Below the pieces are notes generated by a model. That model was not told where the DNA came from, did no database searches, and worked only from the letters and a program-made list of their open reading frames with translations. DNA of 64,000 nucleotides. Origin: Oscillospiraceae bacterium. GTDB taxonomy: Bacteria > Bacillota > Clostridia > Oscillospirales > CAG-272. The translations under genes were made by a program, and so were the position numbers. The DNA lies in NCBI GenBank assembly GCA_015064385.1, contig SVSI01000001.1, positions 29,637 to 93,636 of the forward strand, given 5' to 3'. The first letter of the stretch is position 1; each line of letters opens with the position of its first letter. Shown here one piece after another: positions 1 through 64,000 of this stretch.

Positions 1-73
1 AGCGCATTCGTTATTCATTATTGTATTTGTCCGGGCAGGAGCTTTTTTGCGTTTTAATTTGTGTTTACCTCAA

Positions 74-101
74 AAATGGGAGGCAAAGGGCCTCCCATTT
101 T
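74..101 (-). terminator. Intrinsic terminator downstream of rpsO
   Basis: AAATGGGAGG-loop-CCTCCCATTT inverted repeat with T-run in minus direction, just after the rpsO stop. Confidence 0.75.
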
Positions 102-128
102 CTTGAAAACAAGTTTTGAGGCGCGAAC

Positions 129-395
129 TTACTTTCTGAGTCCGAGCTTCTTAACTATTGCGCGGTAACGCTCAATATCGGTATTCTGGAGATACTTGAG
201 AAGGTTACGTCTCTTACCTACCATCTTGAGAAGTCCGCGACGGCTGTGGAAGTCCTTCTGGTTGTTAGCGAGATGCGCGTTGAGGTCGTTGATTCTCTGG
301 GTGAGAATAGCGATCTGAACCTCAGGCGAACCGGTGTCGCCCTCGTGCATAGCGTTAGCGAGAATGATTTCCTGCTTCTTGTCCTTTGCGAGCAT
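129..395 (-). CDS. rpsO: 30S ribosomal protein S15
   Basis: [11 protein letters not shown]...[21 protein letters not shown]...[18 protein letters not shown]; start moved to internal ATG at 395. Confidence 0.97.
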
Positions 396-587
396 AGTTT
401 CTTCACCTTTCTGTAAATTTATTTCCGATAAAACTGAGCTTGCGGTATGGTGAAACCGCCCGAAAAAGCAGGCGTTTACCCGCAAACCAAGTCATACGGA
501 GTATGTTTTGCTGCGAATACAGTACATTCGCAAGCGAAAAGCATTATATCATATATGAAAGCATTTTGCAAACCTATCGGGATATGT

Positions 588-1865
588 TTACAAATTATTT
601 ACAAATCTTTCTTCAAATTCCTTCATATCAACGACTTTTCCGCTAAGGCGTGACTCTTCGGCGGCGAAAGCAATGAGATGGTTTTTGTAGGTGCGCTCGA
701 TCGTGCAGACCGAGTTACCGTTATAGCTTCCGTCAAGACACTGTCTGAGCGCCGCAATAATGCCGCTGTCACCTCCGCCGTGACCTCCGTCTATCGTCTG
801 ATCTGCCAAAGCGTCGGCGAGCATTATTTTCTCGCTTGTTCCGGTAGCGAAGCTGTAAAGCATAACGTGATCTGCGCCCATATTTGCACTTATTTCGCCC
901 GCCGTTCCCATAATTCTTATGTTTCTCGAGCCCTTGTTGAAGGCGCACATCGTGAAGCTGACCGTTTCGCCCCCCTCAAATTCGAGATTTACCGTCTGGT
1001 GATCGACTACGTCGTTGTTGCAGCGGAAAACGCAACGTCCGTAATCGCCTTTGATCGCCTCGTCGATGTCGGCGTCGGTGGGATTCTGCTTTTTCGCGAT
1101 CGCGCGCACGAAAGCGCTCGTTTTGGGCATATTCTTGTAAACCTTCTCTGCGTGATACGGACAGCTCTCGGCGTGGGGACATCCGTCGATGCAGTGACTC
1201 GGAGCGCCCTCGGGGGCGTTCTCTTCCTTAAAATAACTCAGCGAGCCAAAGCTGTGGACGCGCGAGCAATCCTTTCCGATAAGCCACTGCAAAATGTCCA
1301 TATCGTGGCAGGTCTTTTGAACGATCATAGGAGTACTTTCTTCGCTGTTTCCCCAATTTCCGCGAACGAAGGAGTGGCTTTGGTGAATGTTTCCGACACA
1401 TTCGGCGTGCTGAATGTGGACGATATTACCAACCTTTCCCGAATCTATCAGATTTTTGAGTGCGATGAAGAAAGGAGTGAATCTCAAAACGTGACATACG
1501 AGCACGAAAACTCCCTTGTTCTTTGCCGCAAGCTCAATGGTCCTGCATTCCTCGGGCGTTGCACCCATCGGCTTTTCGAGAAGCAGATCGTATCCCTTTT
1601 CAATGGCGGCAAGAGCGGGAGCCAGGTGGTCTCTGTCCATCGTCGCGATAATAACGAGATCGGCAAATTTCGGACGGGAAAGCAGGTCTTCCCACGAGGT
1701 GTGGCAAAGCTCTTCGGGGACACCAAAGGTGTCTCTGATGTAGTTTCTTCTTGTGTCTATCGGCTCGGCAACTGCAACGATCTCAAAGCCGCCAATCTTC
1801 TGTACGGCAAGCTCCGAATAGCAGGTTCCTCTGCCTCCTGCACCGATAACGATGATTTTTTTCAT
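588..1865 (-). CDS. Gfo/Idh/MocA family oxidoreductase
   Basis: N-terminal Rossmann GAGGRG, EKPMG motif; Cys-rich CIDGCPHAESCPYHAEKVY insert. Confidence 0.9.
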   Translation of the reverse strand: MKKIIVIGAGGRGTCYSELAVQKIGGFEIVAVAEPIDTRRNYIRDTFGVPEELCHTSWEDLLSRPKFADLVIIATMDRDHLAPALAAIEKGYDLLLEKPMGATPEECRTIELAAKNKGVFVLVCHVLRFTPFFIALKNLIDSGKVGNIVHIQHAECVGNIHQSHSFVRGNWGNSEESTPMIVQKTCHDMDILQWLIGKDCSRVHSFGSLSYFKEENAPEGAPSHCIDGCPHAESCPYHAEKVYKNMPKTSAFVRAIAKKQNPTDADIDEAIKGDYGRCVFRCNNDVVDHQTVNLEFEGGETVSFTMCAFNKGSRNIRIMGTAGEISANMGADHVMLYSFATGTSEKIMLADALADQTIDGGHGGGDSGIIAALRQCLDGSYNGNSVCTIERTYKNHLIAFAAEESRLSGKVVDMKEFEERFVNNL

Positions 1866-1992
1866 AATTTTTGATTCCTTTCTGAAAAAACTTGACTTTC
1901 AACTACGCATATTATATAATGTCGTTAAAGGAAAATCAATCGACTCTTTTGCTAAAAAGGTGTACTTTTTTACTGTTTATGAAAGGAAAGCC

Positions 1993-2817
1993 ATGAATCT
2001 GTCATATCACGCATTTGAAAGCCGTCTGCGCGGGATAAACGCCTGCGATCGCGCAAGCGAAGAATATCCTCTTATGGTTAACTGCGCAGGACGTACCGAA
2101 AGCGCCTTTCCGTTTGCCACACATAATAAAACGGGAAGATCGGATTTTTATCTTATGTATATTGTTAGCGGCGATCTTCAGATAGAAGAGATCAAAGCAG
2201 GGGCGGGGACTCTTGTTATATTCGGTGCAAAGCATCCGTACGGGTATTCTCACACGGGAGCGGACGGCATCGTTTATCTGTGGGTGCATTTTACCGGTTC
2301 TTATGCTGACCGACTGCTTTCAGAGCTCGGATTCTCCGGAACGCCGTTTATAAAAAAGCTCTCATCGGATAATCTTTTGGAGTTGAGATTTCGCTCGCTT
2401 TTTGAGCGCTTTGAACGGAAAAGTGTGTTTGAAAGGCAAGAGCTTTCCTGCGCGCTAGAGCGAATTTTGCTCGAAGCCTCGCGCTCGGTTGCGGGTGAAA
2501 AGAGAAGTGAAAGTCGGCTTGGCACGTCTCTCAAATATATCCACGATCATTATACCTCGGAGATAAAGATCCCCGAGCTTGCAAGAATGGAAAACCTGAG
2601 CAATTCGCGATACGTTGCACGCTTTACCTCTGATATTGGAATGTCGCCGATGCAGTATATAGTCGAGCTTCGTTTCAGATATGCCTGCGATCTGCTTGAA
2701 AACACCGATATGAGCGTAAAAGAGGTGGCGGCGATGTCGGGATACGACGATCCGCATTTCTTCAGTAAGCTTTTTAAGAAGCATATAGGACTGTCTCCGA
2801 GCGAGTACAGAAAATAA
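1993..2817 (+). CDS. AraC family transcriptional regulator
   Basis: C-terminal double HTH ...VKEVAAMSGYDDPHFFSKLFKKHIGLSPSEYRK; start at ATG 1993. Confidence 0.93.
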   Translation: MNLSYHAFESRLRGINACDRASEEYPLMVNCAGRTESAFPFATHNKTGRSDFYLMYIVSGDLQIEEIKAGAGTLVIFGAKHPYGYSHTGADGIVYLWVHFTGSYADRLLSELGFSGTPFIKKLSSDNLLELRFRSLFERFERKSVFERQELSCALERILLEASRSVAGEKRSESRLGTSLKYIHDHYTSEIKIPELARMENLSNSRYVARFTSDIGMSPMQYIVELRFRYACDLLENTDMSVKEVAAMSGYDDPHFFSKLFKKHIGLSPSEYRK

Positions 2818-2822
2818 AAATA

Positions 2823-2860
2823 CCCGAAGGATGGAAACCCCAATCCTTCGGGATTTTTGT
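2823..2860 (+). terminator. Intrinsic terminator
   Basis: CCCGAAGGAT...ATCCTTCGGG followed by T-rich tract. Confidence 0.8.
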
Positions 2861-2896
2861 TGTTTGTGAAAAGTAAAGTGTGATTGCAGTTCGGGA

Positions 2897-3718
2897 TCAC
2901 ACCGTTTTGCACGAAACGGATATCGGAAGCCGTTTTTCCTTAATGATAGAACTTACTAGAAGGAGAGAGCTGATACCGACACTTATTATGCTTATCCACT
3001 GAGAGGTTGAAAAGATTCCTATAAATCCGCGTACTTCATCTCCGCGAAGAAACTCATCTAAAAAGCGAATGATTCCGTATGTTATAAGATAAAAGTAAAT
3101 AAGCTTTCCTTGCAGAAAAGGTTTTTTTCTGCTTGCTTTAAGTAGCAAGAACATAGCTAAAACCAAAAACAAATTACAACCCGCTTCGAGAAGCTGGACA
3201 GGAAAGCGTCTGACGTCGTTTACTTCGGGAACGAGAGTGTTTCCGTGCGCGCGGAACCCAAACTCGGATTCTATTCCGTAACAACATCCTGCCAAAAAGC
3301 ATCCTATGCGGGCAATGCCGTGAAACAGGGGAATTATCGGAGCCATTATATCGGCGTATATTCTTCTGTCATGACTCATACATTTAAGCGCTATCGCCCC
3401 TGCGGCAAGCCCACCGAACAGTCCACCGTAGAAAACCGAACCGCCGAATATGTATTGTACACGCGCGAGCCAAAGAGGAAATTCCGCTTTTTTGAAAAGG
3501 TATGGAAACAGACGGATATTGGTAAGAGCAAAAAGCAGGTGGCCACCGATAAAAACTCCTGCAATAACGGTCATAAGAAAGATGACTCCATCTTCCATCA
3601 TAATTCCGCGCTTTTTGAGAAGATAGCAAAGTACAAAGCCGCATACAAGACATCCTATTACGGCAAACAGGCCGTATGACGCGATCTTAAATCCAAAAAA
3701 ATCAATTTGAGGGTACAC
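2897..3718 (-). CDS. Prolipoprotein diacylglyceryl transferase (Lgt) family
   Basis: YPQIDFFGFKIASYGL, RIGCFLAGCCYG, RRFPVQLLEA; GTG start at 3718. Confidence 0.8.
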   Translation of the reverse strand: MYPQIDFFGFKIASYGLFAVIGCLVCGFVLCYLLKKRGIMMEDGVIFLMTVIAGVFIGGHLLFALTNIRLFPYLFKKAEFPLWLARVQYIFGGSVFYGGLFGGLAAGAIALKCMSHDRRIYADIMAPIIPLFHGIARIGCFLAGCCYGIESEFGFRAHGNTLVPEVNDVRRFPVQLLEAGCNLFLVLAMFLLLKASRKKPFLQGKLIYFYLITYGIIRFLDEFLRGDEVRGFIGIFSTSQWISIISVGISSLLLVSSIIKEKRLPISVSCKTV

Positions 3719-3734
3719 GTGTTGTTTCTCGAGC

Positions 3735-4199
3735 TTATAGCATTGACTCGAATGCACTTGCCATAGCACATCCGTAGCAAGCATCGCACGAAGCACAAGC
3801 GACGCACGAAAGTACGCCGAGAGCACAGATTGCGGTACCGATGATTCCAAGAACAAATCCGGCGGTAGCAAGACCGGACGGCTTGCCGTATGCTAATGTT
3901 GATTTCTTTCTTCCTTTAACACCAAAAATGATTCCTAAAATATCGCAAGCAAGCAGAACAAAGTTGAGTCCGGCTGCCCAGCAGAAAACGATTCCGCAGC
4001 AACCGAGAACCAAAGCTGTTATTGAAAAACCGCATCCGTCGTTTGGGTTTCTGGGCTGACGTGGAGGATACGGATTATAATACTGCTGGTAGGGTTGCTG
4101 GTAGGGCTGTTGATACTGTTGGTTGGGATTTTGACTGTTTTGCTGATACTGCTGATTTTGCACCTGGTCGTTCTGCTGATTCATGTTTTGATTGTCCAT
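3735..4199 (-). CDS. Q/N/P-rich DUF4190-like membrane protein
   Basis: Low-complexity QQNPNQQYQQPYQQ N-terminus followed by two predicted TM segments. Confidence 0.6.
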   Translation of the reverse strand: MDNQNMNQQNDQVQNQQYQQNSQNPNQQYQQPYQQPYQQYYNPYPPRQPRNPNDGCGFSITALVLGCCGIVFCWAAGLNFVLLACDILGIIFGVKGRKKSTLAYGKPSGLATAGFVLGIIGTAICALGVLSCVACASCDACYGCAMASAFESML

Positions 4200-4403
4200 T
4201 GTATATCTCCTATCTTAAATTTACAAAAACAAACAAATTTCGCACAAAAAGAAAAGAACTGCTTTTTATTTCGTTTTTGGGCAAGTTTGCCGTTTCTTTT
4301 TAGAGTATAGCACAATAATTTCGATTTGTCAAGCACAAATATCATTTTGATAATTAAATATCGAATTGATTATTGTACAATACTTGTATAAGGCGGTGAT
4401 GAT

Positions 4404-4697
4404 ATGATATATGATAAAATCAGAATGTTGAGGGAACAAAGCGGAATGACGCAGACCGAGCTTGCAAAGCAGATAGGAATAACGAGGTCAGGTGTTAATG
4501 CGTGGGAAATGGGCATTTCTGTTCCGTCAACTCAGTATATTGTTGAGTTGTCCTTGCTTTTTGGAGTTTCGGCGGATTATCTTCTTGACATGCCGAAGAC
4601 CTCAACTGTTTCTGTAGAGGGACTCACGGACAGAGAAATTGCTTCTGTAATAGAGGTTATTAATTGTTATAGAGAAAACCGTTCGAATAAAATATAA
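4404..4697 (+). CDS. XRE-type helix-turn-helix regulator
   Basis: IRMLREQSGMTQTELAKQIGITRSGVNAWEMGISVPS. Confidence 0.9.
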   Translation: MIYDKIRMLREQSGMTQTELAKQIGITRSGVNAWEMGISVPSTQYIVELSLLFGVSADYLLDMPKTSTVSVEGLTDREIASVIEVINCYRENRSNKI

Positions 4698-4726
4698 AAC
4701 TGTCGCTTTTGGAGCGACAGTTTTTG
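4697..4726 (+). terminator. Intrinsic terminator
   Basis: AACTGTCGCT-loop-AGCGACAGTTTTT. Confidence 0.8.
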
Positions 4727-4746
4727 GTTTCTTTTTATTTGGCGGT

Positions 4747-5979
4747 TTAGTAAATCGCCCTCATTTTTGCAGCAAAAATATATCCAAGCGCCAGACGCGA
4801 GCTGTTGTCGTAAAGGAACTTTCCTTCAAGTATCTGCAAAAAGGCGTCTGCACGCGAGCCCTCCGATGCCTTGCCGAGAGCGGCAAGCAGAAACGCGGAG
4901 CGCTCAACGTCGGGCGCGCTCTTCGGACACGCATAAACGGTCACGTCGCTCGCGTTGTGGATATCGAGATAGTCGTCACCCTCGTTAAAAACGGGGACGG
5001 GCATAATACTGAACGGGGTTTTTGCTTCCGAAATTTCCGAAATATCGGCAAGCGTGCCGATATAAACGAGTGCCTCGCCTGCAATGAATTTTGCTTTCGG
5101 ATCGCTCGTTTTCGCCGTGTTTGAGGCGATACTTGCGGCAAGAGCTTTTACTTTTGCGGTAGCATCGTCCGATTTTTCGGTGACGCAGGCGTTCATAAGA
5201 GCGGAAACGTCATCTCCCGTGACGAGCGGATATGTCGTTGAAATATAGAAATCGAGCATATCCCACGTCCATTTGCCGCCCGAGATAAGAGTAGTCGGAT
5301 CTGCTTTTCCGATGCTTGCCTTTTTCATAAGCTCGGAATTTATAAATACTACTCTCGTGCGAGAGGGAAGAACGCTTGCTTCGTTTATCGTGAAAAACTC
5401 GTTTTCAAATCCGAAAGATTCGCTACTTACGGTCTGACCTGCCGCGCTTCCCGCAAAGGGAAGGATACTGTAGGAGAAAAGGAGATCCTTTCCTTCAAAA
5501 GCGGAAATATCCGACAGCGAGACGGCAACGACGTCGGCGTACGCGGTCTTGTTCTTTTGTGCATTGGTAAGATTTTTTACTACGGTTGCGGCATTTTTTT
5601 CGTTTAGTGCCGAGAAAGCAAAGTGCAGCTTTTCTTCAAGCGCGTCATTTCGGACGTACGCACAGTTGTCAAGAAAATGCTTCGTTGCCGGCAGGAGCGT
5701 ACTGCTATTACTTGTTGTCGCAACGGTGATAAATTCAAAATTATAATCGTATGCGTACAGCTTGTCAAGCGCTGCGCTCGGATCAAACGAGTCGGTGATG
5801 CCGAAGTCAAGAGACGTAGGCGGACTCGGCAGATCGGCAGACGGCTTCTCGGGAGGAGTTATATCGTCCGCGCTCGGAGAGTAGGGCAGAGTGACCTTCT
5901 GCGCGCCTCCGAAGGCGTAGCACGAGGACAGACACATACATAATATTATAAGAAGTGAAAGAATTGAAATTTTCTTCAT
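4747..5979 (-). CDS. Lipoprotein, extracellular solute-binding-like
   Basis: MKKISILSLLIILCMCLSSC lipobox; SBP-like body; 410 aa. Confidence 0.6.
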   Translation of the reverse strand: MKKISILSLLIILCMCLSSCYAFGGAQKVTLPYSPSADDITPPEKPSADLPSPPTSLDFGITDSFDPSAALDKLYAYDYNFEFITVATTSNSSTLLPATKHFLDNCAYVRNDALEEKLHFAFSALNEKNAATVVKNLTNAQKNKTAYADVVAVSLSDISAFEGKDLLFSYSILPFAGSAAGQTVSSESFGFENEFFTINEASVLPSRTRVVFINSELMKKASIGKADPTTLISGGKWTWDMLDFYISTTYPLVTGDDVSALMNACVTEKSDDATAKVKALAASIASNTAKTSDPKAKFIAGEALVYIGTLADISEISEAKTPFSIMPVPVFNEGDDYLDIHNASDVTVYACPKSAPDVERSAFLLAALGKASEGSRADAFLQILEGKFLYDNSSRLALGYIFAAKMRAIY

Positions 5980-6090
5980 TTGGTGTCTTTTCCTTTTGAT
6001 AAAGGGTGTTTTTTATATTATACAGCAAAGTTTGTGTGTTGTCAATCAACGCATGCGTGTGTTTACAAAAAAGATGATTTTAAGCAAAAA

Positions 6091-6513
6091 ACGGAGAACC
6101 TTTGGCGTGATACTCTTAACGGAGTATCACGCCAGTTCTATTCGCCTGCGGCGAGTTCTATTGCTACGCAGTGTTATTCGGCTTACGCCGAGTGATATTT
6201 GCTTCGCAAGTTTATGGGCGAATAGAATATCACTGAAGCCGCAAGGCTTCAATATCACTTTCTTTTGGAAATATCTCGCCACAGGCGAGGTTTTTTCAAA
6301 AGAAAATATCACGCTGACTTTGGTCAGCATATCACTTAACAGACAAAAAGAAAGAGAAGACTCGTTAATATACGAATCTTCTCTTTTCTGTTGTTAGTGG
6401 GTTTGGGCTACTGCCCAACTGAATTTGTGCATACAAATGCGATGCTGGTTCTTAACAGAAACAGGTATGATTACAAATTCTCCGATAAGAACAACACCTT
6501 TCGGCTCTCCGTT
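6091..6513 (-). repeat. Terminator-nested hairpin-array element, copy A
   Basis: AAAAACGGAGA/TCTCCGTTTTT outer stem; internal AGTGATATT and AATATCACT repeats separated by short hairpins; 12-bp hairpin GGCGTGATACTC/GAGTATCACGCC. Confidence 0.8.
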
Positions 6514-6524
6514 TTTGTTTCAGC

Positions 6525-9155
6525 TTATTTAACGTAGTTTCCGACTACCGCGGTAACTGCCGCGAGTGCCTCGTCGATCTTCGAGAGATCCTTTGCGCCT
6601 GCGCTTGCGCTGTCGGGACGTCCGCCGCCACCGCCGCCGCAGATGCTTGCGATCTCTTTTACGATCTTGCCTGCGTTAGCGCCGCGCTTTACCGCGTCCG
6701 CTCCGCATACGCACACGAAGTTAAGGCGGTCTGCGTTTACAAGTGCAAGCAGAGTAACGCTTGCGGGATTCTTGTCTCTTACCTTGTCACAAAGAGCACG
6801 CGCCGAATCAACGCTTACTCCGTCAAGACGGGAGGAGATAACGCTTACCCCGTTAACGTCGATCGCCGACTTTTCGGTTTCGGAGAACTGCGCTGCCGCG
6901 ATCTTGCCCTCGAGCGATTCGATCTCGCTCTTTGCATCACGGAGCTCGCTCTGGAGCTGGGATGCGCGCTTTGCAAGATCTGCGGAATTTGCAAGCTTCA
7001 TTTCCTTTGCCGTCTCGGTAATAAGCTCGTCCTTCTTAGAAAGGAGCTCGAGAACGCCGAGACCGGTGGTTGCCTCTATTCTTCTGACGCCCGCCGCTAC
7101 CGATGATTCGGAAATTATCTTGAAAAGTCCCGCTTTTGCGGTATTGTCTATATGCGTTCCGCCGCAAAGCTCGGTAGAGAAGTCGCCCATCTTGACCATT
7201 CTGACCGTCTTTCCGTACTTTTCTCCGAAGAGCGCCATAGCGCCCGCTTTCTTTGCGCTTTCAATGTCGGTCTCGACCGTTTCGACGCAAACGCCTGCGA
7301 GGATGTGAGCGTTTACGAGTGCCTCGACCTTTGCAAGCTGCTCTGCGTTTACCGCCTCGAAGTGCGAGAAGTCAAAACGGAGACGGCTCTCGTCAACGTA
7401 AGAGCCCGCCTGCTCAACGTGAGCGCCGAGCACCTCGCGGAGTGCTGCCTGGAGAAGGTGGCACGCCGAGTGGTTTCTGCGGATAGCGTTTCTTCTGTCG
7501 GTGTCTATCTCTGCTTTTACCGTGTCGCCTACCGAAACTGCGCCGTTTTCCATCTGTGCGATATGGATATATACGCCGTCGGTCTTTTTGGTATCAAGGA
7601 TGTTTATTACGCTGTCGCCGAGAGTGATCTTGCCGCTGTCGCCGACCTGACCGCCGCCCTCGCCGTAGAATACGGTCTTATCAAGGATGATCGAGAATTC
7701 GCCTTCGTTTACGGTTTCGAGGAGGTTATCGTCCGAAATTATGCCGAGGACCTTTGCCTCGCAGGTGTTTTGTGCGTATCCGACGAACTCGGTTGCACTA
7801 AAGCCCTCAAGCAGTCCCTTGGAGGCGTCGCTCCAGCCGCTGATGTTAGCTCTTGCCTCGCGGGCGCGGGTCTTCTGCTCCTTCATAAGAGCGGTGAAGG
7901 TCTCCTCGTCGAGAGAAAGTCCCGCTTCTGCGGCGATCTCTCTTGTGAGGTCGATGGGGAATCCGAAGGTATCGTAAAGGCGGAAGACTTCGTCTCCGGG
8001 GAGCTTTTCCGCACCCTCGCCCTTTGCCTTTTCGATAAGTCCGCCAAGGATGGCAAGACCGGAGTCGATAGTTGCGGCAAAACGGCTCTCCTCAATGGAG
8101 ATGATCTTGCTTATATACTCGAGCTTTTCGGTAAGCTCGGGATATTCGGAATAGTTTTCGCGTGCAACGACCGCTGCGATGTCGGCAAGGAAAGCGCCCT
8201 TTATGCCGAGCATTCTTCCGTGACGTGCCGCACGGCGAAGCAGACGGCGGAGAACGTATCCGCGTCCCTCGTTAGAGGGAACAACGCCGTCGCATACCAT
8301 AAAGGTGGAGCCCCTTACGTGGTCGGTAATAACGCGGAGCGAGATATCGGTCTTGGGATCGTCTCCGTATTTTACGCCCGCCTTTTCAACGATGGCGCCC
8401 ATAATGTTCTGAACGGTATCTACCTCAAAGAGGTTGTTTACACCCTGCATAATGCAAGCAAGACGCTCAAGTCCCATACCGGTATCGATGTTCGGCTTTG
8501 CAAGACGGGTGTAGTTGTTATGGCCGTCGTTGTCGAACTGTGTGAAAACGAGGTTCCAGAATTCCATATATCTGTCGCAGTCGCAGCCGGGCTTGCAGTC
8601 GGGCTTTCCGCAACCGAACTCTGCGCCTCTGTCGAAGTGAAGCTCAGAGCAAGGTCCGCAAGGTCCGCTTCCGTGCTCCCAGAAGTTGTCCTCTTTGCCG
8701 AGACGAACGACTCTCTCCTCGGGGATGCCGACCTCTTTAGTCCAGATGTCGTACGCTTCATCGTCCTCAAGATAAACGGTTACCCAGATGCGCTCCTCGG
8801 GAAGCTCGATGACCTTGGTGCAGAACTCCCACGCCCACGGAATAACCTCTTTTTTGAAGTAATCGCCAAAGGAGAAGTTTCCGAGCATCTCGAAATAAGT
8901 GCCGTGACGCGCGGTGATACCAACTCTGTCAATATCGGGTGTACGGATACACTTCTGACAGGTGGTCATTCTGTGGCGCGGCGGCTCCGCCTCGCCCGTG
9001 AAATATTTTTTAAGGGGAGTCATTCCCGCGTTTATAAGCAGAATGGATTTGTCGTTTATCGGCACGAGAGGGAAGCTCTTGTGACGAAGATGACCTTTTG
9101 ATTCAAAAAACGAGAGATATTTCTCGCGAATGTCGTTTACAGACGTCCATTTCAT
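6525..9155 (-). CDS. alaS: Alanyl-tRNA synthetase
   Basis: MKWTSVNDIREKYLSFFESKGH, GMTPLKKYF, LCGGTHI; start ATG at 9155. Confidence 0.98.
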   Translation of the reverse strand: MKWTSVNDIREKYLSFFESKGHLRHKSFPLVPINDKSILLINAGMTPLKKYFTGEAEPPRHRMTTCQKCIRTPDIDRVGITARHGTYFEMLGNFSFGDYFKKEVIPWAWEFCTKVIELPEERIWVTVYLEDDEAYDIWTKEVGIPEERVVRLGKEDNFWEHGSGPCGPCSELHFDRGAEFGCGKPDCKPGCDCDRYMEFWNLVFTQFDNDGHNNYTRLAKPNIDTGMGLERLACIMQGVNNLFEVDTVQNIMGAIVEKAGVKYGDDPKTDISLRVITDHVRGSTFMVCDGVVPSNEGRGYVLRRLLRRAARHGRMLGIKGAFLADIAAVVARENYSEYPELTEKLEYISKIISIEESRFAATIDSGLAILGGLIEKAKGEGAEKLPGDEVFRLYDTFGFPIDLTREIAAEAGLSLDEETFTALMKEQKTRAREARANISGWSDASKGLLEGFSATEFVGYAQNTCEAKVLGIISDDNLLETVNEGEFSIILDKTVFYGEGGGQVGDSGKITLGDSVINILDTKKTDGVYIHIAQMENGAVSVGDTVKAEIDTDRRNAIRRNHSACHLLQAALREVLGAHVEQAGSYVDESRLRFDFSHFEAVNAEQLAKVEALVNAHILAGVCVETVETDIESAKKAGAMALFGEKYGKTVRMVKMGDFSTELCGGTHIDNTAKAGLFKIISESSVAAGVRRIEATTGLGVLELLSKKDELITETAKEMKLANSADLAKRASQLQSELRDAKSEIESLEGKIAAAQFSETEKSAIDVNGVSVISSRLDGVSVDSARALCDKVRDKNPASVTLLALVNADRLNFVCVCGADAVKRGANAGKIVKEIASICGGGGGGRPDSASAGAKDLSKIDEALAAVTAVVGNYVK

Positions 9156-9237
9156 AGTGTTTTTTCCTTCCGTTATGAAAATAAATAAACGTAACCTATA
9201 TATTATAGCGTGATTTTTTGTGCTTGTCAAGAGCTGT

Positions 9238-10140
9238 TTAGAGCACGTTGATGATAACGAGCGCTATAAACGCCAGAGATATTCCGATCAGCGAGCGGAC
9301 GGTGATCTTTTCCTTGAAGCAGACCGCCGCAAGCGTCATGGACAGAATCAGCGTTGCGCCCTGATTTAGCGGATACAGCAGAGCTGCGTCAAGCCTTGCC
9401 GCCGCAAGCGTTTTGAAATATGAGACCACGAAAAGCAGGACTGCCATAACTGCTACGTGCATTATCACTTTTTTTGCAGACGGTGTTGAAAACACCGATT
9501 TTTCTCCGTCCTTTTTGCGGGACTTGAATACGAGATATATCACAAAGAGCGTTATTGCCGAAAATACGTACGAATAGAAGTTGAACGCCGCCGCGCTTTC
9601 TCCCTCGACCTTTTTCACGAAGATCTTTTGGGCGAAATCGGCAAGTCCGTTTGATGCCCCGCAGATGATCAGAAGCATAAGCGAGCCGAAGCTCATCTTA
9701 CCCTTGATTGATATGTTGTAGGAGCAGATAACGTACGCCGCAAGCGCGAGTATAAGAAAGCCGATAATCTGCGTGAGCTTGACCGTTTCTCCTAAAAATG
9801 CGACGCTGAGAGCGATGGTAAGGCCAACGCCGAGCGTGAGAAAAATGTCGGTCGTTACGAACGCGCCCCGCTGGATTGAAATTATCCAGCTTACGATAAA
9901 AGCGGACGTTGCAACACCCGAGAGCAGCGCGCAAAGAAGGGTGGTTAAGCTCGTTTCGGAAAAGAAATTCCCCTCCTGCACCAGTGACAGCACGAGACCT
10001 ACCGCCGCGCATATCACCATTCTTATAAAGTTTGAAAGGGCGGCGTCGCTGTAACCCGATATGTATGAGCTGACCTTTTTCCCGCTGTATCCCTTCGTTA
10101 TATTTGCCAAAAGCGCAATAGACAAAAACAAATAGCCCAC
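9238..10140 (-). CDS. EamA/DMT-type transporter
   Basis: About 10 hydrophobic segments; LDAALLYPLNQGATLILSMTLAAVCFKEKIT. Confidence 0.75.
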   Translation of the reverse strand: MGYLFLSIALLANITKGYSGKKVSSYISGYSDAALSNFIRMVICAAVGLVLSLVQEGNFFSETSLTTLLCALLSGVATSAFIVSWIISIQRGAFVTTDIFLTLGVGLTIALSVAFLGETVKLTQIIGFLILALAAYVICSYNISIKGKMSFGSLMLLIICGASNGLADFAQKIFVKKVEGESAAAFNFYSYVFSAITLFVIYLVFKSRKKDGEKSVFSTPSAKKVIMHVAVMAVLLFVVSYFKTLAAARLDAALLYPLNQGATLILSMTLAAVCFKEKITVRSLIGISLAFIALVIINVL

Positions 10141-10155
10141 TTAGTCAACTCCCCG

Positions 10156-11340
10156 TTAGTTATCTATGGCTCTGCGGATCTCGCGTACGCGCATTGCCTC
10201 GTATGCTTTGTTTTCAAGTGCTTCAAAATCGACCTTTGCCTCCTGAATAAGCACCTTTTCAAGCTCGGGACGGGTTTTGGGGTGTTTAGGAGTAAACACG
10301 GTACAGCAGTCCTCGTAGGGCTGGATAGAGGTTTCAAAAGTTCCTATTTTACGGGCAATAGTGATTATCTCCTCTTTGTCCATTCCGATAAGCGGACGAA
10401 GAACGGGCATATCTACCGCGCTGTCGGTAACGACGAGCGCGGGCATAGTCTGGCTTGCTACCTGACCGAGCGATTCACCCGTAACGAGCGCCATAGAACC
10501 GCTCTCGCGAGCCGCTCTTGCAGCAAGGCGCATCATACAGCGGCGCAGAAGGAGAGTGAAATACTCCTGATCTATCTTTTTGACCATTTCTTCCTGGATC
10601 TCGGTGAGAGATATGACCTTCATTCTCATTCTTCCCGTGTACTCGCAAACGAGGGATGCAAGCTCCGCCACCTTTTCCTCTGCACGCTCGGAGGTGTAAG
10701 GGAAGGACTCAAAATGAACGGCGTCTATAAGAGCGCCTCTGCGAGCCATCATATATCCGGCAACGGGGGAGTCTATACCGCCGGAAAGAAGGAGAGTTGC
10801 CTTGCCGCAGCTTCCGTAAGGAATACCGCCTGCGCCCTTCTCGCTTCCCGCGTGAATGTACGCACAGTCCTCACGGATCTCGACTATTGCGGTGATCTCG
10901 GGGTTTTTAAGATCTACGTCAACCTCGGGGACGAGGTCTCCGACGGCAGATCCGACCTCGCGCGCGATCTCAGGCGAGGTGAGAGGAAAGCGCTTGTCTC
11001 CTCGTTTGCCCTCGACCTTGAAGGACTTGTGTCCACGGATCTTTTCGGGAAGATATTCTACCGCGGTCTTAATTATCGCGTCCATATTCTTTTCACACTC
11101 TGCGGCGCGTGCAACGGTAGCGATACCGAATACCTTTTTGGCGAACTCGACTGCAAAGTCGATGTCGCATTCCTCGTTTTTGGGCGAGAGATAGAGTATC
11201 GACTGCGAATGGAAGATGTCGAATTCTCCCGCAGGTGCGATGCGGCGCTTCATTTCGGCGCTGAGTGCTTTTTCAAATTGCGGCTTATTCAGTCCCTTGA
11301 GGACGATCTCGCCGTATTTACAAAGTATGGTTTCTTTCAT
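10156..11340 (-). CDS. thiI: tRNA 4-thiouridine synthetase ThiI
   Basis: LLLSGGIDSPVAGYMMARRG, THUMP domain, GESLGQVASQT. Confidence 0.96.
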   Translation of the reverse strand: MKETILCKYGEIVLKGLNKPQFEKALSAEMKRRIAPAGEFDIFHSQSILYLSPKNEECDIDFAVEFAKKVFGIATVARAAECEKNMDAIIKTAVEYLPEKIRGHKSFKVEGKRGDKRFPLTSPEIAREVGSAVGDLVPEVDVDLKNPEITAIVEIREDCAYIHAGSEKGAGGIPYGSCGKATLLLSGGIDSPVAGYMMARRGALIDAVHFESFPYTSERAEEKVAELASLVCEYTGRMRMKVISLTEIQEEMVKKIDQEYFTLLLRRCMMRLAARAARESGSMALVTGESLGQVASQTMPALVVTDSAVDMPVLRPLIGMDKEEIITIARKIGTFETSIQPYEDCCTVFTPKHPKTRPELEKVLIQEAKVDFEALENKAYEAMRVREIRRAIDN

Positions 11341-11358
11341 TTTATTTTTTCCTTTAAG

Positions 11359-11411
11359 TAAAGTTTTTGGGAAGGTATGGAAACCCTTTTTTCAAAAAGG
11401 GTTTCCATAAG
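11359..11411 (+). repeat. GTAAAGTTTTTG-type hairpin repeat
   Basis: GTAAAGTTTTTGGGAAGG + TATGGAAACCCTTTTTTCAAAAAGGGTTTCCATA; related copies at 47502, 62020 and 63139. Confidence 0.6.
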
Positions 11412-11546
11412 TGATATAATATCACAAAAAAATCAAAAAGTCACTACAATAATTAAAAGTTTTATAAATTTTTTATATTTCTGTTGACATTTTGAAGGTA
11501 AAATATTAAACTTAAAGCAGAAAGACGCTTTGAAAGGACTTTTGAA

Positions 11547-12287
11547 ATGGAATTTAACGCAAAAAAGGTGCTTGACGATATAACTCTCTGGATAAGAGAG
11601 TGGTTTGACCAAAACGGAAAGGGATGCAGCGCAGTACTCGGAATTTCGGGCGGAAAGGACTCGTCGGTTGCGGCGGCTCTTTGCGTACGCGCGCTCGGAA
11701 AAGACAGAGTTATCGGCGTTCTTATGCCCAACGGCGAGCAGAGCGATATTGACGTCGCCCGCGATCTCGTTTCCTTTCTCGGGATCGAGAGCTACGAAAT
11801 CGATATAAAAGAGGGCTACGACGCTCTTATGAAAACCATCGTCGGCGAGATCGGCGAGATCTCAAATCAGACGAGAATAAATCTTGCACCGAGAGTGCGT
11901 ATGTCGGTGCTCTACGCCGTTTCGCAGTCGAGAAACGGAAGAGTTGTGAACACCTGCAATCTGTCAGAGGACTACGTCGGATATTCGACGAGATACGGCG
12001 ATGCGGCGGGAGATTTCAGTCCGCTTGCAAACCTTACGGTTGCCGAGGTGGTCGCACTCGGAGTCGAGGCGGGACTGCCCGACTATATCGTTAAAAAGGT
12101 GCCGTCCGACGGACTTTGCGGCAAGACCGACGAGGATAATCTCGGATTTACCTACGCTATGCTCGATAAATATATCCGCACGGGAATCTGCGACGATCCT
12201 GCCAAAAAGGAGCGCATCGACTATCTGCACAGGATCAACGAGTTTAAGTTAAAGCCGATGCCGTCTTTTCCTTATAAACCCGAATAA
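11547..12287 (+). CDS. nadE: NAD(+) synthase
   Basis: LGISGGKDSSVAAALCVRALG, NLSEDYVGYSTRYGD. Confidence 0.93.
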   Translation: MEFNAKKVLDDITLWIREWFDQNGKGCSAVLGISGGKDSSVAAALCVRALGKDRVIGVLMPNGEQSDIDVARDLVSFLGIESYEIDIKEGYDALMKTIVGEIGEISNQTRINLAPRVRMSVLYAVSQSRNGRVVNTCNLSEDYVGYSTRYGDAAGDFSPLANLTVAEVVALGVEAGLPDYIVKKVPSDGLCGKTDEDNLGFTYAMLDKYIRTGICDDPAKKERIDYLHRINEFKLKPMPSFPYKPE

Positions 12288-12297
12288 AAATAGTAAA

Positions 12298-12323
12298 AAC
12301 GCCCGCGTTTGCGGGCGTTTTTG
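12298..12323 (+). terminator. Intrinsic terminator (bidirectional)
   Basis: AACGCCCGC-GTTT-GCGGGCGTTTTT between convergent genes. Confidence 0.85.
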
Positions 12324-13247
12324 TTAGCTTTTGATCGAAAATCTCGTTGAGAGAGACACCGTCTCGCTCGGCTTTACGATAACAAGTCCGTTTTCCTCGG
12401 CGCTCTTTTCAAGGTGGAAGCAGTCGATAGCGCAGGTCTGCGGCTCGATAACAACGAAATCTGCCCCGTCTCTGCGCCAGAGCATACGGTACCTATATGT
12501 GCCGTCGCCCTCGTAAATCAGCGACGTTTTTGACTTTGCGTCGTATATTTCGGCGCTCGGAGCGCTGATCTCGTAGAGTGCGGAAACGCTTTGCGCGCTT
12601 ATTTTATAAGAGCCGTCGCACAGAGCTCTGTCACGCTCTCGTCCGTACTCGTACTCGAGAGTCGGAAGATAATTTTCGTCGCGGAGCTGTTCGCGCACGA
12701 CGGGGAGCTTCAGCGTGCAGTTATAGGCACTGCTACCGATCGAAAACGGAACGTTCAGCGTGGTGTGGAATGCGAGCATAAAAGGCATATTTTCGCGTGA
12801 GAGATTTGTTACCCTTACCGTTTCACGGAGTCCGTTTTCGTTTAACTCGTACGTTCTCTCTATTTCAAAATCGTGCGGAAAGCCGAGATATTCACCCGAT
12901 TTTGCCTCAAAAACGAAGGAAACACGGTCGTTTTTGAGATCTTTTACCTCGAAGGGAGTTTTGTAAAGCGCGCCGTGTATGTGGCAGGAGGTGGACGGCT
13001 CGTTTATCGGGAAGGAGTATTTTCTTCCTTCGAACGTAAATTCTCCGCCACGGATACGGTTGCACGGAAAGAGTATCGGATTTCCGAAAAGATATATTTC
13101 GCCAAAAAGCTCGTCTTCGTCTTTTGGGGTGCGAAGAAGCTCGCTTTGTGTGGGTGCGTGGTAAAGGCGGTAGCAGTTTCCGCCGAGATCGCTTCGAAAG
13201 TACGCCTCGTAGCCGTGAGACGATATTTTAATATCGGTTTTGATCAT
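12324..13247 (-). CDS. Aldose 1-epimerase (galactose mutarotase-like) family protein
   Basis: NRIRGGEFTFEGRKY, CHIHGALY, FMLAFHTTLNVPF, VIEPQT. Confidence 0.8.
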   Translation of the reverse strand: MIKTDIKISSHGYEAYFRSDLGGNCYRLYHAPTQSELLRTPKDEDELFGEIYLFGNPILFPCNRIRGGEFTFEGRKYSFPINEPSTSCHIHGALYKTPFEVKDLKNDRVSFVFEAKSGEYLGFPHDFEIERTYELNENGLRETVRVTNLSRENMPFMLAFHTTLNVPFSIGSSAYNCTLKLPVVREQLRDENYLPTLEYEYGRERDRALCDGSYKISAQSVSALYEISAPSAEIYDAKSKTSLIYEGDGTYRYRMLWRRDGADFVVIEPQTCAIDCFHLEKSAEENGLVIVKPSETVSLSTRFSIKS

Positions 13248-13259
13248 TTTGCTTTCTCC

Positions 13260-14069
13260 TTACATTTCTGCCGCGGTGCTTCGGTATCTGCGCGGCGAGT
13301 GACCGGTTATTTTTTTGAAAACCCTGCGAAAATAAGCCGACGACTCAAATCCGACGGTCTCGGATATCTCCTCAACCGACAGCCCCTCGCCGTTCATAAG
13401 TAAAATTATCGCCTGTGACACCCTGTAATTGTTCACGTAGTCGATGGGGGTTACTCCGAGCGCCCTTTTGAAATACGGAAAGAAACGCGAAACGCTCATT
13501 TGGGACGCCTGCGCGAGGGCTTCTACCGAGATCTTTTCTCTGTAATTTTTCTCAATATATTCCATCGCCCTTTCAAGACGGGAGTCTGTCGGCAGCGCCT
13601 CTTTTTTTGAGAGCTGTGGGAGCATCTGCGAGAGAAGTGCGTAAAAATCTCCGAGAAAAGTCAGCTTTTCTATGTCGTTTGCCCGCGAAAACGCGAGCAT
13701 TTTCAGAAAAATATCTTTCGTTTTTTTAATATCGTTAAGCTTTACACTGCAAAAACGGTATCTGTTTTTCTGCGGAAAAATATCCGAGCACTCGAACACG
13801 AAATGCATACTGACGTAGTGCGAGGCGCCATCGTCTTCCCAGCGAGCCACGTATCGCGAGCCCATCGGAACGAAGATGATATCCCCGGAGCTTACCGTAA
13901 CGCTTTCGCCGTTTTCCGAATCGGTGAAAACTCCCTTCCCCTCAAGGACAAAACCCATGCAGTAGTGCGGACGCGGGCAAAGAGATGCGTCAAAGACGTA
14001 GCCCTTGCCGTGAATATAATTTTCGCATTTGAAGAAAACAAGACCGGACGCATCCGTGAAAGAACTCAT
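13260..14069 (-). CDS. AraC family transcriptional regulator (cupin + HTH)
   Basis: SVEEISETVGFESSAYFRRVFKKITGHSPRRYR. Confidence 0.92.
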   Translation of the reverse strand: MSSFTDASGLVFFKCENYIHGKGYVFDASLCPRPHYCMGFVLEGKGVFTDSENGESVTVSSGDIIFVPMGSRYVARWEDDGASHYVSMHFVFECSDIFPQKNRYRFCSVKLNDIKKTKDIFLKMLAFSRANDIEKLTFLGDFYALLSQMLPQLSKKEALPTDSRLERAMEYIEKNYREKISVEALAQASQMSVSRFFPYFKRALGVTPIDYVNNYRVSQAIILLMNGEGLSVEEISETVGFESSAYFRRVFKKITGHSPRRYRSTAAEM

Positions 14070-14191
14070 TTTTATTCTCCTGATCTTAAAAATGATAGAA
14101 TAGTTTCGTTTTTTGATATTATAGCATATATCTTGAAAATGTCAATGGTGCTAAAATTATAGTGTGAAAAAATATAAAGAAGGAGCTTATT

Positions 14192-15181
14192 ATGAAAGCA
14201 ATACTTATAAACGAAGACAAAAGTCTCGCGTTCAGAGAGGTCGAGTGTCCTGAACTTCGCGACGGCGAAATAAAAATAAAGGTCTCTTGCGCGGCGGTCA
14301 ACCGTGCGGATCTTCTTCAAAGAGAGGGCAGCTATCCTCCGCCTCCCGGATGCCCCGAATGGCCCGGACTTGAGGTTTCGGGAGAGGTCTGCGAGCTTTC
14401 CGAAAAAGCCGCAAGAGACGGAAAATGGAAGATAGGAGATAAGGTGTGCGCGTTGCTCGGAGGCGGCGGATATGCAGAGTACGTCTGTGTGCCGCAGGAG
14501 ATGGTAATGCCCATCCCCGCAGGGATTTCGATGATCGAGGCGGCGGCCCTTCCCGAAGCGTTCGCAACTGCTTATCTCAATCTCTTTATCGAAGGCGGAG
14601 CAAAAGCGGGTGACAATTTGCTTATGCACGCGGGTGCAAGCGGACTTGCGAGTGTGATAATCCCGATGGCGAAAGCGTTCGGACTGAGAGTTATAACGAC
14701 GGTCAGAAGCTCCGAGCTTGCCGAAAAGATCACCCATCTCGGCGCCGATATTATAGTTGATACTTCAAAGGAAGATATATCCGAGGTGTTAAAGCGCGAA
14801 GCAGAGGCGGGCAGAGCAATAAATATTGCCATAGACTGTCTCGGAGGGCAGGAGGTTGGCAAGTGCTTTCCCTACGTTGCATACGGTTGCCGTTGGATAA
14901 TGATAGCGACGCTTGCGGGTGATATATCAAGCGTTAATATGCGTACTATGTACGTTAAAAACATTCGTCTTATCGGAAGCACGCTTCGCAGTAAAACTCC
15001 CGAGGTCAAGGGGGAAATACTCTCATCGCTCGTGAGCGACGTCTGGGAAAAGGTAACTTCCGGAGAGATCCGCCCGACGATCTACGCCACACTGCCGCTT
15101 AGTGAGGCAGAAAGGGCGCACGATATGCTGTATTCGGGAAATAGCACCGGTAAGGTGGTTCTTACAGTAGAGGAGGCATAA
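14192..15181 (+). CDS. Quinone oxidoreductase / PIG3-like MDR family protein
   Basis: NRADLLQREGSYPPPPGCPEWPGLEVSGEV; NAD(P)-binding domain. Confidence 0.9.
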   Translation: MKAILINEDKSLAFREVECPELRDGEIKIKVSCAAVNRADLLQREGSYPPPPGCPEWPGLEVSGEVCELSEKAARDGKWKIGDKVCALLGGGGYAEYVCVPQEMVMPIPAGISMIEAAALPEAFATAYLNLFIEGGAKAGDNLLMHAGASGLASVIIPMAKAFGLRVITTVRSSELAEKITHLGADIIVDTSKEDISEVLKREAEAGRAINIAIDCLGGQEVGKCFPYVAYGCRWIMIATLAGDISSVNMRTMYVKNIRLIGSTLRSKTPEVKGEILSSLVSDVWEKVTSGEIRPTIYATLPLSEAERAHDMLYSGNSTGKVVLTVEEA

Positions 15182-15184
15182 CGA

Positions 15185-15952
15185 ATGAAACCCACTTTTT
15201 TGAACCGCAGTGAGCCGCTTATGACGGCAATGATACTTGAAAAAGACAAGGAAAAGATCCTTTATTATATGGATCGCGCAATAAAAAACGGCGCGGACGC
15301 GCTCGGACTGCAGTTTTGCTATCTTGACAAGGCTTGCCATAACGAAAAGGATATTACAGATATTCTTTCGGCATCAAACGGACTTCCGACCTACGTTACC
15401 TACTACCGCAGTCACGAAAATCAGGGTAAGAGTGAGGACGAAATCGGGGAGGGGCTCGTAAAGCTTACAAGGTGCGGAGCAACGCTTTGCGACGTTGTGG
15501 GAGATCTTTATCAGTGTGGTGCTCCCGATCAGATGGCAAACGATGAGAGCGCGATCAAAAAGCAGATGGAGCTTATTGACAAGATCCACGAAAACGGAGC
15601 AGAGGTGCTTATGTCCGCGCACGTTTTGAAATTCACGAGTGCGGAAAGAGTTCTTGAAATAGCGCTCGAGCAGAAGCGTCGCGGTGCAGACGTCTGTAAG
15701 ATAGTTACGGGTGCAAACGATCACACCGACGAGGTCGAAAATCTCCGAATTGTAACCCTGCTCAAAAAGGAGCTTGGAATTCCTTTTCTCTATCTTTCGG
15801 GCGGAGAGTGTAGACTGCTTCGCAGAATAGGGCCTATGCTCGGATCGTGTATGTGGCTCTGTGTTGACGAGCGTAACGAAAACTCGGCACCGCCGCAGCC
15901 TGATCTTTCGCAGATAAAGGCGATCAAAAAGAGCTTTAATTATTTCAGATAA
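15185..15952 (+). CDS. Type I 3-dehydroquinate dehydratase-like protein
   Basis: Conserved-looking His in SAHVLKFTS and Lys in CKIVTGANDHTDEV; LSGGECRLLRRIGPMLGS. Confidence 0.65.
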   Translation: MKPTFLNRSEPLMTAMILEKDKEKILYYMDRAIKNGADALGLQFCYLDKACHNEKDITDILSASNGLPTYVTYYRSHENQGKSEDEIGEGLVKLTRCGATLCDVVGDLYQCGAPDQMANDESAIKKQMELIDKIHENGAEVLMSAHVLKFTSAERVLEIALEQKRRGADVCKIVTGANDHTDEVENLRIVTLLKKELGIPFLYLSGGECRLLRRIGPMLGSCMWLCVDERNENSAPPQPDLSQIKAIKKSFNYFR

Positions 15953-15954
15953 TA

Positions 15955-15983
15955 AAAACGGCGGTCGTAAGATCGCCGTTTTA
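15955..15983 (+). terminator. Intrinsic terminator
   Basis: AAACGGCGGTC-GTAA-GATCGCCGTTTT. Confidence 0.75.
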
Positions 15984-16084
15984 TAATGGTTGAAATTTTC
16001 GATATTATATGCTATAATGGTAATATAAAGGGAAAAAGACGCATAAATATAGTCAAATAACTTAAAAAAGGGGGGGATGCTACC

Positions 16085-16774
16085 GTGAAAGAATTTTTCG
16101 AAATGCTTTCCGAATACAACGCTGTAAGCGCCATAGTACGTCTGACGCTCGCCATCGTATGCGGAGGAATAATCGGTATTGATAGAGGCAGAAAGCGCCG
16201 TCCTGCGGGATTTCGTACCCACATGATAGTCTGTCTCGGCGCCACTCTCACAATGCTTATCAGTCAGCATCTTATAACAAGCGGATATATTACCGACGTT
16301 TCGCGTCTCGGCGCACAGGTGGTCAGCGGCATCGGTTTTCTCGGCGCGGGAACTATAATCGTAACGGGCAGACAGAAGATCAAAGGACTTACCACAGCGG
16401 CGGGACTTTGGGCGTCCGCTTGTATGGGACTTGCCATCGGTGCGGGATTTTACATAGGTGCGGTCGTCGGATTTTTGTTTATGATCCTTGCCATGACCGT
16501 TTTCTCTAAAATAGAGTCAAAGCTCGTTTTGGTGGCGAGAAATATGAATATTTACGTTGAATACACCTCGGGCTCGGACGTTGGAAAGATGATAGACGCC
16601 CTCAAGGGACTCGGAGTCAAGATATACGACATAGAGGTAAACAGGGGCAAAAACGCAGATTCTCCCTATCCGGGATGCGTTATCTCGGTGCGTATTCCGA
16701 GATCGCTTGCACACTCGTCCGTAATGGCAGAGCTGGTATCACTCGACGGTGTTCGCACCGTGGAAGAGATATAA
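16085..16774 (+). CDS. MgtC/SapB family protein
   Basis: GIIGIDRGRKRRPAGFRTHM, GIGFLGAGTIIV, C-terminal ACT-like region. Confidence 0.92.
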   Translation: MKEFFEMLSEYNAVSAIVRLTLAIVCGGIIGIDRGRKRRPAGFRTHMIVCLGATLTMLISQHLITSGYITDVSRLGAQVVSGIGFLGAGTIIVTGRQKIKGLTTAAGLWASACMGLAIGAGFYIGAVVGFLFMILAMTVFSKIESKLVLVARNMNIYVEYTSGSDVGKMIDALKGLGVKIYDIEVNRGKNADSPYPGCVISVRIPRSLAHSSVMAELVSLDGVRTVEEI

Positions 16775-16784
16775 GGAGGCGTCT

Positions 16785-17465
16785 ATGGAAAAATTCCTTG
16801 AAACGATCTACTCCTTTAACGAAATCAGTATGGTTCTCCGCCTCGCTCTTGCAGTCATTTGTGCGGGCATTGTCGGAATCGAGCGCGAGCAGAAGCGCCG
16901 CGCGGCGGGATTCAGAACGCATATTCTTATAGCTATGGGTGCGGCAATGACCGCTCTTCTCGGACAGTTTCTTGCACAGACCTCTCTGACCGATCCTCTG
17001 CGTATCGGCGCGCAGGTGGTCAGCGGAATGGGTTTTATAGGCGCAGGAACGATAATCGTGACAAGACGTAAAGAGGCAAAGGGACTCACCACGGCGGCGA
17101 GTCTTTGGACTACCGCAATAATAGGTCTCGCCGCGGGCGCGGGATGCTATATCGAGGTGCTTTTCTGCACGTTTATGATAATTCTTGCGCAGTTAGTCTT
17201 TTCCAAGGCGGAATATTATCTCATAGCAAGCTCGAAAATAATGAACGTTTACGTTGATTTTTCGGACAAAAAGGAAATATATGCAATAAACGAGAAGATA
17301 AGCGAAAAAAAGATCGAGGTGCTAAACACCGAGATCAATAAAAGCCCAGACGACGATGGGATAAGCGCGGTGTTCACCCTAAAATTCCCCGCAAGGATCG
17401 ACCAGGAAGAAATCCTTCGCGATATAGCCGACCTTGAAAGCGTAAGAAGAGTAGAAGGACTTTAA
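16785..17465 (+). CDS. MgtC/SapB family protein (tandem paralogue)
   Basis: GIVGIEREQKRRAAGFRTHI, GMGFIGAGTIIV; start ATG 16785. Confidence 0.92.
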   Translation: MEKFLETIYSFNEISMVLRLALAVICAGIVGIEREQKRRAAGFRTHILIAMGAAMTALLGQFLAQTSLTDPLRIGAQVVSGMGFIGAGTIIVTRRKEAKGLTTAASLWTTAIIGLAAGAGCYIEVLFCTFMIILAQLVFSKAEYYLIASSKIMNVYVDFSDKKEIYAINEKISEKKIEVLNTEINKSPDDDGISAVFTLKFPARIDQEEILRDIADLESVRRVEGL

Positions 17466-17494
17466 AAAAACAGACCGAAAGGTCTGTTTTTTTT
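17464..17494 (+). terminator. Intrinsic terminator
   Basis: AAAAACAGACC-GAAA-GGTCTGTTTTTTTT. Confidence 0.85.
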
Positions 17495-17519
17495 AGTAGG
17501 AAGTTTTCTTGACATTGTC

Positions 17520-18278
17520 CTAATTCACGTGCACTTTTCTGTACTCGCTCGGGGTTTTTCCCGAAAGCTCTTTAAAGATGATGTTGAAGCTTCTCACACT
17601 CGGAAATCCGCTTGCAAAAGCAACGCTGGTTATACTTTGATCGGTAGTTTCGAGGAGCTTGCGGGCTTTTGAAAAGCGGTAGATGTTCAGATATTTTTTT
17701 AGTCCGACTCCAAAGCTCTTGTGAAACAGATCGCTGAAATAATGCTCCTCGTAACCGAGTGCCTCGGAAACGTCCTTCCGCCTGAAATCGTGAGAGAAGT
17801 TTTCGGAGATATAGGCGTTGACAGCGATCACAAAAGAGCTTCGGTTGGAGGGTGTGTCATCCGCTCCCGCAGTTTCCGCCTCCGAGCAGATTGCGTATAA
17901 AAGAGAGCGCAGAGTAAGTCGGGATGGTTTTAATGAGAATATCAGGTTTTCTTTCAAATATTCTAATGTTGTGCCCTTGACGGAAAATTTGTAAAAGCTG
18001 CCCGTATTGTTGAACTCGCTGACAAAATCGGGAGTAAAAATGGCGATAAAAAACTTAGTTCCCGCAGAGCTCTCGAGAGAGTGTGCCATACAAGGTGATA
18101 TTAGCAGAAAATCATCGGTATTTACCGAGATGTTTATATTGTTTACAGTTGCCGTCAGTTCTCCGCTTATGACGTAGATCAGCTCAAAGCTGTTGTGAAA
18201 ATGGCAATCCCAGCTCTGATGCTCGTATATTATACCGCTGAAATGGTGAGTTTTTGAGTTCTTGATCTGATGAAACAT
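17520..18278 (-). CDS. AraC family transcriptional regulator
   Basis: SITSVAFASGFPSVRSFNIIFKELSGKTPSEYR; start at 18278. Confidence 0.93.
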   Translation of the reverse strand: MFHQIKNSKTHHFSGIIYEHQSWDCHFHNSFELIYVISGELTATVNNINISVNTDDFLLISPCMAHSLESSAGTKFFIAIFTPDFVSEFNNTGSFYKFSVKGTTLEYLKENLIFSLKPSRLTLRSLLYAICSEAETAGADDTPSNRSSFVIAVNAYISENFSHDFRRKDVSEALGYEEHYFSDLFHKSFGVGLKKYLNIYRFSKARKLLETTDQSITSVAFASGFPSVRSFNIIFKELSGKTPSEYRKVHVN

Positions 18279-18374
18279 GATCTCACACCTTACTTTTTTT
18301 CTATAATTGTATACCGAAAGAATAGATTTGTCAAGTGTATCGGGTGTAAAATGAAACAAAAGAGGAGGTGTATT

Positions 18375-20024
18375 ATGAAAAAAATAGTATCTTTTTTGTT
18401 CTTTTTTTCGCTACTTGCTTCTGTGCTGCTATCCTGTAAGAATGAAGAAAAAGGTATAGACGTGGATATTAGCGACTATACAATAGTGCGTCCTGAGGCA
18501 TCCAATATTGACTTCTTGGATTTCCTCGTTCTTTTTAAGCGTGAGCTTTACAAAAATACGGGCGCAGAGTTGAGCATCGTTACCGATGAGAGCGAGACGA
18601 GTGCGTACGAGATCATTCTCGGAGACTCGAACAGAGCAGAAAGCGTGACGGCGCTTGATGAGATTGACTCAATGGGCGAAGATGCCTATATTATTAAAAA
18701 CGAAGGCGGAAAAATAGTGATCTGCGGAAAGAATGAGGACGCAACCGCCAGAGCAATGAAGGTGTTTATTATGAACTACGAAGAAATATTTGCCAAGGAA
18801 GGCTACTGCGAAAAAGGAAACGTCAATCTAAATTCCTTCTTCTTTGAGAACAGTCTGACCGAGTTTAGCATTGAGTTTACTACCGACCTTGCTATCCCCG
18901 AGAAAAAGGACCTCATTTTTTCTTATGAAACTATGATAGAGCTTGCTCACAACGGCGAAAGTAACGGCACTCTGATCGCAACCTATGCGGGGCTTTTTGG
19001 GAGCTATCCGGGGTATCGCATTCACAAGAGTGTTGACGGCGGAAAAACCTGGACTCAGATATCCACCGCAATAGATAATTACAGCTCGGAAAACACCAAC
19101 AGAATAATCAAGCAGGACTGTGCTCTCCAGCCCTGTCTGTTTGAGCTGCCCTGCGATATGGGTGAGTTTAAGGAGGGAACGCTGTTTCTTGGGGCACTGA
19201 CAAGAGGCAAAGACTACGTTACTCAGACTCAGGCGTCTGCCATTATGCTCTATTATAGCGAGGATGTAGGAGAAACGTGGACCTGCTACCACACCCTTGC
19301 AAGTGGCGGAAGCGCAACCTCTAAGACAGGTGTGTGGGAGCCCTTCTTTATCTACGAAGAGGAAAGCGGACGAGTTTACTGCTTCTATTCGGACGAGTCG
19401 AATGCAACCGGAACCAAAAACGGATCCAAGGCGCAGGAGATCGTTTACAGATATACTACCGATATGAAGAAATGGAGCAAACCGACGGCGGTAATTTCTT
19501 GCTCGGATAAAGAAAATATGCGTCCGGGTATGTGTTCTGTAACAAGGCTTGGTAACGGGAAATATTATATGACCTATGAAATGGTCGGTATAGCGCACAA
19601 TCCTGTGTACGCAAAGACTACCGCTTCGGGACGGCTTGACGATTGGGGCGATCCGTCGGACAGAGGTGAGCTCATTGAAACCGTCGATAAAAAGACTCTT
19701 GGCTCGGCTCCGTGGTGTGCCTGGAGTGCCTCGGGGGGAGAAAAAGGAGTTCTTGTTGTTACGGGACATCATATGGTAAACGGCAAGAGCGTGTCGGGAG
19801 CAAGCGATATGTTTATAAGCTTTGACTACGGAGAAACGTATATCGCAACGGAAAATCCGCTTCCCTATCTGCAAATAATGGACAGCGAGAGAAATAAGTG
19901 CGGATATAGCGCATACCTTGGATTTTCTAAGGATGGGCACACGCTTTATTATATGAACAGTGTAAATACCGACGAAACCAGAACACAGTCAAAGGTCGTT
20001 TTCGCACGTATAAAAATATGGTAA
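18375..20024 (+). CDS. Sialidase/BNR-repeat lipoprotein
   Basis: Lipobox LLSC; Asp-box-like SVDGGKTWTQ and SEDVGETWTC; paralogous to CDS at 57580. Confidence 0.75.
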   Translation: MKKIVSFLFFFSLLASVLLSCKNEEKGIDVDISDYTIVRPEASNIDFLDFLVLFKRELYKNTGAELSIVTDESETSAYEIILGDSNRAESVTALDEIDSMGEDAYIIKNEGGKIVICGKNEDATARAMKVFIMNYEEIFAKEGYCEKGNVNLNSFFFENSLTEFSIEFTTDLAIPEKKDLIFSYETMIELAHNGESNGTLIATYAGLFGSYPGYRIHKSVDGGKTWTQISTAIDNYSSENTNRIIKQDCALQPCLFELPCDMGEFKEGTLFLGALTRGKDYVTQTQASAIMLYYSEDVGETWTCYHTLASGGSATSKTGVWEPFFIYEEESGRVYCFYSDESNATGTKNGSKAQEIVYRYTTDMKKWSKPTAVISCSDKENMRPGMCSVTRLGNGKYYMTYEMVGIAHNPVYAKTTASGRLDDWGDPSDRGELIETVDKKTLGSAPWCAWSASGGEKGVLVVTGHHMVNGKSVSGASDMFISFDYGETYIATENPLPYLQIMDSERNKCGYSAYLGFSKDGHTLYYMNSVNTDETRTQSKVVFARIKIW

Positions 20025-20038
20025 GTAAGGAGAAGATT

Positions 20039-21376
20039 ATGGCTAAGATAAATCTTGATTTTAACAAAACGGTAGGCAAAATAAAGCCGATGCACGCGGT
20101 GGGACAACCGCCCTTTTCGGGGTGCTCTGACAGACATATGCACTATCTTAGTGACGCCGCAATTCCGTACTCCCGTCTTCACGATGTGGGCGGAGCATAC
20201 GGCGCAAACCGTTTCGTCGATATTCCGAACATCTTTCGTGACTTTGATGCCGACGAAAACGACCCGGCTTCCTACGATTTTGCCTTTACCGACTGTTTGC
20301 TCTCAGCTCTTCATAAGTATAACTGCGAACCGATCTTCCGCCTTGGAGTGACTATCGAAAATCAACAGCACATAAAGGCGTATAGAATTTTTCCGCCTGC
20401 GGATTACGGAAAATGGGCGAGGATCTGCGAGCATATCATAAGTCATTATAACTACGGTTGGGCGGACGGCTTTGAGTACGGTATAAAATATTGGGAAATA
20501 TGGAACGAGCCCGATTTTTCGCCGTTTGTTGAGCGAAATACGATGTGGAAGGGTAGCGATACAGATTTTTTCAGACTCTACGAGGTCGCCGCAAAGCACT
20601 TGAAAAACATCTTCGGTGACGAAATAAAGGTCGGCGGTTACGCCTCGTGTGGATTTGAGGGTATATGGCTTGATCCCAAAAAGCATGCTGTTGACGCCGA
20701 AAAACGCGAGATCAAGCATCATAACGTGCAGTACGCGCTCGACTTTTTCTACGGTTTTTTCGATCATATTAAAAAGACGGGTACGCCGATCGACTTTTTC
20801 TCTTGGCACAGCTATCTCGATACTCCCGACGTCGAGGTTATGGCAGATTTTCTCGAAAGAGAGCTGACAAAGCTCGGCTATGCAGGTCTTGAAACTCAAC
20901 TGAACGAGTGGAATAATGCCGCCGCGTGGACACCCGGTACGAGAGGAACGTCCTTTGCTTCCGCACACGCCGCCGCTATGATGTGTGCCTTGCAGAACAA
21001 AAAGGTTGTGAATATTTGTTGCTACTACGACGCCCGTATCGGCGTCGGAGATTACGCCGGAATGTTCAGTCCCTTGAACTATAAGCCGTTCTGCACCTAC
21101 TATTCGTTTAAAGCGTTCGGCGAGCTTTACAGGCTCGGCAGTCAGGTCGAGTGCTCCTGCGACAAAGAAGGAGTTTACGCCGTAGGCGCGACCGACGGCG
21201 AGAAAAAGGCTCTGCTTCTGACGAATATAGGAGAGGATGTTGAGATGTGTATCGGACTTCCCGAAAATATGAAGGCTTATCTTATTGATCAGGAGCATTT
21301 TATGACCGAGACCGAGATAGACTGTGGAGGATTCGTTTTGAAAAGGAGCGAAACGGTATTTTTTAAGAATTACTAA
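20039..21376 (+). CDS. GH39-like glycoside hydrolase (GH-A clan)
   Basis: KYWEIWNEPDFSPF, SRLHDVGG, TQLNEWNNAAAW (candidate acid/base and nucleophile Glu). Confidence 0.75.
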   Translation: MAKINLDFNKTVGKIKPMHAVGQPPFSGCSDRHMHYLSDAAIPYSRLHDVGGAYGANRFVDIPNIFRDFDADENDPASYDFAFTDCLLSALHKYNCEPIFRLGVTIENQQHIKAYRIFPPADYGKWARICEHIISHYNYGWADGFEYGIKYWEIWNEPDFSPFVERNTMWKGSDTDFFRLYEVAAKHLKNIFGDEIKVGGYASCGFEGIWLDPKKHAVDAEKREIKHHNVQYALDFFYGFFDHIKKTGTPIDFFSWHSYLDTPDVEVMADFLERELTKLGYAGLETQLNEWNNAAAWTPGTRGTSFASAHAAAMMCALQNKKVVNICCYYDARIGVGDYAGMFSPLNYKPFCTYYSFKAFGELYRLGSQVECSCDKEGVYAVGATDGEKKALLLTNIGEDVEMCIGLPENMKAYLIDQEHFMTETEIDCGGFVLKRSETVFFKNY

Positions 21377-21520
21377 ACGCGAACCCACAGACGGTGATAC
21401 TGGCACGGAATTTCTTAATATTTTAATATTATCTCGGGAAAAATCGTAATATAATTACTTGTAAATCTAAATTCGTTGTGTTACCATAAGGTCAAAGATG
21501 AGCTTGAAAGGACATTTGTT

Positions 21521-22900
21521 ATGGATAACAAAATTACGGTTTCGGTAAAAGATTTCGGCGTGGTGGCGGGAAGCGACGAGCTTCAGAGCCCTGCCATTCA
21601 GAGGGCGCTTGATCACGTGTTCCTTGCCGGCGGCGGAGAGGTACAGATACCCGAGGGTGTTTACACGGTCGGCGGACTTCGTATTCGCTCGAACACCACT
21701 CTGCACCTGCTTGAAAATGCGGTTCTTAAGGGAACGCGCAATCCCGAGGACTATTCGATACTCAAAAACGACAAAATAGAGCCGGTCGATCCTGCTATGC
21801 TCGACGATAGCTGCTGGAAGAGAGTCGGCGGCGCGCCCGAACAGCTTCATAAATGGGCGAGCCGTTGGCACAACGGACTCATTCGCGCGTATCACGCCGA
21901 AAATATTGCTATAATCGGAGAGGCGGGCTCGGTCATCGACGGCTCCAACTGTTACGACGCGCTCGGCGAAGAATTTTACAGAGGTCCGCAGGGTATAAGT
22001 ATCGTAAACTGCGAAAACGTAGTTCTTCGAGGATATAAAACCAAGGACACGGGCAACTGGGCAGAGTCTATCTGGAATACGAATAATATTCTTGTTGAAA
22101 ACGTAATAAACGAGGCGGGACACGACGGAGTCCACATCACCACCTGCGAGGACGTTATAATCAGAAACTGTGAGTTCTATACGGGTGACGACTGCGTTGC
22201 GGGATACAACAATAAAAACGTGCTCGTTGAGGATTGCGAGATAAACAGCGCCTGCTCAGCTTTCCGTTTCAGCGGAAGTAACGTGCTTGTCCACCGCTGC
22301 CATATATTCTCCCCGCCCAAATTCTATTTCAGAGGACGTCTTACCAAAGAGGAAAAAGAAGCCGGCATTTCCGCAAACGAGGGTCAGCACTATAAAGATA
22401 ACGAGAGAACCATGCTCAGTGTGTTTACCTACTATGCAGAACTTGCAACCAATATATACAATCTCGGTACGAACATAACGATCCGCGACTGTCTTATCGA
22501 AAACGCGGACAGATTCCTTAACTACAACTATTCGGGCAATGCCCAGTGGCAGATGGGCAAGCCGATGCTTGACATTAAGTTTATGAACGTCAAGGCGAGC
22601 GGTATCGTTATGCCGAGTGCGGCTTACGGCGATCCCGACCAAAGAGTGTCGGTAACCCTTGAAAACGTTGACTTTTCGTTCAAGGAGGGCTGCGAGGACA
22701 CTACCTTCCTGCTTGCAAGATACTACGATAAGATAAAATTCAAAAACGTTACCGTAAGAAACTGCAAGTGCGATCATCTTGTAAAAGCATTTAACTCCGA
22801 AAAGAACGGCGATGTTGAGTTTATAAACGTCAGAACCCATCTTGAAGAGGACAAGCTCGTTAGATACACCGACGAGCCCTTTGATTACAAAGCAATATAA
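21521..22900 (+). CDS. GH28-like / pectate-lyase-superfamily beta-helix protein
   Basis: IPEGVYTVGGLRIRSNTTLHL, NCEFYTGDDCVAGYNNKNVLVEDC. Confidence 0.8.
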   Translation: MDNKITVSVKDFGVVAGSDELQSPAIQRALDHVFLAGGGEVQIPEGVYTVGGLRIRSNTTLHLLENAVLKGTRNPEDYSILKNDKIEPVDPAMLDDSCWKRVGGAPEQLHKWASRWHNGLIRAYHAENIAIIGEAGSVIDGSNCYDALGEEFYRGPQGISIVNCENVVLRGYKTKDTGNWAESIWNTNNILVENVINEAGHDGVHITTCEDVIIRNCEFYTGDDCVAGYNNKNVLVEDCEINSACSAFRFSGSNVLVHRCHIFSPPKFYFRGRLTKEEKEAGISANEGQHYKDNERTMLSVFTYYAELATNIYNLGTNITIRDCLIENADRFLNYNYSGNAQWQMGKPMLDIKFMNVKASGIVMPSAAYGDPDQRVSVTLENVDFSFKEGCEDTTFLLARYYDKIKFKNVTVRNCKCDHLVKAFNSEKNGDVEFINVRTHLEEDKLVRYTDEPFDYKAI

Positions 22901-22904
22901 AAAG

Positions 22905-22936
22905 AAAGGAACGAAGCTCTTGCCTCGTTCCTTTTT
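22905..22936 (+). terminator. Intrinsic terminator (bidirectional)
   Basis: AAAGGAACGA-loop-TCGTTCCTTTTT. Confidence 0.75.
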
Positions 22937-23721
22937 CATTGCTGGGCTCTTTCCTCCGATGGAAGCTTGTCGAAATGTGCCTTGTAATTTCGCCAAAAGG
23001 TCGGATAGCTTTTATATCCAAGCGCTTCGCACACCTCTCGCGGCGATGCACCCTTTTCGAGCATTGAGCGTGCCTTGTACATCTTTTTCGTGTTGACGTA
23101 GTGCATGAGCCCGGTCTGCATCGTTTTAGAAAATACGTGACAAAGATGCGCACGCGAAACGAACATCGCGTCTGCAATAGACTGCGCCCCGAGATCTGCG
23201 GTGATGTTACGGTTTATATATCCTATCGTGTTTTTCACCAGAGAAGGCATTGTGTTTTTGTTGCAGTCGCTTTCTGCGTTGTTGTACGCGGTGTCATAGA
23301 TAACCGTTATGAAAAGCTCCGTTATGAATGCGCAAAGCAGAGCATAAAACGATTCGGGTGGATATTTTTTGCCGTAGAGTTCAAGCTTGGAGAAAAGCTC
23401 GCGGACCTTGTTGCCGACCAAAAAGTGAACGGGAGAGTTTTTGTTTATTGGTATCGGTATAAGCGATTTTGGGAAATAGAGGACGACGCGGTCGTACGCC
23501 GCGTCTTTCGGAACGTTCATTAGATGCCATTTTCCGGGCGGAATGAGAAAAAGTGTATTTTCGGAAACGTCATAGACCTCGTCCTCAATGACAAAATTAC
23601 CCACGCCGGTGTAAACGAAAATTATTTCGTACAGGGCGTGTACGTTATTCTCAAAATGCCTGGTAACCCCGGCGTTTTGTCTGGTCACCGAATAATTTAT
23701 CTCGTTGTACACGAATCTCAT
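22936..23721 (-). CDS. AraC family transcriptional regulator
   Basis: GASPREVCEALGYKSYPTFWRNYKAHFDKLPSE; start at 23721. Confidence 0.88.
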   Translation of the reverse strand: MRFVYNEINYSVTRQNAGVTRHFENNVHALYEIIFVYTGVGNFVIEDEVYDVSENTLFLIPPGKWHLMNVPKDAAYDRVVLYFPKSLIPIPINKNSPVHFLVGNKVRELFSKLELYGKKYPPESFYALLCAFITELFITVIYDTAYNNAESDCNKNTMPSLVKNTIGYINRNITADLGAQSIADAMFVSRAHLCHVFSKTMQTGLMHYVNTKKMYKARSMLEKGASPREVCEALGYKSYPTFWRNYKAHFDKLPSEERAQQ

Positions 23722-23991
23722 TTTTGTCCCTCCCCGCAATTGTAAATTTATTTTATCATACTCGAACACAAAATGCAATGCTTCTCGGAAAAAATTCAAA
23801 AAAATTAAATTTTTTTCTGAAAATCTACTTTTGTATAACAAAACGAAATGCCTTTGGCACTTTTGATGTTGAAGATACACCAAATAAGAGTATAATGTAA
23901 TTAACGCGGTAACGTTTCTCTGCCTTTTTTGTTGACAAGCGGGGAAAAAGGGTATATAATGTAGTTATTAAACGAAAAAGAGGTAGCTTGT

Positions 23992-26088
23992 ATGAAAAAC
24001 ACTTCAAGATTCACCCGCGTAACGGCGCTTTTGATGACGCTCGTTATGCTTTTGTCCCTTGCGCTCGTAGCGTGCGAAAAGGAGGACGATCTCGGTCCGA
24101 TCACCACTCCGCTTGACGATACACCGCCTGCGGACGATACTCCGGGCACGCCCACCGAGTACGAAACCATCACGATAGCAAAAGCTCTCGAGCTTTGCGG
24201 CGAGGAGGGAAATATTACCGAGGAGCGCTACTATATCCGCGCAAAGATCAAGTCGGTAACTAACCCCCAGTACGGCGCTATGATAATCGAGGACGAGACC
24301 GGAACAATTGACGTTTACGGTACCTATTCGTCCGACGGAAGCGTTGGATACACAGAGTTTGAGTACAAGCCGGTAAAGGGAGACGAGGTCCTTCTTTACT
24401 GTATTCTTCAGAACTATAACGGAACCAAAGAGGTAAAGAATGCGTGGCTCATCGAGTACGTGAACAATCAGGGCAAGCTTGACGTTTCGCAGTACGCTCC
24501 CGCAAGCATTGCCGAGGCAAGAGACGCCGAGGTCGGCGATCCCCTCAAGGTGGACGGTGTCGTTGCACGCATTACCTATGCAAACGGAATGAAGCCGAGC
24601 GGCTTTATCCTCGTTGACGAGACCTCCTCGATCTACGTTTACGACGGCGATGCCGCAGGACGCGTACAGGTCGGTAACAAGGTCGAGGTTGCGGGCAGAA
24701 AGGACATGTGGATCCTTGATAAGGAGCAGGAGAGCGCAAACAAATTCGGATATAAGGGCTGTAATCAGCTTACCGACGTGATCCTCGTTTCTAACGACAA
24801 TAAGACCGACAATGAGTTTGACAAGACGTGGATAGAGGAGAGCACCGTTAAGGACATACTTGAAACTCCCGTTACCGAGGATATTACCACGAAGATCTTC
24901 AAGGTCAACGCGCTCGTTAAAAAGGCGCCCGGAAGCGGCTTTGTAAACTACTATTTCAACGATCTTGACGGTGTTACCGGATCCTATGCATACACTCAGT
25001 GCAACGGATCGGATTTTGCTTGGCTCGACGAGTTCGACGGCAAGATCTGCACGGTATATCTTACCGCGCTCAACGCTAAATCCACGAGCACGGGATGTCT
25101 TTTCAGATTCCTCCCCGTTGCCGTTTATGACGAGGGCTTTACCTTTAACCTCGATAATACCCCCGAGCACGTCGTAAAATATTACGCGCTCGATCAGTTC
25201 AACAAGCTTTATACGGGAAATCCCGAGCTTGAGCTCGTAACGAAGGTGTCCTCCGAGCTTCTCGGATTTACCGACGCAACTATTTCCTACTTCTCGTCCA
25301 ATACCGCTAGCGTATTCTTTACCGAAAAGGACGGCAAGCTCGTTATGGAGTGCGCTGACGCGGGAATGGCTACCGTAACCGTTACGGGAGCATATAACGG
25401 CAAAACTTACAGCACGGAGATAAAGATCACCGTTGCCGATCCCGAAAACATTGATGCAAGTACCGTAAAAGAGGCAATAGACGCACAGCTCGACGAGACT
25501 GTTGACGTAGTCGGAATAATCGGTCCCTCTCTCGTTAACAGAAACGGCTTCTATCTTATCGACGAGACCGGCGTTATCGCGGTTATCGTCAACGATCTTT
25601 CGGTATTCAAGGAGATCGAGATAGGAAACAAGGTGGTTATTACCGGTAAGCGCGACCTTTTCCACGACGGAGAGGGAAGTCACGCAGGGCAGATAGCCAT
25701 TACGAATGCAAGTGTAAAGGTCAATTTCTACGGCGAGCACGATTACGACACGTCCACGTTCGTAACCGACAAGACTCTCGCAGACTTCTATAAGCTCAGT
25801 GTAAACGATCAGTACTCGACCACGGTATTCGTTCTCAAGGCGACCGTTCTCGTTGAAGGTAATCAGTACTATACCAACCTGAAGCTCACAGACGGCACGA
25901 ACAAAGTGTCTCTCTACTGCTCGAGCGCAAAGCAGTATGAATTCTTGAAGCAGTTCGACGGTCAGGAGATCACCATTGAGATGGCGGCGTGCAACTGGAA
26001 TGATAAGTCTTATTACGCCGGATGTGTTCTTTCGGTCATCACCGAAGACGGCAAGATACTCAATACGCTGAATTTTGATAATAACTAA
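23992..26088 (+). CDS. Surface lipoprotein with repeated OB-fold-like segments and an Ig-like segment
   Basis: Lipobox SLALVAC; recurring VDGVVARIT...GFILVDETSSIYVY / VVGIIGPSL...GFYLIDETGVIAVI pattern. Confidence 0.65.
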   Translation: MKNTSRFTRVTALLMTLVMLLSLALVACEKEDDLGPITTPLDDTPPADDTPGTPTEYETITIAKALELCGEEGNITEERYYIRAKIKSVTNPQYGAMIIEDETGTIDVYGTYSSDGSVGYTEFEYKPVKGDEVLLYCILQNYNGTKEVKNAWLIEYVNNQGKLDVSQYAPASIAEARDAEVGDPLKVDGVVARITYANGMKPSGFILVDETSSIYVYDGDAAGRVQVGNKVEVAGRKDMWILDKEQESANKFGYKGCNQLTDVILVSNDNKTDNEFDKTWIEESTVKDILETPVTEDITTKIFKVNALVKKAPGSGFVNYYFNDLDGVTGSYAYTQCNGSDFAWLDEFDGKICTVYLTALNAKSTSTGCLFRFLPVAVYDEGFTFNLDNTPEHVVKYYALDQFNKLYTGNPELELVTKVSSELLGFTDATISYFSSNTASVFFTEKDGKLVMECADAGMATVTVTGAYNGKTYSTEIKITVADPENIDASTVKEAIDAQLDETVDVVGIIGPSLVNRNGFYLIDETGVIAVIVNDLSVFKEIEIGNKVVITGKRDLFHDGEGSHAGQIAITNASVKVNFYGEHDYDTSTFVTDKTLADFYKLSVNDQYSTTVFVLKATVLVEGNQYYTNLKLTDGTNKVSLYCSSAKQYEFLKQFDGQEITIEMAACNWNDKSYYAGCVLSVITEDGKILNTLNFDNN

Positions 26089-26102
26089 GCAAGGAAGCAG
26101 TG

Positions 26103-26131
26103 AAAACCCCGCAGATGTCCGCGGGGTTTTC
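26103..26131 (+). terminator. Intrinsic terminator
   Basis: AACCCCGCAGATGTCCGCGGGGTTTTC. Confidence 0.75.
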
Positions 26132-26258
26132 GTTTAAGTTGTAAAATATATAATTTTTGGCAAAAGAAAGCCGAGTTTGTGGCTTTTTGAATATAAGGGG
26201 ACGAATTCGTCGCACGATGTGTGGTATAATGGCACTGAAAATGAAAAAGAGGTGTAGT

Positions 26259-26552
26259 ATGGATAAAAAGCAAGATTTAAGAGAACAGAATGAAAACTGC
26301 GGCGAGGAAGCGAAGATATGTAATATGTGCGGAAAGGTTTTCGATTTTTGGGACACAAATGAGAACTTCTGCTTTGACTGTTATATCGGATACGGCTCCT
26401 CGTACGATCTCCAGCGATTGCGGTTGAATTTATGCTGTGACTGCTTTGATAAGGTGCTCGACTGGATGCTCCCTCAGTGTAAGATCAACCCGATGACCGA
26501 GTATGATCTGCACAGCGAGTTTAGTATTGAGGACGTTGATACGGACGTTTGA
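26259..26552 (+). CDS. Small CxxC zinc-ribbon-like protein
   Basis: CNMCGKVF...CFDC...CCDCF; start ATG 26259. Confidence 0.55.
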   Translation: MDKKQDLREQNENCGEEAKICNMCGKVFDFWDTNENFCFDCYIGYGSSYDLQRLRLNLCCDCFDKVLDWMLPQCKINPMTEYDLHSEFSIEDVDTDV

Positions 26553-27261
26553 CAATAGGAGTGAAGGCTACCACAAACCCCTCATCGACTTCAAGATGTA
26601 CGACAACGACGGCATCGGCTCGCTTCAGACGGCGGTATCGCCCGAATTCAATATGGGCGAGGCGGCGACGATGCTTGACGAGTACGAGGGTGGGCATCAG
26701 AATTATCCCATAGCGCACGATGTGGTCGATAGGTTTGTAAGAGATTACAAATCGGGCAGAAAAACCGTACTGCCTCCTCCCGGCAAGCAATTTTCGCTGA
26801 GGAATAACAGCAAAGGTATTGCAAAGGGAAGAAAATCGTACTATAATGAATACGCAAGCAACGTAATGCAGTGGGCACACAGTCCAAGCACCGAAGAAGG
26901 AGACGTCAATTATTTTAACAAACACAGAAAAGAATACGGTTTGGTGAAAGCCACAACAGATGGATATATTGAACTATTTACAGGAACATACGAGGAGGTT
27001 AGGCAAAGATATGAGCAGTCCTACGAACAAAGAACTGTCGAGATTTATGGGGATTCTTTCGTATTTCGAGCTGACGAAGGAGGAAATCTTCGCAATTTGC
27101 CATATGTTGGAGACAACGGAAGCTATGGAAGAGGTGGCGACTCGTCTGAAAACAAATATGACAACGCGCGAGGTGAAGAATATCTGCGGAGAGGTAATAA
27201 TGAAAGTGAAAAATATTCCCTCCGAAACAGAACCCAAGCAGTAAGACAGATGCTTATGTAA
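26553..27261 (+). pseudogene. Fragment resembling large polyvalent proteins of phages/conjugative elements
   Basis: No clear start in this part of the ORF; QFSLRN and EKYSLRN motifs, low-complexity NGSYGRGGDSSENKYDNARG. Confidence 0.4.
27011..27244 (+). CDS. Small hypothetical protein overlapping the fragment in another frame
   Basis: GAGGAGG upstream of ATG 27011; MSSPTNKELSRFMGILSYFELTKEEIFAICHMLETTEAMEEVATRLK. Confidence 0.45.
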   Translation: MSSPTNKELSRFMGILSYFELTKEEIFAICHMLETTEAMEEVATRLKTNMTTREVKNICGEVIMKVKNIPSETEPKQ

Positions 27262-27274
27262 CGGCGAAAAAATG

Positions 27275-27296
27275 TCGTGACAAATTCGTGACAAAT
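27275..27296. repeat. Tandem 11-bp direct repeat TCGTGACAAAT x2
   Basis: TCGTGACAAAT at 27275-27285 and 27286-27296. Confidence 0.85.
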
Positions 27297-27367
27297 TTTT
27301 ATGCAGAAATATCAGTATTTTTAATGTTTTTTCTGCTTAAACGGACGCGGTAAAACAAAACAAAAAC

Positions 27368-27406
27368 CCCGAAACTATGGGATTTTTCCGTAGTTTCGGG
27401 ATTTTT
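27368..27406. terminator. Intrinsic terminator-like hairpin
   Basis: CCCGAAACTA...TAGTTTCGGGATTTTT. Confidence 0.7.
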
Positions 27407-27413
27407 ATATTTT

Positions 27414-27756
27414 ACGGAGAAGGAGGGATTTACGAACCCAACGCGGGCGTCGTGCGGCGGTTGCTGCTCACCTCATCTGCCGCCCGCTTTTGCAAATTGC
27501 CTGCGGCAATTCGCGGGGTTCTGCATCGTGTAAATTCACTATAAAAAACAAAAGAACGAGCAGTTGCTCGTTCTTTGTTTTTTTACGGAGAAGGAGAGAT
27601 TTACGAACGTAGGCGCGGGCGTCGTGAGGTGATTGCCGTTCATCTCGTTTTCCGCCCGCTACGGCAAATTGCCTTTGGCAATTTACGGGGTTCTGCATCG
27701 TGTAAGTTCACTATAAAAAACAAAAGAACGAGCAGTTGCTCGTTCTTTGTTTTTTT
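27414..27756 (-). repeat. Two tandem ~171-172 bp repeats derived from the tRNA-Ser 3' end and its terminator
   Basis: ACGGAGAAGGAG(G/A)GATTTACGAAC at 27414 and 27585; AAAGAACGAGCAGTTGCTCGTTCTTT hairpin in each. Confidence 0.85.
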
Positions 27757-27757
27757 A

Positions 27758-27846
27758 CGGAGAAGGAGGGATTTGAACCCTCGCGCCGCTATAAACGACC
27801 TACACCCTTAGCAGGGGCGCCTCTTCGGCCTCTTGAGTACTTCTCC
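27758..27846 (-). tRNA. tRNA-Ser (GCT), no encoded CCA
   Basis: GGAGAAGTACTCAAGAGGCCGAAGAGGCGCCCCTGCTAAGGGTGTAGG...GAGGGTTCAAATCCCTCCTTCTCCG. Confidence 0.95.
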
Positions 27847-28033
27847 AAGGTTATCGTCGGTCGCAACATAAATTCTACCACATCTTTGGGCGTTTTACAA
27901 TACCTAAAAATGTTAAATTTGTGTGAACGCTCCTTTTTTATAATGTTATTGCAATTTTTGTAAAAACGTGCTATAATTATCTTTAATTAAGGTCGAATAT
28001 GTCCCCAAATGTTTTTAGAAGGAGAAAAAGCCA

Positions 28034-28903
28034 ATGTACGAGCTGAAAATATCCTTTTTCGGACCGTTTACGCTGTCCTTTGGCGAAAGCGTACTTCGGG
28101 AAGACTCCCTTCGCTCACACAAACAGTGGCGGCTTATAAAATATCTTCTGCTTAATCGCGACCGCGCTGTAGAACGTCGCGAGCTTATCGACGCCACCTT
28201 CGGCTACGGCGCGTACTTCGGCGAGAGCGAAAAGGCACTCAACGCCCTAAACGCCATTCTCCACCGAGCGAGAGGAACGCTTGAAAAAGCAGGGATCCCC
28301 GTACATATAAAACACTTATCCGGAAAGTACTTTGCAGAGCTTCCTGACGGGGCAGAGATCGACCGCGATTGCTTTGAGCAGCTCGTGTCCGCCGTCTTTT
28401 CCGGGGGCGACGTTCGCAGTATAAAGGAAAAGGCGCTCAAAGCATCGGAGATCTATCGCGGTTTTTTCCTCGACGGAAATTATTTTGACGAAAAAAACAA
28501 GCTTTCGGGCGAAAAATATCATTCGGATTACAAGCGCGTTATGTCCGTTCTTTTCGGAGCACTGCGCAGAGAAGAAAGCTTTTCGCTTTTAGCGAAAATA
28601 TCGCGTCGCGCCATAGAGATAGATCCTATGTGTCAGGATTTTTACGTCGAATATATCGGTGCGCTTCTTTCGGCGGGTGATATCATCGGCGCGAAAAAAG
28701 AATATCTTGCCGCGTCTGAGTTTTTTGAAAGCAAAACGTCGGTTATAATCTCCGGGGAGTTCAGAGAGCTCGGCAAAAAGCTGGACACAAAGAACGAAAC
28801 GGCGGTTTTACTGCCTAAAGAGTACGCAGACAGAGAGCAGGCGGTGTCGGATGCCGTATCGAAAGTACTTGACGGTGCAAAAGTGAGGATCTCGCTTATT
28901 TAA
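28034..28903 (+). CDS. BTAD/SARP-like transcriptional regulator
   Basis: N-terminal winged-helix-like segment FFGPFTLSFGES...RRELIDATFG; C-terminal BTAD-like TPR helices. Confidence 0.7.
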   Translation: MYELKISFFGPFTLSFGESVLREDSLRSHKQWRLIKYLLLNRDRAVERRELIDATFGYGAYFGESEKALNALNAILHRARGTLEKAGIPVHIKHLSGKYFAELPDGAEIDRDCFEQLVSAVFSGGDVRSIKEKALKASEIYRGFFLDGNYFDEKNKLSGEKYHSDYKRVMSVLFGALRREESFSLLAKISRRAIEIDPMCQDFYVEYIGALLSAGDIIGAKKEYLAASEFFESKTSVIISGEFRELGKKLDTKNETAVLLPKEYADREQAVSDAVSKVLDGAKVRISLI

Positions 28904-28987
28904 TTTACATTTTAACCTATGAAAAAATGTAAAATGGTGCTATAATATATTAAAATACGGTTTATTGCCGCAAAAGTGAGTTTAAGT

Positions 28988-29893
28988 ATGGATAAAATAA
29001 CAGGCGCAAACGCAGTGCGCGAAAACCTCGCCGCCGCAAGTGCCGCGGTTTCAAAAAGAATGCTCGTTTACAACGCGCATATAAGGGAGCTTGCGTACCT
29101 CATCGTGAGCGAAACGCTCAGCGAGGATAACGCGTACGATTTTGAGCTCGCGTGCGACGGCATAAGAAGCCGCTACAACGAGTTTGTATCAAATGGCGCG
29201 CAAGCGAGTCCCGATATGGAAAACGCTGAGCATAAGGTAAAATTCTGCTCGTTCGTTTCCGATTTTCTTGCCGAGCGCGGAATATATCCTGCGGAGCCCG
29301 AGAGCTTTGACGAGATTTTTGACGGCGATATAAGGATCGCCTGCTTTTCAAACCGCGCCGCGGACAGAGCGTACGGAGCATTCGCAAGGCGCATCCCGCG
29401 CGCAAGACAGGTGATTTGCGACAGCATAGCCGCACTCTGCGAGGAGGTCGCGGACGGTAGATGTGAGCTGGGGATGCTTCCGATATACTCGTCGGCAGAC
29501 GGCTTTATGCAAAACGTTTACCGATACACCGTAAGATATGCGCTCTCGCCCGTAATGAGCGTGAATATGCAGTCGGACGGTGACGTTTACGTTAGATATC
29601 TGCTTTTTTCGTCGCTCCCGTGTCTGCGAAAAAATGCTCATACAATGGTTCTGACCGTGGCATCGGACGGAAAGGACGTCTCAACTCTTCCTGCCGCACT
29701 CGGAGAATACGGGGCGCTGCTTGAGGACGTCACGTCACCCCTCCCTTCGGCGTACGGAGATTCTCCCGCCTTCCGCTTTACCTTTTCGGTAAAAGGCGCA
29801 GATATGGCGAAAATACGCACGTTTTTGCAGATAAATCACCCCAGCTTCGTGATAAACGGCATTTACGAAAAGACCGAAACGGAGAATGCGTGA
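28988..29893 (+). CDS. Hypothetical protein with prephenate-dehydratase-like middle region
   Basis: IACFSNRAADRAYGAFARRIPRARQVICDSIAALCEEVADGRCELGMLPIYSS resembles the PDT fold. Confidence 0.45.
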   Translation: MDKITGANAVRENLAAASAAVSKRMLVYNAHIRELAYLIVSETLSEDNAYDFELACDGIRSRYNEFVSNGAQASPDMENAEHKVKFCSFVSDFLAERGIYPAEPESFDEIFDGDIRIACFSNRAADRAYGAFARRIPRARQVICDSIAALCEEVADGRCELGMLPIYSSADGFMQNVYRYTVRYALSPVMSVNMQSDGDVYVRYLLFSSLPCLRKNAHTMVLTVASDGKDVSTLPAALGEYGALLEDVTSPLPSAYGDSPAFRFTFSVKGADMAKIRTFLQINHPSFVINGIYEKTETENA

Positions 29894-30518
29894 TATGACT
29901 GGCTGTGAAATAAAAGAATATTTATTAAAAAAAGGACGGCGCGCGATCGTTTTCGATACGGTCGGATCAACTAACGCGTACGTCAAGGAAAATCCGCAGG
30001 AGGCGGGAACTGTCGTGCTTGCGCTTAGTCAGAGCAGCGGACACGGACAGTACGGCAGGGTGTTTGAGTCGCCCGAGTCGGGGCTGTATATGAGCTTTTG
30101 TACTCGTTTCATTCTCGGCTTTCCGATGACGCTTGCCGCGGCGAACGCCGTTACGGACGCGCTTTGCGAGCTTTTCGGACTTTCGCTCGGCGTAAAATGG
30201 GTCAACGATATTATCGCAAGCGGCAAAAAGCTTTGCGGAATACTCGCCGAGTCGGTATTTTGCGGCGAAAAATCTTTTACCGTTATCGGAATCGGAATGA
30301 ATCTTAAAAAAGGCGGACTTTCTCCCGAAATAGAGGACGTAGCAATTTCTCTCGAGGAGATCACTGCGACCGAGCTGCCGAGTGACGTTATCGCTCTGCT
30401 TGCATTTGAGATAAGCAAAAATCTTGAAAAAGAGCTTTCGGGCAAAAAAGAAGACGTAATTAAAAAATACCGCGCAAGGTGTATAAGTAATATTCCGGAG
30501 AATGCGGTGTTTATATAA
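29886..30518 (+). CDS. birA: Biotin--[acetyl-CoA-carboxylase] ligase, catalytic domain only
   Basis: FDTVGSTNAYVKE, GHGQYGRVFESPESGLYMS, KWVNDIIASGKKLCGILAE. Confidence 0.88.
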   Translation: MRDMTGCEIKEYLLKKGRRAIVFDTVGSTNAYVKENPQEAGTVVLALSQSSGHGQYGRVFESPESGLYMSFCTRFILGFPMTLAAANAVTDALCELFGLSLGVKWVNDIIASGKKLCGILAESVFCGEKSFTVIGIGMNLKKGGLSPEIEDVAISLEEITATELPSDVIALLAFEISKNLEKELSGKKEDVIKKYRARCISNIPENAVFI

Positions 30519-30534
30519 AGAAAAGGTGTTTGAA

Positions 30535-31419
30535 ATGAAGATAAGTGAGATCTTAAAGAAAAACGAATTTTCAATATCGTTTGAGGTGTTTCCGCCGAAA
30601 ACGGACGGCAGCTTTGACAGCGTAAAGCACGCTACCGAAGAAATAGCCAAGCTGCGCCCCTCGTTTATGAGCGTTACATACGGCGCGGGCGGCGGAACGA
30701 GCAAATACACTCTTGAAATAGCAAAAAACATAAAGGACAGCTACAGCGTACCCACGCTCGCGCACCTAACCTGCGTGTCTTCGACGAGGGAAACGGTGAG
30801 AGAGCGTATCGAGGAGATGAAGCGCTTCGGCATAGAGAATATTATGGCGCTTCGCGGTGATCTTACGGACGAGCTGCGTCAAAGCGACCGCACGGCGTGG
30901 GACTACCGTCACGCAGTTGACCTCATTTACGACATAAAAAACAGCGGAAACGAATTTTGCATCGGAGGAGCGTGCTACCCCGAGGTACACCCCGAAAGCA
31001 AGGACCAGAAGGACGATATAAAGTACTTAAAGGAAAAGGTTGACGCGGGTTGCGATTTTCTTACCACGCAGATGTTTTTTGACAACAATCTTCTCTACAA
31101 TTTCCTTTATAAGATCCGCGAAGCGGGCATAAAAGTTCCGATAATTGCGGGAATTATGCCGATAACGAGCGGAACGCAGGTGGAACGTGCGATAAAGCTC
31201 TCGGGCTCGTTTATGCCGCAGAGATTCAAGAGTATAGTCGATAAGTTCGGAAACGATCCCGAGGCAATGAAGCAGGCGGGAATCGCGTACGCTACCGATC
31301 AGATAATAGACCTTTACGCCAACGGAATAACGAGCGTCCACGTTTATTCTATGAATAAGCCCGACGTTGCCGAAAAGATAAAGGCAAATCTGTCGGACAT
31401 TATAGGAAAGCAGTGTTGA
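30535..31419 (+). CDS. metF: Methylenetetrahydrofolate reductase
   Basis: SFEVFPPKTDG, SVTYGAGGGTSKYT, GGACYPEVHPES, TQMFFDN. Confidence 0.96.
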   Translation: MKISEILKKNEFSISFEVFPPKTDGSFDSVKHATEEIAKLRPSFMSVTYGAGGGTSKYTLEIAKNIKDSYSVPTLAHLTCVSSTRETVRERIEEMKRFGIENIMALRGDLTDELRQSDRTAWDYRHAVDLIYDIKNSGNEFCIGGACYPEVHPESKDQKDDIKYLKEKVDAGCDFLTTQMFFDNNLLYNFLYKIREAGIKVPIIAGIMPITSGTQVERAIKLSGSFMPQRFKSIVDKFGNDPEAMKQAGIAYATDQIIDLYANGITSVHVYSMNKPDVAEKIKANLSDIIGKQC

Positions 31420-32027
31420 CCGCCGTTTCCGTCCGTTCCTACGGAGCGGCAGAATATAACAAAAAAGAAATATGCCGCTATGCGGGAGCCGCTCTCGGCA
31501 ACGAGGATCTCGAGCTTCTTATAGACGAGTGTATCGGAGAGATAAACGAGAACACTCTCGGAAGAGTGTGCTGTCGCGAATTTGACGTGGCAAAAAAGGA
31601 CGGGATCCTCGATCTCGGCTTTGTAAAGACGTCTTCAAGCGATCTTGCGAAAAATCTCGACGGATGCGAGAGTATTATACTCTTCGGCGCGACCGTTGGG
31701 TTTGACATTGACCGCCTTATATCGAAATATTCGCGAGTGTCCCCGCTGAAAGCTCTCGTTTTTGAGGCAATAGGAGCAGAGCGGGTAGAGCTGCTTTGCG
31801 ATACCTTTGCAAGGGAGATCGCGAAAGAGAAGCACGCCATCGGCAAAGCTTGCCGCGCACGATTTAGTCCGGGATACGGAGATCTCCCGCTTGAGATCCA
31901 AAGGGAGATCGTTTCGGTTCTCGACTGCCAAAGAAAGATAGGGCTGACGCTCAACTCCTCGCTTTTGATGTCACCGTCAAAGTCGGTTACCGCTATAATA
32001 GGCGTATATCCCGAAAAAGCGAGATAG
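31413..32027 (+). CDS. B12-dependent methionine synthase reactivation-domain protein
   Basis: ARFSPGYGDLPLEIQREIVSVLDCQRKIGLTLNSSLLMSPSKSVTAIIGV. Confidence 0.9.
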   Translation: MLTAVSVRSYGAAEYNKKEICRYAGAALGNEDLELLIDECIGEINENTLGRVCCREFDVAKKDGILDLGFVKTSSSDLAKNLDGCESIILFGATVGFDIDRLISKYSRVSPLKALVFEAIGAERVELLCDTFAREIAKEKHAIGKACRARFSPGYGDLPLEIQREIVSVLDCQRKIGLTLNSSLLMSPSKSVTAIIGVYPEKAR

Positions 32028-32042
32028 ATCAGGAGAAACAAA

Positions 32043-34451
32043 GTGAACGTAAGAGAATTTCTGAAAAACAACATCGTTTATCTGGACGGCGCTATGGGGA
32101 CCATCCTTCAGGAAAGAGGGCTCGGCGTAGGCGAGCTTCCCGAAAGGTGGAACGTAAGTCATCCGGACGTGATAAGAGAGATACACAAGGCGTATTTTGA
32201 TGCGGGATCGAATATAGTTTGCACGAACACCTTTGGTGCAAACGTTCTTAAATATTCACCGGACGAGCTTGAGAGCGTAGTCAAAGCGGCTCTTGAAAAC
32301 GCGTTTGCGGCAAGAGAGGAAAGCACCTCGCCTCAGGAAAAGTTCGTCGCGCTCGATATTGGACCGCTCGGCAGAATGCTTGCCCCGTACGGTGACCTCG
32401 ATTTCGAGGAGGCAATTGCCGTCTTTTCCGAGACGGTAAAGCTGGGCGCGCGTTACGGTGCCGATCTTATCTTTATCGAGACCTTCAGCGACAGCTATGA
32501 AACGAAGGCGGCAGTACTTGCCGCAAAGGAAAACAGCGATCTTCCCGTTTTCGTGTCGAACGCTTATGGAGAAGACTCCAAGCTGATGACGGGCGCATCC
32601 CCCGCTGCTATGGTCGCACTTCTCGAGGGACTCGGAGCGGACGCTATCGGAGCAAACTGCTCAAGAGGTCCAAAGGCGCTTGAGGGGGTTGTCTGCGAGT
32701 ATCTGAAATATTCGTCGCTGCCCGTTATTTTCAAGCCCAACGCAGGACTTCCGCGCGTTGAAAACTTAAAAACCGTTTACGATCTTTCTGCCGAGGATTT
32801 TTCACTTGAGGTAGAAGAGCTTGTCAAAAAGGGCGTGCGCGTCGTCGGTGGATGTTGCGGAACCTCTCCGGAATATATTGCTAAAACGGTAAAGGCGTGT
32901 ACTGACATCAAGGTGCAGACAGTTGAAAAGAAGAATATTACGGCGGTGTCCTCTTATACTCACGCGGTAGTGTTCGGAGAAAAGCCGATACTTATAGGCG
33001 AGAGGATCAATCCTACGGGCAAAAAACGCTTTAAGGAAGCGCTGAAAAGCAACGATGTAAACTATATTCTGAAAGAGGGACTCGATCAGCAGAGTGCGGG
33101 TGCGGAAATACTTGACGTAAACGTTGGTCTGCCCGAGATCGACGAGCGCAAGATGCTTACGAGCGTTATGAGCGAGCTTCAGGCGGTCAGCGATCTTCCT
33201 CTCCAGATAGACACCTCAAACGGGGATGCAATGGAAAAGGCACTTCGCCGATATAACGGAAAAGCGATGATAAACTCGGTGAACGGCACGAAGGAAAGCA
33301 TGGACCGCGTTTTCCCGCTTGCAAAAAAGTACGGCGGACTGATCGTTGCCCTCACGCTTGACGAAAAGGGAATACCCGCTCTCGCCGAAGAGCGTCTTGA
33401 AATAGCAAAAAAGATACTTTCAGAGGCAGAGAGCTACGGAATTGACAAAAAAGATATTATTTTCGATCCGCTCGCGCTTACGATAAGTGCAGATCAAAAC
33501 GCCGCAAAGGAAACCCTGCGTGCGGTAAAAATGATAAAAGAAGAGCTTGGCTGTCACACCTCACTCGGTGTGTCAAACGTCTCGTTTGGACTACCGAACA
33601 GAGATTTTATAAATTCGACCTTCTTTGCTCTCGCTATGCAAAACGGACTTTCCGCGGCGATAATGAACCCCTATTCGCTTGAGATGATGAAGGCGTACAG
33701 AAGCTATCTTGCGCTCTCGGGAATGGATGAAAACTGCGGTGACTATATCACTTTTGCTCAAAGTGTAAGCGTTGAGACGCCTACCTTGACGACCGTTTCG
33801 TCGCAGACGAAGGATGCGTCTTCGGAAAACACGCTCCGTGCGGCTATAATAAAGGGTCTCCGCGACAGTGCGGCAAGTATCAGCCGCGAGCTGCTTCGGG
33901 AGAAGGACGGACTTGACATAGTAAACGGCGAGATAATCCCTGCGCTTGATACCGTTGGCGAGCAGTACGAGAAAAAGACGCTCTATCTGCCCCAGCTCCT
34001 TATGAGCGCAGAGGCGGCAAAGGCGGCGTTTGAGCAGATCAAGGCAGCTATGCCGAGCGGTAAGGCGGCAACGAAATGCCCGTTTGTCATAGCGACCGTT
34101 AAGGGAGATATACACGATATAGGCAAAAACATCGTGCGCCTTATTCTTGAAAATTACGCGTTTGACGTATGCGACCTCGGTCGTGACGTTCCTCCGTGTG
34201 AGATAGTAAACAAGGTACTTGAGCTCAATGCGCCCCTCGTGGGACTCAGCGCGCTTATGACGACTACCGTTCCCGCAATGGAGGAAACGATAAAGCTTCT
34301 GCGTGAAAAAGCCCCGTTTTGTAAGATACTCGTAGGCGGCGCGGTGCTTAATGAGGAGTACGCAAAGCTCGTTGGAGCAGATAAATATGCGCGTGACGCG
34401 ATGGAAGCGCTCAGATATGCAGACGAGGTGTTTGAGTCTGTTAAAAAATAA
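32043..34451 (+). CDS. metH: Methionine synthase, Hcy/folate/B12 modules (no reactivation domain)
   Basis: YLDGAMGTILQERG, ERINPTGKKRFKEAL, IATVKGDIHDIGKNIV. Confidence 0.95.
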   Translation: MNVREFLKNNIVYLDGAMGTILQERGLGVGELPERWNVSHPDVIREIHKAYFDAGSNIVCTNTFGANVLKYSPDELESVVKAALENAFAAREESTSPQEKFVALDIGPLGRMLAPYGDLDFEEAIAVFSETVKLGARYGADLIFIETFSDSYETKAAVLAAKENSDLPVFVSNAYGEDSKLMTGASPAAMVALLEGLGADAIGANCSRGPKALEGVVCEYLKYSSLPVIFKPNAGLPRVENLKTVYDLSAEDFSLEVEELVKKGVRVVGGCCGTSPEYIAKTVKACTDIKVQTVEKKNITAVSSYTHAVVFGEKPILIGERINPTGKKRFKEALKSNDVNYILKEGLDQQSAGAEILDVNVGLPEIDERKMLTSVMSELQAVSDLPLQIDTSNGDAMEKALRRYNGKAMINSVNGTKESMDRVFPLAKKYGGLIVALTLDEKGIPALAEERLEIAKKILSEAESYGIDKKDIIFDPLALTISADQNAAKETLRAVKMIKEELGCHTSLGVSNVSFGLPNRDFINSTFFALAMQNGLSAAIMNPYSLEMMKAYRSYLALSGMDENCGDYITFAQSVSVETPTLTTVSSQTKDASSENTLRAAIIKGLRDSAASISRELLREKDGLDIVNGEIIPALDTVGEQYEKKTLYLPQLLMSAEAAKAAFEQIKAAMPSGKAATKCPFVIATVKGDIHDIGKNIVRLILENYAFDVCDLGRDVPPCEIVNKVLELNAPLVGLSALMTTTVPAMEETIKLLREKAPFCKILVGGAVLNEEYAKLVGADKYARDAMEALRYADEVFESVKK

Positions 34452-34463
34452 TCGGTGATTTTT

Positions 34464-35402
34464 ATGAAGAAAAAGATTTTCATAATTTCGGGGATCTTTT
34501 TGCTCGCTGTTGTGGCGGTGCTTGCCGTGGTTTTTATTACGCGAGACGAGAAGACCTCTGATATTTCCATTGATATTAACGATACCTTGCCCGACGGTAA
34601 CGGTAAAAAAGCGACCGTGATTCTTCTTGGCGGCCAGTCCAACGCTTCGGGTTGCAGCTTTGACGAGTATCTTAAGAAAAACGTCTCAAAAGAGAAGTAC
34701 GCTGAGTACGAAAACGGATTTGATAACGTTTATATCAACTATCACGTGACAGATTCAAACGTATCCGGCGGCTTCGTTAAATGCGCGGTTCGTCAAGGAG
34801 AGCTTGGAGAGCGTTTCGGCCCCGAGCTCGGACTTGCCGAGAAGCTTCACGAGCAATATCCCGAAAAAACGTTTTTTATTATAAAATGCGCGTGGGGCGG
34901 CTCCAACCTTTTCAGGCAGTGGCGTTCGCCATCGTCAATGGGCAAAACGGGAGAGATGTACGCGTATTTTGATGCATTCGTAAAAACGAGTTTGCAGTAT
35001 CTTGACAGCAAAAATTATGACGTAGAGATAGCGGGTATGTGCTGGATGCAGGGTGAATCGGATTCGGTTTCCAAAGAAAGCGCCAAGGATTACGCGAAGA
35101 ATCTGAAGAAATTTATAAAAGACGTTCGCAAAAGCTTTGAAGAGTATGCACCCGGTGGCGGAATTGCTTTCGTTGACGCTTACATAGCGGATAATCCGTC
35201 GCTTTGGACGTACTGCGACGTAGTCAATGAGAAAAAGCGAGAGGTTGCCGAGCTTTCAAGTATCAACACCGTTGTTGATACCGGATCGCTCGTCTGTTCT
35301 GAAGAACCCGAGAACGAGCCGGACATCCCACACTACGATTCAATGAGCGAGATAAAGCTCGGACATCTGTTTGCTGAACAGATAATGAAATTTATAGGAT
35401 AA
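34464..35402 (+). CDS. SASA/CE6-type carbohydrate esterase, membrane-anchored
   Basis: VILLGGQSNASG, CAWGGSNLFRQW, CWMQGESDS. Confidence 0.82.
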   Translation: MKKKIFIISGIFLLAVVAVLAVVFITRDEKTSDISIDINDTLPDGNGKKATVILLGGQSNASGCSFDEYLKKNVSKEKYAEYENGFDNVYINYHVTDSNVSGGFVKCAVRQGELGERFGPELGLAEKLHEQYPEKTFFIIKCAWGGSNLFRQWRSPSSMGKTGEMYAYFDAFVKTSLQYLDSKNYDVEIAGMCWMQGESDSVSKESAKDYAKNLKKFIKDVRKSFEEYAPGGGIAFVDAYIADNPSLWTYCDVVNEKKREVAELSSINTVVDTGSLVCSEEPENEPDIPHYDSMSEIKLGHLFAEQIMKFIG

Positions 35403-35405
35403 AAT

Positions 35406-35796
35406 AAAAAAGCAGAGACCGAAATCCGGGATGTTCTTAGCAGATAAATAAGATAGGGGTATGGGCGCATCCCGATGCATTTGTAAAACAAATGCGAAAC
35501 CGGCGATAAAACAGAAGGGAGAGTCATGCGGAAGCAAAATTCCGTAAGACTCTCTCTTTTTCTGCTGTCTATGAGTGATATTCTTTGCTTTCGCAAAGAG
35601 TGATATTGCCCTTGCGGGCAGTGATATTGTTCGGTTACGCCTCACAGTGATATTCTATTCGCCTCAAAAACTCGCGAAGCGAATACCACTCGGAGTGAGC
35701 CGAATATCACTGCGTAGCAATATCACTCGCCGCAGGCGAATAGAACCGGCGTGATACTCCGATAAGAGCATCACGCCAAAAGGTCTCTGCTTTTTT
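35406..35796 (+). repeat. Terminator-nested hairpin-array element, copy B
   Basis: 15-bp outer stem AAAAAAGCAGAGACC/GGTCTCTGCTTTTTT; AGTGATATT and AATATCACT repeats around mini-hairpins; GGCGTGATACTC/GAGCATCACGCC hairpin. Confidence 0.85.
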
Positions 35797-38218
35797 ATGC
35801 CGCGTCATTTATACGAATGACCGCAACGCTCACGTCGTCCGCGCGGTCTTTTTCTTTGACGGCACGTGAGTATATCTCCCTTGCGGTTTCCTCGGGGGAC
35901 GATTTTGCACAAGATATTATCACCTCGGGTACCCAAAGGGCGTCCTCGAGACAATGTGCAACTCCGTCACTCATCATTACCACGAGGTCTCCGCTCTGAA
36001 GCGTCATTTTGATATTTTCTGCGTTTATCTCTCGCGTGATACCGAGGGGCATCGTGCTTGCATCTATCTTGAACAGATTTCCGTTTCTCAGGATATAGGA
36101 GGCGGCAGCACCGCATTTTACGAAAGTCCCCTCGCCCGAGAGCTCGTCAAACTCAAAGAGATCTACCGTGCAGTGGCACTCCTCCGAGCGCGAGCGAATG
36201 AAATTTGAGAGCATTTTCATAGTCACGTTCTTGAAATTTCCGGCGGACAGCATCTTTTCTATAAAAAGTGCGGATATTTCGGCACATTCGGCGGCGCGCG
36301 GTCCGCTTCCCATACCGTCGCAGATCATAGCGTAGCTTAGCTTCAAATCGGAGCGGAAGGTACGTATCACGTCTCCGCTTTCCTTTTCATCCTTCTTTTT
36401 GCCTGCAATGGTAAAGCTGTCGGTAGTAAAGCGCTCCTTGCTTTCAAGAGTCATCGTGACGTAGTCTCCGTCGAAAACGAATTTCGGATCGTCGAGAAAC
36501 AGTCCGGTCTCGTCGCTGAGTGCTTTTTTTATCTCGGCCGAGGTGACCGCAAGCGTACCGATGTCTATTCCCGAGGCAACGAGCGTCTTTTTGCGCTTGC
36601 CCCAAGCGCCCCACGCGCAAGAGCGCACCCCAAGAACTCCGAGTGTTTCCGAGGCGCGCTTTGCAAGCTCGTCGTCAGACTCGAATTCCTTGTCGCTCTC
36701 ATGCACCGCGTCTCGAAGAAGCTCGGACATTGCCTCGTAATCGAGCGCGAAAAGCTCGGTCTTATCGCGCTTTACAGCACTCTCGAGCAGCTCTGCCGTA
36801 CCTGCGTTAAGATCGGATATTATTCTTTCAACGCTTCGACAGCGTTTTCTGAATTTCTCGTCAAGATCCTCGCGCGCAAGCGTACCGCCCACGCGTATCT
36901 TGTTAACTATTGCATCGACCGTCTCGGAGCTTTCCTCGTAATCCTTTTGCCAGCATAATACGTTCAGCGGACAGTGACGGCAATGCTTGCTTATTACTGC
37001 GTTGCACATCTCTCTTATCTCGTAGGTGTACGGATGTCTGTGCGAGTCCGACATTTTCAGAAAGGTGGTGGCAAGCGCGTCAAATGATTCTGACATAGCG
37101 GATAGCCGGTTTCTCTCGCTCGTCCGCCTTTTTTCTTCCGCAAACCTTTGCTCAACGCTTTCGTGGACTCCCGAAAAGAATTTGAAGGAGGGAAGCACCG
37201 AGCTTTTTGCAAGCGGCCAGAAGATCACGGCGGTAAAAAGTATATTGCCCGCAAGAGGGAGCAGAGCAGACACGCCGCCCGTATAAAGAAGCATTATAAA
37301 GGTAAGTACGGACGAGATAAATACCGATGCGCCGATGCCTACCGTCCGCAGAGCGCCCGACACCATACCGAGTACGGCAAAGGCGGGTGCGACCAAGGGA
37401 TCAAAGGCAAGTCCGCAAATTATTCCTACCAGCGTTCCGCGTAGAAATCCGTTCGTCCAGGACGTATAGAAAACTATAAAGGATACTGCAATGGCGGCAA
37501 AGGACAGCCCGAAGAATACGTGCTCGCGAAGTGAGTAAACGAGCACGAAAAGAAGCACGCACACCGAAAAGTCACGCAGAGTTGAGGAGACGTTTCTGCC
37601 GAGCGCACAGCGAAAAGCTGCCGTGAAAATGGGGATCGACGCCGTCATAAAGAGCATTGCGAAAACCGACTCGGCAGAAAAGCGCATAGATATTACGTTT
37701 CCAAGACCGAGCGCAAATCCGGCGAGCGTGCCGATAAGACATCTTAAGGTGAGATTTTCTTCAAAGCTTTTTACGGAAATGCTCGCGTCCGCATTTGACG
37801 ACAGCACGAGCCGTGCTCCGAGAGTTACCGTGTAAGCGATAACGCTTGCGGCGACCGCTTCGCCCGATACTATCGCGCCTGCGAGTGCACCTATGTAAAC
37901 GAACACCGTTCCCGCGTACCCCGATGCACAGATAAGCGCGAGAGCAAACGGACGGCAGTTATAGAAAATCTTTGCACCCGCAAACAAAAATCCGAGTATG
38001 CCGAAGAAGAGCGAAAAGGCGACTCGCCTCTTTATTCGGTAGCTTTCGCTGACGTTCGCGTTTTCGGCCGCCTTTCCGAGCACGAGCTTGTCCTGTTCCT
38101 GTCCCAAAGTACCCAAAAACGAAAGCGTTGCCTTTTTTACACCGCGGAGTCGGTCGGAGACCTCTTTGTAAATCCGCCTTAACAGTTTATTTGCCCGATT
38201 GTACGTATTATTTTGCAT
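35795..38218 (-). CDS. spoIIE: Stage II sporulation protein E (PP2C phosphatase)
   Basis: Multi-TM N-terminus; LSYAMICDGMGSGPRAAECAEIS; VVMMSDGVAHCLED. Confidence 0.94.
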   Translation of the reverse strand: MQNNTYNRANKLLRRIYKEVSDRLRGVKKATLSFLGTLGQEQDKLVLGKAAENANVSESYRIKRRVAFSLFFGILGFLFAGAKIFYNCRPFALALICASGYAGTVFVYIGALAGAIVSGEAVAASVIAYTVTLGARLVLSSNADASISVKSFEENLTLRCLIGTLAGFALGLGNVISMRFSAESVFAMLFMTASIPIFTAAFRCALGRNVSSTLRDFSVCVLLFVLVYSLREHVFFGLSFAAIAVSFIVFYTSWTNGFLRGTLVGIICGLAFDPLVAPAFAVLGMVSGALRTVGIGASVFISSVLTFIMLLYTGGVSALLPLAGNILFTAVIFWPLAKSSVLPSFKFFSGVHESVEQRFAEEKRRTSERNRLSAMSESFDALATTFLKMSDSHRHPYTYEIREMCNAVISKHCRHCPLNVLCWQKDYEESSETVDAIVNKIRVGGTLAREDLDEKFRKRCRSVERIISDLNAGTAELLESAVKRDKTELFALDYEAMSELLRDAVHESDKEFESDDELAKRASETLGVLGVRSCAWGAWGKRKKTLVASGIDIGTLAVTSAEIKKALSDETGLFLDDPKFVFDGDYVTMTLESKERFTTDSFTIAGKKKDEKESGDVIRTFRSDLKLSYAMICDGMGSGPRAAECAEISALFIEKMLSAGNFKNVTMKMLSNFIRSRSEECHCTVDLFEFDELSGEGTFVKCGAAASYILRNGNLFKIDASTMPLGITREINAENIKMTLQSGDLVVMMSDGVAHCLEDALWVPEVIISCAKSSPEETAREIYSRAVKEKDRADDVSVAVIRINDAA

Positions 38219-38486
38219 TTTTTCGATTCCTTTCGATTTTTACGAGATTTGTGTTTATTATTTTACAATATCCGCGTTAAATAAAAGGTCGAAAGAGAGA
38301 TGGCGCGAAAAATAAGTTTTGGACGGTTTTTATCGCAGAGAGCACTAAAAGAGCGCTTTTTACGGTAAAAGGCAGAAAAAGCAAAGGTAAAAAAGTGCGA
38401 ACGTCAAATTTTTTGCATAAAAGGGAAACAAACGGCAAAAATAAGAAGGACAAATTCAAAAGAAAAAGGAAGGATTAGTTTCAAAA

Positions 38487-39230
38487 ATGAACGATCGATT
38501 CAAATTCTCAAGCAAAAAAATGTCGGCGGTGCTGTCGATATCCCTTGCGGTTATACTTGCCGTTACGGTAACGGTCCTGACCGTTGCCCTTGCGCTTCAG
38601 AGCGCTCCCGAGCCGACGCCTCTCCCCGATGATACCCCGAGTGATCAGCAAACGCCCACACCTATCCCCGACGACGAAAACAACGCAAACAATAAGGAGG
38701 ATGAGCCCAAGGATCCTCCGATCGAAAAGCCGGACGACGAAAACGGCAAAAACGATCAGGAAACGGTAGTGCCGGTACCCGACAAGCCCGTTTGGACGAC
38801 TCCCGTTGAAGGATACCTCTTCAAGGGACACAGCGATGAGGAGCTCGTATATTCGCTCACTCTCGGAGATTACCGTACGCATAGCGGAATAGACGTTTCG
38901 GCAGAGGCGGGAAGCGAGGTAAAATGCTGCCTTGACGGTACGGTCGAGGGTGTTTTCTACGATCCTATGATGGGATACTGCGTGAGTGTTGCTCACGAAG
39001 GCGGTATGGTTTCCTGTTATAAAAACCTCGGCGAAAATATTCCCGAGAGCGTAAAGGAAGGCGCAAAGATAAAAAGCGGCGAGGTGATCGGCTACGTTGG
39101 CGAGAGTGCAATGGTAGAATTTTCAGACGAAGCGCACCTCCATTTCGAGATACTTGTCAACGATGTTGCGATGGATCCTCTTGACTATATAAGCTACGCT
39201 GAAAATCCCGACGCGCCCGAAAATGAGTAA
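38487..39230 (+). CDS. M23-family (LytM) endopeptidase, SpoIIQ-like candidate
   Basis: HSGIDVSAEAGSEV, HLHFEIL; single N-terminal TM plus P/D-rich linker. Confidence 0.85.
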   Translation: MNDRFKFSSKKMSAVLSISLAVILAVTVTVLTVALALQSAPEPTPLPDDTPSDQQTPTPIPDDENNANNKEDEPKDPPIEKPDDENGKNDQETVVPVPDKPVWTTPVEGYLFKGHSDEELVYSLTLGDYRTHSGIDVSAEAGSEVKCCLDGTVEGVFYDPMMGYCVSVAHEGGMVSCYKNLGENIPESVKEGAKIKSGEVIGYVGESAMVEFSDEAHLHFEILVNDVAMDPLDYISYAENPDAPENE

Positions 39231-39234
39231 AAGA

Positions 39235-39263
39235 AAAACGGCTGTTTTACAGCCGTTTTTTAC
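39235..39263. terminator. Intrinsic terminator
   Basis: AAACGGCTGTTTTACAGCCGTTTTTT. Confidence 0.85.
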
Positions 39264-39266
39264 TTT

Positions 39267-40061
39267 TTATTTTATATTCATAGTTCCTTCTACGTATCCT
39301 GAGGTGTTGGGAAGATCCACCATGGAAAAATGGCTTCCCGGATTAAATACGTCAAGCGACAGAGTCATTTTGAGATCCTTTTGCTCGCCGTTTTCAGTCC
39401 CCGAAACGTTAAAGGAAAGTGCGTATTTCACGAAATAACCGTCAAAATCCGTGGAAAAGCTGATATCGACGTTACCGCCGATCGTATAGCCCGCCTCGAG
39501 CGCGTGCGAGGAATACAGCTCAAATATGGAATAGAGCTTGTCTTGTTCGCTTTTTTCCAGCTTCGAGACGTCAAGAGAAAGTACGAAATCACTTCCGCCG
39601 TCAGAATTGTCTGCAATCTTCTCGCCCGACACGCTCGGCAGGGAAAGAATTATGCCTTGGAGCGTGGGGTACTGCTTTTCAAACGCTTCTTGTGACAAGG
39701 TGTGCTTCATTTTGCTTTTTTCCAGCGTCTGATACATCACGCCGTTTTCGTAGTGGTGGTATAGAACGGATTCGGTGATTCCGGCTTGTGTTTCCACCTT
39801 GAGCGTGCGCTCGGAATAAAACGACGTTTTTCCGTCTTTTCTGATCAGCTTGCAGAATACGTAGTACGGCTCGTTGTAATTCACACCGTCCGCCGTAACG
39901 CTACGCGAAAGCTCGAATTTTTGATAAGAAAGATCTCTCGTCAGTGCTACTGCGTCGCAGTAGGTCTGAAAAGCACCTTTTTCATCGCTCTCGTCCTTTT
40001 TGCACGAAAAAAGGCAGGACGCCATACAAAGCGCAAGTAAAAGAGATAATATTTTTTTCAT
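39267..40061 (-). CDS. Lipoprotein of unknown function
   Basis: MKKILSLLLALCMASCLFSC lipobox. Confidence 0.6.
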   Translation of the reverse strand: MKKILSLLLALCMASCLFSCKKDESDEKGAFQTYCDAVALTRDLSYQKFELSRSVTADGVNYNEPYYVFCKLIRKDGKTSFYSERTLKVETQAGITESVLYHHYENGVMYQTLEKSKMKHTLSQEAFEKQYPTLQGIILSLPSVSGEKIADNSDGGSDFVLSLDVSKLEKSEQDKLYSIFELYSSHALEAGYTIGGNVDISFSTDFDGYFVKYALSFNVSGTENGEQKDLKMTLSLDVFNPGSHFSMVDLPNTSGYVEGTMNIK

Positions 40062-40066
40062 AAGGA

Positions 40067-41008
40067 TCATTTCTCGCTCAAAAGATTGCCGTAGTCGATA
40101 ATTTCCTTATCGCCGTACTCTTCAAGATAAGCTTTGTCCATATAAGCGCCGAAAGTCTTTATAGCGCAAACTCCGAGAGATTTATAGAAATCAAAGTCTG
40201 CGTTCAGAACGTTCTCGTGGTAGGGAACCTTAATGAGCGGCAGTCTGCCCCATTTGGTGTAGAAGGATACGTCGAGCCAGTATTCGAGGATCTCTGCGTT
40301 TTCTGCGGGGAAGGTCTTGAAAAGATCCTTTACAGTCTCTGCGTGGACGGCGTTTTCTCCCTCGGTTATGGGAGTAAACATATCTCTGTGTATAGGCGCG
40401 TACTCTGCAAAAATGCCTTCGGGAACAGGTCTCGTGGGCGGAACTACCGCGTCGTGATATGCCAGATAGCAGAGCTCTGCCTTTTCGTCGTAGCGGCGCA
40501 GACCTTTAAGGATATATTCCGCCATTATAAGGTTTTGATCGGATGCGGAGAGCTTTTCGCACTCCTCGCAGTGGCACCAAGCGTCCTCGACGTCGTCTGT
40601 CCACAGATAATATCTGTGTCCCGTCTGTTTGAGTATCTTTGCAAGACCGTACGAACGATCTGCAACGATCTCAAGCGCCTCTTTTGACTGCAGGCAAAGA
40701 TTATGGTCGTTTGCTCTCTTGCCATCCTTGTTTATTCTGAAATACTCGGGGTGAGCGTCGAAAAGGTCGCGAGGAAGCAGATAACGCAGAGCGTGAAGCT
40801 CGTGCTCAACGAGGATTCCCTCGGCTTCTACTTTCTCTATGAAAGCTCGTCCGTCGCGTTCAAGCCACTCAATATAATCCTCCATCGTGTTTTTGGTGGT
40901 TATAAAGTGGAGACCGAGCGTGTTGTATTTGCCTTTTTTGAGAATGTCTATCCACTCGTCGCAAACGTCGTGGAAACGGATGATAATACTTCTTTTAAGC
41001 TCGTTCAT
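40067..41008 (-). CDS. DUF4838-like protein
   Basis: YYLWTDDVEDAWCHCEECEKLSASDQNLIMAEYI. Confidence 0.72.
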   Translation of the reverse strand: MNELKRSIIIRFHDVCDEWIDILKKGKYNTLGLHFITTKNTMEDYIEWLERDGRAFIEKVEAEGILVEHELHALRYLLPRDLFDAHPEYFRINKDGKRANDHNLCLQSKEALEIVADRSYGLAKILKQTGHRYYLWTDDVEDAWCHCEECEKLSASDQNLIMAEYILKGLRRYDEKAELCYLAYHDAVVPPTRPVPEGIFAEYAPIHRDMFTPITEGENAVHAETVKDLFKTFPAENAEILEYWLDVSFYTKWGRLPLIKVPYHENVLNADFDFYKSLGVCAIKTFGAYMDKAYLEEYGDKEIIDYGNLLSEK

Positions 41009-41026
41009 TTTTGAAATATCCTTTCG

Positions 41027-41854
41027 TTAAAGAGATTGTATCCAGCGGTGAGAAAGATCTACCCAGCTCGCCGCCTCGGGAATTACCTGTGTATTATGTC
41101 CGCACCAGGTTGCCTCGTTTGCAAGCGCAAAGCCGTGCGGGCCCTTCGGGAAAACGTGAAGCTCGAAGGGAAGCTTGTTTTTTGCGTATTCCAGCGTAAG
41201 TAAAAGTGCGTTCGATACGGGTACCGTGCCGTCGGTCGAGGTGTGGAACACGAACAGGGGAGAGGCCGTCTCGGGATTTACGTGATTTTCAAGCGAATAG
41301 AGCTCGAGCTCCTCGTCGGAAACGTCGGTCTTGCCGTGGAGACGTTGGAAGGACGCCGGGTGAGATACCCACCTTTTTCCCGATACTACGGGGTATCCGA
41401 GTATTATGCCGTTTGGACGGTTTGAGCCGAAGGCAATACCCGTGGTCTCGTATATTTCGGGCAGATCCCACATAAGTCCGAGCGAGCCGGCAAGGTGTCC
41501 GCCCGCTGAAAATCCAACTGCAAATATGCGATCGGGGTTTACGCCGTATTCCTCGGCGTGCTCTCTGACGTAGCTCACACCAAGCGAAGCGTCGCAAAGC
41601 GATCTTGGAAATCTTGCTTTATCCTTGACCGAATAATTAAGAACGAATGCGTTATAGCCCTTTGCCAGATACGCAAGCGCGATCATTTCACCCTCGCGGT
41701 CTGCACAGACGTTGAAATATCCGCCGCCCGGTATAATGAACATCGTATCTCTCGCCTTGGTGGGGACTGCGTTTTTTATATCGTTCACGTACGCGGTAAG
41801 CGTTATGTCGGGATCGTCTGCTCTGAGTGATATTTTTTTAATTACCATAAGCAA
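41027..41854 (-). CDS. Alpha/beta-hydrolase esterase
   Basis: IPGGGYFNVCADREGE, IFAVGFSAGGHLAGSLG. Confidence 0.88.
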   Translation of the reverse strand: MLMVIKKISLRADDPDITLTAYVNDIKNAVPTKARDTMFIIPGGGYFNVCADREGEMIALAYLAKGYNAFVLNYSVKDKARFPRSLCDASLGVSYVREHAEEYGVNPDRIFAVGFSAGGHLAGSLGLMWDLPEIYETTGIAFGSNRPNGIILGYPVVSGKRWVSHPASFQRLHGKTDVSDEELELYSLENHVNPETASPLFVFHTSTDGTVPVSNALLLTLEYAKNKLPFELHVFPKGPHGFALANEATWCGHNTQVIPEAASWVDLSHRWIQSL

Positions 41855-41920
41855 AATCCTTTCGTCGATAGAGTTTACTAATTATACCATTTAAGGCGGA
41901 TAAAATCAATAGTTTTTATA

Positions 41921-41952
41921 AAAAAAGAAGTCGCTTGATTTAAGCGACTTCC
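41921..41952 (-). terminator. Intrinsic terminator downstream of secG
   Basis: GAAGTCGCTT-GATT-TAAGCGACTTC with T-run on minus strand. Confidence 0.85.
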
Positions 41953-41959
41953 TAATTTG

Positions 41960-42328
41960 TTATTCTGCGGAATGGTCGTGGCCCTCGTGCTCGTCCTCTG
42001 CTTCCTCATCGGAAATGGTGAGAGTGATCGAACCGTCCTTTACACCCTCGACGTAGTTGTCAAGATAATCGTAGTTGTACTTGATTCTTGCCTTACCGGG
42101 CTGAATAGCGTAAAGTGAAAGAACGATGATGGCGAAAATAATGCTGATCACGACGGTGACCTTGCTGAGCTTTTTGTCAATGGTCTTGCCCTTGCTCTTG
42201 CCAAAGAAGGTCTCTGCGGTACCTGCGATAGCACCCGAAAGACGGGCGTTCTTGCTGCTCTGGAAGAGAACCGATACGATAAGGGCGATAGAAAAGATAA
42301 TGAGTGATACTCCGATAATGATTTCCAT
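41960..42328 (-). CDS. secG: Preprotein translocase subunit SecG with acidic/His C-terminal tail
   Basis: MEIIIGVSLIIFSIALIVSVLFQSSKNARLSGAIAGTAETFFGKSKGKTIDKKLSKVT. Confidence 0.9.
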   Translation of the reverse strand: MEIIIGVSLIIFSIALIVSVLFQSSKNARLSGAIAGTAETFFGKSKGKTIDKKLSKVTVVISIIFAIIVLSLYAIQPGKARIKYNYDYLDNYVEGVKDGSITLTISDEEAEDEHEGHDHSAE

Positions 42329-42402
42329 TATATAATCCTCCTGTTTACGGACTGTGTTTTGTAAGGAATGACCGCGTAAAACAAACAAGCGGTCAAATAA
42401 AA

Positions 42403-42476
42403 TGGGCCATCAGGGATTCGAACCCCGGACCAACCGGTTATGAGCCGGTAGCTCTGACCAACTGAGCTAATGGCCC
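42403..42476 (-). tRNA. tRNA with CAT anticodon (Met or Ile2)
   Basis: GGGCCATTAGCTCAGTTGGTCAGAGCTACCGGCTCATAACCGGTTGGTCCGGGGTTCGAATCCCTGATGGCCCA. Confidence 0.95.
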
Positions 42477-42616
42477 TTACAAGGAAAATTTCCGCGTGCT
42501 CCATAGTATAACATAAAAATACCGCTTTGTCAATACAAAAAAGAGCAAAAAGCAAAATTTTTTGAAAAATGTACGAAAATAGTTTCCTTATATATAAGGT
42601 ATAGGTCTGTTTTGAC

Positions 42617-43420
42617 TTAACGTTTCGGGAAAAGCTTTCTGAAATTGTTATAAAGAACGTCCTCGCGCTCGCTTTCTGAAAGGGGTAGCTTCATAAATCG
42701 CGCAAGCTCGGTCTCTGCATCCCACATGGGAAAATCGGTTCCGAACATAAATCTGTCCGCTCCGAAATGCTCGATAAGCTCCATTGCCTTGTCCGTTGAG
42801 ATAAAGTCGAGCGAGCTGGAGGTGTCGAAATAGACGTTCGTGTCTCTGGGCAGGCAGTCGAGCTTGTCCCAGCATCGGTATCCTCCGAAATGTGATGCTA
42901 TTATCGTCATCTCGGGGAATTTATTTGCCACGTTTGCGATCTTTTGCGGAGCGGTGTAGTCGTATCTGTCGTCCCCTGCGTGGAAGAGCACCACCATATC
43001 GCGTTTTGCAATTTCGCGGTACATATCCATGGCGCGCGGATCGTCTATATCAAATCTTTGGAAATCGTTGTGAAATTTAACTCCGACAAGACCGAGCTCC
43101 TTTGCACGGTCAAGCTCGTCGGGAATGCCATCGAAATCCACGTGCATAGCGCACAGACCGACGAATTCTATGTCGCTGCCGTCGTTTGCCTTCTTGCATT
43201 CTGCGGCAATAAAATCGTTTATGCTGACTACCTGTGCCGCGGTCGTGGCGGCAGAGCAGACCAGACAGCACTCGGTACCTATTTTTCTTTCGTTTTCGCA
43301 CAGCAGCTCAACGTCTGCGGGAAAAGCCATTTCGATGCCGTAAAAATCGCCTATGGCCTTGGACGCCTTTTCGGAGATCTTGTGCGGGAAAATATGTGTG
43401 TGTGCATCGGCGATCTTCAT
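42617..43420 (-). CDS. Amidohydrolase family metal-dependent hydrolase
   Basis: IADAHTHIFP, GVKFHNDFQRFDIDDP, ASHFGG, FMFGTDFPMW. Confidence 0.9.
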   Translation of the reverse strand: MKIADAHTHIFPHKISEKASKAIGDFYGIEMAFPADVELLCENERKIGTECCLVCSAATTAAQVVSINDFIAAECKKANDGSDIEFVGLCAMHVDFDGIPDELDRAKELGLVGVKFHNDFQRFDIDDPRAMDMYREIAKRDMVVLFHAGDDRYDYTAPQKIANVANKFPEMTIIASHFGGYRCWDKLDCLPRDTNVYFDTSSSLDFISTDKAMELIEHFGADRFMFGTDFPMWDAETELARFMKLPLSESEREDVLYNNFRKLFPKR

Positions 43421-43460
43421 AATATCTTGCCTTTCGTGCTTTTAGAAAATAATTTGTGCA

Positions 43461-43490
43461 AAAAACAATCGGCAGATCAAACTCTGCCGA
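43461..43490 (-). terminator. Intrinsic terminator downstream of acpP
   Basis: TCGGCAGA-loop-TCTGCCGA with T-rich tail on minus strand. Confidence 0.7.
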
Positions 43491-43504
43491 CTGCTTCTTC
43501 GTTT

Positions 43505-43735
43505 TTAGCGGTTTGCCTCAATGTAATCGCACAGGTCACCGACCGTACGAAGGTTGGGGAACTCCTCTTCGGGAACAGCAACTGAGAACTGCTCTTCAAC
43601 CACCATGAGGATCTCCACGATGTCGAGTGAATCGGCGCCGAGGTCTTCCATTATATCAGCGCTTCTCTCGATGCTTTCGACTTCTACGCGCAGCTGCTTT
43701 GAGAGTATCTGCGTAAGTTCTTCGAAAATATTCAT
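43505..43735 (-). CDS. acpP: Acyl carrier protein
   Basis: MEDLGADSLDIVEILMVVEEQFSVAVPEE phosphopantetheine site; start at 43735. Confidence 0.96.
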   Translation of the reverse strand: MNIFEELTQILSKQLRVEVESIERSADIMEDLGADSLDIVEILMVVEEQFSVAVPEEEFPNLRTVGDLCDYIEANR

Positions 43736-43945
43736 AAAATAAGTATCCTTCCGAATTGTTGTGCCCGCGCCGAGAACGGCTGTCGGGGTTTTCGTATGAA
43801 TGGGCAATGCGTTTTGCACACAGTTACCTCCGTTATTATATATGATTTTGGAAGAAAAATCAATAGTGAATTCACACAAAAACGGGAATTTTAACACATT
43901 ATTCACAGAAATAATGAACAAAAAGGCAAAAAATGGAATAAAATG

Positions 43946-45793
43946 TCAGTTTTCGGGCGTGATCTCGAACTGCGAGTTATAGAGCGCCGCATAGATTCCG
44001 TTTGCCGCAAGCAGGGTTTCGTGGTCGCCCTTTTCGATTATTTTACCCTTGTCCATAACGATTATGGTGTCTGCGTTTCGTATGGTCGAGAGTCGGTGAG
44101 CGACGATTATACACGTGCGGTCTCGCATTGCTGCATCCATTGCAGTATGCAAAAGTGCCTCCGTGCGCGAGTCAACGTTTGAGGTTGCCTCGTCGAGGAT
44201 AAGAAATGGGGTATCGAGCAGAATCGCACGCGCTATGGTGATAAGCTGCTTCTGTCCTTTTGATACGTTTGATCCGTTTTCGTCTATTACCGTGTCGTAT
44301 CCATCCGGCAAGCTTTCGATAAAATCGTGGACCTTCGCCGTTTTTGCGGCGGCGATTATTTCCTCACGGGAGACGCTGTCCCGACCGTATGCAATGTTAT
44401 CGGCAATAGTACCGCCGAAGAGCCAGGTGTCCTGAAGCACCATTGCAAACGAGCGGCGCACGTCCGACATAGGAGCTTTCTTTGTGTCTGTGCCGTCAAG
44501 AAGGATCCTGCCGCTGTCCGGATCGTAAAAGCGCATAAGAAGATTTATTATAGAGGTCTTTCCGCAACCGGTGGCTCCTACGAGTGCAACAGTGCTGTGG
44601 CGAGGCGCGTCTATACTTATATTGTGAAGAACGGTAGTGTCCTTGACGTAAGCAAAGGTCACGTCGTCTATTTTCAGATCGCCGTTTTCGGCACTTCCGC
44701 TTTCGGAGAGCTTTTCGGTGGCGTCCGCGTCGCGCATCTCGCACTCCTCGTCAAGCAGGCGGAAGATTCGCGAGCCCGCGGATATTGCCGACTGTATGTC
44801 GCTGACGATGTTTGCGACCTCGTTTATCGGTCCCGAAAATCTGCGCGCATACTGTATAAAGGAAGAAAGCGCTCCGATAGTGAACATAGCACCCGCCGCA
44901 GATGAACCTGTTTTTATATAGATAAGAACTCCGAACATTCCGACGAGGGAAAGGGTGACGTTATTTATAAAGTTTACCGACGGACCGAGTATGCACGCCT
45001 GATAATCGGCGTTTCTCTCTGCTTCTACCGCCTCGTCGTTATATTTGTCAAAGCGGCCTATCATAGTTTTTTCCTTTGAGTAGGCGCGGATAGTCTTTTG
45101 TCCCGAGAGCATTTCTTCTGCGTAGCCGTTAAGCTCGCCGTACTTTCTTGATCTGTACGAGAACAGCGGGCGTACCTTTTTAACTCTGTATCTTGAGAAA
45201 AATACGAGTGCGGGTACGGTTACGAGGAATATTAGCATAAGTATCGGTGCGATGGAAAACATCTGATATGCACAGAAAACTACGGTTATGATGCCCGAAA
45301 AGATATGTATAAGGTCGTTTGAAAGGGACGCGTTCACCGTGTCTATATCATAGGTCAGACGGCTGACGATATCGCCCGACTGATTTTTGTCGAAATAACC
45401 TACGGGCAGGTCACACAGATGCTCGAAAACATCCTTTCTCATACGGTAGGTAACGCTCTTGCTGAGCGAGATCATAATTACCGAGAGAAGATACGAGAGC
45501 CCTGCGGATACGGCGTAGAAAAGTACCATTAGTCCCGCATATTTAAGCACGCCGTCCAGTCCGTTACCCTCGCCGATGGAGTCTATTGCCCGTCCCGAAA
45601 GCAACGGACCGAGAAGGGAAAGAAGATTGGAGGTTATCATAAGAACGCTTGCTATAATGAGCGTTCCCTTGTATTTAAGAAGATACTTCAGTATTCGCAC
45701 TATGACCGATTTTTTCGACATTTTCACACCGTCGTCGTTTGACGGAGTGCGCGAGAAGTTTTTGCCGTGGAAGCCTCTATCCAAGGTAAACAC
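43946..45793 (-). CDS. ABC transporter, fused permease/ATPase (second of pair)
   Basis: ATGCGKTSIINLLMRFYDP, VSKGQKQLITIARAILL; exact start uncertain (GTG 45793 or ATG 45721). Confidence 0.93.
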   Translation of the reverse strand: MFTLDRGFHGKNFSRTPSNDDGVKMSKKSVIVRILKYLLKYKGTLIIASVLMITSNLLSLLGPLLSGRAIDSIGEGNGLDGVLKYAGLMVLFYAVSAGLSYLLSVIMISLSKSVTYRMRKDVFEHLCDLPVGYFDKNQSGDIVSRLTYDIDTVNASLSNDLIHIFSGIITVVFCAYQMFSIAPILMLIFLVTVPALVFFSRYRVKKVRPLFSYRSRKYGELNGYAEEMLSGQKTIRAYSKEKTMIGRFDKYNDEAVEAERNADYQACILGPSVNFINNVTLSLVGMFGVLIYIKTGSSAAGAMFTIGALSSFIQYARRFSGPINEVANIVSDIQSAISAGSRIFRLLDEECEMRDADATEKLSESGSAENGDLKIDDVTFAYVKDTTVLHNISIDAPRHSTVALVGATGCGKTSIINLLMRFYDPDSGRILLDGTDTKKAPMSDVRRSFAMVLQDTWLFGGTIADNIAYGRDSVSREEIIAAAKTAKVHDFIESLPDGYDTVIDENGSNVSKGQKQLITIARAILLDTPFLILDEATSNVDSRTEALLHTAMDAAMRDRTCIIVAHRLSTIRNADTIIVMDKGKIIEKGDHETLLAANGIYAALYNSQFEITPEN

Positions 45794-47534
45794 CTCCCAT
45801 CTGCGCCTTTGCGGTCTCTCTGTAATACTCGCAGGAGAGCAGAAGCTCCTCGTGTGTACCTGCGCCGACGAGCTTCCCGCCGTCGAGTACGATGATGTGG
45901 TCTGCGTGCATTATCGAGCTGACGCGCTGTGAGACTATAATAGTAGTGGTATTCTTGAAGTTTTCGTGTATGGCACGGCGCAGCGCGGCGTCGGTCTTGT
46001 AGTCAAGCGCGGACGAAGCGTCGTCGAGAACGAGTATCTCGGGATCGCCTGCCATTGCCCTTGCAAGGGTGAGACGCTGCTTCTGACCTCCGCTGAGATT
46101 TGCGCCTTTGATGTCGAGCATATAGTCGGCGCCCTCGCTGTACTGATTTACAAATCCCGCCTGTGCAAGCGAAAGTGCTCTTTCAAGCTCGCCGTCGCTG
46201 ATATCACGACCGAAAACTACGTTTTCTTTTATTGAATCCTTGAACAGAAAATCGTTCTGGAAAACGCTTCCGAAGCGGAGGCGAAGCTCCTCGGTGGGCA
46301 TATCCTTGACGTTTATTCCGTCTATTTTGATCTCGCCCGACCCGGCGTCGTAAACACGCATAAGCAGGGAAATGAGCGTGCTTTTTCCGCTTCCCGTAGT
46401 ACCGATTATACCGAGAGTCTGACCTTTTTGAAGCGAGAACGATATATTTTCAAGAACTTGCTTGTCACCGTAAGAAAACGAAACGTCGGAAAATTCGATG
46501 TGGGGAGCGTTTTCCTTTACGCGCGGCTCGTTTGTATATTCTTCCACCCACAGAGAGGGTTCGGAAAAGAGAACGGCGTTTATTCGCTTCATTCCCGCCG
46601 CGCCGCTCGAATAGCTGACGAAGATACGGGTGACCATTATCATAGCGTTAGAGATTATCGTGAAATAACTGATAAATGCAATAATGTTACCGACAGAGCT
46701 TTTTCCGCCCTCGATAAGTGTGGCTCCGACCACGATGACCGCCGAAAGACCGACGTTGAGAAAAAGACTTATAAGCGGATTTGTTGCCGCAACCGTCATA
46801 TTTGCCTTCTTTTCGCGGCGGATCGCCTCTTTGTTTACCTCGTCAAAGCGCTTTTTTTCGTACTCGCTTCGGCAGAGTGCCTTGATTATGCGGATGCCCG
46901 ACGTGTTTTCGCGCACTACTCTTGTGAGCTCGTCGGTTGCCTTATGCTGATCGTCGTATAAAGGTATGCTCTTTTTCGTTATTGCTACCGTAAAAAAGGC
47001 AATGAAGGGAAGGGTACAGAAAAGTGTGAGAGTCAGGCGCGGATCCTGAATGGACGTTATAATAAGTCCGCCTATAAAAAGGATCGCCGCGCGGATCGAC
47101 ATACGCTGCATTACGTTTATCATTCTCTGGACGTTGTAGGTGTCGGTCGTAAGTCTTGATTCAAGCGAGGAGATAGAGAACTCGTCTATCTGAGATGCGT
47201 CAAGATAGGATATCTTCTCGAAAAGATCGTGTCTTATCGCTCTTATGCAAAGGGAAGACACCTTTGACGCCGAGCGGTTTGCAAGAACGTTGAAAAGAAG
47301 CGCGCAGAACGAGCAGGCGATCATAAGAACGCCGAAAAAGACGACCGCCCGAATGTTGCCCGTCGGGATCACGTCGTCTATCATTATTGCAAGAAGCCAA
47401 GGAATAAAAAGATCCATGACCGTGCCGATGACCTTTATCGTAAGCGCACCGGCGATCCGCTTTTTGTGCGGAGCGAGATAACGAAACAGATTTTTCATTT
47501 TTCTTGAAAAACTTTTTGTAAAAAGCTTTCCCAA
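45777..47534 (-). CDS. ABC transporter, fused permease/ATPase (first of pair)
   Basis: TTGSGKSTLISLLMRVYD, LSGGQKQRLTLARAMAGDPEILVLDDASSALD; start possibly ATG 47501. Confidence 0.93.
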   Translation of the reverse strand: MGKLFTKSFSRKMKNLFRYLAPHKKRIAGALTIKVIGTVMDLFIPWLLAIMIDDVIPTGNIRAVVFFGVLMIACSFCALLFNVLANRSASKVSSLCIRAIRHDLFEKISYLDASQIDEFSISSLESRLTTDTYNVQRMINVMQRMSIRAAILFIGGLIITSIQDPRLTLTLFCTLPFIAFFTVAITKKSIPLYDDQHKATDELTRVVRENTSGIRIIKALCRSEYEKKRFDEVNKEAIRREKKANMTVAATNPLISLFLNVGLSAVIVVGATLIEGGKSSVGNIIAFISYFTIISNAMIMVTRIFVSYSSGAAGMKRINAVLFSEPSLWVEEYTNEPRVKENAPHIEFSDVSFSYGDKQVLENISFSLQKGQTLGIIGTTGSGKSTLISLLMRVYDAGSGEIKIDGINVKDMPTEELRLRFGSVFQNDFLFKDSIKENVVFGRDISDGELERALSLAQAGFVNQYSEGADYMLDIKGANLSGGQKQRLTLARAMAGDPEILVLDDASSALDYKTDAALRRAIHENFKNTTTIIVSQRVSSIMHADHIIVLDGGKLVGAGTHEELLLSCEYYRETAKAQMGGVYLG

Positions 47535-47757
47535 ACCCCTTCAAAAACTTTACCGGAATAGTTTATCTTGCCCCGATTATAACACAAAAAAGACCAAAGC
47601 GCAAGTGCTTTATTCCAAATATCTTGTTTGTTTGCTTTATTGTCCTATTTTGTTATAATAATTGTAATATTTATCGAATTTGCTCTTGAAAAACGTAAAA
47701 GTACGTGATATAATGAAGTAAATACAGTATAAATAGCATTTTACAGGAGTTTTTGAC

Positions 47758-50025
47758 ATGAAAAGACTGACTGCGTTACTTTTAGCGTTGATGCTGTTAC
47801 TAACCTGTTGCAGCGCTCCCGTTGAAGATCTGTTCGACGGAGCTGACTCTGATCAAAATATAAATGCGGGATACACGAACTATTCTCCGCCTGACATCGA
47901 AGACGGGGATGCGCAAGGTGATTTTTTCGGCGACATTGAGACGGAGATAGATCGACCCGAGAACGGCAAACCTACGGTGGAAGATCCCAACGAGGATAAA
48001 CCCACGGTGGAAGATCCCAACGAGGATAAACCCACGGTGGAAGATCCTAACGAGGACAAACCCACGGTGGAAGATCCTAACGAGGACAAACCCACGGTGG
48101 AAGATCCCAACGAGGACAAACCCACAGTGGAAGATCCCAATGAGGACAAACCCACAGTGGAAGATCCCAATGAGGACAAACCCACGGTGGAAGATCCTAA
48201 CGAGGACAAGCCCACGGTGGATCAGCCCAACGAGGACAAGCCCACGGTGGATCAGCCCAACGAGGACAAACCCACGGTGGATCAGCCCAACGAGGACAAA
48301 CCCACGGTGGATCAACCTAACGTGGATAAACCCACGGTGGATCAACCCGAGACACCGGAAATATCCCACGATTATAAGGCAACCGTAACTGCGCCTACCT
48401 GCAAGAGCGAGGGATATACGACCTACACCTGCTCGATATGTGGGGACTCGTACGTGACCGATCGGGTTTCAACCGTTCCGCACAATTACAAATCAACGGT
48501 AACTGCACCCACTTGTGTGAAGAGCGGTTACACCACGTACACCTGCACGGTTTGCTCTACCTCTTATACCTCAAACACGGTAGCTGCGACAGGTCACAAC
48601 TGGAAGGCGGCTACGACGTCTGCGCCCAAAACCTGCACAACCTGCGGTGCGACCGAAGGAAGTAAGCTGCCCTCGACCGATTCGTCAAGCTCTTCATCCG
48701 GTTCCTCCTCGTCAAGCTCTTCATCCGGTTCCTCTTCGTCAAGCTCCTCGTCCGGATACAGCGAGAAGCTTTACGTAAGCTACATAAACGTAGGACAGGG
48801 AGACAGCATTCTCATTAAAGTCGGTGACTGTGACATTCTTATCGACGCGGGTACGTCAAGCTACGGCTCTACCGTTTCAAGCTATCTGAAGAGTCAGGGC
48901 GTTGACGATATTGAGCTTCTGATAAATACCCACCCCGATTCTGACCATTGCGGCGGACTGACCGCGGTTCTTAACAGCTTTGTGGTCGAGCAGGTGTGGA
49001 TCTCTCCCAAAACGAGCACGACTACGGTTTACAAGAACTTTATCTCCGCGGTAAATAGCGAGGGTCTGACCGCTAAAAAGCCGACGGTGGGAACCGTTTA
49101 TAAATACGAATATCTGACACTTACCGTTCTTTATGCATCAACGGGCTCCGATTCCAACAACTCGTCTATCGTGACGATGCTTGAATACGGCAGCTACAAA
49201 TTCCTCTTTACCGGAGATGCGGGCGAAGAGGTTGAAAACAAGCTCGTAAGCTCGGGCGCAAACCTCAGCTGTGACGTTCTTAAAGTCGGACATCACGGCA
49301 GTAAGTATTCAAGCACGGCGTCGTTCCTCAGTAAAACGGGCGCTGACTACGGCGTAATTTGCGTAGGAAGCAATTCTTACGGACACCCCACGGCCGATGC
49401 GCTTAGCAGACTTTCGTCTGCGGGAATAACCGTTTACCGTACGGACAAGGACGGAAACGTAGTATTCTCCACCAACGGCGCGACCTTGACTCTGCCGGGA
49501 GGCGGAACGGTCAGCGGCGGATCCGGATCGGGCACGTCCTCTGGCGGAAGCTCGTCGGGAAGCACCTCCTCGGGCTCGTCCTCAAGCGGTTCTTCGTCCT
49601 CATCTACCGAGTATTTTATCGGTAACACCGAGACTAAAGTGTTCCATCTTCCCACCTGCGGCAATCTTCCCGCGGCATCCAAGCGTAACACGATGTATAA
49701 TTATTGGTGGATAATCAATATTGCCGGATATACGCCCTGCGGACGTTGTCTGAAGAATTATTCGGGTGGCGGCAGCGAAAGTACTACGAGCTATATTGCT
49801 AACACCGAGTCTAAAGTATATCACTTGTCCACGTGTAGTTATCTGCCTGCGGCATCCAAGCGTGAGGTAATATACAGTACTGCGGGATACACGCCTTGCG
49901 GACACTGTATAAAGAAGGCGACTTCAACGAGCGATACGTCCGGTGGAGACGTCGGAGCGGTTCAGCTCCTTTCGTACGCCTACGTATCGGTATCGTCCAA
50001 ACGCGAACTGCTTGTTGTGGTATAG
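47758..50025 (+). CDS. Lipoprotein with tandem repeats, Cys-rich repeats, ComEC-like metallo-beta-lactamase domain and two Ada-like CxxC motifs
   Basis: Lipobox LLLTCC; YINVGQGDSILIKVGDCDILIDAG, NTHPDSDHCGGL, KVGHHGSKYSS; (K/V)FHLPTCGNLP...GYTPCGRCLK x2. Confidence 0.85.
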   Translation: MKRLTALLLALMLLLTCCSAPVEDLFDGADSDQNINAGYTNYSPPDIEDGDAQGDFFGDIETEIDRPENGKPTVEDPNEDKPTVEDPNEDKPTVEDPNEDKPTVEDPNEDKPTVEDPNEDKPTVEDPNEDKPTVEDPNEDKPTVEDPNEDKPTVDQPNEDKPTVDQPNEDKPTVDQPNEDKPTVDQPNVDKPTVDQPETPEISHDYKATVTAPTCKSEGYTTYTCSICGDSYVTDRVSTVPHNYKSTVTAPTCVKSGYTTYTCTVCSTSYTSNTVAATGHNWKAATTSAPKTCTTCGATEGSKLPSTDSSSSSSGSSSSSSSSGSSSSSSSSGYSEKLYVSYINVGQGDSILIKVGDCDILIDAGTSSYGSTVSSYLKSQGVDDIELLINTHPDSDHCGGLTAVLNSFVVEQVWISPKTSTTTVYKNFISAVNSEGLTAKKPTVGTVYKYEYLTLTVLYASTGSDSNNSSIVTMLEYGSYKFLFTGDAGEEVENKLVSSGANLSCDVLKVGHHGSKYSSTASFLSKTGADYGVICVGSNSYGHPTADALSRLSSAGITVYRTDKDGNVVFSTNGATLTLPGGGTVSGGSGSGTSSGGSSSGSTSSGSSSSGSSSSSTEYFIGNTETKVFHLPTCGNLPAASKRNTMYNYWWIINIAGYTPCGRCLKNYSGGGSESTTSYIANTESKVYHLSTCSYLPAASKREVIYSTAGYTPCGHCIKKATSTSDTSGGDVGAVQLLSYAYVSVSSKRELLVVV
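47968..48352 (+). repeat. 30-bp minisatellite encoding (KPTV[ED/DQ]PNED)x12 plus a partial unit
   Basis: Perfect 30-nt periodicity, CCCACGGTGGAAGATCC(C/T)AACGAGGA(C/T)AAA, switching to GGTGGATCA(G/A)CC after eight units. Confidence 0.97.
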
Positions 50026-50044
50026 AACAATAATAAAAAACAAA

Positions 50045-50072
50045 ACGCACTCCGAAAGCGGAGTGCGTTTTT
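50045..50072. terminator. Intrinsic terminator (bidirectional)
   Basis: ACGCACTCCG-AAAG-CGGAGTGCGTTTTTT. Confidence 0.9.
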
Positions 50073-50090
50073 TACGTTTGAGATTCTGCC

Positions 50091-50366
50091 TTAGTCAGTT
50101 ACGTAAGGAAGAATAGCGATTACACGAGCACGCTTGATGGCGATAGCCAGCTCACGCTGGTGCATAGCGCAGGTGCCGGTAACACGTCTGGGGAGGATCT
50201 TGCCTCTGTCGGACGTGAACTTGCGGAGCTTTGCTGCATCCTTGTAATCTATGAAGTTTGCGGTCTTGTCAGCACAGAACTGGCAAACCTTTTTTCTCTT
50301 GCGATTTACGTTCGGGCGAGCGGGCTTTGCAGCAGGAGCTGCCTGAACTTCCTTTTCGTTATCCAT
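50091..50366 (-). CDS. rpsR: 30S ribosomal protein S18 (Zn-binding Cys form)
   Basis: [56 protein letters not shown]. Confidence 0.97.
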
Positions 50367-50393
50367 GTTATGAAACCTCCTTAATTATTGGTG

Positions 50394-50855
50394 TCAGAAC
50401 GGGAGATCGTCGTCGTTCGGGATGTCTTCGAATCTCGGAGCGTCTGCGTCCTGAGTGGAAAACGACGGTGCGCCGTAGCTTTCCGGTGTGTACTGCGCAT
50501 TACCGCCCCTTGCCGCAGGAGACTCACCCTTCGAATCAACGAAGTTGATCTCATCTGCAACTACGTCGGTGGCGTAGCGCTTCTGATTGTTTTGATCCGT
50601 CCAGGATCTCGTCTGGATGGAACCGATTACGCAAATCGAGCTTCCTTTACGGAAGAAACGGGAAACAAACTCTGCCTGGTTTCTCCAAGCGACGACGTTG
50701 ATAAAATCTGCCTGCTGTGCGCCCTCTGCGGATGTGCGGCGGTTTACCGCTACCGAAAAAGTGCATACCGTAATACCCGAAGAAGTCTGTCTGATCTCGG
50801 GGTCAGCCGTGAGACGTCCGCCTATAATTACCTTATTGAGATTAAAGTTAGCCAT
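50394..50855 (-). CDS. ssb: Single-stranded DNA-binding protein
   Basis: MANFNLNKVIIGGRLTADPEIRQTSSGITVCTFSVAVNRR; DDDLPF tail. Confidence 0.97.
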   Translation of the reverse strand: MANFNLNKVIIGGRLTADPEIRQTSSGITVCTFSVAVNRRTSAEGAQQADFINVVAWRNQAEFVSRFFRKGSSICVIGSIQTRSWTDQNNQKRYATDVVADEINFVDSKGESPAARGGNAQYTPESYGAPSFSTQDADAPRFEDIPNDDDLPF

Positions 50856-50896
50856 TTTTATACCATCCTTTCAAGCAAACGGTAATGTTTATTCCC

Positions 50897-51193
50897 TTAT
50901 TCGGGTTTTTTTACTACGATAGAACGCATAACGCCTTCAGTAATTCTGAAGATTCTCTCAAGCTCTGCAACGAACTTCGGCGAAGCGCTGAAATCCATCT
51001 GAACGTAGTATCCTTCGCTCATATCGTTGATGAGATAAGCGAGCTTTCTCTTTCCGATTTCCTTTACCTCGGGCGCCTCCGTATCGGATGCGATGAGGTC
51101 GGAAAACTTGGCGATGAGAGCAGCCGTTGCTTCCTCGGTAAGATTAGCGTTGAGGACGAATACGGTTTCATACTTGTTAACTGCTTTTTCCAT
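50897..51193 (-). CDS. rpsF: 30S ribosomal protein S6
   Basis: YETVFVLNANLTEEATAALIAKF; rpsF-ssb-rpsR order. Confidence 0.96.
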   Translation of the reverse strand: MEKAVNKYETVFVLNANLTEEATAALIAKFSDLIASDTEAPEVKEIGKRKLAYLINDMSEGYYVQMDFSASPKFVAELERIFRITEGVMRSIVVKKPE

Positions 51194-51406
51194 TATTTAC
51201 ACCTCCCTATGGACATAAGACCGCAAGCTGATTTGAATTTTTATTTACCTGCGGTAAGGAGAAATGCCGCGCGATCTGCGTACGGTATCACAGACGTGTA
51301 ACGACACTTCGAGACAGTATTCTAACATACTTTTTGACTTTTGTCAATAGTAAAACTGCCGTTTTTTTACTTTTTATATAATAAATTACATATAATACGC
51401 GATTTT

Positions 51407-52243
51407 TCAGAGATCGGCGCCCATCTTGAAGCTTTTCTGGTACTGCTTTGGCGTAACTCCGACCGTCTTTTTGAAGAGATTTATGAAATGTGAATCTGTC
51501 TCAAAGCCGCATTCGGCGCATACGTTCTTAACGGGTTCTCCACGGCGGAGCATAGCGCAGGCACTTGATATCCTCAAATTGTTCAGATAACGCAGCCAGG
51601 TCGTTCCCGTACTTTTTTTGAACATATCGCAAAAATAGTTTTTAGTATATCCGAAATGACCTGCTACCTCGTTAAGCAGGATCTTTCGTCTGTGATTTTG
51701 TTCGGTCCACGCAATTATATCGTTTATTGCGACGTCGTGTCCCGCGGTTGCGGGTGCGGACGGCTTCTTTTTTTCGCCTGTGGCCAGAGTGCGTATTATC
51801 GAGAGAACGCCGATAAGTGCCTCCGAAACGTCGTCGCTTTCCATTTTTTCGGCGCTCTGTGCGAATACCGAGTAATCGGTCTGCAAAGCGGTCGGATCTG
51901 CCACCGTCGCGCCGTACTGTGCAAACAGCGAATCCACGTCCAAAAACTTTCGCATCATTTCTATGTGAATTTTTATCACCGCCACCGTACCTTCGCTGTG
52001 CTGATATTCAAATGAATGTACCGTCATAGGAGCAATATAGAACACCTTTTGACCGCTCATATCGTATTTTACACCGTCGATATAAGCGCTTCCCGATATG
52101 TCTTTGCACACAAGGATCTCAATGGTTTCCGCATAGTGCGGAGTGGAGATCACCGCGCTGTCGTATCTCTGCCGTACGACGGTCCACGGACGCGATTTTT
52201 TGAATTCCTTGTGCTCGATAAGAGCTGTGAAAAGATTTTTCAT
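51407..52243 (-). CDS. AraC family transcriptional regulator, divergent from GRE operon
   Basis: PVKNVCAECGFETDSHFINLFKKTVGVTPKQYQKS; start at 52243. Confidence 0.92.
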   Translation of the reverse strand: MKNLFTALIEHKEFKKSRPWTVVRQRYDSAVISTPHYAETIEILVCKDISGSAYIDGVKYDMSGQKVFYIAPMTVHSFEYQHSEGTVAVIKIHIEMMRKFLDVDSLFAQYGATVADPTALQTDYSVFAQSAEKMESDDVSEALIGVLSIIRTLATGEKKKPSAPATAGHDVAINDIIAWTEQNHRRKILLNEVAGHFGYTKNYFCDMFKKSTGTTWLRYLNNLRISSACAMLRRGEPVKNVCAECGFETDSHFINLFKKTVGVTPKQYQKSFKMGADL

Positions 52244-52397
52244 AGAGCCGTCTCCTAAACAGATCGTTTTTTGTATTGTAGCACATAAATCGTAATATTG
52301 CAATACTTTTTCTGAAGATTGGGGTTTGAAGGTAGGAAAAACGCGTGATATAATCATATTAATAAAACTGCAAAAAGCAGAAAAAAGGAGATCAAAA

Positions 52398-53483
52398 ATG
52401 GAAAAACTTAAGGTTGGTATCATAGGTTGCGGAGGCATTGCAAACGGAAAGCACATGCCCTCTATCAAGAAGGTCGCAAATCTCGAAATGGTCGCTTTTT
52501 GTGACATTATCGAGGAAAGAGCAATCAAGGCGGCAAAGGACTACGGCACACCGGACGCCAAGGTCTATACCGATTACAGAGAGCTGCTTAAGGATGAGAG
52601 CATAAACAGCGTAAGAGTTCTTACTCCGAACCGTCTGCACGCGCAGATAAGTATAGACGCAATGCGCGCCGGTAAGCACGTTCTTTGCGAAAAGCCGATG
52701 GCGGCTACCTACGAGGACGCAAAGCGTATGCTCGAGGTTCAAAAAGAGACGGGAATGGTGCTCACCGTCGGTTATCAGCATAAATTCGATCCCGACGTAA
52801 TGTACGCAAAGGAAGAAGCAAAGAAAAACGCGTTCGGCGAAATGTATTTTGCAAAGGGTAACGTTATCCGTCGCCGCGGAGTACCCACTTGGGGAGTTTT
52901 TACAAGCAAAGCGGAGCAGGGCGGCGGATCGCTTATCGATATCGGAACGCACGTGCTTGATATCGTTCTCTACCTTATGGATAACTATAAGCCGAAATTC
53001 GTCGTTGGAACGACCTACGATAAGCTCAAGGGTCAGAAGGAGAGCGCAAACCCCTTCGGACCTTGGGATCCGGATAATTACGACGTAGAGGAAGCGGCGT
53101 TCGGATACGTCGTTATGGAAAACGGTGCGACTATAATTCTAGAAACGAGCTGGGCGCTCAACACTACGGACGTTTGCGGTGTTCGCTATATGGTTTGCGG
53201 AAGCGAGGGCGGAGCCGATAACTACGGCGGAAAATTCAAGATAAACGGAGTAAACAACAACAGACAGTTTATTCACACTCCCGACCTTGCGCCCGGTGGG
53301 GTTGCCTTCTATGATTCTAAGGAATCCTCTCCGACCGTGCTCGAGCAGATCGCCTTTACAAACGCTATACTCGGAAAGGGCGAGCTTGTAACAAAGCCCG
53401 AGGCGGCGGCAGTCGTTACCCAAATACTTGAGGGAATATACATCTCGGCGGAGACCGGCAAGCCCTACTATTTCCAAGACTAA
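52398..53483 (+). CDS. Gfo/Idh/MocA family oxidoreductase
   Basis: MEKLKVGIIGCGGIANGKH, CEKPMAATYEDA. Confidence 0.95.
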   Translation: MEKLKVGIIGCGGIANGKHMPSIKKVANLEMVAFCDIIEERAIKAAKDYGTPDAKVYTDYRELLKDESINSVRVLTPNRLHAQISIDAMRAGKHVLCEKPMAATYEDAKRMLEVQKETGMVLTVGYQHKFDPDVMYAKEEAKKNAFGEMYFAKGNVIRRRGVPTWGVFTSKAEQGGGSLIDIGTHVLDIVLYLMDNYKPKFVVGTTYDKLKGQKESANPFGPWDPDNYDVEEAAFGYVVMENGATIILETSWALNTTDVCGVRYMVCGSEGGADNYGGKFKINGVNNNRQFIHTPDLAPGGVAFYDSKESSPTVLEQIAFTNAILGKGELVTKPEAAAVVTQILEGIYISAETGKPYYFQD

Positions 53484-53498
53484 AGGAGATGCGATCTT

Positions 53499-54503
53499 AT
53501 GTTCAGAATAGCACTTTTGAGCCGTTGGCACGTTCATTCTCATAAGAATGATCAAAGATACGTTAAAGAGTTTTTAACTTTGCCCGACTGCAAGGTCACC
53601 TGCGTTTGGGACAAGGATGAAGATGTCGCCCGGGAGTGGGGAGAAGAATTTTCCGTTCCGTATTTCACCGATCTCGAAGAGGTGCTTTCACGGGATGACG
53701 TCGATGGCGTTCTCGTTACCTCTATGGCAAGCGAGCACAGAGAGATTTTTATTGCGGCGGCAGAACACAAAAAGCATATTTTTACCGAAAAAGTGCTTTC
53801 CTTCTCGCTTGAGGACGCCTATGCCATAAAGGAAGCCGTCGAGAGAAACGGCGTAAAATTCTGCATATCCTTCAACCGCCTTGCAATAAAGCAGCTTGCG
53901 TACGCAAAAAAGCTTGTTGACGAAAAGATCATCGGTGAACCGGTAGGATTTCGCTGCATGTGCGGACATAATCAGGGTATAGAGAACACTCTGCCGGAAT
54001 ATTGGTACGACCCCGACATCTGCGGAGGAGGAGCCATGATCGACCTTGGATTTAACTCTGCATATCTCGCAAGATACGTAATGGGAGATATAGAGTCGGT
54101 AAGCTCGAGCTTTTCCTACTCACTTATGAATAAAAAGGTTGAGGACAACGCATCGTGCAACGTACGTTTCGGTAGTGGCGCTATGGGGCTTATCGAGGCG
54201 ACCTTTGATTCGCCTCTTCTCAGCGTTTTCGAGCTTGCCGTTTACGGCACGAAGGGCTCGTACTACGCTCGCTTTGGCGGAAACGACGTTGCGGAGCTTC
54301 GTCTCGCGGGTAAGCCGAGCGAGATACTTGATATAAAGAATCTCCCGCAGTGCCTTAATTCTCCCGTCCGCACTTGGGTAGATGCCTGTGTGAACGGCGG
54401 ATCAGACAAGGATTACGGTATAGATGCAGCCATCGATATGGTAAAATTTATGGTTGCGGCTTACGAGTCTGCTCGCCTTGACGGGAAGCGAATAAAAATA
54501 TGA
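53499..54503 (+). CDS. Gfo/Idh/MocA family oxidoreductase
   Basis: TEKVLSFSLEDAYAIKEAV; GGGAMIDLGFN. Confidence 0.92.
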   Translation: MFRIALLSRWHVHSHKNDQRYVKEFLTLPDCKVTCVWDKDEDVAREWGEEFSVPYFTDLEEVLSRDDVDGVLVTSMASEHREIFIAAAEHKKHIFTEKVLSFSLEDAYAIKEAVERNGVKFCISFNRLAIKQLAYAKKLVDEKIIGEPVGFRCMCGHNQGIENTLPEYWYDPDICGGGAMIDLGFNSAYLARYVMGDIESVSSSFSYSLMNKKVEDNASCNVRFGSGAMGLIEATFDSPLLSVFELAVYGTKGSYYARFGGNDVAELRLAGKPSEILDIKNLPQCLNSPVRTWVDACVNGGSDKDYGIDAAIDMVKFMVAAYESARLDGKRIKI

Positions 54504-55279
54504 AAAAAGCACTCGTTACCGAGATAAGAAAAGCGTCATTTCACGACGGGCCGGGCGTGCGTACGGTAGTCTTTTTCAAGGGTTGCCCGCTCAGGTGCGC
54601 GTGGTGTCACAATCCCGAGTGTCTGTCATTTGAAAAGCAGATCCTATTTTATCCCGAAAAATGTGTGGGCTGCGGACTGTGCGAAAAGGGTTGTTATCTT
54701 GGTGCCAAAGTCCCTTGCGGCAGAGAAATGACCGCGGGTGAAATATTTGCCGAGATTCTCACGGACAAAGAATATTTCGGCGACGAAGGCGGAGTTACTT
54801 TCTCGGGCGGAGAGCCCCTCTCTCACTCGGAGATAATTTTAGAGCTTATTAAAAAATGCCACGATAACGGGATAAAATGTGCCGTGGAAACCTCGCTGTA
54901 TATTTGGAACGAGGACATACTGCGTGCGTGCGATCTCGTAATGGCAGACTTTAAGATATGGGACTCGGCTACGCACGAAAGATACACGGGCGTCTCGAAC
55001 GAAAGGATAAAAGAGAATTTTCTGCGCCTTGACACTCTCGGCGTTCCCGTCATCGTGCGTACACCCGTAATACCCGAGATCGATCAGGGAATAGATAAGA
55101 TCTCCGAGTTTGTAAAAGAGCTGAAAAACGCCGTTTCCTATGAGCTGTTACCATATCATCCGCTCGGGAAATCGAAATACGATGCGCTCGGAAAAGCGTT
55201 TACCGAGTTTTCGGTGCCGAGCAAAGAATATATGAAAGGTCTTTCTGAAAAATATGTATTCGTACGAAAAAAGACTTGA
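54500..55279 (+). CDS. Glycyl-radical enzyme activating protein (radical SAM)
   Basis: FHDGPGVRTVVFFKGCPLRCAWCHNPE; CVGCGLCEKGC; VTFSGGEPL. Confidence 0.95.
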   Translation: MKKALVTEIRKASFHDGPGVRTVVFFKGCPLRCAWCHNPECLSFEKQILFYPEKCVGCGLCEKGCYLGAKVPCGREMTAGEIFAEILTDKEYFGDEGGVTFSGGEPLSHSEIILELIKKCHDNGIKCAVETSLYIWNEDILRACDLVMADFKIWDSATHERYTGVSNERIKENFLRLDTLGVPVIVRTPVIPEIDQGIDKISEFVKELKNAVSYELLPYHPLGKSKYDALGKAFTEFSVPSKEYMKGLSEKYVFVRKKT

Positions 55280-57470
55280 CGCAATGCGCCAAAAAAAGAT
55301 AGAGCACACTCTTGCCAAAAGAAAACAGAACGGATTTACCGATCTTGATGATTTCGGTACCGTTCCGATATCGGAGGGATACTGCGTCACCCCGTGGTAT
55401 AACAGCGAAAACGGCAGCTTTTACGGTCTTGACGGAATGAGTGAGAATTTTTGCCGCGTTATCGGTGCTCACGAGCCGTACGTTGACAAAAACGAGATGC
55501 TTTGCGGCAGATGGAGAGATATGCTCGTAAACTATCGCGGAGACGTTCACTATATGCCCGATTGGCTCAAAAACAATCTCAAAAATCTTGAATTTATCAA
55601 GAATGGAGCAAACGCGCAGTGGAGCAAGCGTTGGGACGAGCAGCGGTTTCCTTACGATCACCTCAAGGATGATCAGAAAAAGTACAACATAACGAGCGGA
55701 ATAGATTCGGACGCGCATTTTGCGTGCGACTATCGGATCGGCTTTGAGCTTGGATTTGGCGGATTTCTTGAAAAAATAGAAAAATACCGCAAAATAAATC
55801 CCGAAAAGAAGGATTTTTACGACGCGGAGGAAAAATGTGTCCGTGCGATCATCGACTTTGTAAAACGTCACTGCGACAAAATAAAAGAGATGATAAACGA
55901 GGAAAAATCTCCGGAAATACGGGAAAATCTCGAGGATATGCTGAGGGTGAACGAGAATATAATCCTCGGCGCTCCAAAGACCTTTCACGAGGTCTGCCAG
56001 TGGACTGCGTACTTTAACTGTGCTTCCCGTATCTATACCAGAGACGGCGCGGGATTTCAGCTTGACACTCTGCTTTATCCATACTATGAGCGCGACAAGG
56101 CAGCAGGAATACTCGATGATGAAAAAGCAAAATTTCTAATAGCGAATCTGCTTCTTACGGATCCGCACTATTATCAGCTTTCGGGAGTTGACGAGAATGA
56201 CAATGACATGACGAATCGGCTCTCCTATCTCATTCTTGACGCAGCGGACGCCATAAACGTTTCGTGCAATCTTACCGTAAGAGTACATCCGAACTGTGAC
56301 CGAAAATTCCTTGAAAGAGCCGTCTTTTATCTTATGAAAAACAAAAACGGCTGGCCTCGGTTTGCAAACGACGAAGCGCTTTCAAAGGGATATATGCGAA
56401 ACGGTATCGACAAAAAGACGGCAAGGGAAAGAATTGCCGTCGGATGCAACTGGATGTGCGTCCCCGGGCGCGAATTTCCGATGAACGACACGGTAAAAAT
56501 CAACGTTGCAAAGGTCTTTGAGGTTGCGCTTTACGAGATGAAAAACGAAAAAGAAAAGAGCGTAGAAAGACTTTTTGAGCTTTATTCAAAGCACGTTGAA
56601 AAGGCGGTGTCCGTCGTTGCCGAGGGTGTGAATCTGCATATAGACCATATAGGAGAGGTGACTCCCGAGCTTATAATGAATCTTATGATGAAAAACACGC
56701 TCGAAAAGGGCGAGGATATCTCGAGATGTGCAGAGATATATACGGTAGGTGTGGACGGCGCAGGTCTTGCCGTGGTTGCCGACTCTTTTGCGGCGCTGAA
56801 AACGAGAGTTGAAGACGAAAAGGTCCTCTCGTGGGACGAGATGTACGCCGCTCTCGAAAACGATTTTGAAGATCCGCGTATTTATGCCATGATGAAAAGT
56901 GTGCCGAGATATTGCTCGGGAAACAGCGTGGCTGATTTCTTTGCAAAAAGACTTACCGACAATTTCGTGTGTAAGGTCAAAGGACAGAAAATGCCCGAGG
57001 GACGCACTCTGGTTCCGGGTTGGTTCTCGTGGGCGCGCAGTATCGAGTACGGTAAAACGGTGGGAGCAACTCCCAACGGCAGAAGATCGGGAGAGCCACT
57101 CACTCACGGAGCAAATCCCGAAAGCGGTTTTAGAACGGACGGAGCCGTAACCGCACAGTCAAGCGGTATTGCGAGCGTTCAGTGCGGATACGGAAATACC
57201 GCGCCTCTTCAAATAGAGTTTGATCCGAGAGTTTCGCTTGAGGAGGGCGGACTTGAGCGCGTCAGGGACCTTGTTCTCGGGCACTTTGCACTCGGCGGAA
57301 CGCTTATCAACATAAACGTTATTGACAAGGATACGATAATGAAAGCAAAGGACGATCCGGACGCATATCCCGATCTTGTTGTAAGAGTTACCGGATTTAC
57401 CGCATATTTTGCTTCTCTTTCGCCAAAATTCAGAGAACTCGTCGTATCAAGATTTATAGACGGAATGTAA
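55254..57470 (+). CDS. Glycyl radical enzyme (PFL-like superfamily), substrate unknown
   Basis: C-terminal RVTGFTAYF glycyl loop; AVGCNWMCVPGRE Cys loop; GATPNGRRSGEPL. Confidence 0.93.
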   Translation: MYSYEKRLDAMRQKKIEHTLAKRKQNGFTDLDDFGTVPISEGYCVTPWYNSENGSFYGLDGMSENFCRVIGAHEPYVDKNEMLCGRWRDMLVNYRGDVHYMPDWLKNNLKNLEFIKNGANAQWSKRWDEQRFPYDHLKDDQKKYNITSGIDSDAHFACDYRIGFELGFGGFLEKIEKYRKINPEKKDFYDAEEKCVRAIIDFVKRHCDKIKEMINEEKSPEIRENLEDMLRVNENIILGAPKTFHEVCQWTAYFNCASRIYTRDGAGFQLDTLLYPYYERDKAAGILDDEKAKFLIANLLLTDPHYYQLSGVDENDNDMTNRLSYLILDAADAINVSCNLTVRVHPNCDRKFLERAVFYLMKNKNGWPRFANDEALSKGYMRNGIDKKTARERIAVGCNWMCVPGREFPMNDTVKINVAKVFEVALYEMKNEKEKSVERLFELYSKHVEKAVSVVAEGVNLHIDHIGEVTPELIMNLMMKNTLEKGEDISRCAEIYTVGVDGAGLAVVADSFAALKTRVEDEKVLSWDEMYAALENDFEDPRIYAMMKSVPRYCSGNSVADFFAKRLTDNFVCKVKGQKMPEGRTLVPGWFSWARSIEYGKTVGATPNGRRSGEPLTHGANPESGFRTDGAVTAQSSGIASVQCGYGNTAPLQIEFDPRVSLEEGGLERVRDLVLGHFALGGTLININVIDKDTIMKAKDDPDAYPDLVVRVTGFTAYFASLSPKFRELVVSRFIDGM

Positions 57471-57475
57471 AAACA

Positions 57476-57506
57476 AAACGGCGCGCCTCGGCGCGCTGTT
57501 TTTGAT
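57476..57506 (+). terminator. Intrinsic terminator
   Basis: AACGGCGCGCCTCGGCGCGCTGTTTTT. Confidence 0.75.
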
Positions 57507-57579
57507 TTTCTCCACTTGCATTTTCTTGCGATCCGTGCTATAATTTTCGTAGCCATAAACCTTTTAAGGAGAATATAAA

Positions 57580-59208
57580 ATGAGAGCGCTTAAACGAATA
57601 CTATCCCTTGTGATAGTACTTGCTACTATGCTGACTCTGTTTACCTCTTGCATCAGACGGCGCGAGGTGGAGGGCGGAATATACATCCGCGGATATACCG
57701 TTGTAAGATCTGCGGAAGCGTCCGAAAACATAGTGAAAGCGGCGAAGCTTGTAAAAAAAGAAATACGCGAAAACCTCAGGGTAGGAGTTTCTCTTGCTAA
57801 GGATTCAAGATCGGAGCGCGAATACGAGATACTTATAGGTGACACCGAAAGAGCTGAAAGTACCGCCGCGCTTGAGAAATTAAAGAGCGCGTCCGAAAAG
57901 CGTGCGTTCTCGATCACCTTTACCGAAAACAAGATCGTTATAGTCGGTCACAGCGACGATGACGTTGTGCTCGGCGTTAAGAGCTTTATAAACAAATTCG
58001 TCAAAACGTCTGACGAAAAGGGCGTTATTTGGGTAGAACCGGGATATTCGTGCGCCGAGAGAACGGGCAACGTTCTTTATTTTTCCGAAGATCTCGACGC
58101 AGTCGTCATTGAGCGATCGGCGGATATTTTTCACCCGCGAACAAACGAGGGTGAATTTTCGTACGGAAAGATAATAAAGCTCGAGCACAACGGAGAAAAC
58201 AACGGTCTGCTGTTTGCAACTCACGAGACGCTTGACGGATTTCCGCCACCCGTATTTTGCAGTAAGGATGACGGAAGAAGCTGGGAGATAGTTTCAAGAG
58301 TTAAAGACGAGCTCAACACCGAGTGTCTGGTTGGTTATCAGTCTTATATTTACGAGCTTCCCGATGACGTGGGCGAATATAAAAAAGGAACACTCCTTTT
58401 TGCGGGTTGCTCAAGGACCGATAATAAAACTGTAATGGTCCTCTACGCCAGCACCGATCTCGGCAGAACGTGGAAAACTCTCTGCAACGTTGATGTGGGC
58501 GGAGGATACAATAAAGATCAGTGGATAAGTGACGGACTTTGGGAGCCCGTGCTTATGTATGAAAACAACCGTCTGTACTGCTTTTATTCAGACGAGCGCG
58601 AAAACGGAGTCGGGGACGCTCATACGGGCGGGCACTGTCAGAAGCTCGTTTATAAATATACCGCGGATATGAAAAGCTGGAGCGATGCGCGCGAATGCGT
58701 GGCATCCGAAAATCCCAAGCACCGCCCCGGAATGGTTTCTCTTGCAAAAATGGGTAACGGTAAATGGGCGCTTGCGTATGAGCTGTGTGGTTCGGATGAC
58801 AAGGTCGGCTGTCAGATATATCTGAAGCTTGCGGATACGCTTGACTCGTGGGAGGTCGCTGATCTCGGTACGCCCGTTCTGGATAAAGACGGAAAGGGGA
58901 TCGGCTCGGCTCCCGCAATAGCGTGGACACCGCGCGGCGGTGACTGTGGAACGCTGTTTATTACAGCGCATCACAGCGACGCGTCTAAAACGGGCTGTGA
59001 TCTCTTTGTCAGCTTCGATTACGGAAAGACGTTCGTTACGATAAATAATCCTATCTCGGTCGCGAGAAGCTCTGACGGTGTGAAATGCGGATACAGTCCC
59101 GGATTTTACGTTGACGAAAGCGGAGACCTCTATTACGTCAATAATCCCGAAGCGTATAAGGGAATGGAAAACGAACGTTTCGTTTTCGTGAAGATCAAAT
59201 GTTACTAA
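57580..59208 (+). CDS. Sialidase/BNR-repeat lipoprotein (paralogue of 18375 CDS)
   Basis: Lipobox LFTSC; SKDDGRSWEIVS, STDLGRTWKTL; shared N-terminal EYEILIGDTERAES domain. Confidence 0.77.
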   Translation: MRALKRILSLVIVLATMLTLFTSCIRRREVEGGIYIRGYTVVRSAEASENIVKAAKLVKKEIRENLRVGVSLAKDSRSEREYEILIGDTERAESTAALEKLKSASEKRAFSITFTENKIVIVGHSDDDVVLGVKSFINKFVKTSDEKGVIWVEPGYSCAERTGNVLYFSEDLDAVVIERSADIFHPRTNEGEFSYGKIIKLEHNGENNGLLFATHETLDGFPPPVFCSKDDGRSWEIVSRVKDELNTECLVGYQSYIYELPDDVGEYKKGTLLFAGCSRTDNKTVMVLYASTDLGRTWKTLCNVDVGGGYNKDQWISDGLWEPVLMYENNRLYCFYSDERENGVGDAHTGGHCQKLVYKYTADMKSWSDARECVASENPKHRPGMVSLAKMGNGKWALAYELCGSDDKVGCQIYLKLADTLDSWEVADLGTPVLDKDGKGIGSAPAIAWTPRGGDCGTLFITAHHSDASKTGCDLFVSFDYGKTFVTINNPISVARSSDGVKCGYSPGFYVDESGDLYYVNNPEAYKGMENERFVFVKIKCY

Positions 59209-59211
59209 AAG

Positions 59212-59242
59212 AAAAAGATCGGTCAAAAGACCGATCTTTTCG
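59212..59242 (+). terminator. Intrinsic terminator
   Basis: AAAAGATCGGTC-AAAA-GACCGATCTTTTC. Confidence 0.85.
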
Positions 59243-59302
59243 TATTTTTTCAGAAAAAACGGAAATAATAAACACAAAAAGAACCGAAAGGAAATTTGAT
59301 CT

Positions 59303-59731
59303 ATGACCGAAGAAGCAAAAATGCTTGAAAATATCAGGCAAAACGTTGAAATGGGAATAGACGGGATCAATACCGTCAGAAAGAAAGTTAAAAGCGAGGA
59401 GTTTCTCAACGTACTTGACAAACAGAGAAGCGAGTACAGAAATATCCTGACCGAGGCGGGAAGCCGACTCAACGATATCGGTGGCGCAGTCGAGAGCAAG
59501 ACGGGCGCGTCAAAGCTGTATGCAAAAATGTTTTCGAGTGCAAAAACTCTCGTCTATTCGAGTGACTCGGAGATAGCCGAGGATATGATAAAGGGTACGT
59601 CGTCGGGAGTGACTAAAATAACCAGACATTTGAACGATAGTTGCGATATATCACCCTCCACGCGTAGCTTTGCCGAAAAACTTGTAAAAACTGAAGAAAA
59701 AAACATCGAAGAACTTAAAAAATTTCTTTAA
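59303..59731 (+). CDS. DUF2383-like four-helix protein
   Basis: 142-aa amphipathic helical protein, MLENIRQNVEMGIDGINTV. Confidence 0.55.
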   Translation: MTEEAKMLENIRQNVEMGIDGINTVRKKVKSEEFLNVLDKQRSEYRNILTEAGSRLNDIGGAVESKTGASKLYAKMFSSAKTLVYSSDSEIAEDMIKGTSSGVTKITRHLNDSCDISPSTRSFAEKLVKTEEKNIEELKKFL

Positions 59732-59821
59732 TTTTGTCATATCAAAATAATAAAATATTTATTGACAAAGATAAAGGCGTATGCTATAATGTAAACGGTG
59801 ACTGTTTCACCCAAACTTAAC

Positions 59822-59907
59822 GTGTTTTTTGTGACTGACGGATAAAGCGGTTTACCGCGGGGGAGCAAAGATCATAACACGTCCTACGCCGACCGTCTGG
59901 GCAGTTC
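59822..59907 (+). promoter_or_regulatory. ZTP (pfl) riboswitch upstream of purE
   Basis: GTGACTGACGGATAAAGCGGTTTACCGCGGGGGAGCA...GCCGACCGTCTGGGCA matches the pfl-motif consensus. Confidence 0.92.
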
Positions 59908-59943
59908 TTACCTTAACAGTAGGCGAGAACTGTCCTTTTTTGA
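59902..59943 (+). terminator. Riboswitch-associated intrinsic terminator
   Basis: CAGTTCT...AGAACTGTCCTTTTTT directly after the aptamer. Confidence 0.85.
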
Positions 59944-59993
59944 TATACTTGAAAAAGGTACGGCAAAAAATAAAAGAACGAAGAGGTTGAAAG

Positions 59994-60491
59994 ATGAAAA
60001 AGGTTGCGATCATTATGGGCAGCGACAGCGATCTTCCTAAGGTCGAGGGGGCAATAAGCACGCTTGAGAAGTACGGTATTGAGTTTGAGGTACATATCTT
60101 CTCGGCGCACAGAACTCCCGAAGAAGCAAGAGCGTTCGCTCTCTCTGCGAAGGATAACGGTTTCGGCGCGATAATCGCGGCTGCGGGCAAGGCGGCGCAT
60201 CTTGCGGGCGCTATTGCGGCAAACACCGTTCTTCCCGTTATCGGTATTCCGATCAAGGCATCCGCTCTTGAGGGAATAGACGCGCTTCTTTCTACCGTTC
60301 AGATGCCCGCAGGCATTCCCGTTGCCACCGTCGCTATCGACGGCTCTGTAAACGCGGCAATTCTTGCGGCACAGATAATCGCAGTCTCGGACGAAGACCT
60401 TTCAAAGCGTCTCGCCGATGCTTGCGCGGCTGCTTCGGCGGCAGTTCTTGCAAAGGATGCCGAGATAAGCGCAAAATACAATAAAAACTAA
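59994..60491 (+). CDS. purE: N5-carboxyaminoimidazole ribonucleotide mutase
   Basis: IIMGSDSDLPKVEGAI, SAHRTPEEA, AAGKAAHLAGAIAANT. Confidence 0.97.
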   Translation: MKKVAIIMGSDSDLPKVEGAISTLEKYGIEFEVHIFSAHRTPEEARAFALSAKDNGFGAIIAAAGKAAHLAGAIAANTVLPVIGIPIKASALEGIDALLSTVQMPAGIPVATVAIDGSVNAAILAAQIIAVSDEDLSKRLADACAAASAAVLAKDAEISAKYNKN

Positions 60492-60585
60492 ACGGATGAG
60501 GTCAGCTACTGCCGCGCAGGGCTGACCGCTTCCTGTTTTTTTAACTCAAAAAACTACCCACTTAAGCAATGAAAGGACACACTGT

Positions 60586-62010
60586 ATGGGCGGATTTTTC
60601 GGAGCCGTTTCCAAGAGAGACTGCGTGCTTGACGTCTTTTTCGGAACGGACTATCACTCTCACCTCGGTACGGTAAGCGGCGGTATGGCGGCGTTTAACG
60701 AGACCGACAAATTCCAAAGATCAATACATAATCTTCAAAACACACCGTTTCGTACCAAGTTCGATTCGGATCTGCGCGAGCTGAAGGGAAACGCTTGCAT
60801 CGGCTGTATAAGCGATACGAGCCCGCAACCCCTTCTTCTTCACTCCCGGCTCGGAACGTACGCTCTTATAATGGTGGGTGCCATAAAGAACGCAAGCGAG
60901 CTTCTTGACGAGCTTGTAAAAGACGAAGGACTTTATCTGTCCGCTATGGGCGGCGGAAAAACGAACGTCACCGAGCTTCTCGGCGCGCTCATAAATCACG
61001 GTAAGGACTTCGTAGAAGGAATAAAATATGCACAGAGCAAGATACAGGGCTCTGCATCTATACTCATTCTCACCGAGAGAGGAACGGTGATCGCGGCAAG
61101 AGACTCGCTTGGCAGAACGCCGATAATGATAGGTAAGGCAGAGGATGGCTACTGCGCCACATTTGAATCGTTTGCCGCAACCAAGCTCGGATATGAGGAG
61201 TACTGCGAGCTTGGACCGGGCGAGATCGTTGAGATCTCTGCGGACGGAGTAAGGCAGCTTTCCAAGCCCGGAAACAAGAAGAAGATCTGTGCTTTTCTGT
61301 GGTCTTATTACGGATACCCTACCTCCTGCTACGAGGGAGTGAGCGTTGAGCGTATGCGTAACAAAAACGGTGAAATAATGGCAAGACACGACGCGAAGGT
61401 CGCTCTCGGTGCGGGAGTTGATCACGTTTGCGGAGTTCCCGATTCGGGAATCGCGCACGCCGTGGGTTATTCAAACGCAAGCCATATACCGTACGCGAGA
61501 CCGATAATAAAATATACTCCTACTTGGCCGAGAAGCTTTACGCCAAGCGACCAAAAAGTGAGAAATCAGATAGCAAAAATGAAACTCGTACCCGTTCACG
61601 ATCTCATAAGAGAGAAAAAGCTTCTCTTCGTTGACGATTCGATCGTGCGCGGTACGCAGATGAGTGAGACTGCCGAGTTTCTTTACGAGCACGGGGCAAA
61701 GGAGGTCCATATTCGCTCGGCATGTCCGCCCGTTATGTACTCCTGCAAATACCTTAATTTTTCCCGCAGTACATCCGAGCTTGAGCTCATAGCACGAAGA
61801 GTTATCCGCGAGCTTGAGGGAGAAGAAGGAGAAAAGCATATCAGTGAGTATTCGAGTCCCGATACAGAGAGAGGCAAGAAGCTCCGCGAGGTTGTCTGCA
61901 ATAAGCTTGGATTCGATTCTGTCGAATTTCAGTCTATTGACGGACTCCTTGAAGCGATCGGACTTCCCGCTTGCGAGGTCTGCACCTATTGCTGGGACGG
62001 CAAGGAATAA
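60586..62010 (+). CDS. Amidophosphoribosyltransferase-like protein lacking N-terminal catalytic Cys
   Basis: MGGFFGAVSKRDC; PRPP-binding LLFVDDSIVRGTQM intact; in purE-purM-purN operon. Confidence 0.88.
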   Translation: MGGFFGAVSKRDCVLDVFFGTDYHSHLGTVSGGMAAFNETDKFQRSIHNLQNTPFRTKFDSDLRELKGNACIGCISDTSPQPLLLHSRLGTYALIMVGAIKNASELLDELVKDEGLYLSAMGGGKTNVTELLGALINHGKDFVEGIKYAQSKIQGSASILILTERGTVIAARDSLGRTPIMIGKAEDGYCATFESFAATKLGYEEYCELGPGEIVEISADGVRQLSKPGNKKKICAFLWSYYGYPTSCYEGVSVERMRNKNGEIMARHDAKVALGAGVDHVCGVPDSGIAHAVGYSNASHIPYARPIIKYTPTWPRSFTPSDQKVRNQIAKMKLVPVHDLIREKKLLFVDDSIVRGTQMSETAEFLYEHGAKEVHIRSACPPVMYSCKYLNFSRSTSELELIARRVIRELEGEEGEKHISEYSSPDTERGKKLREVVCNKLGFDSVEFQSIDGLLEAIGLPACEVCTYCWDGKE

Positions 62011-62019
62011 AAATTAAGT

Positions 62020-62075
62020 AAAGTTTTTGAAAGAGCACGAGAAAACTTTTTTCAAAAAGTTGTCTCGTAAAAAGG
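62020..62075 (+). repeat. GTAAAGTTTTTG-type hairpin repeat upstream of purM
   Basis: GTAAAGTTTTTGAAAGAGCACGAGAAAACTTTTTTCAAAAAGTTGTCTCG. Confidence 0.6.
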
Positions 62076-62083
62076 AGAAAATT

Positions 62084-63133
62084 ATGCATTCTAATTCGAG
62101 ATCTGAAAGCTACGCGGCGGCAGGCGTTGATATTACCGCCGGATATAAAGCGGTCGAGCTTATGAAAAAGCACATCGCGCGTACTAAAAACGAGGGTTGC
62201 CTCGATGACGTCGGAGGATTCGGCGGTTGCTTCGGACTTCCGATAGCGGGAATGGAAGAGCCCGTGCTCGTTTCGGGCACCGACGGCTGCGGAACGAAGG
62301 TCAAAATGGCTATTCTTATGGATAAGCACGACACTATCGGTATCGACGCGGTCGCTATGTGCGTAAACGATATAATCTGCTGCGGAGCAAAGCCGCTGTT
62401 TTTCCTTGACTATATCGCTTGCGGAAAGAATATTCCCGAGAAGATCGCCGACATCGTCGGCGGAGTTGCCGAGGGCTGCGTTCAGTCGGGTGCGGCGCTT
62501 ATCGGCGGAGAAACGGCAGAGCATCCCGGTATGATGCCAACAGACGAATACGACCTCGCGGGCTTTGCGGTCGGTATTGTCGATAAAAAGAAAATACTCG
62601 ATAATAAGAGAATGGCGGAGGGAGACGTCGTCATCGCACTTGCATCGAGCGGAGTTCATTCAAACGGATTTTCGCTCTGCCGTAAGGTCTTCGATATAGA
62701 TAATAACCCCGACAGTCTTTATACTCCTTGCGAAGACCTCGGCGGGAAGAGTATCGCAGAAACGCTGCTCACTCCTACGAGAATCTACGTTAAGAGTATT
62801 CTTGCACTTCTCGAAAAGGTTGACGTTAAGGGCATCTCGCATATTACGGGCGGCGGATTTTACGAGAATATTCCGAGATCAATTCCCGACGGACTTTGCG
62901 CTAAAATAAATAAGAGCGCAGTTAAGGTGCTTCCGATATTCGAGCTTATCGCAAAGACGGGTAATATTCCCCAAAGAGATATGTTCAACACCTATAATAT
63001 GGGCGTTGGTATGAGCGTGGTCGTTCCTGCAAGCGAGGTCGATACGGCGCTTGAAATACTCAGAGCACACGGCGAGGACGCTTACGTTATCGGTGAGATA
63101 ATCAAGGGCGACGACGGCGTGATCCTCGCATAA
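62084..63133 (+). CDS. purM: Phosphoribosylformylglycinamidine cyclo-ligase
   Basis: [45 protein letters not shown]; start ATG 62084. Confidence 0.97.
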
Positions 63134-63138
63134 AAAAA

Positions 63139-63240
63139 GTAAAGTTTTTGGGAAAGTCTGAAAACCCTTTTTCCAAAAAGGGTTTTCAGAAAAAGTTTTG
63201 AAGGAGTTTGAGGAAACTTTTCTCAAAAGTTTCCTCAAGT
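63139..63240 (+). repeat. GTAAAGTTTTTG-type hairpin repeat upstream of purN
   Basis: GTAAAGTTTTTGGGAAAGTCTGAAAACCCTTTTTCCAAAAAGGGTTTTCAGA plus a second hairpin GAGGAAACTTTTCTCAAAAGTTTCCTC. Confidence 0.65.
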
Positions 63241-63247
63241 AATAAAA

Positions 63248-64000
63248 ATGACTAAAATAGCAGTTCTCGTTTCGGGCGGCGGCACGAATTTGCAGGCGCT
63301 TATCGACGCAGAGGCAAGAGGCGAGCTCGGAAACGGAAAGATAACTCTCGTTATTGCATCAAAGCCGGGCGTTTATGCGCTCGAGCGAGCAAAAAACGCA
63401 AATATTGAGGGAAAAGTCCTTGCAAGACGGGACTACGACTCTATCGCGTCTTACTCAAAGGCGCTTGCCGATGAGATGAAGGCGCAAGGCATCGACCTCG
63501 TCGTGCTCGCGGGCTTTCTTACCATTATCGACGAGCAGGTATATGAGGCGTTCCCGAACAGAATTATAAACGTTCATCCTGCGCTCATCCCGTCCTTTTG
63601 CGGAAAGGGCTTTTACGGACTGCACGTTCACGAGGCGGCGCTTGAAAAGGGCGTAAAGGTTTCGGGTGCTACCGTACATATCGTCACTCCCGAATGTGAC
63701 GCAGGCCCGATAATACTTCAAAGGGCGGTCGAGGTGAGAGAGGACGACACTCCCGAAACGCTCCAAAAGAGAATTATGGAAGAAGCCGAGTGGAAGATAC
63801 TTCCCGAGGCGGTAAAGCTTTTCTGCGAGGGAAAGGTCGTAGTGGAAAACGGGAAGGCGTATATAAAAAAGGACAAAAATTTGTCTGTATGCGGCATTGA
63901 CTGCGATGCTTGCAAATTCCATTTGGAGAAATCTTGCGCAGGTTGCCGCATAGTTGCACCCGAATGTAAAACCGTATGGAACGGACGCTGCGAGCTTTAC
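63248..64000 (+). CDS. purN: Phosphoribosylglycinamide formyltransferase with Cys-rich C-terminal extension (truncated by window end)
   Basis: MTKIAVLVSGGGTNLQALIDAE, NVHPALIPSF, GATVHIVTPECDAGPII; frame open to 64000 with CGIDCDACKFHLEKSCAGC. Confidence 0.95.
   Translation, partial: MTKIAVLVSGGGTNLQALIDAEARGELGNGKITLVIASKPGVYALERAKNANIEGKVLARRDYDSIASYSKALADEMKAQGIDLVVLAGFLTIIDEQVYEAFPNRIINVHPALIPSFCGKGFYGLHVHEAALEKGVKVSGATVHIVTPECDAGPIILQRAVEVREDDTPETLQKRIMEEAEWKILPEAVKLFCEGKVVVENGKAYIKKDKNLSVCGIDCDACKFHLEKSCAGCRIVAPECKTVWNGRCELY

Follow-up and report, generated by a model that had tools for sequence, protein, structure and literature searches.

The window, by which we mean the whole 64,000-nucleotide stretch of DNA analysed here, holds two copies of a structured repeat, elements A and B, each lying between the two arms of an intrinsic terminator after a gene (Table 1). 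A preliminary description of element A had reported AGTGATATT and AATATCACT words, mini-hairpins, a final 12-bp hairpin (6104–6133) and a second copy, and all of these are present; the second copy is element B. Of the 10 occurrences of AATATCACT in the window, nine fall in the two copies; 0.38 would be expected, and none of 100 shuffles gave more than 2. The interval given for element A, 6091–6513, was right in its location but too wide, as it takes in most of the terminator arms at 6086–6100 and 6503–6516. These arms belong to the host, differ between the copies and lie outside the element proper (6104–6499). The 12-bp hairpin, described earlier as the close of the hairpin array, is the right end of the element and lies outside the array. 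The window also contains a 55-bp near-identical repeat that forms a long palindrome (11356–11410 and 63137–63191) and resembles a dispersed terminator, a run of tandem 60-bp repeats (47967–48348), a duplicated stretch of ~190 bp (27410–27774) and, on the plus strand at 59821–59909, a ZMP/ZTP riboswitch (RF01750, 59.6 bits).

Table 1. Features of elements A and B and their surroundings in the window
Feature	Positions	Strand	Basis or remark
alaS (alanyl-tRNA synthetase)	6525–9230	minus	Named from sequence; its terminator holds element A
alaS intrinsic terminator, left arm AAAAACGGAGAGCC	6503–6516	minus	Followed by loop GAAA; element A parts this arm from its partner
alaS terminator, right arm and T-tract GGTTCTCCGTTTTTT	6086–6100	minus	Helix score 32.7 (locus L203)
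Element A, 396 bp	6104–6499	minus	AA (loop, 6500–6501) on one side, AA (6102–6103) on the other
Element A left end, terminal inverted repeat AGGTGTTGTTCTTATCGGAGAATT	6476–6499	minus	One base shorter than consensus GGGTGATGTYCTTATCGGAGAA
Element A, two small hairpins (GCATTTGTATGCACAAAT, GGGC-AGTA-GCCC)	6402–6440	minus	Resemble the 5' leader module before passenger genes in longer relatives (sequence comparison)
Element A inner terminator-like hairpin and T-run (AAAAGAGAAGATTCG...CGAGTCTTCTCTTTCTTTTT)	6344–6387	minus	Sequence, fold
Element A hairpin array	6134–6336	minus	Left: AGTGATATT words and side hairpins; right: AATATCACT words and hairpins
Element A right end, perfect palindrome GGCGTGATACTC CGTTAA GAGTATCACGCC	6104–6133	minus	Inverted repeat of the left end
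Gut-1 RNA (RF01706) match, right half of array A	6133–6203	plus	43.9 bits, E 1.7e-7; below gathering score 50
Gut-1 RNA (RF01706) match, left half of array A	6222–6337	minus	35.0 bits, E 3e-5; below gathering score 50
Element B, 353 bp	35425–35777	plus	Same family as A; AA at 35423–35424 and 35778–35779 at the borders
Copy B left terminator arm (A-tract and GCAGAGACC)	35406–35420	plus	A few nt past the upstream gene's stop codon; helix score 40
Copy B right terminator arm and T-tract (GGTCTCTGCTTTTTT)	35782–35796	plus	Sequence, arm pairing
Copy B hairpin array	35574–35747	plus	Gut-1 matches in both halves
Copy B Gut-1 match	35532–35632	plus	42.0 bits
Copy B Gut-1 match	35678–35748	minus	40.2 bits
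Copy B right-end palindrome	35748–35777	plus	One mismatch

Folded as a single strand, the element A region reaches −188 kcal/mol (z = −13 relative to shuffles), and in the minimum free energy (MFE) structure 6503–6516 pairs with 6086–6100. The outermost arms, ACGGAGAGCC and GGTTCTCCG, are followed by T6, and this arrangement just past alaS is an ordinary intrinsic terminator. The left end of element A is one base short, so the border register carries an uncertainty of ±1, the left side of the loop reading GAAA and the right side AAA. The arms of copy B (AGCAGAGACC and GGTCTCTGCT) are complementary like those of copy A, yet unrelated to them in sequence. These unlike but equally complementary arms, each pair just after a gene, were what first pointed to a terminator as the setting of the repeat. 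The earlier view of the region as repeated, structured and non-coding, able to form one long stem with side hairpins, is borne out by this fold and by the covariation considered below.

Insertion into terminators extends across the family. In a set of 183 copies, both ends could be found by motif in 74, the best-paired left end being used where there were several candidates, and the flanking arms of 86% of these 74 reach a helix score of at least 22, compared with 1.9% of mismatched pairs. Boundaries were set by three end types; 58 of the 183 copies have right ends outside these types, and some of those right ends are hairpins like those of tRNA terminators. The 64 copies that pass the helix threshold formed the set for later terminator tests. 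When the element and one copy of its border repeat are removed, the rejoined flanks have a mean MFE of −21.5, against −7.5 for mismatched joins, and 98% of the 64 fold at −12 or below, against 12% of mismatched joins. The loops of the rejoined hairpins are mostly 2–6 nt long and often AAAA or GAAA. The arms of short elements pair in the MFE structure in 46 of 46 cases, and every site with enough flank (55 of 55) has a gene end within 150 nt. In an earlier round with 77 copies, 30 beat all of about 27 mismatched-pair controls in arm complementarity where about 3 would be expected; with end similarity added, the count was 46 of 76 copies. The family thus inserts in terminator loops. Orientation with respect to the neighboring gene end is about equal (44 left, 42 right); a bias relative to the host gene, suggested by a first count (48 of 56), was gone in the mirrored count. 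No natural empty site was found: alaS in three same-genus genomes has no simple empty terminator, the sequences flanking copy B and one further copy have no match in those genomes, and a flank search among the collected loci gave a single locus, hit twice. In two of the same-genus genomes the region after alaS (L204 and L205) seems to hold the left ends of other such elements, and the alaS terminator region may be a hot spot.

The ends of the elements are inverted repeats, with the left consensus GGGTGATGTYCTTATCGGAGAA and the right consensus GGCGTGATACTC-N6-GAGTATCACGCC. Other lineages have matching end pairs of their own, left GGCTGGTTCTCATAAGGA with right TCCTTATGAGAAGTTGGGC and left GCCTCGGGTTCTAAAGGA with right TCCTTAGGAACACAACGCC, and the hairpin of the right end is kept across 75 distinct arm strings as its sequence varies by lineage. 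The end pattern is present in 52 of 146 family genomes; the reversed control is present in none. At one fixed register, a 2-bp direct repeat borders 44 of 48 copies, compared with 25.7 by permutation (p<0.0005), and in a second lineage 7 of 7 compared with 3.8 (p 0.02), with no direct-repeat signal at other registers. In copies of end type 2 it does not reach significance (8 of 9 versus 6.5) because AA dominates. Two other kinds of border were considered and rejected: a 3-base target duplication, as the third base is often lost and 2 bp fits better, and single-strand transposition of the HUH/IS200 type, as the elements end in inverted rather than direct repeats and have a repeat at their borders.

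The preliminary description had proposed that a covariance model be built and related genomes searched. A model (R1) made from a 101-nt core (alignment A1) finds matches in 79 of the 146 family genomes, with at least 20 copies in the richest genome, and the window's own genome holds at least about eight element copies. An exact 23-base piece of the element occurs in at least 114 contigs; among the contigs listed, all are from uncultured Clostridia, Clostridiales or Oscillospiraceae, and many are labelled ruminant gut. A core match with 79.5% identity (query 213–338) also lies in a phage record from human faeces (MT835815.1, 5049–5172). The sequences are draft assemblies of uncultured bacteria, and contigs often break at element copies.

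Elements A and B are short and multi-copy, with terminal inverted repeats and no recombinase or other enzyme gene among their ORFs, as is the case for miniature inverted-repeat elements. Copies of 711–1548 bp mostly bear a gene, which usually reads from the array side toward the left end. These passengers differ from copy to copy and include peptidase S51, HAD hydrolase, MazG, SF0329, DUF4304, GNAT and, weakly, DinB-like proteins, as well as, by inspection, an XRE-methyltransferase and a lipoprotein-like protein. In some copies, including L003 of the window's own genome, a gene for a PF05635 four-helix-bundle protein comes first (E 4.9e-28 in some cassettes). The same ends, in sites of the same kind, also bound cassettes whose array is different or missing. 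Two array-less cassettes with these ends (L155, 1460–2930, and L158, 1460–2965) encode, in the position of the PF05635 gene, either a DUF559 protein or a RAYT-like one (PNHIH motif seen by eye, without a Pfam hit), and have a passenger gene in addition; at L172 (1450–2560) an IS transposase gene with an rve domain lies within the RAYT-like passenger gene of a cassette. A conserved leader module (ATAGGGGTATGGGC..GCCC, GCATTTGT..ACAAATGC, GAAACTGGCGATAAA) is found upstream of passenger genes in L012, L019, L024 and L034, and is kept in cargo-less copies in both orientations, in the window at 6402–6440 (minus) and 35454–35510 (plus).

The array is related to Gut-1 RNA. The preliminary description could place it in no known ncRNA or insertion-element family; RF01706 does match both of its halves, in A and in B, below the gathering score (Table 1). 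A scan of Rfam at the gathering threshold returns nothing in copies A and B, and two sister copies in the same genome score above 50 (L003, 50.2 bits; L005, 51.5 bits). Alignment reveals the Gut-1 layout, three hairpins parted by a conserved word, within the element array. A covariation count on 53 diverse cores gives 82 double-sided changes over 10 pairs, compared with 20 by shuffling, and none of 500 shuffles is as high; the hairpins and outer stem pair in 96.5% of cells, and sliding the partner columns by 1–3 destroys the signal. Gut-1 was reported as an ncRNA from the human gut only, with its function unknown (Weinberg 2010, PMC2864571). Across the class, it is present in 49 of 290 genomes, and the best of these loci show the same paired arrays, with the word GTGAAAT, mostly adjoining tRNA genes and in one case with a PF05635 gene. 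Gut-1 alone is therefore half of a structure, as the arrays consist of paired, oppositely oriented half-arrays. The array is a separate module, since there are cassettes without arrays and arrays outside cassettes, and because the ends and sites stay the same where the array differs or is missing, the unit that moves appears to be the cassette. The original classification as an ncRNA element thus holds in that the element is structured and covarying, but it appears to be a mobile element in terminator hairpins and not merely an ncRNA gene.

Association of the array with PF05635 genes is frequent. Among the best 30 PF05635 loci of the family, about 20, as read by eye, have an array directly upstream, with the words AGTGATATT, TAGCTAAATT, ATGATG, ATGAAGC, AGTGATGT or AGTGAAGT. 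The array-bearing proteins form one clade (100/100), and on the PF05635 tree the repeat word requires 7 changes, the minimum possible, compared with 20.0 when shuffled. A and B lack a PF05635 gene beside the array, whereas L003 and several copies in the family have one. Tight linkage would by itself make the word track the protein tree; because all words in one array change together, the tracking suggests recognition, and our guess would be that the array is a REP-like target of the PF05635 protein. Upstream of PF05635 genes that have no array (L100, L102, L104, L105, L106, L109 and L112) there are tandem short words, such as CTAACTCC, AATTGTC and GCTAATT, possibly part of a wider association between the protein and repeats.

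The end pattern alone leads to contig ends that encode the C terminus of a DUF4368-like protein. Family-wide, the proteins with the matching C terminus are large serine recombinases that combine Resolvase, Recombinase, Zn-ribbon and DUF4368 domains; the nearest solved protein is TnpX (E 2e-38), and in several genomes the recombinase gene stops ~50–100 bp from the same end repeat. In genome G010, two contigs (L193 and L194) appear to show both ends of a recombinase element in a terminator (CATCCTCG-AAA on one side, AAA-CGAGGATG on the other), and the matching arms suggest that a single insertion accounts for both. Recombinase elements and cassettes have similar rather than identical ends, and the palindromic right end does not look like a standard attachment half-site. 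The matching C terminus occurs in 12 of 146 family genomes, and the small elements in 52–79 of 146. In the window's own assembly, no recombinase has the matching C terminus, the sole Recombinase-domain gene being of a different type. A sister lineage of the recombinase, whose end is a variant (ACGAAG), was predicted to have cassettes of its own, and none were found. Recombination of Tn4451 occurs at 2 bp (PMC5704250), and DUF4368 is the mark of a multi-targeting recombinase clade, one example of which uses TT cores with A/T-rich flanks (PMC10083194); both facts fit the recombinase link. Because their ends also occur on elements that encode a TnpX-like DUF4368 large serine recombinase, the small elements look non-autonomous, and they would be moved in trans by that enzyme.

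Taken together, element A is probably a non-autonomous mobile element, a miniature or an emptied cassette, that sits in the alaS terminator loop with ends of the TnpX/DUF4368 clade and carries a Gut-1-type array. Its ends would be inverted half-sites for a multi-targeting large serine recombinase of this clade, encoded on integrative elements of their own. Excision by this enzyme would yield a circle in which the right end, 2 bp and the left end make up a near-palindromic attP, and the circle would reinsert at other dyad-symmetric sites with A-rich centers, in practice intrinsic terminators, the 2-bp crossover giving the direct repeat at the borders. As modelled, the insert would fold on itself so that the terminator arms meet and the closing stem re-forms; this, with the position at a gene end, could make insertion nearly harmless, with termination predicted from the fold to be kept. 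The Gut-1-type array inside would be an independent module with a lineage-specific word, found beside PF05635 genes and perhaps bound by that protein.

Terminal inverted repeats, a short target repeat, multiple copies and palindromic targets would fit, in general, a miniature derivative of a DDE insertion sequence (such as an IS30- or IS3-like one) that prefers terminator palindromes and makes a 2-bp duplication, and REP palindromes are targets of some known IS elements (PMC1525189). However, a search for transposases with rve domains in 17 end-rich genomes gave 14 genes, only two of them near such an end and one of these two being an IS inside a passenger gene; none of the elements seen with these ends encloses a DDE gene, and it is the recombinase genes that directly adjoin the end repeat. 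On this rve-domain search and the placement of the recombinase genes, we consider a DDE origin unlikely. A stand-alone structured ncRNA gene, namely Gut-1 RNA in incidental surroundings, the reading of Rfam and in essence of the preliminary description, would account for the sub-threshold matches in both halves, the strong covariation and the distribution across the class, but not for the same ends and sites occurring with other arrays or none, nor for Gut-1 being half of a paired structure, and this seems slightly less likely still. The constant position at gene ends and the closure of the structure by a terminator stem and T-tract could also be read as a giant composite terminator of host making, whose long stem and side hairpins evolved because they strengthen termination after genes. 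Such a terminator is highly improbable given that the arms differ per copy and the inside is common, that there are fixed borders with a 2-bp repeat, that the host genes are unrelated and that passengers lie inside.

If element A is a mobile element of the kind we favor, an orphan RNA family becomes part of a mobile element, a recombinase can find many harmless sites via the dyad symmetry of terminators, and accessory genes of uncultured gut Clostridia have a cassette-like route of spread. The binding target of PF05635 proteins becomes testable, and the terminator-loop target rule, which seems unstated so far, may be of interest as DUF4368-type recombinases are sought as genome-insertion tools. 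More tentatively, and with more doubt than belief on our part, the elements might belong to an unrecognised cassette system that is mobilised by serine recombinases, carries variable passengers and an array bound by its cognate four-helix-bundle protein, and uses terminators as universal safe landing sites. If so, the orphan Gut-1 RNA would be accounted for, and the PF05635 proteins would have a role.

Features in common with the Tn4451/Tn4453 (TnpX) mobilizable elements and the DUF4368 multi-targeting recombinases are the recombinase family of the partner elements, a 2-bp crossover repeat, low site specificity and an A/T-rich core. The small elements differ from Tn4451 in lacking a recombinase, in their size (0.3–1.5 kb), in their number (at least ~20 copies in a genome) and in their location in terminator loops, and the word "terminator" is absent from the Tn4451 and DUF4368 papers (PMC5704250, PMC10083194). 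No published description of these terminator cassettes was found. Each array half shares with Gut-1 the order word, hairpin, word, hairpin, word, hairpin, word, but is here half of a paired array with other words, within mobile cassettes of Clostridia mostly from ruminant gut. Integron gene cassettes work in a similar way, as small mobile units that combine a structured region with a passenger gene that varies; they lie at an integron with attC and an integron integrase, whereas the elements considered here have inverted-repeat ends and a 2-bp border repeat and are scattered in terminators, not collected in one array. In REP/REPIN sequences and their RAYT proteins, scattered palindromic words are tied to a small protein, and the tracking of the PF05635 tree by the array word is similar, although the protein here is a four-helix bundle and A and B have no protein gene. 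The intervening sequences of 23S rRNA encode a PF05635 protein; some cassettes share this protein family with them, as well as insertion at hairpins, but the cassettes target terminators or tRNA-adjacent sites in place of 23S rRNA.

What the first reader, a model, noticed from the sequence alone, without database searches (positions are those of the whole stretch)
35406..35796. Hairpin-array element, copy B: same architecture with different hairpin sequences
Copy B (plus strand) shares the 3' half closely with copy A: CTATTCGCC...AAACT(C/T)GCGAAGC(G/A)AAT...CGG...AGCCGAATA.CACTGCGTAGCAATA..ACTCGCCGCAGGCGAATAGAAC.GGCGTGATACTCCG.TAAGAG.ATCACGCC. In the 5' arm the constant AGTGATATT spacers persist while the hairpins between them differ in sequence yet still fold (CTTTGC-tttc-GCAAAG, GCCC-ttgc-GGGC versus GCTGAC/GTCAGC, GAAGCC/GGCTTC in A). 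The A-to-G change in the terminal hairpin (GAGTATCACGCC to GAGCATCACGCC) keeps pairing as G-U. Conserved structure with changing sequence suggests selection on folding.
Basis: partly seen in the sequence, partly recalled or inferred. Interest (0 to 1): 0.86.

Follow-up and report, generated by a model that had tools for sequence, protein, structure and literature searches.

The report
Mobile hairpin cassette inside transcription terminators
The folded DNA repeat is a gene-less copy of a mobile element that inserts into the loops of bacterial stop-transcription hairpins; fuller copies carry a small protein gene of a long-unexplained family plus varied passenger genes, which gives an orphan gut RNA motif (Gut-1) a likely home and purpose.

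Summary
Copy B is real. Its hairpins keep pairing while their sequence changes: 220 distinct hairpin units pair at 92.5% of outer positions, against 53% when arms are re-dealt. The array is two opposed half-arrays, each a weak match to Rfam Gut-1 RNA (42.0 and 40.2 bits, cut-off 50); better copies pass the cut-off. Copies A and B have terminal inverted repeats and sit in the loop of the upstream gene's own intrinsic terminator. A relative of one such copy has the same flanks and an intact terminator. The window genome also holds a ~973-bp copy with a promoter, a PF05635 gene (four-helix bundle, "23S rRNA intervening sequence protein") and a second gene, again inside a terminator. In the host family PF05635 occurs in 59 of 98 genomes; 87 of 106 such genes have an inverted array just upstream, against 11 downstream. 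The array's spacer tracks the protein tree: 19 changes against 62 shuffled. Best reading: a mobile gene-cassette family that targets hairpin loops, with copies A and B as non-autonomous relics. The enzyme that moves it is not identified.

The parts
35406..35420 (+). 5' arm of the host gene's intrinsic terminator (AAAAAAGCAGAGACC), followed by native loop GAAA 35421-35424
   Evidence: Pairs with 35782-35796; joined it reads GCAGAGACC-GAAA-GGTCTCTGC
35425..35781 (+). Inserted element, copy B (357 bp; ends exact to +/-2 bp)
   Evidence: Joined-terminator reconstruction; same layout as L056, whose empty site is seen in G114
35428..35444 (+). 5' terminal inverted repeat GGGATGTTCTTAGCAGA
   Evidence: Inverted copy of half of the 3' terminal hairpin; aligned with GGGTGATGTCCTTANCGGAG of other copies
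35452..35511 (+). Leader-like module (GGGGTATGGGC..GATGCATTTGTAAAACAAATGCGAAAC..GGCGATAAA); in cargo-bearing copies it precedes the cargo gene's ribosome site
   Evidence: Same module before the start codon in L017, L209 and L231
35512..35565 (+). Internal terminator-like hairpin with T-run, which may replace the terminator split by insertion
   Evidence: Fold; a terminator-like hairpin was found automatically in 12 of 21 listed matches, but not by the simple scan of copy B
35532..35632 (+). Left half-array; Rfam Gut-1 match, 42.0 bits (below the cut-off of 50)
35574..35747 (+). Hairpin array: AGTGATATT units, inversion point at CTATTCGCC (35655-35663), then AATATCACT units
   Evidence: Sequence; covariation
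35678..35748 (-). Right half-array; Rfam Gut-1 match on the minus strand, 40.2 bits (below the cut-off of 50)
35748..35777 (+). 3' terminal palindrome GGCGTGATACTCCGATAAGAGCATCACGCC (3' inverted repeat)
35782..35796 (+). 3' arm of the host terminator (GGTCTCTGCTTTTTT)
6087..6516 (-). Copy A with its terminator arms, after alaS; joined terminator CGGAGAGCC-GAAA-GGTTCTCCG

Best explanation
Copy B is a non-autonomous, gene-less member of a family of mobile gene cassettes in gut Clostridia. SHOWN by sequence: the element has terminal inverted repeats and lies in the loop of a locus-specific intrinsic terminator; an orthologous empty site exists for a sister copy; fuller members carry an inverted hairpin array (two opposed Gut-1 motifs), a promoter, a PF05635 four-helix-bundle gene and then a different cargo gene each time, often translationally coupled. 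INFERRED: the PF05635 protein binds the array hairpins as its own recognition sites and helps to move or protect the element; insertion is guided by the hairpin loop itself, in single-stranded DNA or RNA; internal terminator hairpins make the insertion harmless. The enzyme that joins DNA is not identified and may act in trans.
For: Terminator arms: among 19 full class-1 elements the element's own arms pair with mean score 28.6, against 16.1 for arms of different copies; 15 of 19 exceed the control 95th percentile. Joined loops are GAAA, AAAA, GATT and similar. Empty site: G114 matches the flank-joined L056 query at 98% over all 413 bases and reads CCCGTTGCCC-CAAA-GGGCAACGGG without the element. 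G112, G116 and 8 of 9 relatives read for the L059 host gene also end the orthologous gene with a plain terminator and no element. Multicopy: 12 element-bearing genomes hold from 1 to 33 pattern matches each, reversed-pattern control 0. Gene-bearing sister in the same genome: C7 copy with promoter, PF05635 (E = 1.9e-24) and a second gene between two terminator arms. Association: array upstream of 87 of 106 PF05635 genes, 11 downstream, 6 in shuffles; 67 of 87 arrays have exactly one inversion point, 14 expected. Spacer class follows the protein tree, 19 changes against 62.4 shuffled, 0 of 200 as low. Cargo: 67 Pfam families over 50 genes, nearly all singletons; 33 of 108 PF05635 genes end in an ATGA overlap.
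Against: No transposase or recombinase was found inside these elements. The match of spacer class to protein clade could come from linkage alone. G003 has arrays but no PF05635 hit (85% complete). 19 of 106 PF05635 genes show no such array under the test used. Target duplication of 0-2 bp cannot be resolved. A terminator-like hairpin just upstream of the array was scored in only 27 of 85 gene-bearing loci (9 in a control), so terminator-loop insertion is shown for copies with these inverted repeats and not for every subfamily.
Confidence: 0.78

Rival explanations
1. Ordinary MITE: a known DDE-type transposase in trans recognises the inverted repeats, and the preference for terminator loops and the PF05635 gene are incidental.
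For: Terminal inverted repeats, 350-400 bp gene-less copies, multicopy, precise insertion.
Against: No clear target duplication. At least six terminal-hairpin classes. PF05635 is coupled to the array across the family. No autonomous copy with a transposase was seen, but the search was not exhaustive.
Confidence: 0.2
2. REP/BIME-type element built and moved by a Y1 (HUH, RAYT) transposase that binds each hairpin and its flanking spacer.
For: Hairpin units flanked by a constant short sequence, in inverted pairs, at gene 3' ends.
Against: The window genome has no PF01797 hit, and only 1 of 4 genomes in the genus has one. The Y1 genes seen (L154, L113) lie beside other repeats.
Confidence: 0.05
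3. Expressed structured RNA (Gut-1 sRNA) or 3'-end RNA regulator; its spread is a by-product.
For: Rfam lists Gut-1 as sRNA (PMC2864571); strong RNA folding.
Against: Gut-1 hits often come as opposed pairs on both strands. The array lies between an inverted repeat and a promoter and moves with a protein gene. Gut-1 was predicted from sequence.
Confidence: 0.12
4. RNA-mediated insertion (retroelement): the PF05635 protein works with a reverse transcriptase in trans, as its relative Avd does in diversity-generating retroelements.
For: PF05635 resembles Avd (PMC10053308). Targets are hairpins of transcripts: terminators here, and rRNA tetraloops for IVS elements (PMC4990558).
Against: No reverse transcriptase in the cassettes read; a partner was not searched for genome-wide.
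Confidence: 0.25

Closest known systems
Gut-1 RNA (Rfam RF01706)
   Same: Same hairpins and GUGAAAU-like spacers; several arrays score above the curated cut-off.
   Different: Known only from human-gut environmental sequences as a predicted noncoding RNA (PMC2864571). Here it is half of an inverted array in a mobile cassette of ruminant-gut Clostridia.
rRNA intervening sequences (IVS) with S23p/PF05635
   Same: Same protein family; inverted-repeat borders; insertion where a helix had a small tetraloop (PMC4990558).
   Different: Target is intrinsic terminators rather than 23S rRNA; hairpin arrays, promoters and varied cargo genes are present.
MITEs
   Same: Short, inverted-repeat, multicopy, gene-less copies.
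   Different: Loop of a terminator as target, no clear target duplication, no parent transposase found.
REP/BIME with RAYT
   Same: Inverted hairpin units with a constant flank.
   Different: No Y1 transposase in the window genome; different flanks.
Integron gene cassettes
   Same: Varied single cargo genes joined to a folded recognition site.
   Different: Dispersed single copies with PF05635; integrase and attI/attC not tested.
Group IIC introns
   Same: Known to favour terminator hairpins (own knowledge).
   Different: Inserted in the loop and not after the stem; no intron RNA at Rfam threshold and no reverse transcriptase in the copies read.

Membership tests
Gut-1 RNA RF01706 | Score at or above the curated 50 bits | tested here: not met
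   Window copy B: 42.0 and 40.2 bits. Sister copies met it: L305 68.9, L238 66.0, L232 50.2
Gut-1 RNA RF01706 | Consensus order of hairpins and spacers, full model length | tested here: met
   Positions 1-77 of 77 in both halves, E = 4.6e-07 and 1.3e-06
IVS (rRNA intervening sequence) | Encodes PF05635/S23p | tested here: inconclusive
   Not in copies A and B; present in the C7 copy, E = 1.9e-24
IVS (rRNA intervening sequence) | Located in 23S rRNA | tested here: not met
   Copies A and B follow protein genes
IVS (rRNA intervening sequence) | Occupies a former small hairpin loop | tested here: met
   Sister copy's empty site CCCGTTGCCC-CAAA-GGGCAACGGG; reconstructed GAAA loops for A and B
IVS (rRNA intervening sequence) | Excised from the transcript by RNase III | not testable with these tools
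   Needs RNA work
MITE | Terminal inverted repeats | tested here: met
MITE | Target-site duplication | tested here: inconclusive
   0-2 bp, ambiguous
MITE | Parent element with a transposase | tested here: inconclusive
   None among the cargo-bearing copies read; not exhaustive
REP/BIME with RAYT | Y1 transposase PF01797 in the host | tested here: not met
   0 in G000
Group II intron | Intron RNA structure | tested here: not met
   No Rfam group II hit at gathering threshold in the window
Integron cassette | attC site and IntI integrase | not tested
   -

The most novel reading that the evidence does not exclude
A separate kind of mobile gene-capture system: PF05635 four-helix-bundle proteins with their own hairpin arrays direct cassettes into the loops of hairpins (terminators, tRNA terminators, rRNA tetraloops) without a classical transposase. 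rRNA IVS elements would be one branch of it and Gut-1 RNA its recognition array.
Probability: 0.4. Interest if true: 0.95.

Novelty: new variant of a known kind. Interest (0 to 1): 0.86.

Why it matters
It ties together three loose ends: an orphan gut RNA motif (Gut-1), an orphan protein family (PF05635/S23p) and rRNA intervening sequences, whose origin and function were called unclear after 25 years (PMC4990558). It suggests a gene-shuffling platform with a structural rather than a sequence target; its protein gene is present in 59 of 98 sampled genomes of one gut bacterial family. The 16 protein clade/spacer pairs make the binding hypothesis directly testable.

Tried and rejected
Y1/RAYT transposase as driver: absent from the window genome, and the Y1 genes seen lie beside other repeats. 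Loose pairing test of flanks without anchoring was uninformative because A- and T-rich tracts pair by chance; repeated with inverted-repeat anchoring. Empty site for copies A and B themselves: alaS of G001 has no element but a different downstream sequence; the G003 copy's flanks are rearranged in G001 and G002. The locus handle L056 could not be used as a search centre; solved through genome handles. Viral contigs: only 3 pattern hits, two of them (L152, L153) without the rest of the array. Literature searches found no description of such cassettes in the open library; subscription papers and bioRxiv preprints are largely not held.

Full report
OBSERVATION. The sequence is as described. Copy A lies on the minus strand at 6087-6516 and copy B at 35406-35796; they share an inverted 131-nt arm at 88%. 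B folds far better than shuffles as RNA (z = -13.2) and as DNA on the other strand (z = -10.1). The genome has about 8 copies, some at contig ends.

COVARIATION. For 220 distinct units between AGTGATATT spacers the outer pairs are standard in 92.5% of cells, against 53.0% (maximum 56.9%) when right halves are re-dealt among units of equal length. There are 74 different left arms, and all four Watson-Crick pairs occur at most positions. The commonest loops of the AGTGATATT half read T-N-N-C, which is G-N-N-A on the other strand; the opposed half should then have the opposite polarity.

ARCHITECTURE. The right half uses AATATCACT, so the array is two opposed half-arrays around CTATTCGCC. Rfam Gut-1 matches each half on opposite strands (42.0 and 40.2 bits, cut-off 50). 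In sister loci Gut-1 passes the cut-off, often with a second, opposed match. Gut-1 was described in 2010 from human-gut environmental sequences only and as a noncoding RNA (PMC2864571).

TERMINATOR TARGET. Outside the array lie terminal inverted repeats: 5' GGGTGATGTCCTTANCGGAG and 3' palindrome GGCGTGATACTCCGTTAAGAGTATCACGCC. Other copies have other terminal-hairpin classes. Outside these are two arms that pair with each other and differ at every locus. For 19 class-1 copies the own arms score 28.6 on average and mismatched arms 16.1; 15 of 19 exceed the control 95th percentile. Joining the arms restores compact terminators such as GCAGAGACC-GAAA-GGTCTCTGC for B and CGGAGAGCC-GAAA-GGTTCTCCG for A. 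A real empty site was found: the element after rpsR in L056 (genome G100) is absent from same-genus G114, which matches the joined flanks at 98% over 413 bases and reads CCCGTTGCCC-CAAA-GGGCAACGGG. G112 has a plain terminator there too. Orthologues of the L059 and L063 host genes also end in plain terminators in most relatives read. Target duplication is 0-2 bp and cannot be resolved.

GENE-BEARING COPIES. Some elements with the same ends carry genes: DUF559 (L093), DUF3885 (L203), DUF3916 (L204), a P-loop protein (L209) and others. The clearest lies in the window's own genome: L017 about 1988-2970, 973 bp between terminator arms AAAACAGACCTCA and TGAGGTCTGTTTT, holding the terminal palindrome, the array, a promoter (11 of 12 matches), a PF05635 gene (E = 1.9e-24; NCBIfam four helix bundle protein), the leader module also present in copy B, a 67-aa membrane-like protein and a terminator. 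Copy B is therefore best read as a relic without genes.

FAMILY-WIDE TEST. PF05635 occurs in 59 of 98 genomes of the family and in 0 of 14 control genomes. In 87 of 106 loci an inverted spacer array lies within 430 nt upstream, against 11 downstream and 6 in shuffles; with at least five copies of the spacer word it is 67 upstream against 1 downstream. 67 of 87 arrays have exactly one inversion point, where 14 are expected and the maximum of 1000 shuffles is 25. The spacer differs by element (AGTGATATT, AGTGATGTT, AGTGAAGTT, GATGAAATC, AGCTAAATT, AGTTATGA and others). On a tree of 79 proteins the 16 spacer classes need 19 changes (least possible 15), shuffled mean 62.4, 0 of 200 as low. Linkage alone could keep protein and spacer together, so binding is inferred and not shown. 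Classes were assigned by eye from the consensus words, and the alignment has few columns, so individual branches are uncertain while the overall clustering is not.

CARGO. Genes after PF05635 are unrelated to each other: 67 Pfam families over 50 proteins, nearly all singletons. 33 of 108 PF05635 genes end in an ATGA overlap with a possible following start codon, which suggests translational coupling.

MECHANISM. Shown: mobility (empty site, multicopy), terminator-loop placement of the inverted-repeat-bearing copies, and the standing association of array, PF05635 and cargo. Inferred: PF05635 recognises its own array; insertion is guided by the hairpin loop; internal terminators soften the damage (a terminator-like hairpin was found automatically in 12 of 21 listed matches). 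Unknown: the enzyme. The relative Avd works with a reverse transcriptase (PMC10053308), which makes a partner in trans worth testing. IVS elements carry the same protein family and replaced small tetraloops in rRNA, and a mobile origin was proposed for them (PMC4990558). The closest solved relative by sequence is 2rld (E = 1.5e-28).

VERDICT. The parts are known separately (Gut-1, PF05635, MITE-like ends). Their union into a terminator-loop cassette family was not found in the papers that could be searched.

Noticed in passing
L036, L039, L091, L122 (left of the array): Arrays that end at the terminator of an oppositely oriented tRNA gene have a T-arm-like fragment (GGTTCGAATCC type) on their other side, as if part of a tRNA gene had been duplicated or captured.
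   Followed up: partly
L187, L188, L196, L119: The same 5' inverted repeat is followed by arrays with other spacers (AGTGATGTT, GATGAAATC, TCGATATG); L119 seems to hold two arrays in one element.
   Followed up: partly
L005, L048 against window 35452-35511: The leader/promoter module is present in inverted orientation next to the array, consistent with a lost cargo gene that pointed the other way.
   Followed up: partly
L040, L147, L154: A different repeat (GTAGGGGCGAAC..GTTCGCCC..CCCCTAC type, or GTAGGGGAGGGG) occurs inside or near these elements; the Y1 transposase gene region in G001 (L154) contains such repeats.
   Followed up: no
window 47866-48405: Thirteen overlapping copies in a 30-nt tandem repeat register inside ORF 47758-50025, a repeat protein.
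   Followed up: no
window 27403-27780: Repeated 161-172 nt units next to a tRNA-Ser gene at 27757-27847, possibly decayed tRNA copies.
   Followed up: no
window 59821-59909: ZMP/ZTP riboswitch, 59.6 bits.
   Followed up: no
G000 contigs C2, C23, C26: Contigs end inside copies of this element, so copy numbers in draft genomes are undercounts.
   Followed up: no
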